Source: Salinibacter pepae
GTDB taxonomy: Bacteria > Bacteroidota > Rhodothermia > Rhodothermales > Salinibacteraceae
Assembly: GCF_947077775.1 (NCBI RefSeq)
Contig: NZ_CAMTTE010000001.1
Location: 1 to 64,000, forward strand
Direction: 5' to 3'
Length of the DNA stretch: 64,000 bases
The notes under the pieces were generated by a model. It did not search any database. It was given only the letters and a program-made list of their open reading frames with translations, and was not told the DNA's origin. A program made the position numbers and the translations under genes. Positions within the stretch are counted from its first letter, which is position 1. Each line of letters opens with the position of its first letter. Shown here in pieces: positions 1-64,000 of the stretch.

Positions 1-1034
1 CGGAAGCCGCTGCCCTGGTAGACCACCGCCACGAGGCCCGCCAGGGTGTAAAAGACGAGCTGCGCCCCGTGGGTGAGGAAGGCGTAGGTGAGGGCCTCCG
101 CCGACGGAACGCCGTAGAGGTGGACCAGCGCCTGTTCGGTGATGTAGTGGTACGACCCGATGCCGCCGGGGGAGGGCACCAGGATGCCGATTGCGCCGAT
201 CGCCATGAGGGCCCACGCGTCCAAAATGCCAATGCCGTAGGGCTCGGCGAGGTGGAGCATGCGGAAGGGCAGGTAGGCCATCAGCAGGTACCCGGCCCAC
301 ATGCCGACTGTGGAGAGGACAATGGCCCCGCGGCGGGGGGAGGCCACCAGTGTCGTCATCCCTTTCCGGAACGACACCGCGGCGGGCTTGAGGGTGGTTG
401 CCCAGACGCGACCGAGCCCCGAGTCTTCGCGCTGAAGGAGCCAACGGGCCCCCCCGATGGCGAGGACGAGCAGCAGGAGCAGGCCGAGCGCGCCCCCGGC
501 GAGCCAGTCGAGTGGAATGGACTGCAACCGGGCCCACGCCGGGGCCACGAACTGCTCGCGCAGCACGTCGAGGCGGTTGACGAGCAGCCCGACGGCACTC
601 AGAAGGGCCGCTCCCAGCACGGCCGTATCGAAAATGCGCTCGGAGACGACGGTCCCGAAGATGCTGCTGAACCGGTAGGGGGTGCGGGCCGAAAGGTTGG
701 CGGTCCGCGCCACTTCGCCCATCCGCGGGGCGACGTAGTTCACCATGTAGCCGATCATAACGGAGGAGAAAGAGGCCTCCAGCATGCGGGCGCGGGCCGT
801 GTGGCCGGCCCGGTCCTCGGGGTCCGGCAGCGCCTCCACCAGGATCTGCCAGCGCCAGGCGCGAAACAGGTTGCTGCCCAGGACGAGTACGACCAGGGGG
901 AGCAGCCACCGGTAGTCGGCCTTTCGGAAGGCCGTCCAGATGTTGCTCATGTCCACGCCGTACACGGCGAGGGCGAGAAGGCCGCCCGCCAGGACGAAGC
1001 TTCCGATTTGAAACCACCGCCGTCGACTCAGCAC
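1..1034 (-). CDS. Lysylphosphatidylglycerol synthase TM-region / UPF0104 family membrane protein (3' end outside window)
   Basis: Translating the minus strand from a GTG at 1034 gives an open frame to the window edge, about 344 codons. An in-frame TGA lies a few codons upstream, which fixes the start near here. The protein has many hydrophobic segments. It opens with a membrane helix (FVLAGGLLALAVYGVDM) and carries RAWRWQIL, then GYMVNYVAPRMGEVARTANL, then a late VPSPGGIGSYHYI motif. This pattern is typical of the flippase-like integral membrane domain found in MprF and AglD relatives. These proteins act in the inner membrane, probably on lipids or lipid-linked sugars; the substrate here cannot be told. 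It is co-directional with lolA just upstream, so both may serve envelope biogenesis. The C-terminus is missing. Confidence 0.8.
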   Translation of the reverse strand, partial: MLSRRRWFQIGSFVLAGGLLALAVYGVDMSNIWTAFRKADYRWLLPLVVLVLGSNLFRAWRWQILVEALPDPEDRAGHTARARMLEASFSSVMIGYMVNYVAPRMGEVARTANLSARTPYRFSSIFGTVVSERIFDTAVLGAALLSAVGLLVNRLDVLREQFVAPAWARLQSIPLDWLAGGALGLLLLLVLAIGGARWLLQREDSGLGRVWATTLKPAAVSFRKGMTTLVASPRRGAIVLSTVGMWAGYLLMAYLPFRMLHLAEPYGIGILDAWALMAIGAIGILVPSPGGIGSYHYITEQALVHLYGVPSAEALTYAFLTHGAQLVFYTLAGLVAVVYQGSGF

Positions 1035-1092
1035 GCGTCGTGGGATTCGTTCCAGAGCCGTTCAGTTCCCCCGAAGTGCCCTGTGTGGTTCG

Positions 1093-1734
1093 CTAGTCGG
1101 TGGGGCGAAGATCCACCACCTCCACGCTCTCGGGGGGCGAGAACGAGAAGGGAGTTCCACTGACTTGCGGGTCGATCCGGATGTCGCGCAGGCGAAGGTC
1201 CAGAATCGATCCGTTGCGGTCGACGGCCCGGAGGCGCGTGACGATGCGGTCGGGGCGCCGGACCCACAGCGTCGCCTCCTTGAACCGGGCCGACGAATCC
1301 GCCGCGGTCAGGGACAGCATTTCGTGTGCCGTCCCGGCTCGGGTCACGGTACGGCGGGCCGTGCGGTCGTATTTGTCCGCCGCGGTCGTGAGGAAGGCCT
1401 GGGGGGTCAGGGTGGAGGCCTCCGCGTCGGCCGTATTCACCACGACCTGACTGTCGGCAGGGGAGTAAATCCACGTCGTCGCGCCGTCCGTCACGACGGT
1501 TTGTGCGGGCGTCTCGACCCGGTATCGGTTCCCGGCGAGAAGCACCGTCCCGTCAATCCGGGTGGAGTCGTCCGCAAACTCGGAGGCGGTGACCTGCGTG
1601 AAGGCGGCCCGGAGGCCCTGCAGGGCACTGTAGCGCGACTGGAGGGCTTGGAGGGTCGGGCCGCCGTCCTGGGCGCCCACCGGGAGGGGGACTGCGCACA
1701 ACAGGACGCCGAGCAGTAGGAGGCGTCGTAGCAT
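1093..1734 (-). CDS. lolA: Outer-membrane lipoprotein carrier protein LolA
   Basis: Periplasmic chaperone that takes lipoproteins released by LolCDE across to the outer membrane. The 213-residue product begins MLRRLLLLGVLLCAVPLP, a signal peptide with a likely cut after VGAQ. An open frame extends 20 codons further upstream, but the internal Met gives a proper signal peptide, so I chose it. The mature part has the family's order: an N-terminal helix with LQSRYSALQGLRAAFTQV, then alternating strands (GTVLLAGNRYRVETP, TTWIYSPADSQVVVN), and a late TLWVRRPDRIVTRLRAVD stretch. Length agrees with LolA. It sits 58 bases upstream of the flippase-like gene on the same strand. Confidence 0.85.
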   Translation of the reverse strand: MLRRLLLLGVLLCAVPLPVGAQDGGPTLQALQSRYSALQGLRAAFTQVTASEFADDSTRIDGTVLLAGNRYRVETPAQTVVTDGATTWIYSPADSQVVVNTADAEASTLTPQAFLTTAADKYDRTARRTVTRAGTAHEMLSLTAADSSARFKEATLWVRRPDRIVTRLRAVDRNGSILDLRLRDIRIDPQVSGTPFSFSPPESVEVVDLRPTD

Positions 1735-1846
1735 GGCTGGGGGGGAGAAACGCAAAACAGCGTGCGGAATCAACCTAACGACCGATCGTGCCAATTATCG
1801 TGGGCCCGCCGCCCGATCACGAAAAATTGATGGCCGGGACGCGGGC

Positions 1847-2386
1847 CTATCCGTTGAGTGGGTAAATCGCCCGTGGATCGTAAACGGCCCCGTCCGAGGT
1901 GAGGGTGCTTTCGTATAGCACAAACCGGTCGGCCTGGAAGGCCGGAAAAGAGGGCACGTCTGCGGTTCGCAGAAACGCGTGCACCGTCTCCGGGGCCGTA
2001 TCCCCCACCCGGGCGAGCGTGAGGTGAGGGGTGTAGTCGCGGTCTTCTGGCGACAGGCCTTCCCGTTCGAGGGCATCGCTGACGGCCGTGTGGAGGGCCA
2101 GGAGGGACTCGGTGCGTTCCAGGCCGAGCACCAGGACGCGAGGGGAGCGCCGGGACGGCAACACGTCCAGGCCGTAGGGCTCGCAGCGGGCGGCCGGGGC
2201 GGTCAGCTCCGCGAGGGCCTGCTCGTAGCGCGCCGCCCGCTCGGGGCTGGCATCGCCAATGAAGCGGAGCGTCACGTGAAACTGGGCGGGGGCGGTCCAG
2301 CGGGCGTCCAGCGCGGACGGTGCCTGCAGGCCGGCCGCTTCGTTTCGGAATCCATCCGGCAGATCAATTGCCGTGAAGAGTCGCAT
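1847..2386 (-). CDS. thpR: RNA 2',3'-cyclic phosphodiesterase (2H phosphoesterase)
   Basis: Member of the LigT/ThpR 2H family, which hydrolyses 2',3'-cyclic phosphate ends of RNA. Two HxTx motifs are visible: FHVTLRFIG near residue 38 and YTPHLTLARV near residue 125. The product is 179 residues, as expected for a bacterial ThpR, and begins MRLFTAIDLPDGFR, matching the family's N-terminus. It is a cytoplasmic enzyme. The upstream neighbour on the plus strand diverges from it, and about 110 bases separate it from lolA, so it may be transcribed alone. Confidence 0.88.
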   Translation of the reverse strand: MRLFTAIDLPDGFRNEAAGLQAPSALDARWTAPAQFHVTLRFIGDASPERAARYEQALAELTAPAARCEPYGLDVLPSRRSPRVLVLGLERTESLLALHTAVSDALEREGLSPEDRDYTPHLTLARVGDTAPETVHAFLRTADVPSFPAFQADRFVLYESTLTSDGAVYDPRAIYPLNG

Positions 2387-2503
2387 GCGAGCACGAAGTT
2401 GGGCGCATGGAAAGCGGGCGAAAGGGAACGGCCCTGCCGAAACTGAATGCTGGACAGAGGGTTCAGATCATTGCAATTGTCCGCAACACGCCCTTGAAGA
2501 CGC

Positions 2504-2962
2504 GTGCAGTTTCAAAAAATCATCTCGGGCGGACAGACCGGCGTCGACCGGGCGGCGCTGGACGCGGCGCGGGCCCACGACGTGGCGGTTGGGGGCTGGT
2601 GCCCACGGGGACGCCGGGCGGAGGACGGACCGATTGCCCCGCGCTACCCGCTCCGAGAAACGCCGACGGACGCGTACGCGGAGCGGACGGCGTGGAACGT
2701 GCGGGACAGCGACGGGACCCTCATCGTTGCGCCCGGCCCCTTGGAGGGCGGGACGGCGCTCACGCAACGGGAGGCTGAGGCGCGCAAGACACCGCTTCTC
2801 CATGTTCGCCTGACGGATCCCGCGCCGGTGCCGATGATCCATGCGTGGGCGGCAGAACACGATGTGCGGGTCCTGAACGTGGCGGGGCCGCGAGCGAGCG
2901 AGGGGGACGGCATCTACCGCCAGGCCCGGTCCATTCTCGAGGCCCTGCTGGCATCGGCGTAG
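2504..2962 (+). CDS. Putative molybdenum carrier / SLOG-superfamily protein
   Basis: A 152-residue protein starting at a GTG (MQFQKIISGGQTGVDRAALD). IISGGQTGVDRAAL is the hallmark nucleotide-binding loop of the pfam 'putative molybdenum carrier' family, which has a Rossmann-like SLOG fold. It is followed by GGWCPRGRRAEDG, then TERTAWNVRDSDGTLI-type and GPLEGGTALT segments, all conserved in the family. Real function is not established for most members; nucleotide-derivative binding is likely. The gene diverges from thpR and converges on the small membrane gene that follows. Confidence 0.75.
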   Translation: MQFQKIISGGQTGVDRAALDAARAHDVAVGGWCPRGRRAEDGPIAPRYPLRETPTDAYAERTAWNVRDSDGTLIVAPGPLEGGTALTQREAEARKTPLLHVRLTDPAPVPMIHAWAAEHDVRVLNVAGPRASEGDGIYRQARSILEALLASA

Positions 2963-2965
2963 CGG

Positions 2966-3289
2966 CTACTCCGACTCCGGCGGGGGCGGCGGGTCGGAGC
3001 GGCGACGGCGATGGCGCTCGGCGAAGAGGTCCTCGCCGTCCTCAACGCGCCCGGCCGCGATCCAGAGGAGCCGGACCCCCACGGCCGTGGCGGCCAGCAC
3101 GAACAGGGTGAAGGCGGGCCACAGCGGGGCCTCAAACCCGAACTGGCTTGCGCGGGCCTCGGGGTAGCGCATCCACTTGTCGATCCCCCAGGCCGCCATC
3201 CCGCCCCCGAGGATGGAAAACACGAGGGCCGCCCCTTTCAGCAGGCGGGCGGCCGGGGTGGCGGAGGAGGAATCAGTCCGTCGTGGCAT
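2966..3289 (-). CDS. Small two-helix membrane protein, possibly AtpZ-like
   Basis: A 107-residue protein with two hydrophobic segments: [20 protein letters not shown] at residues 15-34 and [20 protein letters not shown] at about 57-76. They are followed by a basic then proline-rich tail ([16 protein letters not shown]). The [13 protein letters not shown] stretch resembles the first helix of AtpZ/AtpI-type proteins, but no ATP synthase genes are nearby, so that is only a suggestion. Its start overlaps the end of hisF by 17 bases, so it is probably translated from the same leftward transcript. Confidence 0.6.
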
Positions 3290-4079
3290 ATCGGTCGGTC
3301 CAGTTGTTCAGGGGAGGCCGAACCGGCAGGCCGGCGTCGCGGAGATGGTCTTTGGCCTCCTCCACGGTGTGCTCGCGAAAGTGAAAGATCGAGGCGGCCA
3401 GCACCGCGCTGGCCCCGCCGTCGACGAGGCCCGCCCGCAGGTGCTCCAGGGTGCCGGCCCCGCCGGAGGCAATGACGGGAATCTGGGTCCGCTCCGTCAC
3501 GGCGCGGAGGAGGTCGAGGTCGTACCCGTCCTTGGTGCCGTCCCGGTCCATCGAGGTCAGCAGAATCTCGCCGGCCCCGCGGGCCTCCGCCTCGGCGGCC
3601 CACTCCACAGCGTCCCGTCCGGTCGGCTTGCGGCCGCCGTGGACGACCACCTCCCACGCGGGCCCGTCGCCGTCCCGCCGCTTCGCGTCGATGGCCACCA
3701 CGATGCACTGGTCCCCGAACGCGTCGGCGCCGCGGGCGATCAGGTCCGGGTCCTTCACGGCCGCGGAGTTGATGGCCACCTTGTCGGCCCCGGCCTGGAG
3801 CATCGCCCGCATGTCGTCGACCGAGCGGAGCCCGCCGCCCACGGTCAGGGGAATGAACACCTGATCGGCGGTGCGCCGCACCACGTCGTGCATGATGTCG
3901 CGGTCCTCGTGCGTGGCGGTGATGTCGAGAAACACCAGCTCGTCGGCCCCGGCGGCGTCGTAGGTGCGGGCCTGTTCCACCGGGTCGCCGGCGTCACGGA
4001 TGTCGACGAAGTTGATGCCCTTCACGACGCGGCCTTCGTCCACGTCGAGGCAGGGAATGATGCGTTTCGCGAGGGGCAT
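3273..4079 (-). CDS. hisF: Imidazole glycerol phosphate synthase, cyclase subunit HisF
   Basis: TIM-barrel subunit that takes ammonia from HisH and converts PRFAR to imidazole glycerol phosphate plus AICAR. The 268-residue product begins [21 protein letters not shown], which contains the catalytic Asp of the CLDVD motif. The second catalytic Asp lies in VVAIDAKR near residue 130. Phosphate-binding loops are seen at [12 protein letters not shown] and [12 protein letters not shown]. Length is slightly above the usual 250-258 because of an insertion around [10 protein letters not shown]. It follows hisA by 40 bases in the same direction. Confidence 0.96.
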
Positions 4080-4119
4080 ACGGGTCCGAGAAAAGAGGAG
4101 CAGATCAGGCGAGGAGAGA

Positions 4120-4896
4120 CTACCGGAGGGACGCCGTCGAGAACGTGTCCAGGTCGACCGCGTCCTTGTCCTGCCAGGCCCAAAACTGCTGGCACGGAAA
4201 GCGGTTCTCGTAGAGCGCCGTGCCCACGATCACCGAATCGACGCCGTAGGGCTGGAGCGTTTGAATATCGAGCAGGTCGTCGTGCTCGCCCACGCCGCCG
4301 GACGCCGTGATCTTGGCGTGGGCAAGCTGGCGGCCGAGCGTCCGGTACGCCTGAATGTTGGGGCCCTCCATCGTTCCGTCCCGGCTGATGTCGGTGTAGA
4401 CGAGACGACGCACGCCCCGCTGCTCCATGTCCTTCGCGAACGCAACGGCGTCGAGCCCCGATCCCTCCGTCCAGCCCTGCACGCGCACCTCCCCGTCGCG
4501 GGCGTCGATGCTCACGACCACCTGCTGGGCCGAAAACCGCTCCACCGCCCGCTCCACGAAGTCGGGGTCGCGGACGGCCGCGGTGCCTAGGATGACGCGG
4601 TAGACGCCCCGGTCCAGGGCGGCCTCAATCTGATCCATCGAGCGGATGCCGCCCCCGAGCTGGATCGGGATGTCGAGCGCGTCGCACATCCTCTCGATCA
4701 CGTCCCGGTTGTGCTCCCCCTCCCCCCGGGCCGCATCGAGGTCCACCACGTGAAGCGTCTGCGCATTCTGCACGCGCCACAGCTTGGCCATCTTGACGGG
4801 GTCCTCGAAGTACACGGTCTCGTTGTCGTAATCGCCCTGGTGCAGGCGCACACACCGGCCGTCGCGGATGTCGATGGCGGGAATGACGAGGGGCAT
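4120..4896 (-). CDS. hisA: ProFAR isomerase HisA
   Basis: Phosphoribosylformimino-5-aminoimidazole carboxamide ribotide isomerase, fourth step of histidine synthesis. The 258-residue TIM barrel begins [20 protein letters not shown], where the Asp of AIDI is the N-terminal catalytic residue. The second catalytic Asp is in [15 protein letters not shown], and phosphate-binding motifs are [12 protein letters not shown] and [11 protein letters not shown]. It lies directly upstream of hisF, the common pairing. About 290 bases upstream is the divergent cold-shock gene, which separates hisA from hisH. Confidence 0.96.
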
Positions 4897-5086
4897 GAAC
4901 TGGGGGACGTGAGGAGGAGACTCGCGTGAGGACCGTTACTTCCATTCACGAGGCGGCGCAATGTTCGTGGGGCCCCTTCCGCCGCCTCGTCCGGCCCGGA
5001 AAACGGGAACTGGGTGAAGAAGGCGCCCAGGCCGGCCCGTCCCGGAACTGTGACGACGACCGCGAATGGGACCTACAACTCAATAT

Positions 5087-5094
5087 TACATTTG
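5087..5094 (+). promoter_or_regulatory. Possible Bacteroidota-type -7 element of the cold-shock gene
   Basis: The octamer TACATTTG matches the TAnnTTTG -7 element known from Bacteroidota primary-sigma promoters. It lies about 90 bases before the cold-shock start codon, which would leave a long 5' leader as cold-shock mRNAs usually have. No clear -33 TTG partner is seen, so this is tentative. Confidence 0.3.
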
Positions 5095-5184
5095 CGTCTC
5101 CTTCGCTGCCGCGCCGTCCCGAGCACTCCGGAAGCGTGCGTTGCACCGGTGGGGCGCACCAACAAACACAACGACGGTTACAGT

Positions 5185-5394
5185 ATGCAACGCGGAACAA
5201 TTAAGTGGTTTGACACCGAGAAGGGATTTGGCTTCATCGAGCCCGAGGAGGGCGGTGAGGATGTCTTCCTGCACGTAAGCAACATCACCGGTTCGACGGG
5301 CGGCGACGACCTGCGCGAAGGCCAGACCGTTGCGTTCGAGACCGAGCGAACGGAGAAGGGACTGAGCGCCCTCAACGCCTCGCCGGTCGGATAA
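5185..5394 (+). CDS. Cold-shock-domain protein
   Basis: A 69-residue single cold-shock domain that binds single-stranded RNA and DNA. It begins MQRGTIKWFDTEKGFGFIEP, where KGFGFI is RNP1. EDVFLHVSNI is RNP2, and the protein ends SALNASPVG. An open frame continues 57 codons upstream, but the domain starts exactly at this Met and the upstream codons look untranslated. The gene is on the plus strand inside an otherwise minus-strand histidine cluster, and a strong terminator follows directly. Confidence 0.92.
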   Translation: MQRGTIKWFDTEKGFGFIEPEEGGEDVFLHVSNITGSTGGDDLREGQTVAFETERTEKGLSALNASPVG

Positions 5395-5423
5395 CGACGG
5401 CGCACCCGATGCGAGAAGACCCG

Positions 5424-5453
5424 AGCCCGTCCCGTCTGGGGCGGGCTTTTTTG
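5424..5453 (+). terminator. Rho-independent terminator after the cold-shock gene
   Basis: A GC-rich hairpin (GCCCGTCCC, loop GTCT, GGGGCGGGC) is followed at once by a run of six T. It lies about 30 bases past the stop codon, so the cold-shock gene is probably monocistronic. Confidence 0.85.
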
Positions 5454-5660
5454 TTGGGGGGCCGCACGAACGCCTCCGCGACGGCCCCGCGGCTCGTAAG
5501 AGTTACGAGCCTGATTCCCAGAACGGCTCCTGAGAATCCTGAATAGGGCCTGAATAGGGGCGGATCCGCGTACGATGCATGTTGGCACCCTTTTTGGGCA
5601 TCCGTCGCCCCCAGGAAGCATCGGGTGCACCGAGCCTCCCGCGTTGGTGACCTCAGCCGC

Positions 5661-5753
5661 ATGGAGAATTCCGTCGACACCGCGATCCGATTTTTGACCG
5701 TCGCTGCGGGCGGGGTGGGCTTTCTCGTCCTCCTGTTGATTCAGTGGCTCTAG
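5661..5753 (+). CDS. Possible 30-residue single-helix membrane peptide
   Basis: A short frame reads MENSVDTAIRFLTVAAGG followed by VGFLVLLLIQWL and a stop. It would form one transmembrane helix with a short polar N-terminus. It lies in the 400-base gap between the cold-shock terminator and the end of hisH. No homologue is recognised and no strong ribosome-binding site is obvious. Composition is what a real micro-membrane protein would show, but a chance frame in GC-rich DNA is also possible. Confidence 0.3.
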   Translation: MENSVDTAIRFLTVAAGGVGFLVLLLIQWL

Positions 5754-5792
5754 GCCCGGGCAGGACGGAGTAGCGTCCAGGGCGGCCTCGTC

Positions 5793-6449
5793 CTACGTAG
5801 AGACTGTCCGGCCGGCCTCCTCGGTCGTCGGAAGTGCGGCAAAATTGTCGAGCAGCCCGAGGCCGGCGGCCTGCGACTTTTCGGGGTGGAACTGCACGCC
5901 GAATACGTTGTCGCGCTGCACCACGGAGGGGAAGGTGTGCCCGTAGGACGTGGTGGTAAGCACGTCGTCGGGGACGTCCGCCACGGGGTGGTAGGAGTGG
6001 ACGAAGTAGACGTACGGCGTCGCCCCCAGTTCGTCAAGCAGCGGGTGGTCGCGGGTCGGCTCGATTGCGTTCCAGCCCATGTGCGGAACCGTCAACTCGT
6101 CGGGCATGTCCGCATCGGTGTCCCGAAAATGGGCGACATGCCCGGGCAGGACGCCGAGCCCCTCGTGTTCACCCTTCTCGTAGCCGGTCTCGAAGAGCAG
6201 TTGCATGCCCACGCAGACCCCCAGAAACGGGACCCCGCGGCCGATGGCGTCGTGGATCGGCCCCTCCAGGTCGCGCCGCCGAATCTCGTCGATGCAGGCC
6301 CGAAACGCCCCCACCCCCGGCAGCACGAGCCGCTCGGCCTCCGCAACGGCCGCCGGGTCGTCGGTGCGGTGCACCGTCGCCCCCACGGTCTCGAAGGCCT
6401 TTTCGATCGAGCGAAGGTTGCCGATGCCGTAGTCGATGATGGTCGTCAT
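5793..6449 (-). CDS. hisH: Imidazole glycerol phosphate synthase, glutaminase subunit HisH
   Basis: Class I glutamine amidotransferase that feeds ammonia to HisF. I start it at MTTIIDYGIGNLRSIEKAFE rather than seven codons upstream, because this matches the family N-terminus. The nucleophile Cys is in PFLGVCVGMQLLFE. The His and Glu of the triad are in FGVQFHPEKSQ near the C-terminus, and VPHMGWN is also conserved. The 218-residue length is normal. It lies downstream of proC on the same strand, about 80 bases away, and is separated from hisA by the cold-shock gene. Confidence 0.95.
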   Translation of the reverse strand: MTTIIDYGIGNLRSIEKAFETVGATVHRTDDPAAVAEAERLVLPGVGAFRACIDEIRRRDLEGPIHDAIGRGVPFLGVCVGMQLLFETGYEKGEHEGLGVLPGHVAHFRDTDADMPDELTVPHMGWNAIEPTRDHPLLDELGATPYVYFVHSYHPVADVPDDVLTTTSYGHTFPSVVQRDNVFGVQFHPEKSQAAGLGLLDNFAALPTTEEAGRTVST

Positions 6450-6529
6450 GGGGAGGGAGGGGCAGAACAATTAGTTCAGGCGGGAGGGACGGGGCGCTGG
6501 CCCCTGGTGCGCACCGAGGCTGGGGACTG

Positions 6530-7348
6530 CTATTCGTCGTTGAGCTCCTCGGAGCGCTGGGTGGCGGTGCTGACGGCGTTGATCAGCATGGTGCGGAGCC
6601 CGTGCTCTTCGAGCGACGACACCGCGGCGATGGCGGTCCCGCCGGGCGTGGTCACCTCGTCGCGCAGGATGGCGGGGTGCTTGTCCGTGTCGATGGCCAG
6701 CTTGGCGGCGCCGTACACCGTTTGCCGGGCCAGCGTCGAGGCGTCTTCGCGGGACATGCCCTGCTTTACGCCCGCGTCGGTCAGCGCCTCGATGAACATG
6801 TACACGTACGCCGGGCCGCTCCCGGACAGCCCCGTGACGGCGTCCATGTGGTCCTCGGGCACGACCACGGCGTTTCCCACGGCCTCGAAAATCGCCCGGG
6901 CCTTCTCCAGGTGGGCGTCCGTGGCGTACGTGCCGGGGGAGAGCGCCGTCGCGCCGGCGTCTACAAGGGCCGGCGTGTTCGGCATCGCACGGATTACGGG
7001 CTGGTCCTGCCCGAATCCGAGCTGGAGCCGCTCGCTGGTGATGCCGGCCAGCACGCTGATGACGAGCACGTCGCGGTCCACGTGGTCGCGGATGTTGGTA
7101 ATGACCTCGGCCCGGCTCTGGGGCTTGATGGTCAGCAGAATGATGGAGGCGTCCTGGACGGCGTCCACGTTGTCGGTCGTGGTGCGCAGGCCGGGAAACT
7201 CCTCGGCCAGCGCGTCGAGGGCCGAGCCGGTCCGGCGGGTCGCAATCACGTCCTCGGTCTCGATCAGGTTGCCGCCGATCATGCCGCCGATGAGGGAGTG
7301 GCCGATATTGCCGGCCCCAATGACCGCGACCGTATCGTCTGAAAGCAT
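6530..7348 (-). CDS. proC: Pyrroline-5-carboxylate reductase ProC
   Basis: Last step of proline synthesis, reducing 1-pyrroline-5-carboxylate with NAD(P)H. The 272-residue product starts MLSDDTVAVIGAGNIGHSLI, with the dinucleotide-binding GxGxxG. The signature segment is DAVTGLSGSGPAYVYMFIEAL, and MPNTPALVDAGATAL is also diagnostic. It sits between hisB and hisH on the same strand. Proline is also a compatible solute, but linkage to osmotic control is only inference. Confidence 0.95.
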   Translation of the reverse strand: MLSDDTVAVIGAGNIGHSLIGGMIGGNLIETEDVIATRRTGSALDALAEEFPGLRTTTDNVDAVQDASIILLTIKPQSRAEVITNIRDHVDRDVLVISVLAGITSERLQLGFGQDQPVIRAMPNTPALVDAGATALSPGTYATDAHLEKARAIFEAVGNAVVVPEDHMDAVTGLSGSGPAYVYMFIEALTDAGVKQGMSREDASTLARQTVYGAAKLAIDTDKHPAILRDEVTTPGGTAIAAVSSLEEHGLRTMLINAVSTATQRSEELNDE

Positions 7349-7471
7349 GGAAGTGTCGGGCGTTCGTGGAAGGGCTCGCGTCGAGAATGCCGTTGTGCAC
7401 GGCTCTGGGAACCGGGCAGGGGTCGGAGCACGGCCCCGGACTGGCTCGCTCCCAGCCCGCCGTCGTTTGGG

Positions 7472-8080
7472 CTAGACCAGGGTCCCCTTCGTGGAGGCCA
7501 CCTCGGCGTGGTCGGCCCGGCGGCGCACCGCACTGCGGAGGGCACGGGCGGCGGCCTTGAAGAGGGCCTCAATCTTGTGGTGGGCGTTGTGCCCGTGGAG
7601 GACGGTCAGGTGCAGGTTGCAGCGGGCGTGATCGGCCACGGAGCGCCACACGTGCTCGACCAGCTCCGTCGACAGGCCGCCGACCTGGTCCCGCTCGAAG
7701 GGGGCCTCCAGGTGGCAGTAGCTTCGCCCCGAGAGGTCCACCACGGCCCGGGCCAGGGCGTCGTCCATCGGCACGTAGGCGTGCCCGTAGCGGGCGATGT
7801 GGGCCTTGTCCCCGAGGGCCTCGTCGAGGGCGCGGCCGAGGCCGATGGCCACGTCCTCGACCGTGTGGTGGTCGTCCACCTCCAGATCACCGTCGCACTG
7901 CACCTCGAGGTCGAGCGCGCCGTGCTTGGCGAAGAGGGACAGCATGTGGTCGAAGAACCCGACGCCGGTGTCGACGTCGTAGCTCCCGTCGCCGTCGAGG
8001 GTGAGGGCGACGGACACATCCGTCTCGGCGGTGGTGCGCTCGACGGTCGCCGTGCGGGGGGGGAAGCTGGGGGTGGACAT
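7472..8080 (-). CDS. hisB: Imidazoleglycerol-phosphate dehydratase HisB
   Basis: Manganese enzyme of the seventh histidine step, here a stand-alone dehydratase without the histidinol-phosphatase fusion. I start at MSTPSFPPRTATVERTTAET; 16 further codons are open upstream. Metal-binding motifs are visible: VGFFDHMLSLFAKHG, DDHHTVEDVAIGLG and the late GHNAHHKIEALFKAAARALR. The 202-residue length fits the monofunctional form. It is the first gene of the leftward hisB-proC-hisH run. Confidence 0.95.
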   Translation of the reverse strand: MSTPSFPPRTATVERTTAETDVSVALTLDGDGSYDVDTGVGFFDHMLSLFAKHGALDLEVQCDGDLEVDDHHTVEDVAIGLGRALDEALGDKAHIARYGHAYVPMDDALARAVVDLSGRSYCHLEAPFERDQVGGLSTELVEHVWRSVADHARCNLHLTVLHGHNAHHKIEALFKAAARALRSAVRRRADHAEVASTKGTLV

Positions 8081-8120
8081 GAGGCGGCCGGAGTGTGAGC
8101 AAAGAAACGAGTCGTCCCTT

Positions 8121-8147
8121 GTTTTCACGAGGGTGTTTTCACGAGGG
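8121..8147. repeat. 14-bp tandem duplication between hisB and its divergent neighbour
   Basis: GTTTTCACGAGGG occurs twice, at 8121-8133 and 8135-8147, with a period of 14. It lies upstream of hisB. A related TTTTCACGAGG is seen again near 18796. Confidence 0.7.
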
Positions 8148-8262
8148 GCTCACGCGCCCTGAACACGCAGAAGCACCCGCTGATTCATATACTTGGATCT
8201 GGTGGAAGTGCCCGCCGGTTGGTATAACTGCTCCAATCTCCCGCGAAGAATTGCAACGACCC

Positions 8263-8589
8263 GTGGCAACCTACAGCGAGGCCGACTTCGAGGACAGCCG
8301 ATTCGACTACGGCGAGCGGGTTCGCATCCTGCTGCGCCACCCCAAGCTGGGGGGCGTGTACGGCGAGGCCGAGGGAACGTGTGCCGCCCGCGAAGAAGAC
8401 ACCGAGTTCGAGGCGAAAGACGGCACGATGCGGACCAAGACGCTCGTCTGGCTCAAAGACATCGAGGGCTACGAAAAGCCCCACGAGGACCTTCCGGACA
8501 CGACCCAGGAGGTGGAGGAGGCCTGGTTCGCGGAGGAGGCCCTCCGAAAGAAGGAAGGCGACCCGCTCGACGGGGTGAGCTTTAATTGA
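8263..8589 (+). CDS. Conserved-looking small acidic protein of unknown function
   Basis: I do not recognise this protein. The frame is open from 8095, but the convincing part begins near the GTG at 8263 (VATYSEADFEDSRFDYGERV). The upstream codons have the composition of untranslated DNA, and a TAnnTTTG-like octamer (TATACTTG) lies at 8188. The roughly 108-residue product is strongly acidic, as expected for a cytoplasmic protein of a salt-in halophile. It has a possible small beta-barrel core (ERVRILLRHPKLGGVYGEAE, KTLVWLKDIEGYE) that could read as an SH3-like or nucleic-acid-binding fold. The tail EVEEAWFAEEALRKKEG is helical. It lies between divergent hisB and metG. Confidence 0.6.
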   Translation: MATYSEADFEDSRFDYGERVRILLRHPKLGGVYGEAEGTCAAREEDTEFEAKDGTMRTKTLVWLKDIEGYEKPHEDLPDTTQEVEEAWFAEEALRKKEGDPLDGVSFN

Positions 8590-8766
8590 GCTGAGACGTC
8601 CCGCGGTTTCCCGGAACGGGCCAGGCCCTGCGGGACAGATCGCCCGTTTCCGATTCGTATTGCGTGATGCGGAGTGCGCACTTCTCCCCGAGCTTTGGGC
8701 TCACGCAATAGGGACTGCGCAATCCCAGGCATGCCGTAACGACTACGTACTTGCGACTTTGGTTTG

Positions 8767-10905
8767 ATGGCCGATCCGACTTCTTCTGAGCGTCTCCTCG
8801 TCACCGCGGCCCTTCCGTACGCCAATGGCCCCATCCACATCGGCCACCTGGCGGGGGCGTACCTCCCGGCGGACCTCTTCGTGCGCTACCAGCGGCTGAA
8901 GGGGGAAGACGTGGCTTTCATCTGCGGCTCCGACGAAATGGGCGTTGCCATCCTCATGCGGGCCATTCGGGAGGACCGAACGCCGGAGGACATCATCGAC
9001 ACCTATCACCCCCAAATCCGCGACAACTTCGAGCGGTTTGGGATGAGCTTCGACTACTACGGGCGCACCTCCAGCGAGACCCACACAGAGACGACGCAGG
9101 ACTTCTTCCGGGTGCTCGACGAGAAGGAGGGCTTCGACCTCAAAACCGACGAGCAGCTCTATGACCCGGAGGCCGAGATGTTTTTGGCCGACCGGTTCGT
9201 GACCGGCACGTGTCCGGTCTGTGGCTTCGAGGAGGCCTACGGCGACCAGTGCGAGCAGTGCGGCTCGTCCCTCAGCCCGACGGAGCTAGAGAACCCGCAG
9301 AGCACGCTCACCGACGCGACCCCGGAGTTCAAAGAGACCACCCACTGGTACCTGCCCCTCGGGGAGCTCCAGCCCCAACTCGAAGAGTGGATCGGCTCGC
9401 ACCCGGAGTGGAAAAACAACGTCGTCGGGCAGATTCAGAGCTGGTTCGACGAGGGGCTGAAGGGCCGCGCCATCACCCGTGACGTGCCCTGGGGCGTCCC
9501 GGTCCCCGACGACGTGGCGGAGCGGCACGGGCTGGAGGCAGAAGGCAAAGTCATCTACGTGTGGTTCGACGCCCCGATCGGCTACATCTCGGCCACGAAG
9601 GAGTGGGCCGCGGAGCAGGGCGAGCCCGACGCGTGGACCGACTACTGGCAGGACGAGGACACCCGCCTCGTGCACTTCATCGGCAAGGACAACATTGTCT
9701 TCCACTGCCTCATGTTTCCGTCCATGCTCATGGAGCATGGCGACTACGTCCTGCCGGACAACGTGCCCGCCAACGAGTTCTTAAATCTCGAGGGGGAGAA
9801 GCTGTCCACGAGCCGCGGCTGGGCGGTCTGGCTCCACGAGTACCTCGACGACTTTGCGGACGAGCGGCACGCGCCCGACCTGCTCCGCTACGCCCTCGCC
9901 ACGACCCTCCCCGAGACGAAGGACGCGGACTTCAGCTGGGAGGGATTTCAGCAGCGCGTGAACGGGGAGCTCGCCAACGTCTTCGGCAACTTCGTGCACC
10001 GGACGCTCACCTTTGCGCAGCGCTACTTCGACGGCACGGTCCCGCCGCTGGAGGATCCCTCCGAGGCCGACCGGGCCATGCTCGACCGGATGGCCGAGGT
10101 GCCCGGCACTGTGGGCATGGCCTACGAGGAGCACCGCACGCGGGACGCGGTCTTCGAGACGATGGCGCTGGCGCGTCGCGGCAACAAATACTTCAACGAC
10201 ACGGAGCCGTGGCACACCCACGAGAGCGACCCGCAGGCCTGCGCCAACACAATCCACGTCAGCCTGCAGGTGTGCGCCGCGCTGTCCATTCTGTTCGAGC
10301 CGGTGCTGCCCAGCGCCGCGGCGACGCTTCGGGAGCGCGTCGGGCTGGAGAACGTACGGACCAGCACCCCCGACGACGATCCCGCCGACGCCGTGGGCTG
10401 GGAAGACGCCGGGGCGCCCCTTCTGCCCGCCGGACACCCGATCCCGAGCGGCGCCGACCCGGAGCCGCTCTTCCAGAAAATCGACGACGACACCATCGAG
10501 GCCCAGATCGAGAAGCTCCGCGAGCGGGCCGCTGAACGAGATACGGACCCATCCACCACCGACATGGACTACGACGCCCTCAGCGACAACATTTCGTTCG
10601 ACGACTTTACGCAGCTCGACCTGCGCGCCGGGACTGTAACGACCGCCGAGCCGGTGCCCGACGCCGACAAGCTGCTTCGATTGGAGGTCGACCTTGGCTT
10701 CGAGGAGCGGCAGATCCTCGCGGGGGTGGCCGAGCAAATGGCCCCCGACGAGGTCGTGGGGCTGGAGGTGGTCGTCGTCGCCAACATGGCGCCGAAGGAG
10801 ATGTTTGGGGTCGAGAGCCAGGGCATGGTGCTCATGGCCGAGGAGCCGGATGGTACGTTCGTGCCGGTCACCACGGAGGCGGAGGACGGGTCGGTCGTGC
10901 GGTAG
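8767..10905 (+). CDS. metG: Methionyl-tRNA synthetase MetG with C-terminal tRNA-binding domain
   Basis: Charges tRNA-Met. The ATG at 8767 gives MADPTSSERLLVTAALPYAN; a TTG one codon earlier is not needed. The class I HIGH motif is in NGPIHIGHLAGA and the KMSKS equivalent is GEKLSTSRGWA. A four-cysteine zinc knuckle lies in CPVCGFEEAYGDQCEQCG near residue 145. Residues from about 595 on (FDDFTQLDLRAGTVTTAEPV) are an EMAP-II/Trbp111-like tRNA-binding domain that usually makes the enzyme dimeric. The linker between the two is rich in Asp and Pro. The 712-residue length is normal for this domain plan. Confidence 0.97.
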   Translation: MADPTSSERLLVTAALPYANGPIHIGHLAGAYLPADLFVRYQRLKGEDVAFICGSDEMGVAILMRAIREDRTPEDIIDTYHPQIRDNFERFGMSFDYYGRTSSETHTETTQDFFRVLDEKEGFDLKTDEQLYDPEAEMFLADRFVTGTCPVCGFEEAYGDQCEQCGSSLSPTELENPQSTLTDATPEFKETTHWYLPLGELQPQLEEWIGSHPEWKNNVVGQIQSWFDEGLKGRAITRDVPWGVPVPDDVAERHGLEAEGKVIYVWFDAPIGYISATKEWAAEQGEPDAWTDYWQDEDTRLVHFIGKDNIVFHCLMFPSMLMEHGDYVLPDNVPANEFLNLEGEKLSTSRGWAVWLHEYLDDFADERHAPDLLRYALATTLPETKDADFSWEGFQQRVNGELANVFGNFVHRTLTFAQRYFDGTVPPLEDPSEADRAMLDRMAEVPGTVGMAYEEHRTRDAVFETMALARRGNKYFNDTEPWHTHESDPQACANTIHVSLQVCAALSILFEPVLPSAAATLRERVGLENVRTSTPDDDPADAVGWEDAGAPLLPAGHPIPSGADPEPLFQKIDDDTIEAQIEKLRERAAERDTDPSTTDMDYDALSDNISFDDFTQLDLRAGTVTTAEPVPDADKLLRLEVDLGFEERQILAGVAEQMAPDEVVGLEVVVVANMAPKEMFGVESQGMVLMAEEPDGTFVPVTTEAEDGSVVR

Positions 10906-11181
10906 GTCGGGGCCTCGAATCGTCCGCCGCGACGATCGCTTGGGTTTCAGGGACTCGGGTCAAGGATGCCGAATGCGTCCGCCTGTCGTGCAATTCCATT
11001 CGGTATCGGCTTCACGGGGAGCTGGGCGGGGCGAGTCGTTGGGAATCATCCCGACTGCCAGAGTCCGAGAGGACCACTCTCGTGGGGCGGTATTCGGGCT
11101 GGCCGCCGACATGGAACGTCGCGTCGTCTCTCGTCGCCCTGTACGCCGCTATTGAAAGTAAGAGTTGAGGTGTACGTCCGT

Positions 11182-11901
11182 ATGCCGTTGGCCATCATGT
11201 CTGCGATGGACGTCGAAATGGAGCTGTATCTCGACCGCTGCGAGATCCTGCGCTCGACGCAGCGGGCGGGACGTGCTTTTCATGAGGCGTCGTGGCACGG
11301 GCACGATCTTGTCCTCGTCCGGGCGGGCGTGGGGAAGGTGAATGCCGCCCTCTGCACACAACTTCTGATCGATGCGTTCGACGCCGAGGCCGTGATCTGT
11401 ACCGGCTCGGCCGGGGCGGTGAACCCGGCGCTCGACATCGGTGACGTCGTCGTGGCGACCGACTGCGTGCAGCACGACGTGGTGGTCAAGTTCCTCGGGC
11501 TGCCGCGTGGACAGATTCCGTTCACCGACTTTCGCTTCTTTAGGACGGATGCCGCATTGCGTCGCCGTGCACTGTCGGTTGATCTGCCCGATCACCGGAT
11601 TGCCCCTGGGCGCGTACTGACAGGGGATCGGTTCGTTGAGGACGAAGCCGACCGCCACCAGCTGCGCGAGGAGCTTGAAGGGGACTGTGTGGAAATGGAG
11701 GGCGCCGCCGTGGGGCAGGTCTGCGCGATGAACGACGTGCCGTACCTCGTGGTGCGGGCCATCTCGGACCATGCGGACGGCACGTCCGACATCGACTTCG
11801 AGGCGTTTCTGCAGGAGGCCGCCCGGTCCTCCTCCGAAATCGTCTTGTCCCTCCTCACCGCCTCGGATGGGGACGGCACCCCGTCTGCGCCCGGGCGTTG
11901 A
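11182..11901 (+). CDS. mtnN: 5'-methylthioadenosine/S-adenosylhomocysteine nucleosidase
   Basis: Cleaves adenine from MTA and SAH in methionine salvage. I start at MPLAIMSAMDVEMELYL; the frame is open further upstream but without family features. Catalytic residues of the family are all present: the Glu of AMDVEME at residue 12, CVEMEGAAVGQVC for ribose binding, and the Asp of VVRAISDHADG. TGSAGAVNPALDIGDVV is the conserved central loop. The product is 239 residues. It lies between metG and the heme genes on the same strand, with gaps of about 276 and 86 bases. Confidence 0.9.
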   Translation: MPLAIMSAMDVEMELYLDRCEILRSTQRAGRAFHEASWHGHDLVLVRAGVGKVNAALCTQLLIDAFDAEAVICTGSAGAVNPALDIGDVVVATDCVQHDVVVKFLGLPRGQIPFTDFRFFRTDAALRRRALSVDLPDHRIAPGRVLTGDRFVEDEADRHQLREELEGDCVEMEGAAVGQVCAMNDVPYLVVRAISDHADGTSDIDFEAFLQEAARSSSEIVLSLLTASDGDGTPSAPGR

Positions 11902-11987
11902 CGCCTTATTCAACCCGGGTCGCGAACAGCGCCCCCTGCCTCGTGTAACAGGTGTGCATCGAACGCTTGTGTCTTTCAACGGGCTCT

Positions 11988-13427
11988 ATGAGGTTCTACG
12001 CAGTCGGGCTGAATCACGAATGCACCTCGTTGGGGCAGACCGAAACGTTCGCGCTTAGTGCGGAAGAACAAGAGGCCCTCTACGCAAACCTGAGCCTGAG
12101 TGCCGACGCGGAGGTCGTGGTCCTGTCGACCTGCAACCGCACGGAGGCCTACCTCTACGGCACCGAGGCGGACCTGCGCCAGGTGAAGGCCCTGATCGGA
12201 CAGGGAGGCGGCACCCGGTGGCCCGAAGAAACGGCCTTTCAGGAGCGGGACGAGGCCGCGGTCCGGCACCTGCTGCAGGTAACGAGTGGCCTCCGCTCCG
12301 TGGTGCTCGGCGAGCGCCAAATTTTCGCCCAGGTCAAGGCGGCCTACGAGCGGGCGGTGGACGCTGGCGGGATTCACTCGGTGATGCACCGGCTCTTCCA
12401 TACCGCATTCCGGGCCGCCAAGCGCGTCTCCTCGGAGACGGGCCTGGGCCGCGGGGCCGCGTCGGTCTCGACCGCGGCCGTGGAGATGGCACGCCAAGAC
12501 CTTTCGGAGGCCGGCGGCGACGGGCTTCGGGACACGGAGATTGTGCTCGTGGGGGCGGGCAAGATGGGACGTCTCGCCCTGGAAGCCCTCGCGGATGAAT
12601 CCCTTGCGTCGCTGACCGTCGTGAACCGGTCGCCCGACCGGGCCCGTGAGGTGGCCTCGCCGTTCGGGGGCGACGCCGAGCCGTGGGCCGACCGCCACCG
12701 GGCCGTGGCCACCGCGGATCTCGCGCTGGTCGCCACGGGCGCGTCCGCCCCCGTCCTGCACGCCCCCGCGCTGCCGGCCCCCGACGAGGCGACCCTCGTC
12801 GTGGACGTGGCGATGCCCCGCAACGTGGATCCGGCGGTGGACGAGCGCCCCGGGTACCGCCTCTACGATCTGGACGACCTGGAGGCCTGGACCGCGGAGG
12901 TCCGCGAGCGGCGGGCCGACGCCGTTCCCGAGGCGGAGTCCATCTGCGAAGAGCTGCTTGAGGACTTCGTGACCTGGGTGTTCCACCAACAGGCCCTCCA
13001 GCCCGCCATCCAGGCCATCCGCAGCACGTTCGACACGATTCGGGAGCAGGAGGTCGACCGCCACGCCCACCGCACGGGCATGGACCGCGAAGAGGTCGAC
13101 CGCCTCACGGAGTCGATCATGCAGAAGCTGCTGGCGGTCCCCATCGTGCGGCTCAAAAACGTCGACCCGGAGAGCATCGACTTCGTCCAGGGCATCGAGC
13201 TGCTCCACGCGCTGTTCGCGCCGTCCGACGAGAGCGATGCCGGACGGTCCCTGGCGGAGGCGCCCGACGCCGACACGCCCGATTTGGGCGAGGCCCCGTC
13301 CCGCTGTCCCTACATGACCCACGACCCTGGAGGCGACGGAACGGAAACGGAGGAGGTGCAAAAGGCCCTTCGCCTGTCGGCCGCGCATCAGGCTGCGTCT
13401 CATTCCGAGGAGGCCCGCGGCGGGTAG
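11988..13427 (+). CDS. hemA: Glutamyl-tRNA reductase HemA
   Basis: First committed step of the C5 heme pathway, reducing glutamyl-tRNA to glutamate-1-semialdehyde. I start at MRFYAVGLNHECTSL, the usual N-terminus, 12 codons inside the open frame. The catalytic Cys is in VVLSTCNRTEAYLYG. Other signatures are SGLRSVVLGERQIFAQVK, the NADPH-binding IVLVGAGKMGRLALEAL and a helical dimerisation domain ending IVRLKN. Length is 479, longer than the usual 420-450, because of a low-complexity tail after residue 410 with CPYMTHDPGGDGTETEE. hemC and hemD follow on the same strand. Confidence 0.96.
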   Translation: MRFYAVGLNHECTSLGQTETFALSAEEQEALYANLSLSADAEVVVLSTCNRTEAYLYGTEADLRQVKALIGQGGGTRWPEETAFQERDEAAVRHLLQVTSGLRSVVLGERQIFAQVKAAYERAVDAGGIHSVMHRLFHTAFRAAKRVSSETGLGRGAASVSTAAVEMARQDLSEAGGDGLRDTEIVLVGAGKMGRLALEALADESLASLTVVNRSPDRAREVASPFGGDAEPWADRHRAVATADLALVATGASAPVLHAPALPAPDEATLVVDVAMPRNVDPAVDERPGYRLYDLDDLEAWTAEVRERRADAVPEAESICEELLEDFVTWVFHQQALQPAIQAIRSTFDTIREQEVDRHAHRTGMDREEVDRLTESIMQKLLAVPIVRLKNVDPESIDFVQGIELLHALFAPSDESDAGRSLAEAPDADTPDLGEAPSRCPYMTHDPGGDGTETEEVQKALRLSAAHQAASHSEEARGG

Positions 13428-13471
13428 GAGGGCCCGTTGGCGGAGGGCCCGTTGGCGGAGGGCCCGTTGGC
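13427..13471. repeat. Three perfect tandem copies of a 15-bp unit
   Basis: GGAGGGCCCGTTGGC occurs at 13427-13441, 13442-13456 and 13457-13471 with no mismatch. The array starts on the last base of the hemA stop codon and fills the start of the hemA-hemC spacer. A similar 15-bp unit is duplicated in the thiE 5' region. Confidence 0.9.
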
Positions 13472-13578
13472 CGTCGTCTCAACCGTGTCCCGCACGGCCG
13501 GAGGGGGACTGGAGGGGGGCTGTGCCGTAGACGTGCGGAGTGTCGATCGCATTCTCTTTGAGTTTCTCTGGACTGGGC

Positions 13579-14550
13579 ATGTCGACTTCCGACCCGCTTG
13601 TTCTCGGCACCCGAGGCAGTGACCTTGCCCTCCGGCAGGCCAACGTCGTGCGGTCGAAGCTCGAAGCCGCCGGGCACCGCGTCGAGTTGCAGACCATCAC
13701 GACCCGCGGCGACGAGGCGACGGACACGCCCATCTCCGAGATTGGGGACGAGGCGGTCTTCACCAAGGAGCTGGACCGTGCCCTGCTCCAGGGAGGTGTA
13801 GACCTGGCCGTCCACTCCCTCAAAGACATCCCGTCGACGGTCCCCTCAGGGCTCGCACTGGCCGCGATCGGGGAGCGCGAAGACCCGCGGGATGCGTTCG
13901 TCGCGCATCCGTCTTTCGACGGGCACCTCCACGATCTGCCGGAGGGGGCCACGGTGGCGACCGCCTCGCTCCGCCGCACGGCCCAGCTGCTTACTTGGCG
14001 GTCCGACCTTGAGGTCGTGCCGGTTCGGGGCAACGTGGACACCCGCCTCGAGAAACTGAGCGAGAGCGACTGGACGGGAATGGTGCTGGCGGTGGCGGGC
14101 CTCGTGCGGCTCGGGCTGTCGCTTCACATCCGCGACCGGATCGATCCGTCGCTCATTGTGCCGGCGGTGGGGCAGGGGGCGCTCGGCATCGCGTGCCGGG
14201 AGGATCAGGATGCGCTTTGCGACCTGCTTCGGGAGACCCTCCACCACGTCCCCAGTGGGCATGCCGCGAATGCGGAGCGGGCCTTTTTGAAAACGGTGGG
14301 CGGCGGGTGTCAGGTGCCGCTCGGGGCGTGGGCCCACATCGACGACGGCACGCTGGTGCTGGACGCCTGCATTGCCGCCCTCGACGGCAGCGAGCACTAC
14401 CGCGACGAGCGGCGCTGCGCGCCAGAGGACGGGGCGGCCGTCGGGCGGGAGCTGGCCGCCGACCTGCTGGCGATGGGGGGCGACCACATCCTCGACGACG
14501 TGCTCGGCGAAAGCCGGGAGGGGGCGTCAAACTCCCCCTTCCGGCCCTGA
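13579..14550 (+). CDS. hemC: Hydroxymethylbilane synthase HemC
   Basis: Polymerises four porphobilinogens to hydroxymethylbilane. I start at MSTSDPLVLGTRGSDLALRQ, the usual N-terminus; an ATG 13 codons upstream is an alternative. The catalytic Asp is in AVHSLKDIPS. The dipyrromethane cofactor Cys is in TVGGGCQVPLGAWA, and the arginine-rich TASLRRTAQLL and PVRGNVDTRLEKL bind substrate carboxylates. The length of 323 is near normal. hemD follows after 44 bases. Confidence 0.96.
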   Translation: MSTSDPLVLGTRGSDLALRQANVVRSKLEAAGHRVELQTITTRGDEATDTPISEIGDEAVFTKELDRALLQGGVDLAVHSLKDIPSTVPSGLALAAIGEREDPRDAFVAHPSFDGHLHDLPEGATVATASLRRTAQLLTWRSDLEVVPVRGNVDTRLEKLSESDWTGMVLAVAGLVRLGLSLHIRDRIDPSLIVPAVGQGALGIACREDQDALCDLLRETLHHVPSGHAANAERAFLKTVGGGCQVPLGAWAHIDDGTLVLDACIAALDGSEHYRDERRCAPEDGAAVGRELAADLLAMGGDHILDDVLGESREGASNSPFRP

Positions 14551-14594
14551 TTGGGACTCCACTCGCGTGGCCCTGCGAGCATCTGGCATCGACC

Positions 14595-15338
14595 ATGAGC
14601 GCCGCTCCCGACGTCATTCTTCTCCGGTCGGCGGACGATGAGGCCCCGGACCGGTACCGGGCCGCCTGTCGCGAGGCGGGGCTGCGGGCGGTCTGCGAGC
14701 CTGTGCTCGCCTTCACGTTCCCCCGACAGGCCCAGCTCCGCGACCGGCTGGCCGCCCCCGACCCGTACGTGGGGCTCCTCGCCACCAGTCCGCGGGCCAC
14801 TGTCGCCCTCGAACAGGTGTTTGCGTCCCACGAAGCACTCGCGGACGGGTGGGCGGACCGCCTGGCGTACGCGGTGGGGCCGAAGACCGCGGCCCGCCTG
14901 CGAGCGCTGGGGCTCCGTGCCCGCGGGGACGACACGGGCACTGCGGACGCCCTGGCCGCGCGCATCATCAAGGACGATCCGGACGCGCCCCTGCTCTTCC
15001 TATCCGGCAATCGACGGCGCGAGACGCTGCCGGAGGCCCTGCGGGCCGCGGAGGTCCGTTTCGACGAGCTGGTGGTGTACGAGACGCACGCCCGCACTGA
15101 TCTCGACGTGCCGGCGCGGGGGAGGGCGTCCTGGCTCGTCTTTTTCAGCCCGTCCGGCTTGGAAGCGGCGACCCGCGCGGAGGGGGTAGACATGCAGGCC
15201 CATCGGCTCGCGGCCATCGGGCCGACTACGGCGGAGGCCCTAGAGGGCGACGGGCACGCCGTGGAGGCGGTGGCAGAGGAGCCGTCCCCGGATGGGCTCG
15301 TGGCGGCCCTTCAGGGGGCAGGCGCGCGTTCCTCCTGA
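14595..15338 (+). CDS. hemD: Uroporphyrinogen-III synthase HemD
   Basis: Closes and inverts ring D of hydroxymethylbilane. HemD sequences are poorly conserved, but the 247-residue length, the position after hemC and several segments agree: ILLRSADDEAPDRYRAACRE at the N-terminus, YVGLLATSPRATVALEQV, AYAVGPKTAARLRALG, LLFLSGNRRRETLPEAL and LVFFSPSGLEAATR. The frame is open 134 codons upstream of this ATG, but that part overlaps hemC out of frame. It ends one base before the stop of the convergent thiE gene. Confidence 0.9.
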   Translation: MSAAPDVILLRSADDEAPDRYRAACREAGLRAVCEPVLAFTFPRQAQLRDRLAAPDPYVGLLATSPRATVALEQVFASHEALADGWADRLAYAVGPKTAARLRALGLRARGDDTGTADALAARIIKDDPDAPLLFLSGNRRRETLPEALRAAEVRFDELVVYETHARTDLDVPARGRASWLVFFSPSGLEAATRAEGVDMQAHRLAAIGPTTAEALEGDGHAVEAVAEEPSPDGLVAALQGAGARSS

Positions 15339-15339
15339 G

Positions 15340-16038
15340 TCACGAGTCCGCCTCGCGAAGCACGCCGTCGATGGCGGCCCGGAAGCGGGCGGTCGCCTGC
15401 TCGGGGTTGCGGGCCGTGTCGACCGCGGACAGGACGGCCACGCCGTGGGCGCCCGCCTCCAGAACGCTCCGCACCCGGTCGTGGGTGATGCCCCCGATTG
15501 CGATGACCGGGATGGGAACGGCCTCACACGCGTCGGCCAGGCCGGCGGGGCCCTTCACGGACTTTGGGTTGCGCTTCGAGGTCGTGGGAAAGACCGGCCC
15601 GAAGCCGATGTAGTCGGCCCCCTGTTCGTAGGCCTCTGCTGCCTCGTGGGGCTTGCTGGCCGTGCCGCCGATAATGGGGGAGGGGCCCAGCACCGACCGG
15701 GCCGCGTCGATCGGAAAATCGTCCCGTCCAAGGTGCACCCCGTCGGCGTCGGTGGCCTGCGCGATGTCGAGATGATCGTCGATCAGAAGGGGCGTGGAGG
15801 CGTCGGCACATACCGTGGCGACCCTGCGCGCCTCCAGCAGCTTGTTTTGGACGCCACCGTGCTTCTGCCGAAACTGAATGGTGTCGGCCCCGCCCCGAAT
15901 GGCGAGGCGGGCCAGCTCGGCGTGGGAGCGATCCTGCTGAAGGTGGAAGTCGGTCAGCACGTGCAGGCGGCCGATCGTTTTTTCGGCGCGGGTGGGCTCC
16001 CCGTTGGTGGGCTCCCCGTTGGTGGACGTATTCTCCAT
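15340..16038 (-). CDS. thiE: Thiamine phosphate synthase ThiE
   Basis: Joins HMP-pyrophosphate and HET-phosphate to thiamine monophosphate. TIM-barrel signatures are TIQFRQKHGGVQNKLLEARR, PLLIDDHLDIAQATDADGVH with LGRDD, DYIGFGPVFPTTSKRNP and VIAIGGITHDRVRSVLEAGA with HGVAVLSA. I start at MENTSTNGEPTNGEPTRAEK, which gives 232 residues. The N-terminal NGEPT duplication is encoded by a tandem 15-bp repeat. Upstream codons have poor coding character. No TPP riboswitch is recognisable in the short leader. It is convergent with hemD. Confidence 0.92.
   Translation of the reverse strand: MENTSTNGEPTNGEPTRAEKTIGRLHVLTDFHLQQDRSHAELARLAIRGGADTIQFRQKHGGVQNKLLEARRVATVCADASTPLLIDDHLDIAQATDADGVHLGRDDFPIDAARSVLGPSPIIGGTASKPHEAAEAYEQGADYIGFGPVFPTTSKRNPKSVKGPAGLADACEAVPIPVIAIGGITHDRVRSVLEAGAHGVAVLSAVDTARNPEQATARFRAAIDGVLREADS
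15991..16024. repeat. 15-bp in-frame tandem duplication in the thiE 5' end
   Basis: GGTGGGCTCCCCGTT occurs at 15991-16005 and 16006-16020 and is followed by a partial third copy. It duplicates the residues NGEPT near the ThiE N-terminus without breaking the frame. Confidence 0.85.
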
Positions 16039-16085
16039 GACTGAGGTGGGTGCATCTCGTCGATAACGTGCGACGCCTTCACTTC

Positions 16086-16406
16086 TTAGCTTCGCCGCAG
16101 TTCCAGACGGCACCGGACGCCCGTTCCCTGTGAGACGCTAAGCGGGAGGTGCTCGGCCGAGTGCCCCCCGTGCCGGTAGCGAGCATAGGGTTCAAAGGCC
16201 CCATGCACGAGAAGGAGAACCGCGAGGACGACACCGGCGGTGGCGGCTCCCGGTCCGCTCCCGGAGTAGGCGTCCGGATACGCCCAGAGCAGCCATTCGG
16301 CGTATCCTGTGAGGCCCACAATTGACACCAGAGCGGCCTCAGTGTATCCCCATGCCAATCCGAGGCCTCCCTTGATTCCGTTCCACACGCTTGCCCCAGC
16401 ATCCAT
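16086..16406 (-). pseudogene. Frameshifted 3' part of the DUF3667-like membrane gene
   Basis: From a Met at 16406 this frame reads MDAGASVWNGIKGGLGLAWG, then two strong membrane helices (ALVSIVGLTGYAEWLLWAY and AATAGVVLAVLLLVHGAFE). It overlaps the end of the upstream gene by 68 bases in another frame. The upstream gene loses membrane character exactly where this one gains it. I therefore read the two as one gene broken by a single-base shift near 16390-16420. A true pair of overlapping genes is the alternative. Confidence 0.5.
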
Positions 16407-17166
16407 ACGTAAGGACATGCGGATAGACGAAGAGAAGCGCCTGGGACCCCCAATCGAACGCAGTCGAGAGTCGAGCTCCGAGCGCTCCGTGGTGCACGAA
16501 GAGTTCGAGGATGCAGTCGGCGCACTGGTAGAGGATGACCGCGTGGGCGGTGGCGTACGTCCCGACGGCGAAGGATTCGGCCGGAACGTTCGTGTCTCGG
16601 CGAAACAAAGCCCAGTAAAGGAGCCCAACGAGCCCCGCGATCAGCACGAGCGCCAGAGCAGGATACGCGCCGAGCTGCTCGAGATCCTGAACGGCCGCGC
16701 TCCACGCGGTTCCTTCGAGAGATGCGGCCGCTGCTTCCCCCGAATCCTCGGCCGCGCCCTTCGTAACGCCCTGTGCGACGTGTACAGCGAATCGTCCGAT
16801 GTTGTGGTCTGGGGCACCAATGCCCTGCAACGCTGCAGAAGCGACTGTAGTGACGATGGCGCCGACCAGCAGGTAGCGCCCCGGGTTCATGAACGGTTGT
16901 CGTGCCCCCGCCAGGTAGGCCCGCACGGCCGTGCCGGGGTGGAGCGTGAGGTCCCTGAAGGCTCGCCAGAGCCCGCGTTCCGTGTCAACAAGCTCGCGGA
17001 CGAACCCGCCGAGAATGCCGATCACAGAGAGCTCCGACCCCCCCCGCTGGCCACAGGCCGGACAGTAGTCTCCCACGAAGGTCCGCCCGCAGTTGGCGCA
17101 GGTCTCGGGCACTGCGGGCGGCCGCGCCTGCGGGGCCTGAGCTGCTTGTGTCGGTGCTGGCGCCAT
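16339..17166 (-). CDS. DUF3667-like zinc-ribbon membrane protein (probably 3' truncated by frameshift)
   Basis: The product starts MAPAPTQAAQAPQARPPAVP and soon shows a zinc ribbon, CANCGRTFVGDYCPACGQRG, at residues about 24-43. This is followed by LSVIGILGGFVRELVDTERG and FRDLTLHPGTAVRAYLAGAR with a PFMNPGRYLLVGA helix. This order (CxxC-CxxCG ribbon, then an R-G-L-W-T-F-R-like stretch, then membrane helices) is the DUF3667 pattern. Function of the family is unknown; it is probably an inner-membrane protein. The last residues (KRVERNQGRPRIGMGIH) lack helix character, while the next frame carries two more helices. Confidence 0.65.
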   Translation of the reverse strand: MAPAPTQAAQAPQARPPAVPETCANCGRTFVGDYCPACGQRGGSELSVIGILGGFVRELVDTERGLWRAFRDLTLHPGTAVRAYLAGARQPFMNPGRYLLVGAIVTTVASAALQGIGAPDHNIGRFAVHVAQGVTKGAAEDSGEAAAASLEGTAWSAAVQDLEQLGAYPALALVLIAGLVGLLYWALFRRDTNVPAESFAVGTYATAHAVILYQCADCILELFVHHGALGARLSTAFDWGSQALLFVYPHVLTYGCWGKRVERNQGRPRIGMGIH

Positions 17167-17424
17167 CCAGAATTGCGGACATGAGACACCCTCTCTAGTC
17201 GATCCAGTACACGCTGCGCCAACACCGCGCGTGAGGACTGACTCGATGCCCTCTACCCCAGAGCCGCGATTGAGATTCCTGTGCGCGATGTGGTCCGGAT
17301 CGAACCGTGGAGCGGGCCCCAACCCCCGGCCGATCTTTCGCCGCCGGGACCCTTGCGGGACACTTCCCGGCGACAACGACGTGTACGAAATCGCAATCTT
17401 CCTCCTCAAAGCGAGCCGTCGACC

Positions 17425-18771
17425 GTGTCAACCCCGGATCTTCTCGACACCACCGCCGCGGATGCGAAGGCCATTTTCCGTGCGGCCGTCCGCCGCGTAC
17501 AGGCCGACCGCCTAGTCAATTCGACCGACCCGGACGCGTGGGCCCCCCAACCGCTGGGCCACTACGAGGGAATCCGTGTCGTCGGGCTCGGAAAGGCCGC
17601 CATGGCGATGATGGGGGCCGTCGAGCAGGTGCTCGGCGATGCCATGACCGACGGGTACGCCATCGTGCCGGAGGGGTACCCGGAGCACCTTCCGGCGTCG
17701 TGCCCGGCCCCCACGGCGGGGACCGTGCTGGAAGGCGGCCACCCCCTCCCGACGCAGGCGGGAGTGCGTGGGGCCCGACGCATCGTGGAGCAGGCCGAGG
17801 CGGCGGGGGCCGACGAGCTGCTTCTCGTGCTGGTGTCGGGGGGCGGGACGGCCCTCGGCACGTTGCCGGCCGACGGCATGGCCCTCGCGGACCTGAAGCG
17901 CACCTACCACCTTCTGCTCCACAGCGGGGTGAAGATCCAGCAGATGAACGCGGTGCGCAAGCACCTGACGCAGATGGGCGGGGGCCAGCTTGCCCGGGCG
18001 GCGGCCCCGGCGGACGTGGGCAGCCTCATCGTCTCTGATGTTTTCGGGAACGACATGTCCGTTATTGCAAGCGGACCCACCGTTCCCGATTCCACCACGT
18101 ACGAGGATGCCATGCGCGTGCTCTACACGCGGGACCTGTGGACCGAGGTGTCGGGCCCGGTGCGCACGCGTCTCAGCACGGGTGCACGCGGGCGCCATCC
18201 AGAGACGCCCGGCCCGGGGGCGGACTGTTTCGAGCGCACGTCGAACACGCTGGTGGGAACCAACCGGATGGCCCTCGCGGCGGCCCGGGAGGCGGCTGAG
18301 GCGCGCGGGTACGCGGTGCGACAGGTCACGGAGGAGGTTGAAGGGGAGGCCCGGTCGGTGGGCACATCGCACGCTGAGGCCATGCTGCAATCCAGCCCCG
18401 AGACCCCCACCTGCTGGCTCTGGGGGGGAGAGACAACGGTCACGGTGACGGGCGACGGCACGGGGGGGCGCAACCAGGAGGTGGCCCTGGGCGCTGCCCG
18501 GGCGATGGAGGATGCGTCCCGGCCGACGGTGCTCTTGAGCGGGGGCACCGACGGCATCGACGGCCCGACGGACGCGGCGGGGGGCTGGGCGACCCCCATG
18601 ACGACCGAAAAGGCCCGTGCCGTCGATTGCGATCCCAAAGATCACCTTCGTCAGAACGATGCGTACCCGTTCTTTGACGCCATCGATCACCTCTTGCGCC
18701 CAGGGCCGACCCACACAAATGTGATGGACGTGCACGTGGGGCTCAGCCTCCCCGAAGACGCCCAGCCCTGA
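17425..18771 (+). CDS. Glycerate 2-kinase, MOFRL family
   Basis: ATP-dependent kinase of the GckA/TtuD type that makes 2-phosphoglycerate from D-glycerate. The GTG at 17425 (VSTPDLLDTTAADAKAIFRA) fits the family N-terminus; the frame is open further upstream. Conserved blocks are VVGLGKAAMAMMGAVEQVLG, EGGHPLPTQAGVRGARRI, LLLVLVSGGGTALGTLPADG, VKIQQMNAVRKHLTQMGGGQ, LIVSDVFGNDMSVIASGPT, CWLWGGETTVTVTGDGTGGR with NQE, and LLSGGTDGIDGPTDAAGGWA. Length is 448, as usual. It may salvage glycerate from photorespiration-like or glyoxylate metabolism; neighbours give no pathway. Confidence 0.9.
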   Translation: MSTPDLLDTTAADAKAIFRAAVRRVQADRLVNSTDPDAWAPQPLGHYEGIRVVGLGKAAMAMMGAVEQVLGDAMTDGYAIVPEGYPEHLPASCPAPTAGTVLEGGHPLPTQAGVRGARRIVEQAEAAGADELLLVLVSGGGTALGTLPADGMALADLKRTYHLLLHSGVKIQQMNAVRKHLTQMGGGQLARAAAPADVGSLIVSDVFGNDMSVIASGPTVPDSTTYEDAMRVLYTRDLWTEVSGPVRTRLSTGARGRHPETPGPGADCFERTSNTLVGTNRMALAAAREAAEARGYAVRQVTEEVEGEARSVGTSHAEAMLQSSPETPTCWLWGGETTVTVTGDGTGGRNQEVALGAARAMEDASRPTVLLSGGTDGIDGPTDAAGGWATPMTTEKARAVDCDPKDHLRQNDAYPFFDAIDHLLRPGPTHTNVMDVHVGLSLPEDAQP

Positions 18772-18893
18772 TGTGCATTCCCGAGCGCGGCTCTCTTTTC
18801 ACGAGGCTGTCATTTCACCTGCCGTGAGGAATCGGTATACTGTGTTGTCAGTCTCCTTCGTTCTGCCTTCGCATTCGACTTCCCTCCGCACTC

Positions 18894-21491
18894 ATGTCTT
18901 TTCGATCGCCTCTCCGGCGCCTCGCGGCTGTCGGGGCAATTCTTCTCGGCCTCTGTCTCACAGTGGCGCCGGCGTCCGGCCAGGACCTCCCGCTCGCCAT
19001 GGACACCCCGCTCCCGGGGACCGACAGCTATGACGACGCCATCCCCACCCCCACGGAGGTCATCGGCCACGAGATTGGGACGCGCCACACCCGTCCGGCC
19101 CAGGTCGTGCGCTACTTTGAGGCGGTGGCGGCGGTCAGCGACCGGGTGCAACTTCGGGAGCACGGCCGCACCTATGAAGGACGCCGCCTCATCCACGCCG
19201 TCGTGACGAGCACGGACAACCAGGACAACCTCGACCAGATCCAACGCGCCAACCGGCGCGCCGCCACCGCGCCGGCCCAGGTGTCGGACGAGGACCTCCA
19301 GGACCGCCCGGCCGTCGTCCTCATGGGATACAGCATCCACGGCGACGAGGCGAGCGGCACGGAGGCCGCGATTCTGCTCCTGTACCACCTGGCGGCCGGT
19401 AGCGGGCCGGACGTCGACGCGGCCCTGGAGAATGCCGTCACCCTCATCGACCCGATGTTCAACCCCGACGGGCGCGACCGCTTCGTGGACTGGGTCAATG
19501 GCAACCGGGGGGGCACGCCCACGGCCGACCCGCAGGACCGTGAGCACAACCAGCCGTGGCCGGGCGGGCGCACCAACCACTACTGGTTTGACCTGAACCG
19601 GGACTGGCTGCCCGCACAGCACCCGTCCTCGCAGGGGCGGCTCGACTACTTTCACAACTGGAAGCCGCAGGTGCTCACGGACTTCCACGAGATGGGATCG
19701 GAGGCGACCTACTTCTTCCAGCCGGGCGTGCAGAGCCGCACGAACCCCAACACCCCAGGGATGAATCAGGAGCTGACCGGTCGCATCGCGGAGCGCCACG
19801 GCGAGTACCTCGACCAAATCGGGTCCCTCTACTACACCCGGGAGACGTTCGACGACTTCTACTACGGCAAGGGATCGACGTACCCGGACATCAACGGCTC
19901 GATCGGCATTCTCTTCGAGCAGGCCTCCTCGCGGGCCCTCCTGCAGGAGACGAGCAAGGGCGAGCTGACCTACCCCTTCACGGTGCGCAATCAGTTCATG
20001 ACCTCGCTCTCGACGATGCGGGCCGTCGTGGAACTGCGGACCGATCTGCTGGAGTATCAGCGCGACTTCTTTGCCAACCGGGACGAGGCGCTGCAGGACA
20101 CCGAGACCGAGGCCTTCCTCATCGACCGGTCGGCGCAGCCCACCCGGGCCCGCGCCCTGGCGCAGGTGCTCGACCGCCACGAGGTCCGGATGTTTGGCCT
20201 CGACGAGCAGGTCCAGGCCAACGGAACCACCTTTCGACCGGGCGACGCCTACATGGTCCCGCTCGACCAGCCGCAGGGCCGCTTCGTGAAGGCGGCGATG
20301 GAGCGGACCTCCACGTACCCCGATTCGATTTTCTATGACGTGTCGACCTGGAGCCTCCCGCTGGCCTTCGGGGTCGATCACGCGGCCGTCTCCGACGCGC
20401 CGGCGCAGGGGCAGCGGCTTCAGAACCCGAGCTACGAAAGCGGAGAGGTTGTCGGGGGGCGCTCCGAATACACCTACGTGCTGCCCTGGGGGAGGTACTA
20501 CGCCCCGCGGGCCGTGCAGCGCCTCCACAACAACGACATCCGTCCCCGCGTGATGACCGAGCCCTTCACGGCGCGCGTCAACGGATCGTCCGAGTCCTTC
20601 GACCGGGGCGCCATCGTGGTGCAGGTCCAACAGCGCGGCGTGGCCGCCGACAGCATCCACCAGGTCGTCCAACGCATCGCCGAGGACGACTACGTGGACG
20701 TCTACGCCGTGGACCAGGGGATGACCCCGCAGGGCCCAGATCTCGGCAGCGCGGGCTCCGATATTCTCGACCCGCCGAAGGTCGCGATCGTGACGGGGAC
20801 CGGCGGCGGCTCCCGCTACAGCGGCACGAGCGCCTACAACGCGGGAGAGGTGTGGCACCTTCTCAGCGAGCGCATGAACGTGCCGGTGTCGCTGGTCGAC
20901 CTGTCCGACGTGCAGTACGCGGACCTCGACCGCTACAACACGATGGTGCTGGCCGGCGGCAGCTTCGACGACCTGCCCACCGACGATGTCGAGAACTGGG
21001 TCCGGAATGGCGGCACGCTCATTGGTGTGGAGGACGCCGTGGAGTGGCCGATTGAACAGGGCATGGTGGACCTGGAAGAGCGCGCCCTGGACGTGGACTC
21101 ACTGGTTCAGGACCAGTCATACGCGGACCTGGACAATGCCTATGGGGCGCAGGGCATTGGCGGCTCCATCTTCGAAACGAACCTCGACCCCACCCACCCG
21201 GTCGCCTACGGCTACGACGAGAGCGTGCCCGTCTTCCGCGTGGGGACGGGCTTCTACGACCCGAGCGATGAGCCGGGGGCGAGCGTGGGCACCTACGACG
21301 CCACGCCGCGCCTGAGCGGCTACCTCTCCGATGAGCAGACCGAACAGGCCCGGGGCGCCGCGTCCATCGAGGCCCACGAGGTGGGCGGCGGGCAGGTCAT
21401 CCTCTTCATGGACAATCCCAACTTCCGGGCCTTCTGGTACGGCACCAACGGCCTCTTCCTGAACGCCGTCCACTTCGGCCAAATCCTGTAG
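18894..21491 (+). CDS. Secreted M14-family zinc carboxypeptidase-like protein
   Basis: An 865-residue exported protein. A signal peptide (LAAVGAILLGLCLTVAPASG, cut near SGQD) is followed by an M14 peptidase domain at about residues 55-390. GYSIHGDEASGTEA holds the first zinc His and Glu. LTDFHEMGSEATYF supplies a further His, and SIGILFEQASSRALLQETSK fits the region of the catalytic Glu. After the peptidase domain comes a long C-terminal part ending in a glutamine-amidotransferase-like fold (VAIVTGTGGGSRYSGTSAYN, YNTMVLAGGSFDDL, GGGQVILFMDNPNFRAFWYG), as seen in many Bacteroidota secreted M14 proteins. Probably periplasmic peptide degradation. Confidence 0.88.
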   Translation: MSFRSPLRRLAAVGAILLGLCLTVAPASGQDLPLAMDTPLPGTDSYDDAIPTPTEVIGHEIGTRHTRPAQVVRYFEAVAAVSDRVQLREHGRTYEGRRLIHAVVTSTDNQDNLDQIQRANRRAATAPAQVSDEDLQDRPAVVLMGYSIHGDEASGTEAAILLLYHLAAGSGPDVDAALENAVTLIDPMFNPDGRDRFVDWVNGNRGGTPTADPQDREHNQPWPGGRTNHYWFDLNRDWLPAQHPSSQGRLDYFHNWKPQVLTDFHEMGSEATYFFQPGVQSRTNPNTPGMNQELTGRIAERHGEYLDQIGSLYYTRETFDDFYYGKGSTYPDINGSIGILFEQASSRALLQETSKGELTYPFTVRNQFMTSLSTMRAVVELRTDLLEYQRDFFANRDEALQDTETEAFLIDRSAQPTRARALAQVLDRHEVRMFGLDEQVQANGTTFRPGDAYMVPLDQPQGRFVKAAMERTSTYPDSIFYDVSTWSLPLAFGVDHAAVSDAPAQGQRLQNPSYESGEVVGGRSEYTYVLPWGRYYAPRAVQRLHNNDIRPRVMTEPFTARVNGSSESFDRGAIVVQVQQRGVAADSIHQVVQRIAEDDYVDVYAVDQGMTPQGPDLGSAGSDILDPPKVAIVTGTGGGSRYSGTSAYNAGEVWHLLSERMNVPVSLVDLSDVQYADLDRYNTMVLAGGSFDDLPTDDVENWVRNGGTLIGVEDAVEWPIEQGMVDLEERALDVDSLVQDQSYADLDNAYGAQGIGGSIFETNLDPTHPVAYGYDESVPVFRVGTGFYDPSDEPGASVGTYDATPRLSGYLSDEQTEQARGAASIEAHEVGGGQVILFMDNPNFRAFWYGTNGLFLNAVHFGQIL

Positions 21492-21542
21492 GGCCAGGGA
21501 GCGTGTTCATGTGTTCAGGTTCACCAACACACTGACGACGCC

Positions 21543-23648
21543 ATGCCCAACCGCCTCGCCAACGAGCAGAGCCCGTACCTGCGCCAGCACAAGGACAACC
21601 CCGTCGACTGGCGCCCGTGGGGCGACGCGGCGTTTGCGAAAGCGCGCGAGGAGGACAAGCCCATCTTCTTATCCATCGGGTACTCGACGTGCCACTGGTG
21701 CCACGTCATGGAGCGAGAGTCCTTCGAGGACGACGACGTGGCCGCGCTCCTCAACGACGGCTTCGTGCCGATCAAGGTGGACCGCGAGGAGCGCCCCGAC
21801 GTCGACAGCATCTACATGGACGTCTGCCAGATGATGCGGGGCCAGGGCGGGTGGCCGTTGACCGTGCTCCTTACCCCGGACCGGAAGCCCTTTTTCGCGG
21901 CGACGTACCTGCCGAAAGAAGGGCGGTTTCAGCAGACGGGCCTCATGGACCTGCTGCCGCGGGTCCGGCAGCTCTGGAACAGCGACGACCGGACGAAGCT
22001 TCTCGACGACGCCGAGCAGGTCACCGACCGGCTCCAACGCATCGGGGACGAGCAGACGGACGGGGACGCGCCCGGGCCGACGCTCCTCGACGACGCGGCG
22101 CGGCAGCTCGCCCAGCAGTTCGATCGGACGCACGGGGGGTTCGGGTCGGCCCCGAAGTTTCCGGCGCCGCACAACCTGCTCTTCCTGCTGCGCCACTGGC
22201 ACCGGACCGGCGAGCAGGCGGCCCTCGACCGGGTCACCACGACGCTTGACCGGATGCGGTGGGGCGGCCTCTTCGATCAGGTGGGATACGGCTTCCACCG
22301 GTACTCCACCGATCAGCAGTGGAAGCTTCCCCACTTCGAAAAGATGCTGTACGACCAGGCCGTGCACGTCCTGGCGTACACGGAGGCGTACCAGGCGACC
22401 GGCACCGACCGGTACGAGCGCACGGCCCGCGAGGTGCTTACGTACGTCCGCCGCGACCTTCAGGCCCCGGACGGCGGGTTCTTCTCCGCCGAGGACGCTG
22501 ATAGCTTGAACGCGGAGGGGGACATGGAAGAGGGGGCGTTCTACGTCTGGTCGATCGAGGACATTCGAGAGCACCTGGAGCCCGCCCTGGCGGACCTCGT
22601 GATTGACGTCTACAACATGTCGCCGGCGGGCAACTACCAGGAGGAGCGTTCGGGCGAGCGGACCGGCAAAAACGTGCTGCACCGCGAGCAGTCCCTCGCC
22701 GCGGCGGCCGAGCAGCGGGGGATGGACGAAGAGACGCTCCGCGATCGCCTCGACGACGCTCGTGAAACCCTGCTCGACGCGCGGGACGACCGCTCCCGTC
22801 CGGGCCTCGACGACAAGGTGTTGACCGACTGGAACGGCCTCATGGTCGCCGCCCTTGCGAAGGCCGCCCGCGTCTTTGACGAGGCCCAGTTCGAGGAGGC
22901 CGCCGTCCAGACGGGCCGGTTTGTGCTCGACACGATGCACGACGCGGACGGGCGCCTGCTCCACCGGTACCGGGAGGGCGAGGCCGGCATCCAGGCCACC
23001 CTCGACGACCACGCGTTTCTGATCTGGGGACTCCTGGAGCTGTACGAGACGACGTTCGACGCCGACTGGCTCCGGGCGGCGGTCGAGCACATGGAGGCGG
23101 CCCTGGACCGCTTCTGGGACGCCGAGGGCGGCGGCTTCTACATGACCCCTGAGGATGGAGAGGCCCTCATCGTGCGCCCGAAGGAGGCGAACGACGGCGC
23201 CCTGCCGTCCGGCAACTCGGTGCAGCTGATGAACCTGTTGCGGCTGGCCCGCTTTACCGGTCGCACCGAGTTTGAGGAGCGGGCGGCGGCGTTGAGCCGG
23301 TGGGCGGGGGCGACCGCCCGGCGCCGGCCGACCGGGGTTACGGCGATGCTCTCGGGGCTGCACTGGGCGCTGGGCACCCCGCGGGAGGTGGTGGTGGCGG
23401 GCAAGCCCGATTCGGACGACACCAATGCCCTGATCGAAGTGCTTCGGGACGACTACACCCCGACCACGGTTGCGCTGCAACGTCCTCCGGGCGACGCGGA
23501 CATCACGGCCCTCGCCCCGTTTACGGCATCGCAAACGCCCGTGGACGGCCGGGCCGCCGCGTACGTCTGCGAGGCGTTCCGGTGTGAGGCGCCCGTCACG
23601 GACCCGGAGGCGCTCCGAGAGCAACTCCGGACCGATCGGGAGGGCTGA
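21543..23648 (+). CDS. Thioredoxin-domain DUF255 protein (YyaL/SSP411 family)
   Basis: A 701-residue cytosolic protein. Residues 1-165 are a DUF255 thioredoxin fold beginning [20 protein letters not shown], with the CxxC in [18 protein letters not shown] and [16 protein letters not shown]. The remainder is an alpha/alpha-toroid like N-acylglucosamine 2-epimerases ([59 protein letters not shown]). The family is widespread; its true activity is not settled. It follows the M14 gene by 51 bases and may share its transcript. Confidence 0.92.
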
Positions 23649-23656
23649 CGCGCCCG

Positions 23657-23687
23657 TTTCTCTGTCACCCCCTTTCTCTGTCACCCC
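23657..23687. repeat. Tandem 16-bp duplication before the thiolase gene
   Basis: TTTCTCTGTCACCCC occurs at 23657-23671 and 23673-23687, period 16, in the short spacer between the DUF255 and thiolase genes. Confidence 0.7.
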
Positions 23688-23721
23688 GTTTCTGCTTTCT
23701 CACCAACTCTCCTGCTTCGCT

Positions 23722-24912
<1,191 letters not shown>

Positions 24913-24933
24913 GGGAGAAGGCGCCACGCCCAA

Positions 24934-25875
24934 CTACGCCCCGGACAGTGCGCAACACTGCGCCGCTCCCTGGACGGCCCGCCCCTCGAACGCGACCCCG
25001 CCCCCATTGAGCCGGCCCTCAATGCGGTGGGCCGTTCGTTCCCCCTCGAACGCAAAGTCGTCGTCGAGATCAACGCGAGCGCCCGCAAGGGCAAGGGCTA
25101 CGGCATGGTCGAGGGGGAGGTGCGCCCGGAGGGGGCCGCCCACGGACCGGAGGATGGTGGCTTGAGTGGGGGCGCCCCGGTAGGTGAGCGCTCCGCCTCG
25201 GACTTGTGCCCCGCAGGGGCCCGTCAGGTGTCGGAGGGTCAGCGCCGCGCCGTGGACGGCTATGTCGGCCGATCCGTTCAGGTCCTCAACGGTGGTGGGA
25301 CTGGACCGTGCCTGCAGGGTGACGGGCGTGTTCTGGAGGCGTTCGAGGCGGATGGGGCCCGCCGCCCACTGGGCGGTAAGGGCGGCATCGGTGCTATCCT
25401 GGACCGTGAGGTCGCCGCCGCTCCCCCGAACCCGGAGCGGCCCCGTCAGCCCGGTGGCGCACACCGAGCCGCCCGGGGCAGTCAGGTCGACGCTGCCGGC
25501 CAGGTCGGAGGCCTCGACCGTCCCCCCGAAGGCTTGTGCAGTGACGTCCAGGCCGGGAGGGAGGACGACGTCGAGCCGAACGGCGGTGGGGCGGCTTCGG
25601 CGCTTGCGCCAATCCGATATGCCCCCGGAGACGCGACGCCCGAAGACGTGCAACCGGTCGCCCGACTGATGTGTGGAAATTGCCTTCCGGTCGAACAATC
25701 GGCGGGCGGTGTCCGCATCGGCGCCCGGCACCGTGCCACGGACCTGGACGCGATCGGCCTCGTCGTGGGGCCGAAGGCGGAGGCGCGCCTCGGGGACGTC
25801 GAGGCAGAGCGCCTCCAACGCGCCGGCCTCGAACGCCGCGTCCATGACGGTTGCCGTCGAGGAGGAAGAGGGCAT
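24934..25875 (-). CDS. DUF4097-like beta-helical protein
   Basis: The product (MPSSSSTATVMDAAFEAGAL onward, about 313 residues; longer forms start up to 19 codons earlier) lacks a clear signal peptide. Its middle part is a series of short beta repeats: DVTAQAFGGTVEASDLAGSV, DLTAPGGSVCATGLTGPLRV, GSGGDLTVQDST, SSPTTVEDLNGSADIAVHGA. This G-x-V/L-x-V rhythm is the DUF4097/DUF4098 putative adhesin pattern. Function is unknown. It is convergent with the thiolase and divergent from the glycosylase gene. Confidence 0.65.
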   Translation of the reverse strand: MPSSSSTATVMDAAFEAGALEALCLDVPEARLRLRPHDEADRVQVRGTVPGADADTARRLFDRKAISTHQSGDRLHVFGRRVSGGISDWRKRRSRPTAVRLDVVLPPGLDVTAQAFGGTVEASDLAGSVDLTAPGGSVCATGLTGPLRVRGSGGDLTVQDSTDAALTAQWAAGPIRLERLQNTPVTLQARSSPTTVEDLNGSADIAVHGAALTLRHLTGPCGAQVRGGALTYRGAPTQATILRSVGGPLRAHLPLDHAVALALAGARVDLDDDFAFEGERTAHRIEGRLNGGGVAFEGRAVQGAAQCCALSGA

Positions 25876-25954
25876 AACACCAATCGGGCAACAAGTGCGC
25901 AGGTACCTGTGCCGCCCGGATCTACCGGCCACCCTGCCAACTGTTCACCCTGAC

Positions 25955-26575
25955 ATGGAGCCTCTTCCCGCGTCCTTCTTCAACCGGCCTACGGTCTCCG
26001 TTGCCCGGGACCTGCTGGGCGCCCGTCTCGTCCACGAGGCCCCGACCGGCACCCGCCTCGTCGGGCGGATCGTGGAGACGGAGGCCTATACGGAGGACGA
26101 CCCGGCCTGCCACGCCTCGCACCTCTCGCGTGATCCGGAGACCGGTGAAGTGGTCGGTCAGGGGCGGGGCCAGGACCTGTTCGCCGCGCCGGGCACCGCG
26201 TACGTGTACCTTATCTACGGCGTCCACTGGCTCCTCAACGTGGTGACGGAACCGGAGGGAACGGCGGGCGCGGTGCTGGTCCGGGCGGTGGAGCCCGAGG
26301 AGGGCCTCCAGGACATGCGGACGGAGCGGGGCGTCGACCGCAGGGTGGATTTGACGAACGGGCCCGGGAAGCTCACCGAGGCGTTCGGCATTGACGGCGA
26401 GTTTCACCAGACGCGCCTGACGGCCCGTCCGCTGTTCTTTGCCGACGGGGACTCCGTGGGCGACGAACAGGTGGCCCGGTCCTCACGCATCGGCATCTCC
26501 AGGGGGGTGGAGCGCCCCTGGCGGTGGTACGTGGCGGCGAACCGGTTCGTCTCCCCGGCCAGCCCGAGTGGATAA
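25955..26575 (+). CDS. 3-methyladenine DNA glycosylase, MPG/AAG family
   Basis: Base-excision enzyme removing alkylated purines. The 206-residue product starts MEPLPASFFNRPTVSVARDL and contains GRIVETEAYTEDDPACHASH, where the catalytic Glu and DNA-intercalating region are expected. LFAAPGTAYVYLIYGVHWLL and LTNGPGKLTEAFGID are also strongly conserved. The upstream open frame is antisense to the DUF4097-like gene and not coding. No other repair gene adjoins it. Confidence 0.93.
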   Translation: MEPLPASFFNRPTVSVARDLLGARLVHEAPTGTRLVGRIVETEAYTEDDPACHASHLSRDPETGEVVGQGRGQDLFAAPGTAYVYLIYGVHWLLNVVTEPEGTAGAVLVRAVEPEEGLQDMRTERGVDRRVDLTNGPGKLTEAFGIDGEFHQTRLTARPLFFADGDSVGDEQVARSSRIGISRGVERPWRWYVAANRFVSPASPSG

Positions 26576-26836
26576 GTCCACTTGTGCGTCCGAGAGGGAC
26601 GATCTCAATCGGGAATCCTCGGCGACTTCAGCCGTACATACGGGCCCCTGATTTCCACACTCATGCGTGCTCTCGAAACTCGACCCCCACAGGCGTCCGT
26701 GACGGTGTGTGACCGTCGCTCCACGCGAGTGTTGGGAATTTCAACACCGGCTTTAACTTCGACAATCACTTGAAGTGCTCGGGCATGCGCCGCTGCCCCT
26801 GACTTTTGTACGACCCTCCCACTCAACCAAGACCGA

Positions 26837-29737
<2,901 letters not shown>

Positions 29738-29857
29738 CTTCCGGCTTTGGAATTGTGGGGCGCCCCCCCGGCCCGGTTCACAGTGATTTAGCTGCGAGCG
29801 GCGCACGACCAGCGGAACGTGGCCCACGGCACGGTGTACGGCACTACCGGCATTCAT

Positions 29858-29946
29858 GGTGGGGTGGCAGAGCCTGGTTGAATGCACCGGTCTCGAAAAC
29901 CGGAGGGCCCTCACGGGTCCCGGGGGTTCAAATCCCTCCCCCACCG
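29858..29946 (+). tRNA. tRNA-Ser (anticodon CGA), left copy
   Basis: An 89-nt cloverleaf with a long variable arm as in serine tRNAs. The acceptor stem GGTGGGG pairs with CCCCACC and the discriminator is G. The anticodon stem CCGGT/ACCGG encloses CTCGAAA, giving anticodon CGA. The T arm has GGGGGTTCAAATCCCTC-type pairing. CCA is not encoded. An identical copy lies at 55396-55484; together they flank the mobile element. Confidence 0.95.
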
Positions 29947-29947
29947 C
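29858..29947 (+). repeat. Left copy of the 90-bp flanking direct repeat (attL candidate)
   Basis: The tRNA-Ser gene plus one following base is identical to 55396-55485. Eighteen bases just upstream (29840-29857) also match the other copy with three differences. Downstream the sequences diverge at once, though both then have a similar terminator. Tyrosine recombinases commonly use tRNA genes as attachment sites, and the integrase lies about 140 bases downstream. Confidence 0.8.
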
Positions 29948-29959
29948 TGCATGAAATGG

Positions 29960-29987
29960 CCTCTCAGAGCGTTCTGAGGGGCTTTTT
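29960..29987 (+). terminator. Terminator after the left tRNA-Ser
   Basis: CCTCTCAGA and TCTGAGGGG form a hairpin (with a G-T pair) around GCGT, followed by GCTTTTTG. The equivalent hairpin follows the right tRNA copy. Confidence 0.75.
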
Positions 29988-30042
29988 GTGTTTCAGGAGT
30001 GGGTGGTGGCCACCGCCCCTCTTCCCTTCTTCAGGCGGGCTG

Positions 30043-30074
30043 ATTGCTCGATTTGAGCAATAGTTGAGCAGTCA
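30043..30074. promoter_or_regulatory. Left recombinase-type repeats upstream of the integrase
   Basis: Two tandem 11-mers, TTGAGCAATAG (30053-30063) and TTGAGCAGTCA (30064-30074), are preceded by an inverted half copy ATTGCTC at 30043. The flanks GGGCTGA and TCAGCCC make a larger inverted repeat. The sites end 10 bases before the integrase ATG. The same 11-mers occur three times near the other end (55236-55268). They are likely arm-type binding sites of the recombinase and may also repress its gene. Confidence 0.7.
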
Positions 30075-30084
30075 GCCCATTCTG

Positions 30085-31227
30085 ATGGCTTCTTTGGTCG
30101 AGCAAAACGGGTACTATTACGCCCAATTCTACGAGTCCAGCCGATCCCCTCGGCGCAAGAAAGTCCCCCTCAAGACGAAGAAGAAACGCCCCGCCCGTCG
30201 CCTTCTGGGGCGCATGGAAGATAGGTACGCGACCGGGGAGTACGATCCCTGGACCGACGGCAGGCAGCATGAACTGTTTGGTTGGGAGCCCGAACCGAGT
30301 CGCAACCTTTCGACCCTCGGTGCTGCCCGAGAAGCGTTCCTGGAGGATCGGTCCCACCTACGGCCCGAAACCATTAGGACCTACGAGGAAGTCCTTCGTC
30401 TCTTCGTCGGCTTCCATGGGAAGAGCGCTTCCGTCCGCTCGTTGAAGGCCAGCGATATTGAGGCCTGGATCTCCAGCACGGACGAGCTGGCCGATGCCAC
30501 GAAGCGGAAGTACGTCAAGCACGTGGGCTACCTCGTTCGATACCTGGTCGAGGAAGGGTGGATGGAGGAGGACATCACCAAAGAGGTGGACCTCCCGAAG
30601 GCCATCGAGCAGCCGCCACGGGCCCTTACCGAGAAGCACCAGCGAAAGCTGATCCAGGCTATCCAGGCCCACCATCAGTCCGGGGCCCGAGATGGCCGCT
30701 GCAACACGTACCCAGAGCTTCTGCTTCTGGTGCGTCTCAACCCTCTGATGGGGCTTCGCGCAAACGAGCTGATCCACCTTCGATGGAAGGACCGTGCCAG
30801 CGAGTCGGGCATGACCGTGGACCTCGAAGCGAAGACGGCTCACATCACCAACACCGCGGAGTTCACCACCAAGCCGGGACGGGGGCGTACGCTTCCTCTC
30901 CCGGACAGGGCCGTCAGATTGCTCGAGCAAGCTTCGGAGCATCGATTGGAGGGCTGCCCCTACGTATACCACACCGGCGGCGAGAAGCTTAAGTACTCGG
31001 CCCTGTCGCACGCCTTCTGCCGGTTCAGGAAGGCAGCGAGCCTTCCAGATTGGGTCCAGGTCCATTCGACACGCCACGCCTACGCAACCCGACTCGCACA
31101 AGCGGGAACCCCCATCAACGTCATCTCCCGGTTCATGGGGCACTCGTCCACCGCCGTCACTGAGCAGTACATGCACGCCAGCCCGAAGCAAGGCCATAGG
31201 CACGTGAACGACGCATTCGGAAGCTAA
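30085..31227 (+). CDS. int: Tyrosine recombinase (integrase) of the element
   Basis: A 380-residue phage-type integrase. The start MASLVEQNGYYYAQFYESSR is preferred over a TTG seven codons upstream that falls inside the binding repeats. The N-terminal part is an arm-binding-like region. A core-binding SAM-like domain covers about residues 75-170 (TLGAAREAFLEDRSHLRPET). The catalytic domain has all expected residues: the first Arg in MGLRANELIHLRW, HxxR in HSTRHAYATRLAQ, His in RFMGHSSTAV and the nucleophile Tyr in TEQYMHASP. It lies immediately inside the left tRNA-Ser, the standard place for a tRNA-targeting element's integrase. Confidence 0.93.
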   Translation: MASLVEQNGYYYAQFYESSRSPRRKKVPLKTKKKRPARRLLGRMEDRYATGEYDPWTDGRQHELFGWEPEPSRNLSTLGAAREAFLEDRSHLRPETIRTYEEVLRLFVGFHGKSASVRSLKASDIEAWISSTDELADATKRKYVKHVGYLVRYLVEEGWMEEDITKEVDLPKAIEQPPRALTEKHQRKLIQAIQAHHQSGARDGRCNTYPELLLLVRLNPLMGLRANELIHLRWKDRASESGMTVDLEAKTAHITNTAEFTTKPGRGRTLPLPDRAVRLLEQASEHRLEGCPYVYHTGGEKLKYSALSHAFCRFRKAASLPDWVQVHSTRHAYATRLAQAGTPINVISRFMGHSSTAVTEQYMHASPKQGHRHVNDAFGS

Positions 31228-31535
31228 CTGCGGGGTCTGGCAGAACGCCTTGTGGCTTCCATACCTGTTCTCAATGCCTCGACCATCCCTCGTATCTCCG
31301 ACTGGGATCCATCAAAACACCAAGGGGCATGGGGCTTCCGTGCTGGCTCCCTGTGTACCGATCAACCCTGATGCGTAGGCGGGGCCGTATCTGATGGGCG
31401 TCGCTCTCGGGCGGATCTGGGGCCTCTGGTGGACAGCCGCCATCTTTCAGGCCAACCACGGCCTGGGTTGCAATTATGCGTCCCCAAGGTTTCTGTATCA
31501 TCGAGCCAGCATGTCAATTCTTCTATCGGCCATTC
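31228..31535. other. Noncoding stretch after the integrase
   Basis: About 308 bases without a convincing gene. Frames here have no family features. I see no strong terminator or repeat. Confidence 0.5.
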
Positions 31536-31766
31536 ATGAGCGATCGAAGCTGGATCAAGGTGGGCGAGGATCCCTACCGTTTCGAGTACGGGCGTGAAAA
31601 CCCGAATCCGAACGGACCACCCATTATCGATCAGCTCGCGTACGTCGAGGAAGAAAAGCATTCGCCCTACTTCCATTGGGAGACCTACACCGACCATGAG
31701 AAGGGGGCAGCGCCAAGCCGGGAAGAAGCACAGGCGTCGGCGTTGGACGCGCTGCGCGACGAGTGA
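31536..31766 (+). CDS. Small protein of unknown function
   Basis: A 76-residue acidic product (MSDRSWIKVGEDPYRFEYGR onward), with a compact region PNGPPIIDQLAYVEEEKHSP and a helical end SREEAQASALDALRDE. The layout, a short beta sheet followed by an EAxxxAL helix, resembles DUF2188-type or HicB-like small proteins, but the match is too weak to name it. It lies between the integrase and tnpB and is read in the same direction. Confidence 0.45.
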   Translation: MSDRSWIKVGEDPYRFEYGRENPNPNGPPIIDQLAYVEEEKHSPYFHWETYTDHEKGAAPSREEAQASALDALRDE

Positions 31767-31925
31767 GGCGCTGTGGATGGACGGTACTGAATCGGTTGAG
31801 GCCGCCCCAATGATTTGCTCGATGAATGATTTGCTCGATGCAGGACAATAGAACTCGGTAGGGGGGCGGTGAAGCTGCCTCCATTTGTGGGATCCTCTGC
31901 TGCGAGTTAACTCCTTCATGCTGCT

Positions 31926-33374
31926 ATGTACCTGACGAGAAAGAAAAAGCTGGGGCAATCTGAGAAGCTGGACGAGATCGCGCGGGCCTGTGGGGACGTG
32001 TGGACCGACACGGTGACGTGGTTTTGGCGAACGGTCAGTCGACAGGGTGTCTGGTTAAGTAAGAGCCAGATGATGCAGTGGATGTGTACCCGTAAGATCA
32101 ACACCGAGAAGCAGAGCAACGTCTTTGAGCACCCCGATATGGAGGTGTTTGCGGGGAAACGGGAAAACCCCGCGGCCACGGTCGAAAGCCGGTATAACAT
32201 CGCTCAGAACACCGCACAGAACGTCGTCAGGGAGTTCTTCAACGCCCTCGATTCCTGGCGTGAGCGAGACAAACCCGATGCCAAACCGCCGTTCAAACCG
32301 AAGCGACACTACAAGGCGAGCTGGAAATACACACAGATCAGGCTTCGAGATGACGGTGTACTGCGACTTTCAACGGGGAGGGGCAACGAACCCGTCCTGA
32401 TCGATTGGCCACATCCGGAGCCCAAGCGCGTCGAGATTGGCTGGGATGGGGAGCAGTACGAGGCTCGCGTGCAGTATCCAGTAGAGCCTAATCGGGAACC
32501 GAAAGGAGACAAGGTGGCCGGAATTGATCTTGGAGAAGTGCACCTTGCGACGGCCACCACCGGGGAGAGAACCTGGCTCTTCAATGGGCGCCATCTGCGA
32601 AGCCTGCGCCGCTACCAGAACAAGACCAAGGCCACTCTGCAATCAAAGATTGACACCAAAGAGAAGGGATCGCGACGGTGGCAGAGGCTCGTCACCTCAA
32701 AGAAGAAACAGCTTTCGTCCCTTCGCAACCAGATCCGAGACGTCCTGCACAAGCTGTCGCGTCGGTTAGTGGAGACCCTGTATCAAGAGGGGGTGTCTAC
32801 GCTGGTGGTCGGTGACGTGCGGGACATCCGTGACGGTTTGGACTACGGGGCGAAAGGCAACCAGCGCCTTCACCAGTGGGCCCATGGCGCGTTTCGGCAC
32901 ATGTTGACCTATAAAGCGGAGCTGGCGGGGATGGAGGTCGAGTTGGAGCCGGAGTGCGACACCACGAAAACGTGCCCGTCGTGTGGCACAAAAAATCCAA
33001 CCAGGGGACGGAAGTACAGATGCTCCTCTTGCCACGCGGCGTTTCATCGAGACGAGGTGGGGGCGCTCAACATTAGAGAGAAGTATCTGGACGGAGACGG
33101 GTGGCAAGATGGCTACCTGTCGAGTCCAGTAGTTGCCGGTCAGGGCCTTACGGCTGCGCCTCCCGAGACATCGGACGAAACGGAGGCGCATAGCTCGCCG
33201 AGAGGCGGTAAGACCGACCAGCCTAGCCCCTTTGCGTCGGGCGAGGCTGCGGCACCCTCAGTGACGCGAGAAACCTCGCACGAGCGGGTCACGACCCATC
33301 CCGCAGGTGTGCGGTATCGGCCGCACATGGACTGCGGAGGGGACGGGTCCCCTGCCATTTCGTCGCAGGGGTGA
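31926..33374 (+). CDS. tnpB: TnpB, RNA-guided nuclease of an IS200/IS605-type element (no TnpA)
   Basis: A 482-residue TnpB starting MYLTRKKKLGQSEKLDEIAR. RuvC-like motif I is KVAGIDLGEVHLATA, with Asp. The zinc ribbon is CPSCGTKNPTRGRKYRCSSC and the final Asp is in FHRDEVGALNIREKY. The position where many TnpBs have the second acidic residue reads TLVVGDVRDIRDG, without Glu. A Glu instead lies in VELEPECDTTKTCPSCG, just before the ribbon, as in TnpB subfamilies with a relocated glutamate. No transposase TnpA is nearby, so this is an orphan (IS1341-like). The C-terminal AGVRYRPHMDCG is shared with the decayed copy at 62-63 kb. The stop codon lies inside the first CRISPR repeat. Confidence 0.9.
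   Translation: MYLTRKKKLGQSEKLDEIARACGDVWTDTVTWFWRTVSRQGVWLSKSQMMQWMCTRKINTEKQSNVFEHPDMEVFAGKRENPAATVESRYNIAQNTAQNVVREFFNALDSWRERDKPDAKPPFKPKRHYKASWKYTQIRLRDDGVLRLSTGRGNEPVLIDWPHPEPKRVEIGWDGEQYEARVQYPVEPNREPKGDKVAGIDLGEVHLATATTGERTWLFNGRHLRSLRRYQNKTKATLQSKIDTKEKGSRRWQRLVTSKKKQLSSLRNQIRDVLHKLSRRLVETLYQEGVSTLVVGDVRDIRDGLDYGAKGNQRLHQWAHGAFRHMLTYKAELAGMEVELEPECDTTKTCPSCGTKNPTRGRKYRCSSCHAAFHRDEVGALNIREKYLDGDGWQDGYLSSPVVAGQGLTAAPPETSDETEAHSSPRGGKTDQPSPFASGEAAAPSVTRETSHERVTTHPAGVRYRPHMDCGGDGSPAISSQG
33349..33371 (+). ncRNA. Probable right-end hairpin / 3' part of the TnpB omega RNA
   Basis: CCCCTGC (33349-33355) pairs perfectly with GCAGGGG (33365-33371) around the loop CATTTCGTC. In this transposon family the guide RNA overlaps the end of tnpB and ends in such a right-end structure, and the bases just after it act as the guide. 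The full RNA boundaries cannot be read from sequence alone. Confidence 0.45.
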
Positions 33375-33579
33375 CCCCGCACACGCGGGGATGGTCCGAT
33401 GTTCTGGTCGTCGGCATTGGAATCGGACTCGGTGACCCCGCACAGACGGGGATGGTCCTCAGGACAGTAATGGTAGGGCACTCTGGTCACGGTGACCTCG
33501 CACACGTTGGGGTAGTCTCTGGCCCTTGCGCTCACGCAGGACGTGGGCAATTGTGACCTTGCGCAAGCGGGGGTAATTT
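33370..33579 (+). CRISPR. Short decaying type I-E-like CRISPR array (4 repeats, 3 spacers)
   Basis: Four 28-bp repeats lie at 33370-33397, 33431-33458, 33491-33518 and 33552-33579. Spacers are 33, 32 and 33 bases, so the period is 60-61. The first repeat begins GGTGACCCCGCACACGCGG and ends GGATGGTCC, with a perfect CCCCGC/GCGGGG stem, the type I-E pattern. The second has two changes in the loop and stem. The third and fourth are increasingly degenerate (GGTGACCTCGCACACGTTGG; TGTGACCTTGCGCAAGCGGG). No cas gene is in the window. Loss of repeat identity suggests the array is no longer maintained. Confidence 0.8.
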
Positions 33580-33817
33580 TGGGCAAGATGCGTGCACATG
33601 GCGCATATCTTTGTTTTTTTTTTTTTTCCGCTCCCATCCATGATACATGTGAATTGCGAGCGTGACGGAAGGCCAGTGTAGAGAAGGTATCTACAATTAA
33701 TAAGAGGGCTTTCCGCCCCCCTTCAGCTTGGTTATTTTGACGAGTTATGTTAACGAAACGTGGAGATGAGGCTTTGGTACTGGGGCCACTGCCTTCCCCC
33801 CAAGATGCCCCGGCCCC
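33580..33817. other. Noncoding stretch after the CRISPR array with a long T run
   Basis: Contains a run of about 16 T near 33611-33627 and an AT-richer stretch before the next gene. It could be a former leader, but the least degenerate repeats are on the other side, which argues against that. Confidence 0.4.
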
Positions 33818-34237
33818 ATGAGCTACTATTTCTCCGCGTTCGGCTTGATGTACCTGTTGCCCATCGTGCTCGTCTACGGGCTTGTGTGGTACAAGCGGCC
33901 CCTGACGGCCGTGCTTGTGACCGTTTTCGCCATGAAGGCATTCTTTGAGGTGTTGACAGGCCACATGGTCAGCTATGCCGTGGGGGCGGTGCTGGGAGGG
34001 GCGGTGGCCCTTTCTTGGTCTGCCGGCCAATGGAAGTGGAACGCGGGTCTTTTTCTGCTGGGGGTCGGCCTCTTGTTTTGGGTAACACACTCCAACGGCG
34101 TGCTCTACGTCGCGGGGTCGCTCAATCCCCCTGCGGCCTACGGCATGACGGCGGGCGTCGGGATTGCCGTCCTGCGTGCTGGCTTCTACGGCGTGCTGCG
34201 CCTGTTGTCGAGCAAGGAAAAACCCCACCCCATTTAG
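33818..34237 (+). CDS. Small multi-pass membrane protein
   Basis: A 139-residue protein starting MSYYFSAFGLMYLLPIVLVY. About four hydrophobic segments follow (MYLLPIVLVYGLVWY, TAVLVTVFAMKAFFEVL, AVGAVLGGAVALSW, AGLFLLGVGLLFWV) with a short basic-polar tail SSKEKPHPI. I do not recognise the family. It lies alone after the CRISPR remnant, and its function is not deducible. Confidence 0.6.
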   Translation: MSYYFSAFGLMYLLPIVLVYGLVWYKRPLTAVLVTVFAMKAFFEVLTGHMVSYAVGAVLGGAVALSWSAGQWKWNAGLFLLGVGLLFWVTHSNGVLYVAGSLNPPAAYGMTAGVGIAVLRAGFYGVLRLLSSKEKPHPI

Positions 34238-34323
34238 GGGACGAAGCTTGAATGAGCCACACTCGCACGTACAGATCGGAGAGATCGTGGGCGGGATTGG
34301 CCTTCGCTGCTGACTCGGAAAAA

Positions 34324-34752
34324 TCAGTCAGGCCCGTAAGGGTGGTTTCTGGCACCACTACCTGCTTGGGTGGATCCAACCACATCTTCGGGATGAAAAC
34401 TTTCGCCCTGTCCAGAGGGGCGCTCCTGATACACGTCCCGTACACTTGAGTGCTGATCGACGGCGTTTGCCAGAAATGGGAGATCGACCCCGAACGCTGG
34501 GCCGAGATGCGAGAAAGGCCCGGCGTCGAGAACCAATCGCTCGTGCAGTCCGAGATGTTGCGTTCGAGTACCGGGGGCCGTCTGACCACCTGGTTCTTCA
34601 ACTGCTCGTATGACGGACGAGTGAGCAGGAGCGGGACCCAGGTAAAGTGTGGTCCCTGCCCACGTGGTTTCAATATCCGCCGCCGCGTGGTGGGCGATCA
34701 CGCGAGGTGGTTTTGGGCTACGCATCTTGCTCGTCACCGTGGCTGATCTCAT
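34324..34752 (-). pseudogene. Degenerate frame with a possible PIN-domain start
   Basis: A 142-codon frame with mixed composition. One part, HERLVLDAGPFSHLGP, looks like the opening strand and acidic residue of a PIN-domain nuclease (compare vLDaGPL). The rest does not hold to a PIN fold and other frames look no better. The start overlaps the end of the next minus-strand gene by 35 bases. I see it as remains of a toxin-like gene at best. Confidence 0.2.
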
Positions 34753-34957
34753 TCAGCTTCGTCGCCCAGTGGTAGGGCCGGTGGAGCTGTCCTCGCTCCA
34801 GGCACTGGTCAAGCAGCCGCTGGATGCCTTCGCGAGTTGCCTGATCATCGGTTCTGGTTGCTTCCAGAGCAGATTCCTTCTTAAGCGCTTCCATCTCAAT
34901 TTGGAGTCGGTACCTGGAAGGTTCGAGCGCTGACGGCAGGCAGAAAAGTCCCTGCAT
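34718..34957 (-). CDS. Small helical protein of unknown function
   Basis: Seventy-nine residues, with a likely coiled region MEALKKESALEATRTDDQAT followed by REGIQRLLDQCLERGQLHRP. It may start at the internal Met of MEALKKES. Residue usage looks like a genuine small protein. Its position just upstream of the PIN-like remnant would suit an antitoxin, but nothing in the sequence proves it. Confidence 0.35.
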   Translation of the reverse strand: MQGLFCLPSALEPSRYRLQIEMEALKKESALEATRTDDQATREGIQRLLDQCLERGQLHRPYHWATKLNEISHGDEQDA

Positions 34958-35319
34958 GAGCGCGCTTTCTCCAATCCCAGGCTGCGACCCAAGTTGTCAA
35001 GAGTTGCTACTCCGAGGTCAGGTAAACGCTTCCTCCAGGAAGGCTTCATTCAAAGTCGCACGCGAAAAGCCTCTCTATCGGATGGAGGGTCGCGCGGGAG
35101 GGGGGGTGAGTGAATAAGTCCGTCGAACCTATTGAGCCAGCCGTCACGGTGACCCGTCTCTGGTGGTATCTGTGGTCCAATGGCCTTTGGTGAGATCTGA
35201 CCAGCTGCATAAGTTTATTAATAACAGACTATGCCGCGCGACAGCACCGCTATTGCGAGAATAGAAGGTGCATCTAAACAATTGGTCGGTTGTCAACCGG
35301 TAAGGGACAAGGCACAAAT
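34958..35319. other. Noncoding stretch, composition shifting to AT-rich
   Basis: About 360 bases with no supported gene. GC content falls sharply from about 35,200 on, marking the entry to the iteron-like field. Confidence 0.5.
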
Positions 35320-35656
35320 GCTAGGATTCTTAGGAGTTCAGGATTTTCAAAGAGCCGAGTTCTCTGAGCCAAGCGTCTTCTCTCTCAGGGTTGACCTCTC
35401 TCGATATAGAGAATCTCTGCGCACACAGATTCCCTGAGCACACAAGATCTGTCAGCTCTGATATTTTGTGGGCATTGAGATTCTCTCAGCAGAACCGTGC
35501 TCTCACAGTAGTATGTCTCTCTGGCGTGTGTTCTCTCCTCACCTCATATTACTAGGCAGAAATTTTTCTCTACGAGATTTATTCTCTCACAGAATTTGCC
35601 TCACATGCACATATAACATGAGAGAAAAAATATCTCAGTCTCACGTGAGAAAAGAA
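35320..35656. repeat. Iteron-like field of TTCTCT(C)nG/A motifs, candidate replication origin
   Basis: In an unusually AT-rich stretch the motif TTCTCT or a one-base variant recurs about ten times on both strands: GTTCTCTGAGCC (35359), TTCTCTCTCAGG (35378), ATTCCCTGAGCA (35429), ATTCTCTCAGCA (35480), GTTCTCTCCTCA (35530), TTTCTCTACGAG (35565), ATTCTCTCACAG (35581), inverted ATGAGAGAAAAA (35618). A perfect 12-bp palindrome TCTCACGTGAGA sits at 35639-35650. The field lies directly upstream of an HTH gene and an SF3 helicase gene. P4-like elements have such cis repeats for their replication protein, so an origin or operator cluster is the best reading. Confidence 0.6.
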
Positions 35657-35810
35657 AAGTTATATGAGCACGCTTTTATGAAGTAATTGTGTATAGACAT
35701 CGAATATGGTTAATAACGATGAAGATCGTGAAACCTAAACCGTTTCGATAGTAATAAGACGCAAGGTTTTAAAATATACGCTTTACCCACAGGAAATACT
35801 GGTTTTTACC

Positions 35811-36005
35811 ATGAAGCAATCCAACCGACGGCCATCACATGACCTTTCCTTTCTCTCCCCGAAGGAAGTTGCCGATGAGTTAGGAGTTACGCCCCGGACA
35901 GTCTACAACTGGATCTATTCTGAGGAGATAGATGCCACTAAGATTGGTGGAGTATGGCGAATTTCTGCGACATCCCTCAGGCGTAGGATGGAAGAGGAGG
36001 GCTGA
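35811..36005 (+). CDS. Excisionase/MerR-type helix-turn-helix protein
   Basis: A 64-residue protein, MKQSNRRPSHDLSFLSPKEV onward. LSPKEVADELGVTPRTVYNWIYS is the helix-turn-helix of the excise/AlpA family, followed by the wing IDATKIGGVWRISATSL. Such proteins act as recombination directionality factors or as regulators of excision in integrative elements. It is immediately downstream of the iteron-like field and 61 bases before the helicase gene, so it may bind the field and control the replication module. Confidence 0.85.
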   Translation: MKQSNRRPSHDLSFLSPKEVADELGVTPRTVYNWIYSEEIDATKIGGVWRISATSLRRRMEEEG

Positions 36006-36066
36006 ACACAGCGGTTCTTCTCATGACGAGAGAATTTGACTTGGCATCAAAAACCAAAAATCAGAC

Positions 36067-37521
36067 ATGAAGAATCCACCAACGAGTGTCGCCTCTGGGG
36101 ACGGCCACAAGATGCCAGATCCTGAGTTAAGTGTGAGGCAGAGCAGTTCGGTCTCGCTGCTTGACTATCCTGATACGGATTCAGGTAATGCTGAACGTCT
36201 GGCGGCTCTATACAGCCATCAAATCTGCTATCGATACGATGGGGAATGCTGGCACATCTACGACCGAGAGGCTGGGGTGTGGGAAGAGGCCCAAGAGGAC
36301 GAAATTAAAAGCTTTGCCCGTAGAACAGTAAGGCAATTTCGAAATGAGCTAGAGGCCATCCAGTGCCGTCCTGGAGATAGCAGGTTCGAGTTCGCTTTGA
36401 AGTCGGAAAATAGCTCTCGATTGAACAACCTCGTACGGGAGGCAAGAACACTCGCAAAACTGAGGGTCCCTTCTGAAGAGTTCGATGCTGATCCCTTACT
36501 TCTGAATACGCAGAACGGGGTGGTTGACCTCGAAACCGGGACGCTCCGTGAGCACACACCCGAAGATTTTTTCACACGGACCTGCGGTGCGAAGTATGTG
36601 GAAGGTTCCAATGCACCTAAATGGGAAGCATTTCTGCGCACCATCTTCGATGGCGACGAGGAGCTGGTTGACTACGTGCAACGGATAGCTGGCTACGCTT
36701 TGTCTGGCTTGGCGACCGAACAATGCATGTTCATTCTGAAAGGAGATGGGGCTAATGGCAAGTCCACCTTTCTCGAGGTCTTGAGGGCAGTACTCGGTGG
36801 CTACGCGGCCAACACGCCCGTTCAAACACTTCTTCCAGGGAGTAGGCAGGGACCCGACGCAGACTTAGCACGACTGCCGAACGTCCGTTTCTTGACAGTT
36901 AGCGAGATCGAGCGTGATGAAGAGCTCGTGGAATCAAGGGTAAAGCGTCTGACGGGTGAAGACCAGATGGCCGTCCGAGACTTGTACGAAGGATACTTTG
37001 AGTACACACCGGACTTCGCTCTCTTCATGGCTACTAATCACTGGCCGAAGGTGTCTGCCAACGATTATGCGTTTTGGCGCCGGATGCGTGTGATTCCTTT
37101 CTCGGTTCGAATACCAACTGCAAAGCGGAATCCCCATCTCAAGCGGGAACTGCTAAATGAGTCAGATGGAATATTGGCTTGGGCCGTAGACGGCTTCCGG
37201 AAGTGGAAGAATAATCCTCTTCAAAACGAGCCCTTAGCGTCAAAGCAGGAGAAAAATCGGTGGAAAGGTAAGATTGACCGGTGTGTCTCCACTTTTGTTT
37301 CGAGCTGTGTAGCTCGAAAAACCGGGGAGGATGTTCGCACTCGCCACGTGTACAATGCGTACGTCAATTATTGCTCAACCAGAGACATGGAGCCGCTGAG
37401 TCACAAGCAGCTCAACATGCGTATCGAGCACCACTTCGACGGGAGCATCTACAAGAAGCGGACAGGGGCGGGTGGAAGCGCTCATTGGATTGGACTCGAA
37501 CTGTACGTAAGTGGTAAATAA
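36067..37521 (+). CDS. P4/D5-family SF3 DNA helicase (phage/plasmid primase-helicase, helicase part)
   Basis: A 484-residue protein. An N-terminal D5_N-like domain (YSHQICYRYDGECWHIYDRE, LLNTQNGVVDLETGTLREHT) precedes an SF3 helicase. Walker A is FILKGDGANGKSTFLEVLRA; a Walker B/acidic motif is FLTVSEIERDEELVES; the sensor is FALFMATNHWPKVSAND, with FWRRMRVIPF. There is no recognisable Toprim or prim-pol domain, so it may only unwind, with host priming. Such proteins initiate replication of P4-like satellites, some plasmids and integrative elements. Its GC content is clearly lower than the core genes, a sign of transfer. Confidence 0.88.
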   Translation: MKNPPTSVASGDGHKMPDPELSVRQSSSVSLLDYPDTDSGNAERLAALYSHQICYRYDGECWHIYDREAGVWEEAQEDEIKSFARRTVRQFRNELEAIQCRPGDSRFEFALKSENSSRLNNLVREARTLAKLRVPSEEFDADPLLLNTQNGVVDLETGTLREHTPEDFFTRTCGAKYVEGSNAPKWEAFLRTIFDGDEELVDYVQRIAGYALSGLATEQCMFILKGDGANGKSTFLEVLRAVLGGYAANTPVQTLLPGSRQGPDADLARLPNVRFLTVSEIERDEELVESRVKRLTGEDQMAVRDLYEGYFEYTPDFALFMATNHWPKVSANDYAFWRRMRVIPFSVRIPTAKRNPHLKRELLNESDGILAWAVDGFRKWKNNPLQNEPLASKQEKNRWKGKIDRCVSTFVSSCVARKTGEDVRTRHVYNAYVNYCSTRDMEPLSHKQLNMRIEHHFDGSIYKKRTGAGGSAHWIGLELYVSGK

Positions 37522-37548
37522 GCGTGGGGCGGAGCGCGAGTGGAGGAG

Positions 37549-37646
37549 CTGAGGTAACTGAGCAGCGAATCTGAAAAAATACCTAGATACGAGTCCAACC
37601 CTCTTGCTTTTTCCATACATTGGCTCAGTTACCTCAGTTACCTCAG
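37549..37646. repeat. 14-bp inverted repeat with an overlapping second copy
   Basis: CTGAGGTAACTGAG at 37549-37562 is the exact reverse complement of CTCAGTTACCTCAG at 37624-37637. A second, overlapping copy of the latter lies at 37633-37646. It starts 28 bases after the helicase stop codon, so it may be a binding site for a replication or regulatory protein, or form a long hairpin. Confidence 0.7.
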
Positions 37647-38229
37647 TAGAGAGTGAAGTTTGCTCAACAGACAAAGCGAAATCGAGATTTTTACTGCGGA
37701 GTTGGAGTGCGGAATATGTGTTCAACCCGACTCCGGGGTGTTTAAGGGGGGAGGGGGGTCCCCACGTTGAAAATCCACTCCTACGAGGAGAGGCAGCGTG
37801 TGGCCTCGTGCCCGCCCGGAGTCGGCCCCCTTTTGGGTCCGGAAGGTCCTCTCTTAGCTGCCTTCCGGCCATGCTTGGTCAGGGGGAGCTTGGGACTCCC
37901 TACAACGTAGAGCGCTGCGCATGTCCGGTAGCCACACCGAGCGCACGCGCGACTACGCCAGGCGTGGGAACGCAGCCTTGACACCACAGCCCTGGAACGG
38001 CGAAGATCGGGAGTAGAACCTCTCAGGTGGTGTCGAGGCTCTTTTTTTTTTGCGACACGCTCCGGAAACTCATTCCCATCAACAGCACAATAGGTCAGAC
38101 TTTCAATAGGTCTTCCGTTGGGTCTCACGAATCAACAGTCCACCGCCCCTCCCTCCGAGGTTCCCTACAGGGTTTCAGGTGTGAGCTTGCAGTTGCGAGC
38201 CGCTGGGGGTATGCCTGCAGGGAAGGGCG
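37647..38229. ncRNA. Noncoding, possibly structured transcript region ending in a terminator
   Basis: No supported gene in about 580 bases. CCGGAAGG (37839-37846) pairs with CCTTCCGG (37861-37868). GACACCAC (37980-37987) pairs with GTGGTGTC (38027-38034), followed by GAGGCTC and a run of ten T ending at 38051. This gives a credible terminator and the outline of a structured RNA. I could not assign it to a known RNA class; SRP RNA was considered and dropped. Confidence 0.3.
37980..38051 (+). terminator. Rho-independent-type terminator
   Basis: The GACACCAC/GTGGTGTC stem (long internal loop) lies directly upstream of GAGGCTC and a run of ten T. It may end a transcript running from the helicase module or a separate small RNA. 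Confidence 0.55.
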
Positions 38230-38682
38230 GTGGCCTTCTCGGCGCTGGTGGTCGGCCACACGGTGTTTCTGGGCACCGCCGCCGAACTGCTCTACATGCC
38301 GGCCGCGTATCTGAACACGGGTCCGTCGTCGGGATTGCCCACAAACGCGACAATCGTTATCACCGCTGTCTACGTCGTATTTGTCGCCATAGGAACCTTC
38401 GGTGGGGGATGGAAAAGCGGGCTCAAGGGCCTCCTTGCGACTGGATGGGCAGCCTTCGAACAGGCGCTCGTTCTGGGGATCGTAATTGCCGGGTATGTCA
38501 TCTGGATGATCTCTGCCCGTCTTGGGGGCGATTTCTCCCCTGGGGCGACCTTCAGTCTATCTGTCAGTGACACGACGGGCGACGCCACGGCAGTGGCCTT
38601 GCAGATTCTTCCCGCGGTGGCAATCTTGCTGATCCCCTTCGCCCTGCACGCGGGACTCGAGCTTTACTACAGGCGCAAGTAA
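38230..38682 (+). CDS. Membrane protein of unknown function
   Basis: A 150-residue product from a GTG at 38230 (MAFSALVVGHTVFLGTAAEL). Four hydrophobic segments are seen: VVGHTVFLGTAAELLYM, TIVITAVYVVFVAIGTF, ALVLGIVIAGYVIWMIS and ALQILPAVAILLIPFALHAG, ending YYRRK. No family is recognised. Several membrane genes of this type sit in the element between recognisable modules. Confidence 0.5.
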   Translation: MAFSALVVGHTVFLGTAAELLYMPAAYLNTGPSSGLPTNATIVITAVYVVFVAIGTFGGGWKSGLKGLLATGWAAFEQALVLGIVIAGYVIWMISARLGGDFSPGATFSLSVSDTTGDATAVALQILPAVAILLIPFALHAGLELYYRRK

Positions 38683-38742
38683 CCGTATTTTTGGTTTCAG
38701 TGGGGGATGCCTTTCACCCAAAGTGTCTCACGGATCTCATCT

Positions 38743-39264
38743 ATGGAGCTTGAACTCCAATTCTCGAGCGATGAGCTTTCCTCCTGGGCAGATCGCTATG
38801 GCTATGCCACGCCGGAGGAAAACGCACGTGCTGCAGCAACGGGGAGGAAACTCGAAGAACAGGGCTACCCGACCCTCGACCAGCTGGCTCGCATCTGCGA
38901 ATGGAAGACGCCAAGATCCCGATCACACGTCCAGAAAAACAGTGATTTCTTTGCGCGAGAGGTGACCCGCTCCTGTGTCACTTCGGATAGTGAACGGTTT
39001 CGGATCGAGGTTCTAACCCTACTGGATGGTGTGGCGTGGCCCACTGCCTCGGTCATCTTGCACTTCGGCCATCCAGACCCGTACCCGATCATCGACTACC
39101 GGGCGTTATGGAGCCTCAGGGTGGATGAACCGTCCCGATATACCTTTGACCTCTGGAGCCCGTACGTCCAGGCGTGCCGGGCGCTGTCCAAGAAGAGTGG
39201 ATTGTCGATGCGTGAGGTCGACCAGGCGCTCTGGCAGTACTCGAAGGAAAAGCAGGAGAGCTGA
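38743..39264 (+). CDS. HhH-GPD-like protein of unknown function
   Basis: Product of 173 residues from MELELQFSSDELSSWADRYG (12 codons longer if the upstream ATG is used). The segment LTLLDGVAWPTASVILHFGH, then PYPIIDYRALWSLRV, has the helix-turn plus P-x-x-D-Y/R-R pattern of helix-hairpin-helix DNA glycosylase folds (compare gvGpkTA..lL followed by yPv.D.rv). No catalytic Lys is evident. It could be a DNA-binding or lesion-recognition protein carried by the element. Confidence in the fold is moderate, in function low. Confidence 0.55.
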   Translation: MELELQFSSDELSSWADRYGYATPEENARAAATGRKLEEQGYPTLDQLARICEWKTPRSRSHVQKNSDFFAREVTRSCVTSDSERFRIEVLTLLDGVAWPTASVILHFGHPDPYPIIDYRALWSLRVDEPSRYTFDLWSPYVQACRALSKKSGLSMREVDQALWQYSKEKQES

Positions 39265-39483
39265 GGAGATTGGCGCCTATCTACCGTAGCCGAGCAGAGG
39301 AGCTGAGTAAGAAGGATGGCATAGGAATGGTGGCACGGCCCAACCGGGGCTTGATTGCCCGCTGAGTGGATTTGCAAGGAAAGGGCAGTGGAGCGAACTG
39401 AACTGACCGATTCGAGTCGGCAGTGGCCATCGACCACAAAGCAGCCAGGTATTGTCTCTGTTATTGCAAGGTAAATTTTTGTC
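39265..39483. other. Noncoding gap upstream of the nuclease gene
   Basis: About 220 bases. A TAAATTTTTG stretch just before the ATG of the SNase gene is near the TAnnTTTG promoter form, but too close to the start for a leader. Confidence 0.3.
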
Positions 39484-40659
39484 ATGAACATCTTCAAGGG
39501 GACTCTCAAGACGGCCCTTCTAGCTTGCTTTCTTTTCTCGTCCCCAGTTGCTGAGGCGCAAGTTGAACCGGGGCAAACCTTTAGCGGCCTCGTTGTGGAT
39601 GTCACAGACGGGGACACGTTCGATGTCCGGCGGTCGATCGGGGGTACGGTCACGATTCGATTACACGGGGTGGACGCCCCGGAGTCTGCTCAATCCTACG
39701 GCACGGCCGCCACCCGCGCCGCTCGGCAGTACGTGGGCGGGAAAAGCGTTCGGGTGTCCGTTGAGGAGATCGGCCGGTACGGGCGCGCTGTGGCCCGCCT
39801 AGAGGTGCAGGGTGGGGACCTTGGGGCCATGCTTATCCAGGACGGACTGGCGTGGCACTACGACCAGTATGCCCCGAACGAAACCGAGTATGCCCGTCTG
39901 GAGCGGCAGGCCCGGAATGCGAACCGTGGCCTCTGGTCACAGGCGAATCCAACGCCCCCGTGGGAGTGGAGAGATCGAAATTCGACATCGGAGACATCAG
40001 CGTCTGATCGGGATTGTTCGGACTTCGACACCCAACCAGAAGCGCAGCGCTTCTTCGAGCGTCATCAACCCGGAGACCCTCACGGATTGGATGGAGATGG
40101 TAATGGAGTGGCCTGCGAGAGTCTTCCTGGAGGCTCCTCGAATTCAAACGCCAGCGCCGCGGTGGCAAGTAGCTTGCTGAACGTCGCTGGCCGAGATGCT
40201 CGACAGGGTGGGGTTGGGGTGGATTGGCAGTTTGGACTCGGCATCGGCGGCTCGTCCCAGCTTTCAAGTTCTGCCGTATACGGGGTGGGCGGCGGGCCAG
40301 AAGTGCGGTGGGGGCGGTTCCGCTTTCCCGTCCACCTGAACCTCATGTTCGCATCCTACACGCCCAAAGGCTTCAGCTATGACGACGGCTCCGACCGGTG
40401 CCGCGGGCCGGGGGGACAGTTCGCCGAGGATAGTGAGTGTACCGCATTCAACACGTATGCCTGGGCGCGTGCCTCACTGATGTACGACGTTGCAGTGAAG
40501 CGCGGGGGGCGCACGAGGATCTATCTCGGAGCCGGTGGGGATGTAGGGTCGCTCGTGGGCGTCCACGGCACAGCAGGTCTCGTGCTGAATCGCACCTGGG
40601 GCGTTGAGCTACGGGCAGGACCAGATCAGGTGGTGGCCAGTGCCTCGGTCCTTTTCTGA
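39484..40659 (+). CDS. Secreted SNase-Excalibur fusion with a C-terminal barrel-like domain
   Basis: A 391-residue exported protein. A signal peptide ([19 protein letters not shown]) comes first. A staphylococcal-nuclease-like domain spans about residues 32-152, with [27 protein letters not shown] and [18 protein letters not shown]. An Excalibur calcium-binding motif lies at about 176-213 ([19 protein letters not shown], then [14 protein letters not shown]). The last ~160 residues are rich in Gly, Ser and alternating aromatic residues ([40 protein letters not shown], ending VVASASVLF), like a small outer-membrane beta-barrel. The protein may be a surface nuclease that degrades external DNA. 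The barrel part is inference. Confidence 0.75.
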
Positions 40660-40724
40660 ACAGATTGGGTTTGAACAACCACGTCGGCCGTCTAACAGAA
40701 TCGCTCATAAGAGTTCAGTCAACC

Positions 40725-41018
40725 ATGTCCGTATCCGACGAACCAGCAGAGGGCGACGGAGCAGCTCGCGTGCCGCTCTCCGAAGCCATCACGGTTGTTC
40801 TCGATGTCTTGGACCAGTGTGCCGGTGACCTGTCGGCCGTCCGGCACCGGCTTCGCCAGAAAGAGATGCCAGACGAGTTGGATGTTGACGAATCTGATCT
40901 GCCGCGGCCTGCGGAGCAAGCCCGGCACATTGCTGCCCGCCTGGAGTCGTGCGCGGGGGCACTGCGGAACGCCAGCGGGGAGATCGGCGACCAGCCTGGA
41001 CTATCCATGGGGGAGTAG
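40725..41018 (+). CDS. Small acidic helical protein of unknown function
   Basis: About 97 residues (MSVSDEPAEGDGAARVPLSE onward), mostly helical with heptad-like segments (ITVVLDVLDQCAGDLSAVRH, ARHIAARLESCAGALRNASG). It is probably a cytoplasmic coiled-coil protein. It follows the nuclease gene by 65 bases in the same direction. Confidence 0.5.
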   Translation: MSVSDEPAEGDGAARVPLSEAITVVLDVLDQCAGDLSAVRHRLRQKEMPDELDVDESDLPRPAEQARHIAARLESCAGALRNASGEIGDQPGLSMGE

Positions 41019-41130
41019 TTCTTCGGGGGCGGCCAAGGAAACTGGAGACAAACATCGCTGTCCGAACATCGCAGTCCGACTATCCGAAGTCGCCTTAGAC
41101 AGACTTCTGATCGCAATCTGGTAGCGCTGG

Positions 41131-41349
41131 TTGCTTGGGATTTCCCTGGCATTCGTAATCGGAGGGTGTGACAGCTCCGGATCTGAAGCTCCCCCGAAAT
41201 CGCCGAACCCCACAAGCGGCGTACTCGGCCCTTTCTTCCGCCTCTACGCGATTGGATGTTCTTGGAAGCGGCTGGTGGTCATCCAGACCGGCGTCGTGAA
41301 AGGTGCTTGTTCAGCATCTCCAGAAGGTCGGTCGAATCTCCAGCCCTGA
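41131..41349 (+). pseudogene. Remnant of a lipoprotein gene
   Basis: The frame reads LLGISLAFVIGGCDSSGSEA, a lipobox-like start (VIGGC) with the CDSSGS form common in this lineage. After about 30 residues it loses character and runs into the end of the convergent thioredoxin gene. It is probably a truncated lipoprotein. Confidence 0.25.
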
Positions 41350-41836
41350 TGATGGCGGCGACCTCTCCCTCCGGTCCGACGAGGGTCAGGTTCGGGAGTC
41401 CGCGCACCTGCATTGAGGCAGACTCGCTGGGCATACGGGCAAACTTGCTCCCAAATTTGCTCTGGAGTCCTTCGCTTACGAATGCGTGGCTCCCCGGCAT
41501 CTCGCGTTTGTCCAGAAAGGTGGTTGCCTTCGACCGGGACCTATCGAACGAGACGTTTAAGATGGCGAGCCTCTCTTTAGAATAGCGTTGCCGCGCCTTC
41601 TGGAGATCGGGGATCTTCTCGATGCAAGGGGCGCACCACGTGGCCCAGAGGTTCAGCAGCACGTAGCGGCCTTCAAAATCCGAAGGGGTAACGGCTCGCC
41701 CCGAGTCCCGGAGCGCCTCAATCTCGAAGCCGGGGACCTCTTCTTCCACCTTCGCGGGCTCGGGTTGGGCTCTCGCTTCCAATGCCGTGAGACCGAGTAG
41801 CGGCATGGCCGATAGAGCAAGAATTAAAACCGACAT
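41279..41836 (-). CDS. TlpA-like thiol-disulfide oxidoreductase
   Basis: About 185 residues from MSVLILALSAMPLLGLTALE; two Met codons upstream give longer forms. A signal peptide ends near ARAQ. The thioredoxin fold shows RYVLLNLWATWCAPCIEKIP with the CAPC active site, then RLAILNVSFDRSRSKATTFL, and cis-Pro in VRGLPNLTLVGPEGEV. It is likely periplasmic and keeps cysteines reduced or delivers electrons for cofactor assembly. In this element it may help fold the secreted nuclease; that is conjecture. Confidence 0.85.
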   Translation of the reverse strand: MSVLILALSAMPLLGLTALEARAQPEPAKVEEEVPGFEIEALRDSGRAVTPSDFEGRYVLLNLWATWCAPCIEKIPDLQKARQRYSKERLAILNVSFDRSRSKATTFLDKREMPGSHAFVSEGLQSKFGSKFARMPSESASMQVRGLPNLTLVGPEGEVAAIIRAGDSTDLLEMLNKHLSRRRSG

Positions 41837-42213
41837 CTTCAAGTGGCAGAGCTGTCTTGAAAGCACGTACATGCCATCAAGAGATGCTTCTTGGGGATGG
41901 GCAGAAGTGAAGATGCCCGGCGCCAAAGAAAAAGCCCACCGTCAGCGCGGGGCGGGGAGGGTGGTTGCGCTGCGGCGGGCCAAAGTCTTTCAGCAAATCG
42001 GGCTTATCAATATACCAAATCCAATCCCCGGGTTGTCAACAGGAAATGCGACGCTGGTGTAAGCCCGAAGCAAAAAAACCGTGAAGGCGTTTGGGCTGTC
42101 GTTAGATTCGGGGGTCGGGCTGTGTCTACTGAGTGCATGTCGGTCTAATGGTGGGGGACCGGCACGCCTCACTTCTAAGCGATCACTTCTCCACGGTGCC
42201 AAGTGAGCACCGA
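41837..42213. other. Noncoding stretch upstream of the TlpA-like gene
   Basis: About 380 bases. It holds the TlpA upstream region and, on the plus strand, AGCCCGAAGC and GCGTTTGGGCT near 42062-42102, which can pair. No gene is supported. Confidence 0.4.
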
Positions 42214-42247
42214 CGCCCAGCTCCTGGTGGGGGCTGGGCGTTTTCTT
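42214..42247 (+). terminator. Orphan terminator
   Basis: CGCCCAGC (42214-42221) pairs with GCTGGGCG (42233-42240) and is followed by TTTTCTTT. No plus-strand gene ends upstream, so it may close a small RNA transcribed from near 42,050. Confidence 0.7.
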
Positions 42248-42272
42248 TGTAGCAGCAACCGTCCCGCTTTCA

Positions 42273-42425
42273 ATGACTGATCCGGAGCGAAAGCTTCTTC
42301 GCCGTTTTCTGCAGGCCGAGTGGGAAAAGACTAAGGCTGCCTACCGCGAGGCCGGGGCCCCGTTCGGGTGGGGACGCGGGCTGGACATCTGGGTCGAACA
42401 CGGGCAACTGACGACGATGAATTGA
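42273..42425 (+). CDS. Possible 50-residue protein
   Basis: The frame reads MTDPERKLLRRFLQAEWEKT, then KAAYREAGAPFGWGRGLDIW and VEHGQLTTMN. It has an amphipathic basic helix and normal codon usage. No homologue is recognised and no clear ribosome-binding site is seen. It lies just past the orphan terminator. Confidence 0.4.
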   Translation: MTDPERKLLRRFLQAEWEKTKAAYREAGAPFGWGRGLDIWVEHGQLTTMN

Positions 42426-42494
42426 GACCCCGTTCGAACCGTCTTTCGGTCAAGAGGGGTGTGTAGTGGATGCCCGTGAGTCTCAGGCGTATGA

Positions 42495-42953
42495 CTACTC
42501 GAACTCAACGTCCAAGTCCTCAAATGCGAGTTCAAGAATTTCCATCACGACCCCATCGGAATCACCCTTTAAGTCAGAAAACGTATACCGCACCGGACGA
42601 GCGTTCGTGAGCTGCCACGCCACGGCGACGTTTTCACCACTCTCGTCGCGCAGTTCGATGACTACATCTTTCAGCGACTCGGCCTGCTTCCCGTTTCGCA
42701 CCTCTTCAACCCATGCATAGAGATTATCTGCTTTGACCAGCCCTCGCTTGAGTACGGCATTGCTTACGTCGTAGTGGGCGTTGATCTTCCGGGGCCTGTT
42801 GCGTTTTTCGTTTCCATTTCGGTAGTCGAAGGTGTCCAATGTGAACTCCGGCATGATGATCTCTTGGAAACCGGAGGTGAAGTCTTCCCCCGAGTCCGCG
42901 TCGATTTTGACTCGGAAATTTCCGTTCGTGAACGGTCGAATGCGGTCTGGCAT
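42495..42953 (-). CDS. Phage tail-tube (T4 gp19-like) protein, stand-alone
   Basis: A 152-residue protein matching the tail-tube family of contractile phages and phage-like injection systems. NGNFRVKIDADSGEDFTSGF followed by QEIIMPEF corresponds to the first strands; FDYRNGNEKRNRPRKINAHY is the conserved YREGNE...RKLPG loop; LKRGLVKADNLYAWVEEVRN is the ITLKRGvt.s..lW.W motif. VVIELRDESGENVAVAWQLT and NARPVRYTFSDLK, then VMEILELAFEDLDVE, complete the fold. No sheath, baseplate or other tail gene is in the element. It is 11 bases downstream of the next gene and probably co-transcribed with it. Confidence 0.8.
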   Translation of the reverse strand: MPDRIRPFTNGNFRVKIDADSGEDFTSGFQEIIMPEFTLDTFDYRNGNEKRNRPRKINAHYDVSNAVLKRGLVKADNLYAWVEEVRNGKQAESLKDVVIELRDESGENVAVAWQLTNARPVRYTFSDLKGDSDGVVMEILELAFEDLDVEFE

Positions 42954-42964
42954 GACGATAGGGG

Positions 42965-43363
42965 TTATTGATAAGTTTGGGTCGTGCTGCCGTAGACTCT
43001 CAAGTCGTGCTCGATAGACCGCGAGAGGGTTGCGCCGGTGTCAGTCTCGAAGTGGATCACCGTCTCAATTTGAGTGGGGGCCTCTCGGTCGAAGTATTCC
43101 TGTACCGGGTCAAGAGGCGTACGAATCTCTTTTCCAGGGGGCAGGAACGACAGGCATCGGAAAAGTGAGAGGTCCGAAATGACTGTCTCTCCGTGAATAC
43201 CGGAAATCTCTGGTTCGAACGATACAGAGACGTGGTGGGCGGGTCCAGTCCCAATGTTCTTGACGGCAATAAAAAGAGTCCTGTCGTGGCAGAGAAAGTC
43301 TACGATCACGTCCGGTACACTGAGATGGCGTCGGACGGAATATGCAAACTGAGAGATACCCAC
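42965..43363 (-). CDS. Protein of unknown function upstream of the tail-tube gene
   Basis: A 132-residue protein (MGISQFAYSVRRHLSVPDVI onward). The middle is predicted mostly beta: VIVDFLCHDRTLFIAVKNIG, TGPAHHVSVSFEPEI, and later IETVIHFETDTGATLSRSI. The N-I-G-T-G-P-A-H-x-V segment resembles immunoglobulin-like or CARDB-type strands found in several bacterial proteins. No enzymatic motif is seen. It forms a two-gene unit with the tail-tube homologue, so it could be its partner. Confidence 0.5.
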   Translation of the reverse strand: MGISQFAYSVRRHLSVPDVIVDFLCHDRTLFIAVKNIGTGPAHHVSVSFEPEISGIHGETVISDLSLFRCLSFLPPGKEIRTPLDPVQEYFDREAPTQIETVIHFETDTGATLSRSIEHDLRVYGSTTQTYQ

Positions 43364-43642
43364 GACCCGCTTCTATCGAGCTGAGAAAGTAATTTTGCAA
43401 ACTGAGTTTGAATAAAGTACTACCAGTCATGGCTAAATCCAAGCGTGGTGGGCGCGGGAGGGATTCAAATCTTCTGAGCAGCCCGCGTTCGAGGAAGCTG
43501 CGGTTGTCTTTAGCGAGCCCAATGCCTTCCTTCTTCATGGGGCGCAAACGCGATTTCCCACGTCAGCCCCTTCGAACAGGTGGACGCCACCGCCCCCTGA
43601 GCGCCCCTCACGAGCCCGCTACGGGACTTTCGCCCGCACCCT

Positions 43643-45166
43643 ATGGACGACACTCAGCAGAACCTACCCTTCGAACGCGACCCGATGAGCCTGACCCTCG
43701 ACGAGCTGGACAGTCACCTCTTCAAGTGCGCGGACATCATCCGAAATGCTGTCGACAAGACGGACTACAAGGACTTTATCCTGCCGCTGGTCTTCTACAA
43801 GACGATCAGCGACACCTACCAGGACCGCTTCGAGGAGGTGATGGACGAGGTGGGGGACGAGGAGATCGCCCGCGAGGAGGCCTGGTATGATTTCGTGGTG
43901 CCCGAAGAGCACAGCTGGGAGTCCCTGCGCCAGACCGGCACGAACGTGGACCAGGCGCTCAACGAGGCCTTCGACGCGATCGTGAAGGCGAACCCAAGCA
44001 AGCTAGAAGGTGTCTTTCGGGCCGACTTCGTGGACGCCGATGCCCTTGATGACGGCCGCTTGAGCAAGCTCGTAGAGCACCTTTCGACCTACAACCTGTC
44101 GGCGAAGCGGGTGCCCCCGGACATGCTCGGGGAGGCCTACATGGACCTCGTGCGCCACTTCGCTAACGAGGAAGGGCGCGACGGTGGGGAGTTCTTCACG
44201 CCGCCGAAGATCGTCCAATTGATGGTGCGGCTGGTGGCCCCCTTTGAGGACGGGGATCGCTTCCACGACCCCACATGTGGCTCTGGGGGCCTACTGGTCG
44301 AGGCAGCCCACTACTTCCGCGACGAGCAAGGTGGGGACCCGTCCCGCCTGGAACTGACGGGGCAGGAATTGAACCCCGACATCGCGGCCATAGCGAAGAT
44401 GAACCTGTTCATCCACGGCTATAACGGCGCCATCGAGCGAGAGGACTCCCTCGGCGCCCCGGCCTTTACGGAGAACGGGCACCTGGAGCAGTTTGACCAC
44501 GTGCTGGCCAACTTTCCTTTCTCTGCAGACTGGCCCAAAAGCGACCTGCAAGACGATGCCTACGGCCGCTTCGACTGGCACGAGAAGCTCCCACGGGCCG
44601 ACCGTGGGGACTACGCCTTCATCATGCACATGGCGAACCAGCTGAATAGCAGCGGCAAGGCGGCCATCGTCATTCCCCACGGCGTGCTCTTCCGCAAGTA
44701 CGAGGGCCGCTACCGGGAGCCGATGCTGCAAGACGATCTCGTGGAAGCGGTAATCGGCCTGCCGGAGAATCTCTTCCAGAATAACTCGATTCCGAGCGCC
44801 ATCCTGCTCTTAAACCGTGACAAGTCGCCTGAGCGGGAGGGTGAGGTGCTCTTCGTCCACGCCGCTGACGAGGCGTTCTACAAGGAACTCTCCAACCAGA
44901 ACGAGCTCACGGAAAAGGGCATCGACCACATTGTCCAGAAATTCAACGAGTGGACCACGGAGGAGCGGGTGAGCCGCGCGGTGCCGATCGGGGAAATCCG
45001 GGAGAACGACTATAACTTGAACATCGCCCTCTACGTGGACACTACGGAGCCGGAGGAGCCGATTGACGTGGCGGAGGAGCTGACAAAGCTTAGAGAATTA
45101 CAGGCGGAGCGCAACGAGATCGAGTCTCAGTTGACCGACTACATGGAGGCCCTTGGCTATGAGTGA
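43643..45166 (+). CDS. hsdM: Type I restriction-modification methyltransferase subunit HsdM
   Basis: N6-adenine methyltransferase subunit of a type I system. The 507-residue product has an N-terminal HsdM domain (LDSHLFKCADIIRNAVDKTD, with YKDFILPLVFYKTISD), then the SAM-binding motif FHDPTCGSGGLLVEAAHYF. Catalytic motif IV reads ANFPFSADWP, a variant of the usual NPPF/Y. GEFFTPPKIVQLMVRLV and IPHGVLFRKYEGRYREPML are also typical. A TAnnTTTG octamer (TAATTTTG) lies at 43390, about 250 bases upstream. The hsdS start overlaps its end by eight bases. Confidence 0.95.
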   Translation: MDDTQQNLPFERDPMSLTLDELDSHLFKCADIIRNAVDKTDYKDFILPLVFYKTISDTYQDRFEEVMDEVGDEEIAREEAWYDFVVPEEHSWESLRQTGTNVDQALNEAFDAIVKANPSKLEGVFRADFVDADALDDGRLSKLVEHLSTYNLSAKRVPPDMLGEAYMDLVRHFANEEGRDGGEFFTPPKIVQLMVRLVAPFEDGDRFHDPTCGSGGLLVEAAHYFRDEQGGDPSRLELTGQELNPDIAAIAKMNLFIHGYNGAIEREDSLGAPAFTENGHLEQFDHVLANFPFSADWPKSDLQDDAYGRFDWHEKLPRADRGDYAFIMHMANQLNSSGKAAIVIPHGVLFRKYEGRYREPMLQDDLVEAVIGLPENLFQNNSIPSAILLLNRDKSPEREGEVLFVHAADEAFYKELSNQNELTEKGIDHIVQKFNEWTTEERVSRAVPIGEIRENDYNLNIALYVDTTEPEEPIDVAEELTKLRELQAERNEIESQLTDYMEALGYE

Positions 45167-46634
45167 TGACTTGGATTTTGACATGGATGTTGTCGAGGAA
45201 GATGAGCTCGATGAGATGGGTGCCGATGGTGCGTTGAGCCCGAAAGAAGACTTTCGTTCCGAGGCAAGTAGGGAAGAATCGGACACAGGTACTAACGAAA
45301 CTGATGATGCTGAGTCTATTTCCTCCCGCATGGGTTCACTGGCAACCGACTCTGATCGAGAGGTTTTTGGATTGGGTTCGGTTCCAGAGGAATGGGATAT
45401 GAGCTCTTTGCCGAGTGTTGTCGAAATCGAGATGGGCAGTTCGCCCCCGTCCTCAACCTACAATGAGCAAGAAGAGGGCCTCCCGTTTTATCAGGGCAAC
45501 GCAGATTTCGGCCATATGAGGCCGAAGGTGTCGACGTGGTGCTCTGATCCTGTCAAGACCGCCGACAAAGACGATGTGCTGATCAGCATTCGAGCACCCG
45601 TCGGTGATCTCAACATTGCCGATGAGCACTGCTGCATAGGTCGAGGACTCGCCGCACTCCGTCCAAAAGAGGTGAATGGACTCTATCTCTTTTACGGACT
45701 TGCTCAGAGATCACGCTGGCTTTCTCGGCTTGCGTCTGGAAGCACATTTAAGTCTGTATCGAGCGCGGATTTGGAGAAAGTCGATCTACCGGTCCCCCCC
45801 CTCCCCGAGCAGCGCAAGATCGCCAGCGTCCTCTACGCGGTCGACCAGGCGATCCAGAAGACGGAGGCGATCATTGAGCAGGCCCAGCGAGTGAAGCGGG
45901 GGGTCGTGCAAAAGCTGCTGAATGGCGAAGCAGGAGAGGATCTTGAGGAAAAGAAAGAATTCAGGTTGGGGCCGAAATTGAAGAGCCTACCGTCGAATTG
46001 GGAAGTCACTCCACTTGAGCAGGTGGCTGAGGTGAGCGGGGGAAAGAGGCTTCCTAAAGGACATGATTACGCCGATAAAAAGACAGCGCATCCATACCTG
46101 CGAGTGACGGACATGAAGGGGGGGAGTATCGATCCTGAAGAGCTTGAGTATCTAAAGGAAGAGACATATCAAAAAATAAGCAGGTACACGATATCGACAA
46201 ATGATGTCTATATCTCAATTGCAGGGACTATTGGTGTCGCAGGAGTGATCCCAGAAGAGCTGGATGGAGCTAATCTCACGGAGAATGCCGCGAGAATACA
46301 CGGTCTAGACGGAGTGAAAAAAGATTATCTTTCCATCTATCTACAATCGAAATTTGGTCAAGATGAGGTGTATCGGATGACTGTGGGATCATCCCAACCA
46401 AAATTATCCCTTTTTCGGATCAAGCGTCTTGAGGTCGTCCTGCCTCCACTTGACTTGCAGAAACGAATAGCCTCTGTAGTAGAAAGATTTGATCAGCGAA
46501 TCTCTTCTGAGCAGAAGTTGGCCAATCACCTTCGTAGTCTGAAGAAAGGCCTCATGCAGGATCTCCTGACCGGTGAGGTGCGGACCGCCGACAAGGCCAT
46601 TGACGTGCTTGATGAGGTGGTCGAGCATGGCTGA
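45159..46634 (+). CDS. hsdS: Type I restriction-modification specificity subunit HsdS
   Basis: DNA-recognition subunit with two target-recognition domains, each followed by a conserved helix: PPLPEQRKIASVLYAVDQAI at about 217 and PPLDLQKRIASVVERFDQRI at about 440. Both helices end in a K-R-G-x-x-Q-x-L-L-x-G-E type sequence. The start (MSDDLDFDMDVVEEDELDEM) overlaps hsdM in the usual ATGA-like way. The first ~75 residues are a very acidic, low-complexity extension before the normal G-S-V-P-E-E-W-D start of HsdS. The second recognition domain (about 45,950-46,550) is much richer in AT than the rest of the operon. Confidence 0.93.
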   Translation: MSDDLDFDMDVVEEDELDEMGADGALSPKEDFRSEASREESDTGTNETDDAESISSRMGSLATDSDREVFGLGSVPEEWDMSSLPSVVEIEMGSSPPSSTYNEQEEGLPFYQGNADFGHMRPKVSTWCSDPVKTADKDDVLISIRAPVGDLNIADEHCCIGRGLAALRPKEVNGLYLFYGLAQRSRWLSRLASGSTFKSVSSADLEKVDLPVPPLPEQRKIASVLYAVDQAIQKTEAIIEQAQRVKRGVVQKLLNGEAGEDLEEKKEFRLGPKLKSLPSNWEVTPLEQVAEVSGGKRLPKGHDYADKKTAHPYLRVTDMKGGSIDPEELEYLKEETYQKISRYTISTNDVYISIAGTIGVAGVIPEELDGANLTENAARIHGLDGVKKDYLSIYLQSKFGQDEVYRMTVGSSQPKLSLFRIKRLEVVLPPLDLQKRIASVVERFDQRISSEQKLANHLRSLKKGLMQDLLTGEVRTADKAIDVLDEVVEHG

Positions 46635-49602
46635 CGAGGTGTCTGCCAGTGTGCCGACCGAGAGTGGGGTCGAGCAGTCCGTCTTACGGTGGCTTCGGGA
46701 CCTCCCTGGGCCGCATCAGTGGTCCGTGTATGGCTTCGACGGTGAGGAGGGAGCCGCTGCCCTCGACCGAAAATATGGACGTGGCAAGGGGGAGGTCGTC
46801 TACTGGGAGCTCCTCCGCGAGAAGCTGATCGAGATCAACGAGCCTGTCAACGAGGGCAACGTCGATCGCCTGCTCAACTCCCTCCGACGCGACTTCGATG
46901 AAGCGGAGCTGATGGCGGGCAACCGGCACCTCCAGACGCTCCTGCGGCGCGGGAAGAAGTTCAACGCCAAGCACGGGAACGGCACGAAGAAGCCCGTCTA
47001 CGTCCGTCTCGTCGACTTTGACCGCCCCGAGCGGAACTCATTTGTCGCCGTCAACCAGATGCGCTTCGTCCGCGGGGCGTCGGTGCGGCCCGACGTGACG
47101 CTTCTGGTCAACGGCCTCCCGCTGGTCCACATGGAGATCAAGTCCCTGGCGCAGGACAATGACTGGACGGATGCGACCAGTGACCTGCGCGAGTACGAGA
47201 AGGACACGCCGCGGCTTTTCTTCCCCACCCTTCTCAACGTAGCCGCCGATACCCAGTCCTTCCGCTACGGGGCCGTGGGGGCGAAGCCGGGATTCTACTT
47301 CCCTTGGAGCAAGGCCCCGCTCAAGTACCAGGATGATAACGACCTGAAACAGGCCACCCAGGCCCTCCTCAATCCCCGGACGCTGCTGGACATTGCTCTC
47401 AACTACGTTTTCTACGAAGAGAAGGAGGGTGGGACGGCCAAGATCGTCCCACGTCACATGCAGTACTACGCGGTACGGCGGCTCCTTGAGCGCATCCGAG
47501 AGGGGGAGAAGAAGCGGGGTCTCATCTGGCACACCCAGGGCAGTGGCAAGTCCTTCGCGATGCTTTACGCCGCGAAGAACCTGCTTGAGAGGTCGGTGCT
47601 GGGAAGCCCACAGATCTTCCTCATCGTTGACACCGATAAGCTGGCGACCCAGATGGGGAATACCCTCTCTGCAATCGGCTTCGAGCGGTCGGTGGTGGCT
47701 GATAGCATCGACCACCTGCAGCGCCTGATCGAGCAGGGACAAAGCCAGCTCGTCCTCACCACGATTCAGAAATTCCAAGACGTTGCCACTGCCCGACAGG
47801 GCAACGACGAAGTAGTGGTGATGGCAGATGAGGCGCATCGGTTTATGGAGCGCCGCCTCGGCAACAACTTGGAGGCCGCGATGCCGGACGCCTACCACTT
47901 CGGCTTCACCGGAACGCCGGTGCACGAGGGGGAGAGCGACGTGGCCCGATCGACCTTCCGCAACTACTGTCCCGACGGGGAGCCGCCGCTTCACCACTAC
48001 TCGATCCGCGACGGCATCGAGGATGAGGTGATCCTTCCGGTCTACTTCACGCTGCGGCACAAGGCGGAGTGGAACGTCGACGAGGCGGCTATGGACGATG
48101 CCTTCGACCTGGAGCTTGGCCACCTGTCGGAGGAGGAGAAGATGAAGGTCGTGCGGGAGGCGCTCACCCCGACGGACCTCGGGGAGTTTGAGTCTCGCAT
48201 CGAGGTCTACGCGGGAGAGGTGATCGACCACTACGAAAAGCAGGTTGAGCCGAATGGATGGAAGGGGATGGTGGTGGCCCCGAGCCGCAAGTCCGCGGCC
48301 CTGTACGGCACGAAGCTACAAGAGCGGCGTCCCGACGGGGACGTGGAGGTGCTTTACACAGAAGGGGATGACGACGAGGAATTGCTCAGCCAGTTTCACA
48401 CGACCTCGGAGGAGCGGGACGATATCATTTCCCGGTTCAAGGACGAGGCTCAGCCGAAGCTCCTGGTGGTCCACAACATGCTGCTTACCGGCTTCGATGC
48501 GCCGGTGCTCAAGACGATGTATCTTGACCGAAGACTGAAGGACCACACGCTCCTGCAGGCGATCGCCCGCACGAACCGCCCTGCCGACGGTAAGACCAAT
48601 GGCGAGATCGTCGACTTCCAGGGTGTATTCGAGAACCTGGACGATGCCCTCTCCTACGACGCGGAAACCCGCGACTTCGCCGCGCAGGACAAGGACCGCC
48701 TGTTCGAGGACTTCGAAGAGCAGCTGGAAAAGATGTGGTCCCTGTTCGAGGGGGTGCCCAGGACCGATCGTCAGGAGGCCGTGAGCGAGGCGCTCGCAAG
48801 GGTGAGCAAACACCCCCAGAAGCGGGAGTTCAAACGGGGCTTCAAGCGCCTTCAGGACCTTTACGAAAGCCTCTCCCCGGACGGGCGCCTATCGGAGGAA
48901 GAGGTCGAACGGAAGTACCAGTGGCTCTCCCACATCTGGGTCGCGTTTCGCCGCGCCAACCGGGAGCCCGATCCCGAGAAGGAGGTCCGCGAGAAGACGC
49001 GGGAGATCGTCGAGAAGCATGTCGACGTGACCGGGGTGAAGGAGGACTTCCCGATCTACAAGGTGGGGGAGGAGCACCTGGAGGCCATCGAAGAACAAGA
49101 GCCCGCCGCACAGGCCAGCTCCATTGCCCACGCGGTGAAGGCCCACGTGCGGCCCCGCGTCGATCAGAACCCCCGCTACGAGGCCCTGAGCGAGCGGGTC
49201 CAAGAAGTGCTACACCAGTGGCAAACCAAAAACATGTCCGACCCCGAAGCGGTGGAGGCCCTGCGGCAGGTCGAGCGGGACGTGCTTGACGTGGAGGCCA
49301 CCGCCGAGGAGAAAGGGCTGGGGGAGGCCGAGCACGCCCTGTTTGCCCTGCTGGAAGGCGACTACGGGCTCTCCGAGGAAGATGCGGGGCCTTTGTCCCA
49401 GTCCGTTGCTCACCGCATCGAAACGGAAGTGGATACCAGCTATCCTGGCTGGCAGCGCAATGAGAAGGCCCGTAAGGCGATCAAGCAGGAGATCATGCGG
49501 GCCCTCATCAACGAGGGCGAAACCGATTTGATCAAGGCAGGCTTCCCCGAGGAGGCCCTCAGCTACATCATCGCCAACTACACCGACGGACGTTCAGCGT
49601 AA
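46627..49602 (+). CDS. hsdR: Type I restriction endonuclease subunit HsdR
   Basis: Restriction and translocation subunit, 991 residues from MADEVSASVPTESGVEQSVL. The N-terminal nuclease domain holds RPDVTLLVNGLPLVHMEIKS, with the D...ExK catalytic pattern. The SF2 motor has Walker A GLIWHTQGSGKSFAMLYAAK, DEAH-type VVMADEAHRFMERRLG, FGFTGTPVHEGE and ARTNRPADGKTNGEIVDFQG. The C-terminal helical part ends in LINEGETDLIKAGFPEEALS. Its start overlaps hsdS by eight bases, completing an hsdM-hsdS-hsdR operon. Confidence 0.95.
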   Translation: MADEVSASVPTESGVEQSVLRWLRDLPGPHQWSVYGFDGEEGAAALDRKYGRGKGEVVYWELLREKLIEINEPVNEGNVDRLLNSLRRDFDEAELMAGNRHLQTLLRRGKKFNAKHGNGTKKPVYVRLVDFDRPERNSFVAVNQMRFVRGASVRPDVTLLVNGLPLVHMEIKSLAQDNDWTDATSDLREYEKDTPRLFFPTLLNVAADTQSFRYGAVGAKPGFYFPWSKAPLKYQDDNDLKQATQALLNPRTLLDIALNYVFYEEKEGGTAKIVPRHMQYYAVRRLLERIREGEKKRGLIWHTQGSGKSFAMLYAAKNLLERSVLGSPQIFLIVDTDKLATQMGNTLSAIGFERSVVADSIDHLQRLIEQGQSQLVLTTIQKFQDVATARQGNDEVVVMADEAHRFMERRLGNNLEAAMPDAYHFGFTGTPVHEGESDVARSTFRNYCPDGEPPLHHYSIRDGIEDEVILPVYFTLRHKAEWNVDEAAMDDAFDLELGHLSEEEKMKVVREALTPTDLGEFESRIEVYAGEVIDHYEKQVEPNGWKGMVVAPSRKSAALYGTKLQERRPDGDVEVLYTEGDDDEELLSQFHTTSEERDDIISRFKDEAQPKLLVVHNMLLTGFDAPVLKTMYLDRRLKDHTLLQAIARTNRPADGKTNGEIVDFQGVFENLDDALSYDAETRDFAAQDKDRLFEDFEEQLEKMWSLFEGVPRTDRQEAVSEALARVSKHPQKREFKRGFKRLQDLYESLSPDGRLSEEEVERKYQWLSHIWVAFRRANREPDPEKEVREKTREIVEKHVDVTGVKEDFPIYKVGEEHLEAIEEQEPAAQASSIAHAVKAHVRPRVDQNPRYEALSERVQEVLHQWQTKNMSDPEAVEALRQVERDVLDVEATAEEKGLGEAEHALFALLEGDYGLSEEDAGPLSQSVAHRIETEVDTSYPGWQRNEKARKAIKQEIMRALINEGETDLIKAGFPEEALSYIIANYTDGRSA

Positions 49603-49613
49603 TCTCTCCGACC

Positions 49614-50336
49614 ATGCCGACGGCCGAGCGTACGGTTACCATTCAAGGAGAGGCAGTGGCCTATGAGGTCCGCCGTAGCGAAGAGGCTAGCCAGGTCCGC
49701 ATCGACGCCGGGCTGGATGGGATTACGCTTATCGTGCCGGAAGGGCGCGACGTGAACACCGACGACGTGATGCTCCAGAAGGGCGACTGGGTGCTGAAGC
49801 AACGGGACCGCTTTGCCCGTTACCGGGACCAGATGCCCGAGCGGCGGTTCGAGGAAGGGGAGACGTTTCCGGTGCTTGGAACCGAAAGGGAAGTGGTCGT
49901 CAGAAACGTTCTCTTCTCCCACATCACCGAAAAGAAGATCCGCCTTGACTCGTCTCGTGTTAAAGCGACTTCGATCAAGGGCGAGTTGGAGCGTCTCTAT
50001 CGGGAGGAGGCCCGCAACTACTTCACGGAGCGGGCCAAGTACTTCTCCGAGGTGGTGGGCGTGGGCTACGAGCAGATCCAGATCCGCAACCAGAAGACCC
50101 GCTGGGGCAGCTATTCCCAACGAACCGGGACACTAAGCCTCAACTTTCGGCTGCTGATGGCCTCGCCCGACGTGATCGACTACGTAATCGTCCATGAGCT
50201 TGCCCACGCCGAGCATCCGAACCACGGCCTCCGTTTCTGGCGACTCGTAGAGCAACATGTGCCCGACTACGAAGCCAAAAACGAGTGGCTTAAAGAGAAC
50301 GGTACACGTCTCATCTTTGATGGATCTGCTGTATAA
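49614..50336 (+). CDS. YgjP-like metallopeptidase (DUF45)
   Basis: A 240-residue M48-like zinc hydrolase. The HExxH motif is YVIVHELAHAEHPNHGLRFW, with the third His a few residues on. The upstream QIRNQKTRWGSYSQRTGTLS and LNFRLLMASP are the family signature. It starts 11 bases after hsdR and is probably in the same operon. DUF45 proteins often accompany type I restriction operons; their role there is not settled. They may process or remove HsdR when restriction must be held back. Confidence 0.88.
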   Translation: MPTAERTVTIQGEAVAYEVRRSEEASQVRIDAGLDGITLIVPEGRDVNTDDVMLQKGDWVLKQRDRFARYRDQMPERRFEEGETFPVLGTEREVVVRNVLFSHITEKKIRLDSSRVKATSIKGELERLYREEARNYFTERAKYFSEVVGVGYEQIQIRNQKTRWGSYSQRTGTLSLNFRLLMASPDVIDYVIVHELAHAEHPNHGLRFWRLVEQHVPDYEAKNEWLKENGTRLIFDGSAV

Positions 50337-50360
50337 GAGGCGGAATCATTCACAACCAAC

Positions 50361-50888
50361 ATGTCAGAGGAGCACGACATGCCAGAGCAGCGTGCGTTTT
50401 CACCAGGAGAGGTTGCAACGATGCTGGGCATAGACCCCACCACGGTCTCCTCTCTGATCACAAGTGGAGAGCTTGGAAGTAAGGCGATTGGCGATGACCG
50501 GCGGATATTTCTGTCGGATCTGGAAGATTACCTCGGAGTGAAGAGGGCTCATTCTCTCGTCCGCGATATTAATTCCGATGACGGAGAAGCCAGAAAAGGT
50601 ACTCCTGAAGGCAGTATCGATTTCGAAGTAATACGCGACAGTGGCAATCACAGCAATCGTGCTCGAGCATACGAGGCGGTGGTACGGAAGTGGCGTGAGA
50701 TCGATGAAGATGAGAAGGCAATCGTGCTCGCAGACTTGTCAGAGAACGATGTTCAGAACATCAAAGATCTCCTATACCGCCGGATCGGAAAAGAGAACAT
50801 AATTATCCGCACGGCAGAGCAAGAAGACAGCACATTCAAAGCAGTCGTCAGTGCTCGGGAAGATAGTGAGTACCTACGCGAGGAGTAG
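50361..50888 (+). CDS. HTH protein with a C-terminal domain of unknown function
   Basis: A 175-residue product. Residues 12-60 are an excisionase/MerR-like helix-turn-helix (AFSPGEVATMLGIDPTTVSS, LITSGELGSKAIGDDRRIFL, SDLEDYLGVKR). The remainder (FEVIRDSGNHSNRARAYEAV, REIDEDEKAIVLADLSENDV, IIIRTAEQEDSTFKAVVSAR) is not a family I recognise. It lies 24 bases after the YgjP-like gene. It is separated from umuD by a promoter region, so it could regulate the restriction operon or the umuDC genes. Confidence 0.65.
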   Translation: MSEEHDMPEQRAFSPGEVATMLGIDPTTVSSLITSGELGSKAIGDDRRIFLSDLEDYLGVKRAHSLVRDINSDDGEARKGTPEGSIDFEVIRDSGNHSNRARAYEAVVRKWREIDEDEKAIVLADLSENDVQNIKDLLYRRIGKENIIIRTAEQEDSTFKAVVSAREDSEYLREE

Positions 50889-50976
50889 GTTTAAGCAAGA
50901 GGTTCAGCAGCGGACTCGACGGAAACTGAGAGGAAGTGGCACTGGACTGGCCTTCCTCTGGCCCGCAGATACATGT

Positions 50977-51004
50977 TTGAAATATGTGTGCTGGTTGCTA
51001 TAAT
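50977..51004 (+). promoter_or_regulatory. umuD promoter
   Basis: TTGAAA at 50977-50982 and a perfect TATAAT at 50999-51004, spaced by 16 bases. It lies 40 bases before the umuD ATG and inside a perfect inverted repeat. Confidence 0.7.
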
Positions 51005-51045
51005 GGGGGTGTCCCGCTTCTGACCAGTAACCGACCAGCACACAT
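50984..51045. promoter_or_regulatory. 12-bp inverted repeat bracketing the umuD promoter and start codon
   Basis: ATGTGTGCTGGT at 50984-50995 is the exact reverse complement of ACCAGCACACAT at 51034-51045. The left arm covers the promoter spacer; the right arm overlaps the umuD ATG. A repressor binding both arms could loop or cover the whole promoter. It is not a standard E. coli LexA box (CTGTn8ACAG). Confidence 0.75.
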
Positions 51046-51499
51046 GGCCCATTCAGGTTCCGACCACGGCCTCGTCGCCACTGCCGTCCGCAAGGCCCGC
51101 CGCGGAAAAGAAACTACTCTGCCGCTCTATCAGTCGCGGGTCCCGGCTGGATTTCCGTCGCCGGCAGATGATCACGTAGAGACCGCTCTCGACCTCAGCG
51201 CGGAGCCCATTGAGAAAGAAGAGTCAACCTTTTTCGTTCGCGTGGCGGGTGACTCGATGACGGAAGCAGGGATTCACGACGGCGACATCCTGGTGGTAGA
51301 TCGGTCGATTGAGCCGGAGGATGGCTCGGTTGTGGTAGCGGCCTTAGATGGGGAGTTGACGGTCAAACGATACGAGGTACGTTCCGGCTATCCATATCTG
51401 ATGCCGGAGGCAGATGGGTATGACCCGATCCCAATTCGGAACGGCCAGGAGCTGGTCGTATGGGGCGTTGTGCGGCACGTGGTCCATGAGGTGTCGTAG
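51044..51499 (+). CDS. umuD: UmuD-like S24 autoprotease
   Basis: A 151-residue S24/LexA-type protein from MAHSGSDHGLVATAVRKARR. The self-cleavage site is expected at the Ala-Gly of SRVPAGFPSPADDH near residue 40. The catalytic Ser is in FFVRVAGDSMTEAGIHDGDI and the catalytic Lys in VVVAALDGELTVKRYEV. It lacks a DNA-binding domain, so it is UmuD rather than LexA. After RecA-stimulated cleavage UmuD' would pair with UmuC to form polymerase V. The start codon overlaps the right arm of the inverted repeat. Confidence 0.93.
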   Translation: MAHSGSDHGLVATAVRKARRGKETTLPLYQSRVPAGFPSPADDHVETALDLSAEPIEKEESTFFVRVAGDSMTEAGIHDGDILVVDRSIEPEDGSVVVAALDGELTVKRYEVRSGYPYLMPEADGYDPIPIRNGQELVVWGVVRHVVHEVS

Positions 51500-51593
51500 G
51501 GGGTCGCCTTGCATTTTCGACGCCTTGTCGGGCCCCGTGGAGGCCCACAGCGACTGTCTGCCTCATGTCTGTCTCGGCACTTGGTCTGGCCTC

Positions 51594-52874
51594 ATGCAGC
51601 GAGTCTTTGCTCTCGTCGACTGTGAGAACTTCTACGCCTCTTGCGAGCGAGTTTTCGATCCGTCCCTGCGGGATCGCCCCGTCGCGGTGCTGTCGAATAA
51701 CGACGGGTGTATCATCGCCCGAAGCGAAGAGGTGAAGCAGGCGGGCGTGCCGATGGGGGCACCCGTCTTCAAGTGGGACGAGGAGCTTGAAGCGATGGGA
51801 GCCGAAGTCCTGTCCTCCAACTACATGCTTTACGGGGACATGTCTCGCCGCGTCCACTCGATCTTGGAGGAGGATGCCTTGGAGCTGGAGCGGTATTCGA
51901 TCGATGAAGCCTTTCTCACCCTTCCTGCGCTGGAGAGGGGGGAGCTCCAGAAGCTGGCCGACCGTGTGCGGAAGAAGGTGCGCCGGCACGTCGGCGTGCC
52001 GATACGCGTCGGCATTGGCCCGACGAAGACCCTCGCGAAGGTGGCCGATGAGAACGCGAAGGCTCGCAAGCGTGCGGGATGGGGAGAAGGCACGTACGTC
52101 TGCCCGCCAGAACCGAAACTCGAGGAGTTGCTCAAGCGCGTCCCGGTCGGGGACATCTGGGGCATTGGCAGCGCCTACGAGGAGACGCTACACGGCAAAG
52201 GAGTGGCCACCGCCGCGGGGTTTCGGGCCCTCCCGGACCCTTGGATTCGAAGTGAAATGACGGTCGTCGGCCTGCGGACGGCATGGGAGCTTCGGGGGCG
52301 GTCGTGCCTGGATCTGGAGCTGGTACGCCCCGACCGGAAGACCCTCGTGCGGTCCCGGTCGTTCGGGGAGCGAGTGGAGTCGAAAAAGAATCTGCGCGAG
52401 GCACTTGCCAAGCACGCCCAACGGGCCGCGGAAATGCTTCGAGAGGAAGGGCTCGTCGCAAAGGGCATCAAGGTGTTCGTCACGACGAAACGGTTCGGGG
52501 AACCGCCGTACTACTCGAATGGTGTGGCGGGAGCTCTCGGGGAGCACACGGCCCGTGCAGCGCCGTTTGTGCGAGCATCCCGGCGACTCCTCGAACCGAT
52601 CTATCGAGGCGGGTACGGGTACAAGAAAGCTGGCGTAATGCTCTACGACATCCATCCGAGCCGTCCGCACCAGGAGAGTCTCTTTAGCCGAGGGAGGGAA
52701 CAAGACGAGCGATTGATGGAGGCGGTGGATCGCATCAACCAAACGCACGGGAAGGAAACCATCGGCATTGCGGCGGCAGGCTTCCCGGGAGAGCGAGACT
52801 GGGCCATGAAACGCCAGAAGCGGAGCCCCCGGTATACGACCCGCTGGGATGAGCTGCCGGTGGCCGTAGCCTGA
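51594..52874 (+). CDS. umuC: UmuC-like Y-family polymerase (Pol V subunit)
   Basis: A 426-residue translesion polymerase. It starts MQRVFALVDCENFYASCERV with the first catalytic Asp. The second acidic pair is in ERYSIDEAFLTLPAL, and RPVAVLSNNDGCIIARSEEV is the UmuC signature. The little-finger region contains SRSFGERVESKKNLREALAK. The C-terminal GYGYKKAGVMLYDIHPSRPH, then the QESLF beta-clamp-like motif, are typical of UmuC. It lies 94 bases after umuD in the same direction. Confidence 0.95.
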   Translation: MQRVFALVDCENFYASCERVFDPSLRDRPVAVLSNNDGCIIARSEEVKQAGVPMGAPVFKWDEELEAMGAEVLSSNYMLYGDMSRRVHSILEEDALELERYSIDEAFLTLPALERGELQKLADRVRKKVRRHVGVPIRVGIGPTKTLAKVADENAKARKRAGWGEGTYVCPPEPKLEELLKRVPVGDIWGIGSAYEETLHGKGVATAAGFRALPDPWIRSEMTVVGLRTAWELRGRSCLDLELVRPDRKTLVRSRSFGERVESKKNLREALAKHAQRAAEMLREEGLVAKGIKVFVTTKRFGEPPYYSNGVAGALGEHTARAAPFVRASRRLLEPIYRGGYGYKKAGVMLYDIHPSRPHQESLFSRGREQDERLMEAVDRINQTHGKETIGIAAAGFPGERDWAMKRQKRSPRYTTRWDELPVAVA

Positions 52875-52908
52875 CTACATTGATCGCAAATCTATCTGTG
52901 GGTTGACT

Positions 52909-53751
52909 ATGAGCCATTATCAGGAAGATGAACTGGATGTAGAGTCCCCTGAGGAACGATTGGAAGAGATTTCGGAAACCGTGAGGGAGATAAGTAGGCA
53001 CCTGATAGGGAGCGGGATCCAGTACATGGCCAAGGTTTCAGGCGAAATGGCCGATGACGATATGGTTCGTATCCGCAACAATGTGCAATATCGGGCAGAC
53101 GCACTCAAGATACAGCTCTCATTGCTGCTTGATATTCAGTCAACTCATAATGATATCGCAGAAAGTGTTGGGCCACATGCGCCCTATCCTTCTAGACAAC
53201 TATCCCGCGAGCAGTTTTCGATGTTCGATAATATAGTATTTCACTCCTGCTCCTTATTCGACTACGTAGGCTACCTTGCTCATTTCTTGTGCGGATTAGG
53301 AAACCAGGCCAAGAAGAGTTGGGGGAGCGTTGCCAAGGCCCTGCGAGACGACGAAAACGAAATAAGAGACTGTATCGCTGGACCTGTTATTCGCCGCCTG
53401 GACCGCCGATGGGTTAGTCAGTTGTTTGATTACCGGGCGGACTTGATCCACTACAACGCTCGGCTAGGGGGCGTAATGAATACTGCAGATTTGGAAAAAC
53501 GGGAAAGGGTTCTCAAGGCATACGCTCCTAGTCGGTTTGTCAGCGACATGAGTGGCCTTCGCAAGAAAGCGGGGGATCAACATGTCACACTTCGATTTGC
53601 GGCATTCTGGCTCACTGAGAAAACACTCGACTCCGTACTGCGAGTCCTGAAAAACCTTAGTGAAGTGATCGAAAACAACCGTCAGATTCCCCGTCACCTA
53701 CAACCAATCAAGTTCAGTCCGCCTGATGAAGAGTCTGATGCGGATGAGTAG
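52909..53751 (+). CDS. HEPN-like protein of unknown function
   Basis: A 280-residue mostly helical protein (MSHYQEDELDVESPEERLEE onward; TTG two codons earlier is an alternative). It shows LFDYRADLIHYNARLGG, where R-A-D-L-I-H fits the RxxxxH form of HEPN domains. A helical partner region is CSLFDYVGYLAHFLCGLGNQ followed by AKKSWGSVAKAL. HEPN proteins are often RNases or toxins in defence islands, but the usual polar residue after Arg is absent. It lies between umuC and dinB. GC content is lower than its neighbours. Confidence 0.45.
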   Translation: MSHYQEDELDVESPEERLEEISETVREISRHLIGSGIQYMAKVSGEMADDDMVRIRNNVQYRADALKIQLSLLLDIQSTHNDIAESVGPHAPYPSRQLSREQFSMFDNIVFHSCSLFDYVGYLAHFLCGLGNQAKKSWGSVAKALRDDENEIRDCIAGPVIRRLDRRWVSQLFDYRADLIHYNARLGGVMNTADLEKRERVLKAYAPSRFVSDMSGLRKKAGDQHVTLRFAAFWLTEKTLDSVLRVLKNLSEVIENNRQIPRHLQPIKFSPPDEESDADE

Positions 53752-53865
53752 ATCTCGTTGAATTTGAGCGCCTTACAACTGTCGGGGCTGGTAGCATTCG
53801 GCCTGCACGTGCCTACGACATCGTAGCCATTCTGGAGTGACGGCGCACTAAGGTCAATCACAATC

Positions 53866-53904
53866 TGGACACTTGAACCTTTGCTTATAACCAAAAAGTG
53901 TCCA
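53866..53904. promoter_or_regulatory. 9-bp inverted repeat before the element's dinB
   Basis: TGGACACTT at 53866-53874 is the exact reverse complement of AAGTGTCCA at 53896-53904. TATAAC lies between them. The right arm ends five bases before the dinB ATG. The geometry resembles the umuD operator, but the sequence differs. Confidence 0.6.
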
Positions 53905-53909
53905 AGTCT

Positions 53910-55037
53910 ATGGGGAAAACGGAGGAGATACTTTCCGACAGTAAAGAGCAGGAAGCGCGCCGTATCGTCCACGTCGACATGGACGCGTTCTACGCGGCGA
54001 TTGAGCAGCGAGACAATCCGGAGAAGTACGCCGGGGAGCCAATCGCCGTGGGAGGCAAGCCCCCACGAGGCGTGGTCCAGACGGCCAGCTACGAGGCGCG
54101 TCCGTACGGCGTGCATTCGGCGCAGCCGGCGATCGAAGCTGATCGGAAGTGCCCCGATCTCATTTTCGTCTCGCCCCGGATGGACGTGTATCAGGAGGAG
54201 TCAAAGCGCATCAGGAAGATCTTGCTTCGCTACACCGACCTCGTTGAGCCTCTATCTTTGGATGAGGCGTACTTGGACGTCTCCGACCCGAAGAAAGGGC
54301 CGCCCTCTGGGACGCTGATCGCCCGGCGCATCCGCGAGGAGATCTATGAGGAGACGGGCTTGACTGCTTCGGCGGGGGTTGGCCCCAGCAAGTTCGTCGC
54401 AAAGGTCGCCTCCGACCGAGACAAGCCCGATGGCCTGACGGTGGTTCGGCCCGCAGATCAAGCAGGGTTCATCGCCGAGTTACCGATCGAGGACTTTCAC
54501 GGCATTGGCCCCGTCACCGCGGAGAAGATGCAGAACCTCAGCATCGAAACTGGGGCCGACTTGCAGGAAACGCCGGAGCGAGAGCTGACTCATCACTTCG
54601 GGAAACGGGGCCGCCACTTCAAGAAACTGGCGATGGGGGAGGACGACCGTCCGGTAAAGCCCGACCGGGAACGCAAGTCTGTGGGGGCCGAGCGGACCTT
54701 CTCCGAGGACATCGCAAAGCCGGGGGCCATGCTCGACCAACTTCGTCCGATCGCAGAGAGGGTCGCAGAGAGGCTCCAGGACGCCGACCAACAGGGTCGT
54801 ACGGTTACACTGAAACTCAAGAGCCATGACCACGAGGTGTCCACCCGCCAGACCACGCTGGATCGTCCCGTCGATTCGAAGCAGGATTTGATGGTGCTTG
54901 TGAGGCGTCTTTTAAAGCGACCCCATGCTCCGGAAGAGCCGGTGCGCTTGCTTGGCATAAGCGTCTCATCCCTTGATGGAAGGGGCGGTGGACCGCAGCA
55001 GTTGGAGCTAAACTTCAGAAAGCAAACCACTGGTTAG
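53910..55037 (+). CDS. dinB: DNA polymerase IV-like Y-family polymerase, element copy
   Basis: A 375-residue DinB (GTG at 53898 gives four more residues). The catalytic residues are in RRIVHVDMDAFYAAIEQRD and EPLSLDEAYLDVSDPKK. The thumb has LPIEDFHGIGPVTAEKMQNL, a helix-hairpin-helix. The little finger contains GAERTFSEDIAKPG and LKLKSHDHEVSTRQTTL. The end QLELNFRK is a likely beta-clamp motif. By eye about four residues in five match the chromosomal copy at 58904. It is the last gene before the right end of the element. Confidence 0.93.
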   Translation: MGKTEEILSDSKEQEARRIVHVDMDAFYAAIEQRDNPEKYAGEPIAVGGKPPRGVVQTASYEARPYGVHSAQPAIEADRKCPDLIFVSPRMDVYQEESKRIRKILLRYTDLVEPLSLDEAYLDVSDPKKGPPSGTLIARRIREEIYEETGLTASAGVGPSKFVAKVASDRDKPDGLTVVRPADQAGFIAELPIEDFHGIGPVTAEKMQNLSIETGADLQETPERELTHHFGKRGRHFKKLAMGEDDRPVKPDRERKSVGAERTFSEDIAKPGAMLDQLRPIAERVAERLQDADQQGRTVTLKLKSHDHEVSTRQTTLDRPVDSKQDLMVLVRRLLKRPHAPEEPVRLLGISVSSLDGRGGGPQQLELNFRKQTTG

Positions 55038-55235
55038 TCGAGCGAACTGCCGAATGTTTGTAATCCGCTCTCTTCGAAAAGGGAAGCTGGAAGGAAAGGC
55101 AGTGGCCGAACTACGACCCCAATTGGCCGCTCCTGTCTGCAAAGCGGGAAGGGGGGCTATCCAAAGTCATCACCGCTTGGCATACAGGTCTGGAGGAGGC
55201 GGAAGAACCCTTCCAGCTCGTGCCGATACCATCTT
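55038..55235. other. Noncoding stretch near the right end of the element
   Basis: About 200 bases after dinB with no supported gene; it leads into the right-end repeats. Confidence 0.4.
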
Positions 55236-55268
55236 TTGAGCAATAATTGAGCAGTAATTGAGCAGTCA
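55236..55268. repeat. Three tandem 11-mers at the right end (recombinase-type sites)
   Basis: TTGAGCAATAA (55236-55246), TTGAGCAGTAA (55247-55257) and TTGAGCAGTCA (55258-55268) are contiguous. They match the two 11-mers just upstream of the integrase gene. Identical sites near both ends of the element are what arm-type integrase sites look like. Confidence 0.8.
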
Positions 55269-55395
55269 CGCCCGTCTGAGAGAGTATATCGCGGTGGAAA
55301 GGTTTCTGGACCCCGCCCTTTGCCGGAAGGAGAGTTGGTCGATAATCGGCCCGTAGCGCCACTCAAGGCCGCTTTTGGGCACTACCAACATTCAC

Positions 55396-55484
55396 GGTGG
55401 GGTGGCAGAGCCTGGTTGAATGCACCGGTCTCGAAAACCGGAGGGCCCTCACGGGTCCCGGGGGTTCAAATCCCTCCCCCACCG
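55396..55484 (+). tRNA. tRNA-Ser (anticodon CGA), right copy
   Basis: Identical over 89 bases to the copy at 29858, with the same acceptor stem, long variable arm and CGA anticodon. The upstream 18 bases differ in three positions. It marks the right boundary of the element. Confidence 0.95.
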
Positions 55485-55485
55485 C
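55396..55485 (+). repeat. Right copy of the 90-bp flanking direct repeat (attR candidate)
   Basis: Same 90 bases as 29858-29947. Both copies are complete tRNA genes, unlike many islands in which one side keeps only the 3' end. Either the element carries a whole tRNA-Ser or the tRNA was duplicated first. Confidence 0.8.
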
Positions 55486-55506
55486 CGACCCACACTCCGA
55501 ATATCG

Positions 55507-55534
55507 CCCCTCAGCGCGGCCTGAGGGGCTTTTT
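55507..55534 (+). terminator. Terminator after the right tRNA-Ser
   Basis: CCCCTCAG and CTGAGGGG pair around CGCGGC and are followed by CTTTTT. The stem is nearly the same as the one after the left tRNA. Confidence 0.8.
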
Positions 55535-55600
55535 AATTGTGGAGGGCTCTGCCGTTAGGGGCCCTTTTCAAAAAGGGCCCTGAAAACGAAGAAAAAGCGT

Positions 55601-55798
55601 GTGGCGTCTCCTGAGCCGAGCGGATCATATATCACGGGGCCAGTCCTGTCCTGTGGGTCGACTGACAAAACGGTGTACGTGACCGACTGGCCCGACGGCC
55701 GTGTCCGCGTTCTGGACGCAACTCCCCTGTCTCAGCAGAACGTCATCTCCGGTTCTGCCATCAATGCGCCCTTGTCGGTCAACGTCGCAGGCAAGTAG
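55601..55798 (+). pseudogene. Fragment of a beta-propeller protein
   Basis: Sixty-five codons read GSTDKTVYVTDWPDGRVRVL followed by DATPLSQQNVISG, the pattern of one blade of a YVTN/NHL-type propeller. There is no start module and the frame stops after about 1.5 blades. Remnant of a larger gene. Confidence 0.35.
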
Positions 55799-56016
55799 GA
55801 CGCCTCGGGCATCTGCGACCTGACCAACCAGTAATCGACGCGGAGCATCTCTTCGGTGGCGATTGGTAGGTGACAGAACCGCTCGCGCGCCCTTCCCGAA
55901 GCGACTACTGCCGTTGTCGACGACGTTCCAGGCGCCGCCCCCGCTGCACCTGTGGGCCCCCTGGGTCATGGGACAGTCCGGACCGGCCGGGCGTGAAGCA
56001 GTTCAGACAGAGACTG

Positions 56017-56529
56017 TCACTGCCTCTCGAATCGCTGCAGAGAAGAGATTAGGTCTTCTCGTGCTCCACGCCGGAAGCGGTGCCGCTCGTTGTTTGGATT
56101 CAGGGGGTCCCCTCCTTGCTCTTGGCTTAGTGTGAGGGTGGGAACGGAAGATTGGGTGGGGGAGAGCGGTGCACATCGTACGATGAGACGCATGTTAATG
56201 ACCCCTCCGCTGTAGCGTTTGGCAAGTACGTTCGCCTTCCGTTGGTTAACTGCGCGCACCACGGTCACCACCCTGCATCGTCCCCTTCCAGTCCGGTTGA
56301 GAAGGGCCCGGACGGCCTTCTTGTCGTCATGCGGCTTGAAGAACGAGGCGGTGTCCACCTTCACGAAGTACGTCTCAACCTCGTAATCTACTGAATCAGA
56401 CCCCGTCGCTAGCGTGTCGAGCACCTGCGCCTCGGCGGCCAGTGGCAGGAGCGCCACGGTGAGCACCACAGCCGCGGTGCGTGCGCACGCCGGGGGGGCA
56501 TTCAGTGGGAAGAGTGTCGGAAGCAGCAC
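56017..56529 (-). CDS. Small exported protein of unknown function
   Basis: From a GTG at 56529 the product has a signal peptide (ARTAAVVLTVALLPLAAEAQ) and a mature part of about 130 residues (VLDTLATGSDSVDYEVETYF, VKVDTASFFKPHDDKKAVRA, VVTVVRAVNQRKANVLAKRY). Two cysteines (RGRCRVV and LIVRCAP) could form a disulfide. The frame is open upstream but without a better start. No family is recognised. Confidence 0.5.
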   Translation of the reverse strand: MLLPTLFPLNAPPACARTAAVVLTVALLPLAAEAQVLDTLATGSDSVDYEVETYFVKVDTASFFKPHDDKKAVRALLNRTGRGRCRVVTVVRAVNQRKANVLAKRYSGGVINMRLIVRCAPLSPTQSSVPTLTLSQEQGGDPLNPNNERHRFRRGAREDLISSLQRFERQ

Positions 56530-56623
56530 AGGGGAACAATGGGCGGGGCTTTTGCTCGAGAGACGGTTTGGCCGTGAGCAACACGACGACTGACCCGTCG
56601 TGTCGCCTCCTTGAGGCCCCCCA

Positions 56624-56863
56624 TCATACCGGGAGCTCGATGCTCTCGATGCGCCGGAGTGGGACGTCCCTCTTGTCGCCGGCGGCACCAATCACACGCA
56701 CCGTCGGCACGGAGGCCGAGCGGTCGTCGACGCGCTGAATTGTCTTTGCGGCGATGACAGTTTCTGGGAGGGTCAAAAGGCAGGGACGGGCCTGCCGTTC
56801 GAGCTCAAGAAGCTGCTGATACACCTCAAGTTGCTCATACACCTCCGCGTTGGGCTTACTCAC
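56624..56863 (-). CDS. Small protein, possibly YolD-like
   Basis: From a GTG at 56863 about 79 residues: VSKPNAEVYEQLEVYQQLLE, a helical N-terminus, then PCLLTLPETVIAAKTIQRVD and RVIGAAGDKRDVPLRRIESI with ELPV. The helical start and the closing beta strands ending R-R-I-E-S-I resemble YolD-type proteins, but the match is weak. It lies upstream of the exported protein on the same strand. Confidence 0.4.
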   Translation of the reverse strand: MSKPNAEVYEQLEVYQQLLELERQARPCLLTLPETVIAAKTIQRVDDRSASVPTVRVIGAAGDKRDVPLRRIESIELPV

Positions 56864-56938
56864 GGCGCCTAGGAGCTCCAGATGCCTTGACCGACTGTGG
56901 ATGGACCGACTGTAGATGGCATGCACGCCCCGAGGCAA

Positions 56939-57526
56939 GTGATCCCGGTGTCTCTCCTGACGTGTATTCTGCTCACTGGATTAGCACCATCGCGGCAGGC
57001 GCGTGGCGTGCCCCGGACTCCTCGCTTTCGGGCAATGACGCAAGAGCCTCCGACTCGATTCCCAACAGCACGTGTGGGACAACGTTCTCCGGACCGTATT
57101 GCCGTTATTGTAAGTCGTGCCTTGAAAACATAGTTTTTCTTGAAGGCAGCCGGGGGCCAGATAAATCTACGTCCGCTATGGACGCGCCGCCCCCTCCAAG
57201 CGTCCGGGTAGAACACAAGAGCCGTTGTTTCTTGTGACCCCGAAATCCCTGGCTTCTTTTCGCGTATGACAACTGGCCCGTGTAGCCGATCACGAGGAGA
57301 GTAGTGGCCGTCCCCGTTGGGCCTGTGAAGCACAATCGACTGTGTCGCCACCTGCGCACGCACCCGCGTGCGTCTGAACCATCGCCCTTCGCTTTCAGCC
57401 CACGGAATGCTTCCTGCCCGTTCCCCCGATGAGGATCAAAAGACTGAACGAGAAGTGAACGGGACGGATTCTCAACGGGGCCGTTCGCCTACCGCTGCAT
57501 GCAATCGCCTGATCTGCTCGCCTCCT
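56939..57526. other. Stretch without a supported gene
   Basis: About 590 bases. Several open frames exist on both strands but none has a recognisable domain or convincing composition. Confidence 0.5.
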
Positions 57527-58381
57527 ATGGATGACGCTCGTCCAAAGACTGTACAGATCTTTCTTCCCGACGGGAATGCCCAAAGCCTCCGGGTTGCCGA
57601 AATCACCAGTCGAACCGTTCAGGCGGTGCAGATTCCCCGCCAGAAGCTCGACGCGGCCGAACGACGCGACGAGGTGCATCGGGTTGGGGTGTACTTCCTC
57701 TTTGGGGAGGTGGGGGACGATGCGAGCAAGCCCCCAGCGTACATTGGAGAGGCGGAGAACTGCCTACAGCGGGTCGCTGGGCATCACCGGCGCAAAGACT
57801 TCTGGACGACGGCCGTCACCATCACGTCGAAGACCCGCAGTTTCACAAAGGCCCACGCCCGGCGCCTGGAATACGACTGCATCCGGACGGCGCAGACGGC
57901 CCAGCGCTTCCGGCTCCAAAACACCCAGACGCCCGCGGAGCCGCACATTCCCGAGGCGATGCTCGCAGAGCTTCGGGACAACTTCGGCACCATCGAGACG
58001 CTTCTTTCGATGCTTGGCTTTCCGATTCTCAACCCGCTTCCGACCGAGAAGGATGCCGGTAGCGGACAGCCCAAATTGTACTGCCAAGGGAACGGCGCGA
58101 CGGCCACGGGGGAGTACACCGAGGACGGCCTCGTGGTCTTTGAAGGATCGGCGGCCCGTCTGGAAACGACCCCGTCGGCGCCGGAGGCGATCGAGCGACG
58201 GCGAAAGAACCTCCGGGCAGATGGGGTTCTGCAACGCCAGGACGACCGGCTCGTCTTTCGGGAGAATCATGCCTTTAACTCCCCGAGCGCCGCCTCTGGC
58301 GTCGTCCTTGGCCGCTCGAGCAATGGATGGAGCGAGTGGACGGACGACGCCGGACGCACGCTCGACCAGCTGGAACGGTAG
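57527..58381 (+). CDS. GIY-YIG nuclease-family protein with C-terminal DUF4357
   Basis: A 284-residue protein from MDDARPKTVQIFLPDGNAQS. The GIY-YIG module is RVGVYFLFGEVGDDASKPPA followed by YIGEAENCLQRV, with KDFWTTAVTITSKTRSFTKA and a conserved HARRLEYDCI helix. The C-terminal part RRKNLRADGVLQRQDDRLVF, then FNSPSAASGVVLGRSSNGWS and EW, is DUF4357. This combination is common in bacteria, often near restriction or mobile genes; the target is not known. It lies outside the tRNA-bounded element. Confidence 0.88.
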   Translation: MDDARPKTVQIFLPDGNAQSLRVAEITSRTVQAVQIPRQKLDAAERRDEVHRVGVYFLFGEVGDDASKPPAYIGEAENCLQRVAGHHRRKDFWTTAVTITSKTRSFTKAHARRLEYDCIRTAQTAQRFRLQNTQTPAEPHIPEAMLAELRDNFGTIETLLSMLGFPILNPLPTEKDAGSGQPKLYCQGNGATATGEYTEDGLVVFEGSAARLETTPSAPEAIERRRKNLRADGVLQRQDDRLVFRENHAFNSPSAASGVVLGRSSNGWSEWTDDAGRTLDQLER

Positions 58382-58903
58382 TCAGAATCGCAGCTCCCGT
58401 CGGGCACAGACGAGCTCTGAAATGGGAGAACCGTGATAAATGGAAGACCGTGAGGCCGTCACGCTGCGATGGAAGGCGTTCTCAAACCCGTGCACCACGG
58501 ACGAATTCGAGGGACCCCCGAAATGACCCACCGGATGCGATCCGCCCTGAGAACCGGCGGCGTCTACGATAAATCGATTTATCACGCATCAACGGATTGC
58601 GTCGTGGATGAACGACATCGGTCTGCCGCAGCACCCCCCTCCGTCTCCCTGCGAAAAACGTCTCAGTGGTCCTGAAACGAGGCACGCGTGCTGGAGTGGG
58701 AAACCAGGGACAGAGACAGACCAAGCCCTCATCCGCCGGTCCAAGCGAGGGGGCGGAATCCATTGGTCTCGTGAGACGACCCGTCGGAGAGGTGAGCCCC
58801 CCGCCGAGCCAGGAGCGGAGCCCGTCGTACATGGCGTCAAACACTGTCCCACCGGAGAGCGCCTTCGGCTACGCACCCTCCCTCGCTTCCGAATTGATCA
58901 ACG
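58382..58903. other. Stretch without a supported gene upstream of dinB
   Basis: About 520 bases with only weak frames on either strand. No LexA-like box is obvious before dinB. Confidence 0.5.
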
Positions 58904-60025
58904 ATGAGCGGCCACGACCCCGGCGGCACGTCTGGCAATGACACGGAGAAAGATGCCCGTCGAATCGTCCACGTGGACATGGACGCGTTCTACGCCCAGA
59001 TCGAGCAACGCGACTTTCCCGATCGGTACGCCGGAAAGCCGATTGCGGTCGGGGGCGACCCGCCCAGGGGCGTTGTCCAGACGGCCAGCTACGAGGCCCG
59101 GCCCTACGGCGTGCATTCGGCGCAGCCGGCGGTGGAGGCCGACCGAAAGTGCCCTGACCTTATCTTCGTGCCGCCCCGCATGGACGTGTACCAGGAGGAG
59201 TCGAGGCGCATTCGAAAGATCCTCCGACGGTATACCGATCTGGTCGAGCCGCTATCGCTCGACGAGGCGTACCTGGACGTGACGGAGCCCAAGACGGGGC
59301 GCCCGTCGGGCACCTTGATTGCTCGCCGCCTCCGGACCGAAATCTACGAGGAGACGGGGCTCACCGCCTCTGCGGGGGTGGGGCCCGGCAAGTTTGTCGC
59401 GAAAGTAGCCTCCGACCTGGACAAGCCGGATGGGCTCACCGTGGTCCGTCCCGACGAGCAGATGGGGTTCATCGCCCAGCTGCCGATTGAGAAGTTTCAC
59501 GGGATCGGGCCGGTCACCGCGGCGAAGATGCAGGAGCTGGGCATTCAGAGTGGGGCCGACCTGCAAGAGACCCCGGAGCGAAAACTCATCCATCACTTTG
59601 GCAAGCGGGGGCGCCACTTTAAGACGCTCGCGGTGGGAGCCGACGACCAGCCCGTTCAGCCCGATCGGGACCGCAAGTCCGTGGGGGCCGAACGAACCTT
59701 CCCGGACGACATTGACCGGGCGGAAACGATGCTGGAACGGCTGTCCCCAATCGCCGAGAGGGTGGCCCAACGTCTTCGACAGGCGAACCGGAAGGGACGA
59801 ACCGTGACCCTCAAGCTCAAGAGCCACGACCCTCAGGTCTCCACCCGACAGACGACGGTGGAGCGCCCCCTTCGTGCGGAGGACGCGCTCATGGTCATCA
59901 CGGAGCGTCTTCTGCATCGTCCCCACCCTCCGGACGAGCCGGTTCGGCTTCTGGGGATTAGCGTTTCCTCGCTCACCGACGAGGAGAGGGCGGGCGGGCA
60001 GCTGGAATTTGACTTCCGTCCGTAA
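58904..60025 (+). CDS. dinB: DNA polymerase IV (DinB), chromosomal copy
   Basis: A 373-residue Y-family polymerase starting MSGHDPGGTSGNDTEKDARR. It has IVHVDMDAFYAQIEQRDFPD, EPLSLDEAYLDVTEPKTGRP, LPIEKFHGIGPVTAAKMQEL and GAERTFPDDI, and ends QLEFDFRP, a likely clamp-binding motif. It is highly similar to the element copy 5 kb to the left, with the differences spread along the protein. It has no inverted repeat of the kind seen before the element copy. Confidence 0.94.
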   Translation: MSGHDPGGTSGNDTEKDARRIVHVDMDAFYAQIEQRDFPDRYAGKPIAVGGDPPRGVVQTASYEARPYGVHSAQPAVEADRKCPDLIFVPPRMDVYQEESRRIRKILRRYTDLVEPLSLDEAYLDVTEPKTGRPSGTLIARRLRTEIYEETGLTASAGVGPGKFVAKVASDLDKPDGLTVVRPDEQMGFIAQLPIEKFHGIGPVTAAKMQELGIQSGADLQETPERKLIHHFGKRGRHFKTLAVGADDQPVQPDRDRKSVGAERTFPDDIDRAETMLERLSPIAERVAQRLRQANRKGRTVTLKLKSHDPQVSTRQTTVERPLRAEDALMVITERLLHRPHPPDEPVRLLGISVSSLTDEERAGGQLEFDFRP

Positions 60026-60050
60026 GGGACAGCCCAAGAGACAGCCCGGT

Positions 60051-61001
60051 TCAATTGGATGTCTGGAGGTCGTAGGTGGCGGCCGCCTGGCTGGCAAGGG
60101 CGGGTTCGTCGGTAGAGACCACGTCGACCCCCCGGTCAAACAGGCGGTGGTACACGATGAGTCCCTGGCTGCGTGCCTGCTGGTCGGTTTCCCCGAAGGT
60201 CCCGACGGACACGGGAACCTCGTTCTTCGAAAACACCTCGGCGGGGCCGTCGGCAACCGCTCCGGTCCCAACCCACCCGAGCAGGCGCGAGGGGTCGACT
60301 GCCCGAACCAGGGCGTTGGCCTCCTCGCTGGTCTCCGCCGAGACCGAGAGGATGAGGTTCGGCAGGCGCTGGTGATACCACCGGGCGTCCTCCAACGTGT
60401 AGGTGATGACCAGCGCCTGATCGAGGGCATCATGTTGTCGGAGGGACGCTGCAACCCGGGAGCGGGGCACGTTGTCCTTCACGTCCAGCTGGAGGGCCGT
60501 TCGGCCGTCCGCCCAGGCCAGCGCCTCCGAGAGCGTTGGGACCTCGAATCGAGTTGGGATGCCGCTGTCGGTAACCAGTTGGAGAGAGCGGAGCTCCTCC
60601 AGCGTATGGGCCCGGACGGAGTCCTGTCCCGTCGTCGTCCGGTCGAGGGTCGCGTCGTGCATCAACACGAGCACGCTATCCTGGGTCATCCGCACGTCGG
60701 TCTCCAGGAGAGCCGGCCCGTGGGTCAACGCGTGACGGAAGGTCGGGAGCGCATTCTCGGGGAAGCCCGTGTCCGGCCCGCCCCGGTGGGCACTCACCAG
60801 GGGATCCGGAGACGAACGGAGGTGGGCCGCCAGGCTGTCGGCGTGTTGAAAGTCCCGGTAGTTCTCTGGGGCGGGCTCGGCGACCGTTCGCCCGGCTGTC
60901 TCCTGCCCAGAGCTTTGGCATCCGCCGAGGGCGAAGGCGCCGAGGAGGCACGTGCACAGGAGGAGCCACGCCGGGGGGCATGGTCGAAGAGAATCTCTCA
61001 C
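60051..61001 (-). CDS. Glycerophosphodiester phosphodiesterase lipoprotein
   Basis: A 316-residue GDPD enzyme. The lipobox is LLGAFALGGCQSS, so it is probably membrane-anchored. The catalytic part holds PLVSAHRGGPDTGFPENALP (HRG and ENT-like), LLETDVRMTQDSVLVLMHDA with TLDRTTTG, LQLDVKDN, and a final GVDVVSTDEPALASQA. It would release glycerol-3-phosphate from deacylated phospholipids in the periplasm. It converges on dinB. Confidence 0.92.
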   Translation of the reverse strand: MRDSLRPCPPAWLLLCTCLLGAFALGGCQSSGQETAGRTVAEPAPENYRDFQHADSLAAHLRSSPDPLVSAHRGGPDTGFPENALPTFRHALTHGPALLETDVRMTQDSVLVLMHDATLDRTTTGQDSVRAHTLEELRSLQLVTDSGIPTRFEVPTLSEALAWADGRTALQLDVKDNVPRSRVAASLRQHDALDQALVITYTLEDARWYHQRLPNLILSVSAETSEEANALVRAVDPSRLLGWVGTGAVADGPAEVFSKNEVPVSVGTFGETDQQARSQGLIVYHRLFDRGVDVVSTDEPALASQAAATYDLQTSN

Positions 61002-61415
61002 GGTGTTGAGTGGAGTCGCATTTGCGGTACAGAGCCGCCCATTTCCTCAAAAGAAGCGTGGTCGCGGCCTCCATCGCGAACCGTGATGGCCTCGGTGCAC
61101 GCCAGGACCGGATGGCCGATGGGGCTTCCTTCTTTCACTTTTAGCACTGCGCAGGAACACAGGTCCCTCCCAGAGGCCGTCGTCAACAATTTTTCGGAGA
61201 ACCGACAGGCGGTGTGCGTGGGAGGCTTTGTAGGGAGCGCCGCAGTAGAATTGCCCCTAGGAGCCCGTTCTGATTTTGAACCGTCCCGCGAGGACGAGCA
61301 CCGATGGGCCGGATCGCCCACTCGGCCTCGGGTGCGCCCCACGCAATGGGGGGAGGCAGGTGGGCCCACCTGCAGAGGAGGGCGATGCCCCGGCGTTCCG
61401 GGGAGGGATGCTCGG
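61002..61415. other. Stretch without a supported gene
   Basis: About 410 bases between two minus-strand genes. No repeat or terminator stands out. Confidence 0.45.
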
Positions 61416-62060
61416 CTAGTCGCGGGGAATTTGGACGCTGGAGGCGGGGCGTGTCGTAACGGAGGGGCGCTGCTGAAGCCAGCGTACGTACCCAAACGAC
61501 TGGTTGGGGGCAAGGGCGACCGGCAGCGTCTCGTCCAATACGGCCGGGCCGGCCGCCGTGAGCGTATCCACGAGGCCTGCCACAGGCCCCTCAGCCTCCA
61601 GGCAGAAGGTCCAGGCGGTGTCCGCGGCGGCCTCCACGGTCGTCAGCTCGGCGTCAAGGGTCGCTGCGGGGGTGGTGGGCAGGCGTTCCGAGAGGGCGGA
61701 CTGCTCCTCCGGGGCAAACGACAGTTGGTGGCGCGTCTTCTCCACGGCCACCCACAGGTCTGTGGGATCGTCGTCCCAAACAGCGACCGGCGGGTCGGCC
61801 AGATCCAAGGTCCACTTTCCCCACTGTTCGCAGCGTCCACTCGCCGCGTCGCTGAAGGCAGTACTGATGGGGCCGGCGAGCCGGCGCTTAATCTGGAGCT
61901 GTCCGTCTCGTATCTTCAGGTTGAACGCAGGATCCTCTGCGGGAAGGTACAGGTCGGTCTGGGTAGAGGTCTCCACCGCCCCCAGTGCGGCGAACCATTG
62001 TCGGAGGGCATCGGGGAGGGGGGCGGAGCCGAACCAGCGGGCTTCGAGGGTGAATGTCAT
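61416..62060 (-). CDS. CYTH-like protein of unknown function
   Basis: A 214-residue acidic protein (MTFTLEARWFGSAPLPDALR onward). The L-E-A-R-W-F start stands where CYTH/triphosphate-tunnel proteins have ExExK. The following strands FNLKIRDGQLQIKRRLAG, LWVAVEKTRHQLSF and LDAELTTVEAAADTAWTFCL fit the tunnel layout. The second Glu of ExExK is missing, so catalytic activity is doubtful. Function unknown. Confidence 0.5.
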   Translation of the reverse strand: MTFTLEARWFGSAPLPDALRQWFAALGAVETSTQTDLYLPAEDPAFNLKIRDGQLQIKRRLAGPISTAFSDAASGRCEQWGKWTLDLADPPVAVWDDDPTDLWVAVEKTRHQLSFAPEEQSALSERLPTTPAATLDAELTTVEAAADTAWTFCLEAEGPVAGLVDTLTAAGPAVLDETLPVALAPNQSFGYVRWLQQRPSVTTRPASSVQIPRD

Positions 62061-62089
62061 TGGTCAGAACGGACACTGAGTAGAGCGGA

Positions 62090-62170
62090 AGTGCGGCCTT
62101 GACTTCTCCCCCGGCTGCTCGGAGAGTACCCCTCCGGGGCAAAGCGCGGGAGATTCTCCTGCGGGCTTCT
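62090..62170 (-). other. Putative right end of the decayed TnpB element
   Basis: On the minus strand, GAGAATCTCCCGCGC and GGGGGAGAAGTCAAG lie either side of a GC-rich hairpin-forming segment just past the tnpB stop. This is the arrangement of IS605-type right ends, where the omega RNA scaffold ends. Confidence 0.35.
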
Positions 62171-62176
62171 CTGCCC

Positions 62177-63401
62177 TTATCCCACGGGTCTACCCGCCTG
62201 CCTGTGAGAGCCTTTCGGCTCTGTGCAGGTCTTACCAACGGTCGCCGGGTTACACTGCATATTCGGGCGATGCCGAATACCAGTGGGCGAAGCCATCTCG
62301 CCAGCTACCTGGGTAGAACCTCTCGGTTCGTTCCCAGGATACCTCTTGTTCAAGATATTCCATGCGCCTACTGCGTCTCGGTGTCCGCTGAACTGACACT
62401 GTGGGCAGTCGAAGCCTCTGCCGCTGGGCTTATGCCTGTGCTCGCAGTTCGGACACGTCTGTGACGTGTAGGCTTCCGAGGCCCGCTTGGGCGGCCTGTC
62501 CGCGAAGCTGGGCCTTGCAGGTGAGCATGTGCTCGAATTTCGAGTATGCCCATTGATGCAGGCGTTGGTTCATTCGGTCACCGTAGGAGATCCGCTCTCG
62601 GGTTCCTATGAGGTCTCCGACTACGACCGTTCCTGTCCGTCTCTCGTGGAGGACATTTACAAGCCGCGTCGTGACTTTGGGCAGGAAATCCTCGATCTGG
62701 TTGCGGATCTTCGTTCACTGCTGATCTTTCGCTCGAACGAGCCTGCTTCCAACGCCTACTTCCCTTGTTCTTACGGTCGATCATTGACCGAAGACTTGAA
62801 TATATTGGGTTGTGTTGCCTGCGGAGCGAGCGGAGCCGCCCGCCATGAACACTGGTGTCTTCTCCGCCCTCAACGTAGACCGTCGCAAGATGCTTCTCGC
62901 CAAAGCCTACGCCACCCTTCGTGCTCCCCTTCGGCTCTTCGTCTTCTTCGACGTTGTGCTGAGCGCGAAAGCTCGTACTGGTCGCCGTCCCCCCCGATCT
63001 CGACCCGCTTCGGTTCTTTGCCGGACGGCCAGTCGATCAGTACAGGGAGGCACGCCGTCGTCTCGAAGACGAGTCGCAGAGGCCTTCCACTGCACCTTGA
63101 AGTCCCGCTTCTGCTTGTAGGGCGGGCGCAGCCCCTCGTAGTTGCCGGTCTTCCGCTTCTTGCGCCACGCATTAAGGCTGTCGTAGAAGCTGTCGGCGAC
63201 GGCCTGCGCGGATTGGCTATGAAGTCCGTCGAAGCCCTTGCAGTACATCGTTTGCGCTTGGCCTTTCGAGGGCCAGTATCCTTGGCGGTCTACAAAGCGC
63301 CAGTGCCATTTCGCCACTGTATACCACAGATTCCCCGCTCGCCGCGCAAGGCGGTCGAGTTGATCGGTTCTGCCCAATTTGAGTGTGCGGGTCAGGTACA
63401 T
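62177..63401 (-). pseudogene. tnpB: Decayed tnpB (second copy of the family)
   Basis: The minus strand from 63401 reads MYLTRTLKLGRTDQLDRLAR and continues through RQGYWPSKGQAQTMY and KRDFKVQWKASATRLRDDG, aligning with the N-terminus of the TnpB at 31926. Frameshifts and a deletion follow. The zinc-ribbon end reappears in another frame at about 62,480-62,370: YTSQTCPNCEHRHKP, FDCPQCQFSGHRDAVGAWNI, and then TGIRHRPNMQC, ending at a stop at 62177. It is not functional. Downstream, a GC-rich hairpin region (62,100-62,170) may be its former right end. Confidence 0.8.
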
Positions 63402-63636
63402 ACGCTGGATTGATCTCTTCGAGATCATGAGAAGAGTCCCCGAACCGACAGGTTCATAGTCCCACCCAAAGGAGGGACCTTTACTGCTCTTCTCGTGCTT
63501 TGCTCAATACTGTAACCGGGGGGCATTGCGGGGAAGGCCCGAAGGGCGCCTCTTGGTGCCTCGTTTGCGAGTCGAGACAACGCCCTCCGCGCACTGGGGT
63601 TCAGACTTCCGAGGGCCGACAACCGATGGATCCCGA
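63402..63636. other. Noncoding stretch upstream of the decayed tnpB
   Basis: GGTCCCTCCTTTGGGTGGGAC (minus strand near 63,460-63,480) can fold into a short hairpin and may belong to the left end of the decayed insertion element. No gene is supported. Confidence 0.3.
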
Positions 63637-63789
63637 ATGTATCGTCTTGTCTGGTTCTGGACCGTTGGGTCTTCGCCGGCATCTCTCTGGTGGGCCCTCA
63701 TGGGAGCGTCGTTGTGCGGCGTCTGTCTGGCATCGGGCCCGCGTCCCGCGGCGGCGCAAGGCGGGGCGAACGGTCTCGGCGACGCGTAA
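63637..63789 (+). CDS. Possible short exported peptide
   Basis: Fifty residues from MYRLVWFWTVGSSPASLWWA: a hydrophobic core (LMGASLCGVCLASG) and an A-x-A end (PRPAAAQGG) like a signal peptide with almost no mature part. It may be a truncated secreted-protein gene. Confidence 0.3.
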   Translation: MYRLVWFWTVGSSPASLWWALMGASLCGVCLASGPRPAAAQGGANGLGDA

Positions 63790-63876
63790 GTGGGGGGCAA
63801 CCGGCCCGAACGAACTTGTGCGGGGTCGCGACGTTCAGACTACTCCATTGGCTGTTCACCAGTCTACTCCACCTGT

Positions 63877-64000
63877 ATGGAAACGCTCCGCTGCAAGACG
63901 TGTGGATGTGAAAGTCTGCGTCCAATGCAGGTTGTCTTTGAAGAGGAGGACCAGTTCGACAACCCGCTCGGCGAGGAGCAAGAGTCTCGCTTTTATAGCT
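63877..64000 (+). CDS. Start of a small zinc-ribbon-like protein (cut by window edge)
   Basis: The last 124 bases read METLRCKTCGCESLRPMQVV, then an acidic stretch FEEEDQFDNPLGEEQESRFY. A CxxCGC pair suggests one half of a zinc ribbon. The remainder lies outside the window, so the family cannot be named. Confidence 0.4.
   Translation, partial: METLRCKTCGCESLRPMQVVFEEEDQFDNPLGEEQESRFYS

Follow-up and report, generated by a model that had tools for sequence, protein, structure and literature searches.

Phased 11-bp repeats at both ends of a tRNA-Ser island of Salinibacter pepae as predicted arm-type sites of its tyrosine integrase

Background

Among the closest described systems are the attP regions of the cluster K mycobacteriophages CrimD and Pixie, in which 11-bp repeats occur in pairs on both sides of the core; in Pixie attP, two sites stand as a direct pair and three as a direct triplet, and a further one is inverted (PMC3203893). 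The genomic island described here has the same set of sites as Pixie, the words change between related integrases in both systems, and the arm sites of CrimD and Pixie were likewise predicted from sequence (PMC3203893). Those examples are mycobacteriophages, whereas the present case is a genomic island of a Salinibacter-type bacterium, in which the pair and the inverted copy share the int side of the core, unlike in Pixie.

The integrase of phage lambda offers a second comparison. Its three domains and N-terminal arm-binding fold recur in the model of the island integrase, as do, at the level of predicted sites, the arms on both sides of the core known from lambda attP. The two differ in sequence (16–19% identity) and in the site itself, and the island targets the anticodon region of a tRNA gene. 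At KplE1 intS of E. coli, tRNA and int are co-oriented, as in the island, and arm-type sites lie in the int promoter region, as they may in the island; autoregulation was measured there (PMC2951348), whereas here it is suggested by the layout only.

As in Islander islands (PMC4383910) and in tRNA-dependent lysogeny (PMC10865867), the element brings tRNA sequence and tRNA function survives integration. The 5' half of the tRNA is displaced in 159 of 3919 Islander islands (PMC4383910), a minority polarity shared by some relatives of the present element. tRNA-dependent lysogeny rebuilds no tRNA at the junction (PMC10865867), whereas the present island has an intact tRNA-Ser at both junctions. Our literature search found no arm sites described in the Salinibacter-type bacterial group. 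This kind of system has long been known; the island is a well-supported further case, from a group without described arm sites in the literature found.

Results

Island limits and 11-bp repeats

The window, i.e. the whole stretch of DNA that was analysed, comprises positions 1–64,000 of contig NZ_CAMTTE010000001.1 of Salinibacter pepae (GCF_947077775.1); all coordinates without a locus label refer to it. The main features are as follows.

29858..29947, +, tRNA-Ser(CGA), left att copy; upstream flank host, downstream flank element
29958..29983, +, terminator-like stem-loop between the left tRNA and the int-end arm (consensus match only)
30041..30051, −, predicted int-end arm, inverted copy TCGAGCAATCA with one mismatch (sequence search)
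30053..30074, +, predicted int-end arm, two contiguous direct 11-bp copies TTGAGCAATAG TTGAGCAGTCA (sequence search)
30085..31227, +, tyrosine integrase (int), 380 aa; predicted N-terminal arm-binding fold, core-binding and catalytic domains
50361..50888, +, HTH_17 protein, putatively a directionality factor (candidate only)
55236..55268, +, predicted far-end arm, three contiguous direct 11-bp copies TTGAGCAATAA TTGAGCAGTAA TTGAGCAGTCA (sequence search)
55396..55486, +, tRNA-Ser(CGA), right att copy; upstream flank element, downstream flank host

The island is about 25.4 kb long and its att region is the tRNA-Ser, of which 90 bp are identical at both island ends. Since this identity spans the whole 90-bp tRNA, both junctions have an intact tRNA-Ser and the island carries its own whole copy; islands bounded in this way by two full tRNAs would escape methods based on finding a tRNA fragment. 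A close relative without the island (G005) joins the same flanks, identifying the sequence on the left up to the tRNA, and on the right from the tRNA on, as host. An int scar means that the G005 site is not a clean empty one; the host flanks can nevertheless be told from it. The locus thereby combines the attributes of a tRNA-targeting island: a tRNA direct repeat at both ends, one integrase inside, and an empty site, albeit with an int scar, in a relative.

The cargo comprises a TnpB-like protein, a D5_N/DUF5906 helicase-primase, a nuclease, a type I restriction-modification system, a YgjP-like protein, the HTH_17 protein, a UmuD-like peptidase and two Y-family polymerases. The UmuD-like peptidase and the UmuC-like and DinB-like Y-family polymerases lie in a row at 50984–55037, adjoining the far end, and constitute SOS mutagenesis cargo on a mobile island. 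The helicase-primase (36067–37521) suggests that the excised element may replicate as a phage satellite or plasmid.

Exact copies of TTGAGCARTMR were located at 55236–55246, 55247–55257 and 55258–55268 (+), i.e. the three contiguous 11-mers of the original prediction, and at 30053–30063 and 30064–30074 (+). The latter two, together with the inverted copy and its single mismatch, make up the left set (30041–30074), which the original prediction had described as two contiguous copies plus an inverted half at 30043–30074. Also as predicted, both sets are noncoding and lie just inside the tRNA genes, each between a complete tRNA-Ser(CGA) and the element interior, and the left set stops 10 bp short of the int ATG (30085) that opens the 380-aa ORF. 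The sequence surrounding the left set is unrelated to that surrounding the right set. A scan for sigma-70-type promoters recognised none for int.

Confinement of the repeats

The expectation that pairs of the 11-mer would be confined to the element was borne out in this genome. A search of all 3.63 Mb for the 22-bp tandem pair, allowing up to 2 mismatches, found it only at the element's two ends, and a reversed control pattern gave 0 matches. Single exact 11-mers occur 12 times, five of them within the arrays and seven outside; the single copy was rejected as a marker for this reason, and tandem phasing is the diagnostic signal. An extra exact copy at 37368–37378 (−), within the D5-type helicase gene, is probably due to chance. 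When 1 mismatch was allowed, the tandem pattern had eight matches in 114 genomes of the order, six of which matches are tRNA-flanked element ends or the scar of one; the remaining two, in coding sequence, are chance matches. These pair searches of genome and order led us to reject a chance origin of the arrays.

The integrase

The integrase matches Pfam family PF00589. Its residues R225, K263 and H353 are invariant, and H327, R330 and Y362 nearly so, among 35 relatives. The AlphaFold2 model (pLDDT 91) aligns with lambda Int over all three domains, at 16–19% identity in structural alignments; its core-binding and catalytic part also aligns with Tn1549 Int. Modelled alone with AlphaFold2, the N-terminal 64 residues, which precede the core-binding domain, fold into three strands and one helix; arm-binding domains have been described in just these terms, as a mark of mobile-element integrases (PMC8138268). 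Among the chains compared, the best structural match of this domain is an AP2 DNA-binding domain (Z 5.9, 58 residues, rmsd 2.7), followed by the lambda Int N-terminal domain (Z 5.0, 45 residues, rmsd 2.8); Z values of 5–6 for these model-based matches are modest. Foldseek alone gave no significant match for this small domain, and no Pfam family matched it. Judged by its catalytic residues and predicted N-terminal fold, the enzyme belongs to the arm-binding-domain (lambda/Tn916-type) tyrosine integrases. Its best phage matches are below 60% identity (23–27% among the matches listed).

Decayed remains of the start of a related int gene lie at the same tRNA-Ser(CGA) in G005 and G002 (L093:1300–1490, −, and L189:1490–1560), indicating that the site has been invaded repeatedly by such elements. 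The G002 scar has kept the inverted and both direct 11-mers, and in the G005 scar these copies are partly decayed. By eye, the host flank right of the tRNA in the window (55568–55662) also seems to hold an int relic.

Related elements

Direct repeats of at least 8/9 bases were scored in the 110-bp upstream regions of 52 related integrases from the same order. A period of 11 was found in 15 of these regions and a period of 12 in six, against shuffle means of 0.9 and 0.45, respectively; the corresponding values for upstream regions of other ORFs were 1.9% and 3.1%. Periods of 7–10 and 13–22 were near background in the 52 regions, none being enriched. The motif words vary with the integrase (GATAGCAG in G004, TATAACAA in G002, GTGTRCAG in G001 and TGCGGAAG in G046), and TCGTAGCA is common to G063, G061 and G058. 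An inverted third copy is not general, being clear in five of 12 int ends and borderline in one. Some related int genes (L008, L009 and L011) have directly upstream a small ORF that reads as HTH_17-type and excisionase-like and may encode the directionality factor of those elements.

The int-end word of each element was then searched for across the element side and, where the contig permitted, the host side. In ten elements (G004, G002, G001, G063, G061, G058, G060, G046, G086a and G086b) the element's own word recurs as a tandem pair at the far end, no more than about 70–160 bp from an exact copy, 35–100 bp long, of the int-end att region, which consists of all or part of a tRNA. A twelfth element, counting that of the window, is G012: its far end lies on another contig and was found by motif search alone, with three phased copies beside a second copy of tRNA-Thr. 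In a matrix of cognate against non-cognate words the top score at the far ends went to the cognate word or a sister from the TCGTAGCA group, with ties in two rows, and chance likeness of the ends was rejected on this basis. The period at the far end equals that at the int end in the 11 elements scored, being 12 in G001 and 11 in the other ten. Taken alone, the far-end matches of G002 (11 of 300 shuffles were as good) and G060 are weak; the G060 far end rests on its position beside the second tRNA-Phe copy, because host-side matches scored equally. For G006, G059, G098 and G099 the search gave no far-end array; of these, G059, G098 and G099 are on short contigs.

Motif similarity correlates about equally with similarity of the N-terminal part (Spearman 0.39) and of the catalytic part (0.38) over 66 pairs, which are not independent. 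The integrases of G000 and G012, which have the TTGAGCA word in common, share 52% identity in the N-terminal part and only 22% in the core-plus-catalytic part.

At the int-side junction of G004, G002, G058 and G060 only the 5' half of the tRNA is kept (L058:18454–18545 and L060; L061:10106–10196 and L064; L181 and L039; L131 and L075), which means that the element brings the 5' half; in G046, G086a and G086b it is the 3' half that comes with the element. In the G001 element, the tRNA-Leu on the int side (L070:1052–1190) seems to contain about 45 inserted bp close to its 5' end.

Discussion

We propose that the 11-mers very probably serve as arm-type binding sites for the tyrosine integrase which the element itself encodes and which is of the lambda (arm-binding-domain) type, as read from the sequence, and the original prediction to this effect is supported. 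Tandem pairs occur genome-wide solely at the two ends of the element, the words differ between relatives yet match between ends in 12 elements including that of the window, int scars at the same tRNA-Ser keep the array, and the three-domain model, with its predicted N-terminal arm-binding fold, matches lambda Int. As expected of arm-type sites, the arrays flank the att core on both sides, lying inside both att copies, and their words change together in relatives.

The alternative that survives best, albeit as an improbable one, is that the 11-mers are bound not by the integrase but by the recombination directionality factor (excisionase) of the element, a candidate being the HTH_17 protein encoded within it at 50361–50888. 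Such factors also bind phased direct repeats in att regions. The sites of one of them, TorI, also overlap the intS region (PMC2951348). The copies found here lie at both ends and directly before int, whereas lambda Xis sites are known from one arm only. Moreover, an integrase with the predicted arm-binding fold would itself require sites, and among the repeats reported for the two att flanks there is no second family.

Very unlikely is a role of the arrays as regulator operators or as replication iterons, e.g. for the D5-type helicase-primase of the element, with no part in recombination: short phased repeats are generally typical of both, but the arrays are confined to element ends and lie, away from the helicase gene, at both att flanks of 12 elements with differing words. 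Chance similarity, or simple duplication of one end's sequence at the other, could draw on the single 11-mers elsewhere in the genome and is hardly credible given that tandem pairs are absent elsewhere, that the surroundings of the two sets are unrelated, and that relatives have the same geometry with other words and matching motif changes at both ends.

If the 11-mers are arm-type sites of the integrase, the three direct copies would be followed in the excised circle, after about 165 bp, by the crossover; about 150 bp would separate the latter from the one inverted and two direct copies, beyond which lies int. The crossover would sit in the anticodon stem-loop of tRNA-Ser, because the att repeats of relatives end there whether the 5' half (G004, G002, G058 and G060) or the 3' half (G046, G086a and G086b) is brought. 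By analogy with lambda, the N-terminal domain of each integrase subunit (a three-stranded sheet and a helix) would grip one 11-bp arm site while its catalytic domain is on the core, and integrase subunits would in this way bridge arm and core. Arm occupancy, a directionality factor and a DNA-bending protein together would set integration versus excision.

Negative autoregulation of int through the copies just before its start codon is plausible. The idea is based on the layout, in which tRNA and int have the same orientation and the sites all lie less than 45 bp from the int start, and on the work on intS (PMC2951348).

What began as a guess on short repeats has thus become a set of predicted arm sites backed by a dozen elements, and with it a predicted attP anatomy of a Salinibacter-type island has been obtained. 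A wider proposition, which we regard as evenly balanced, is that the order harbours a family of tRNA-targeting integrases for which the arms are spelled in phased tandem words of 11 or 12 bp; the words would differ from element to element, with the arrangement at both ends kept. If true, such arrays could delimit islands that leave two intact tRNAs and are filtered out by tRNA-fragment methods such as Islander. The paired integrase and site sequences could likewise decode the DNA choice of the arm-binding domain, and this set of integrase/arm-site pairs with changing specificity could be used to test DNA recognition by so small a domain.
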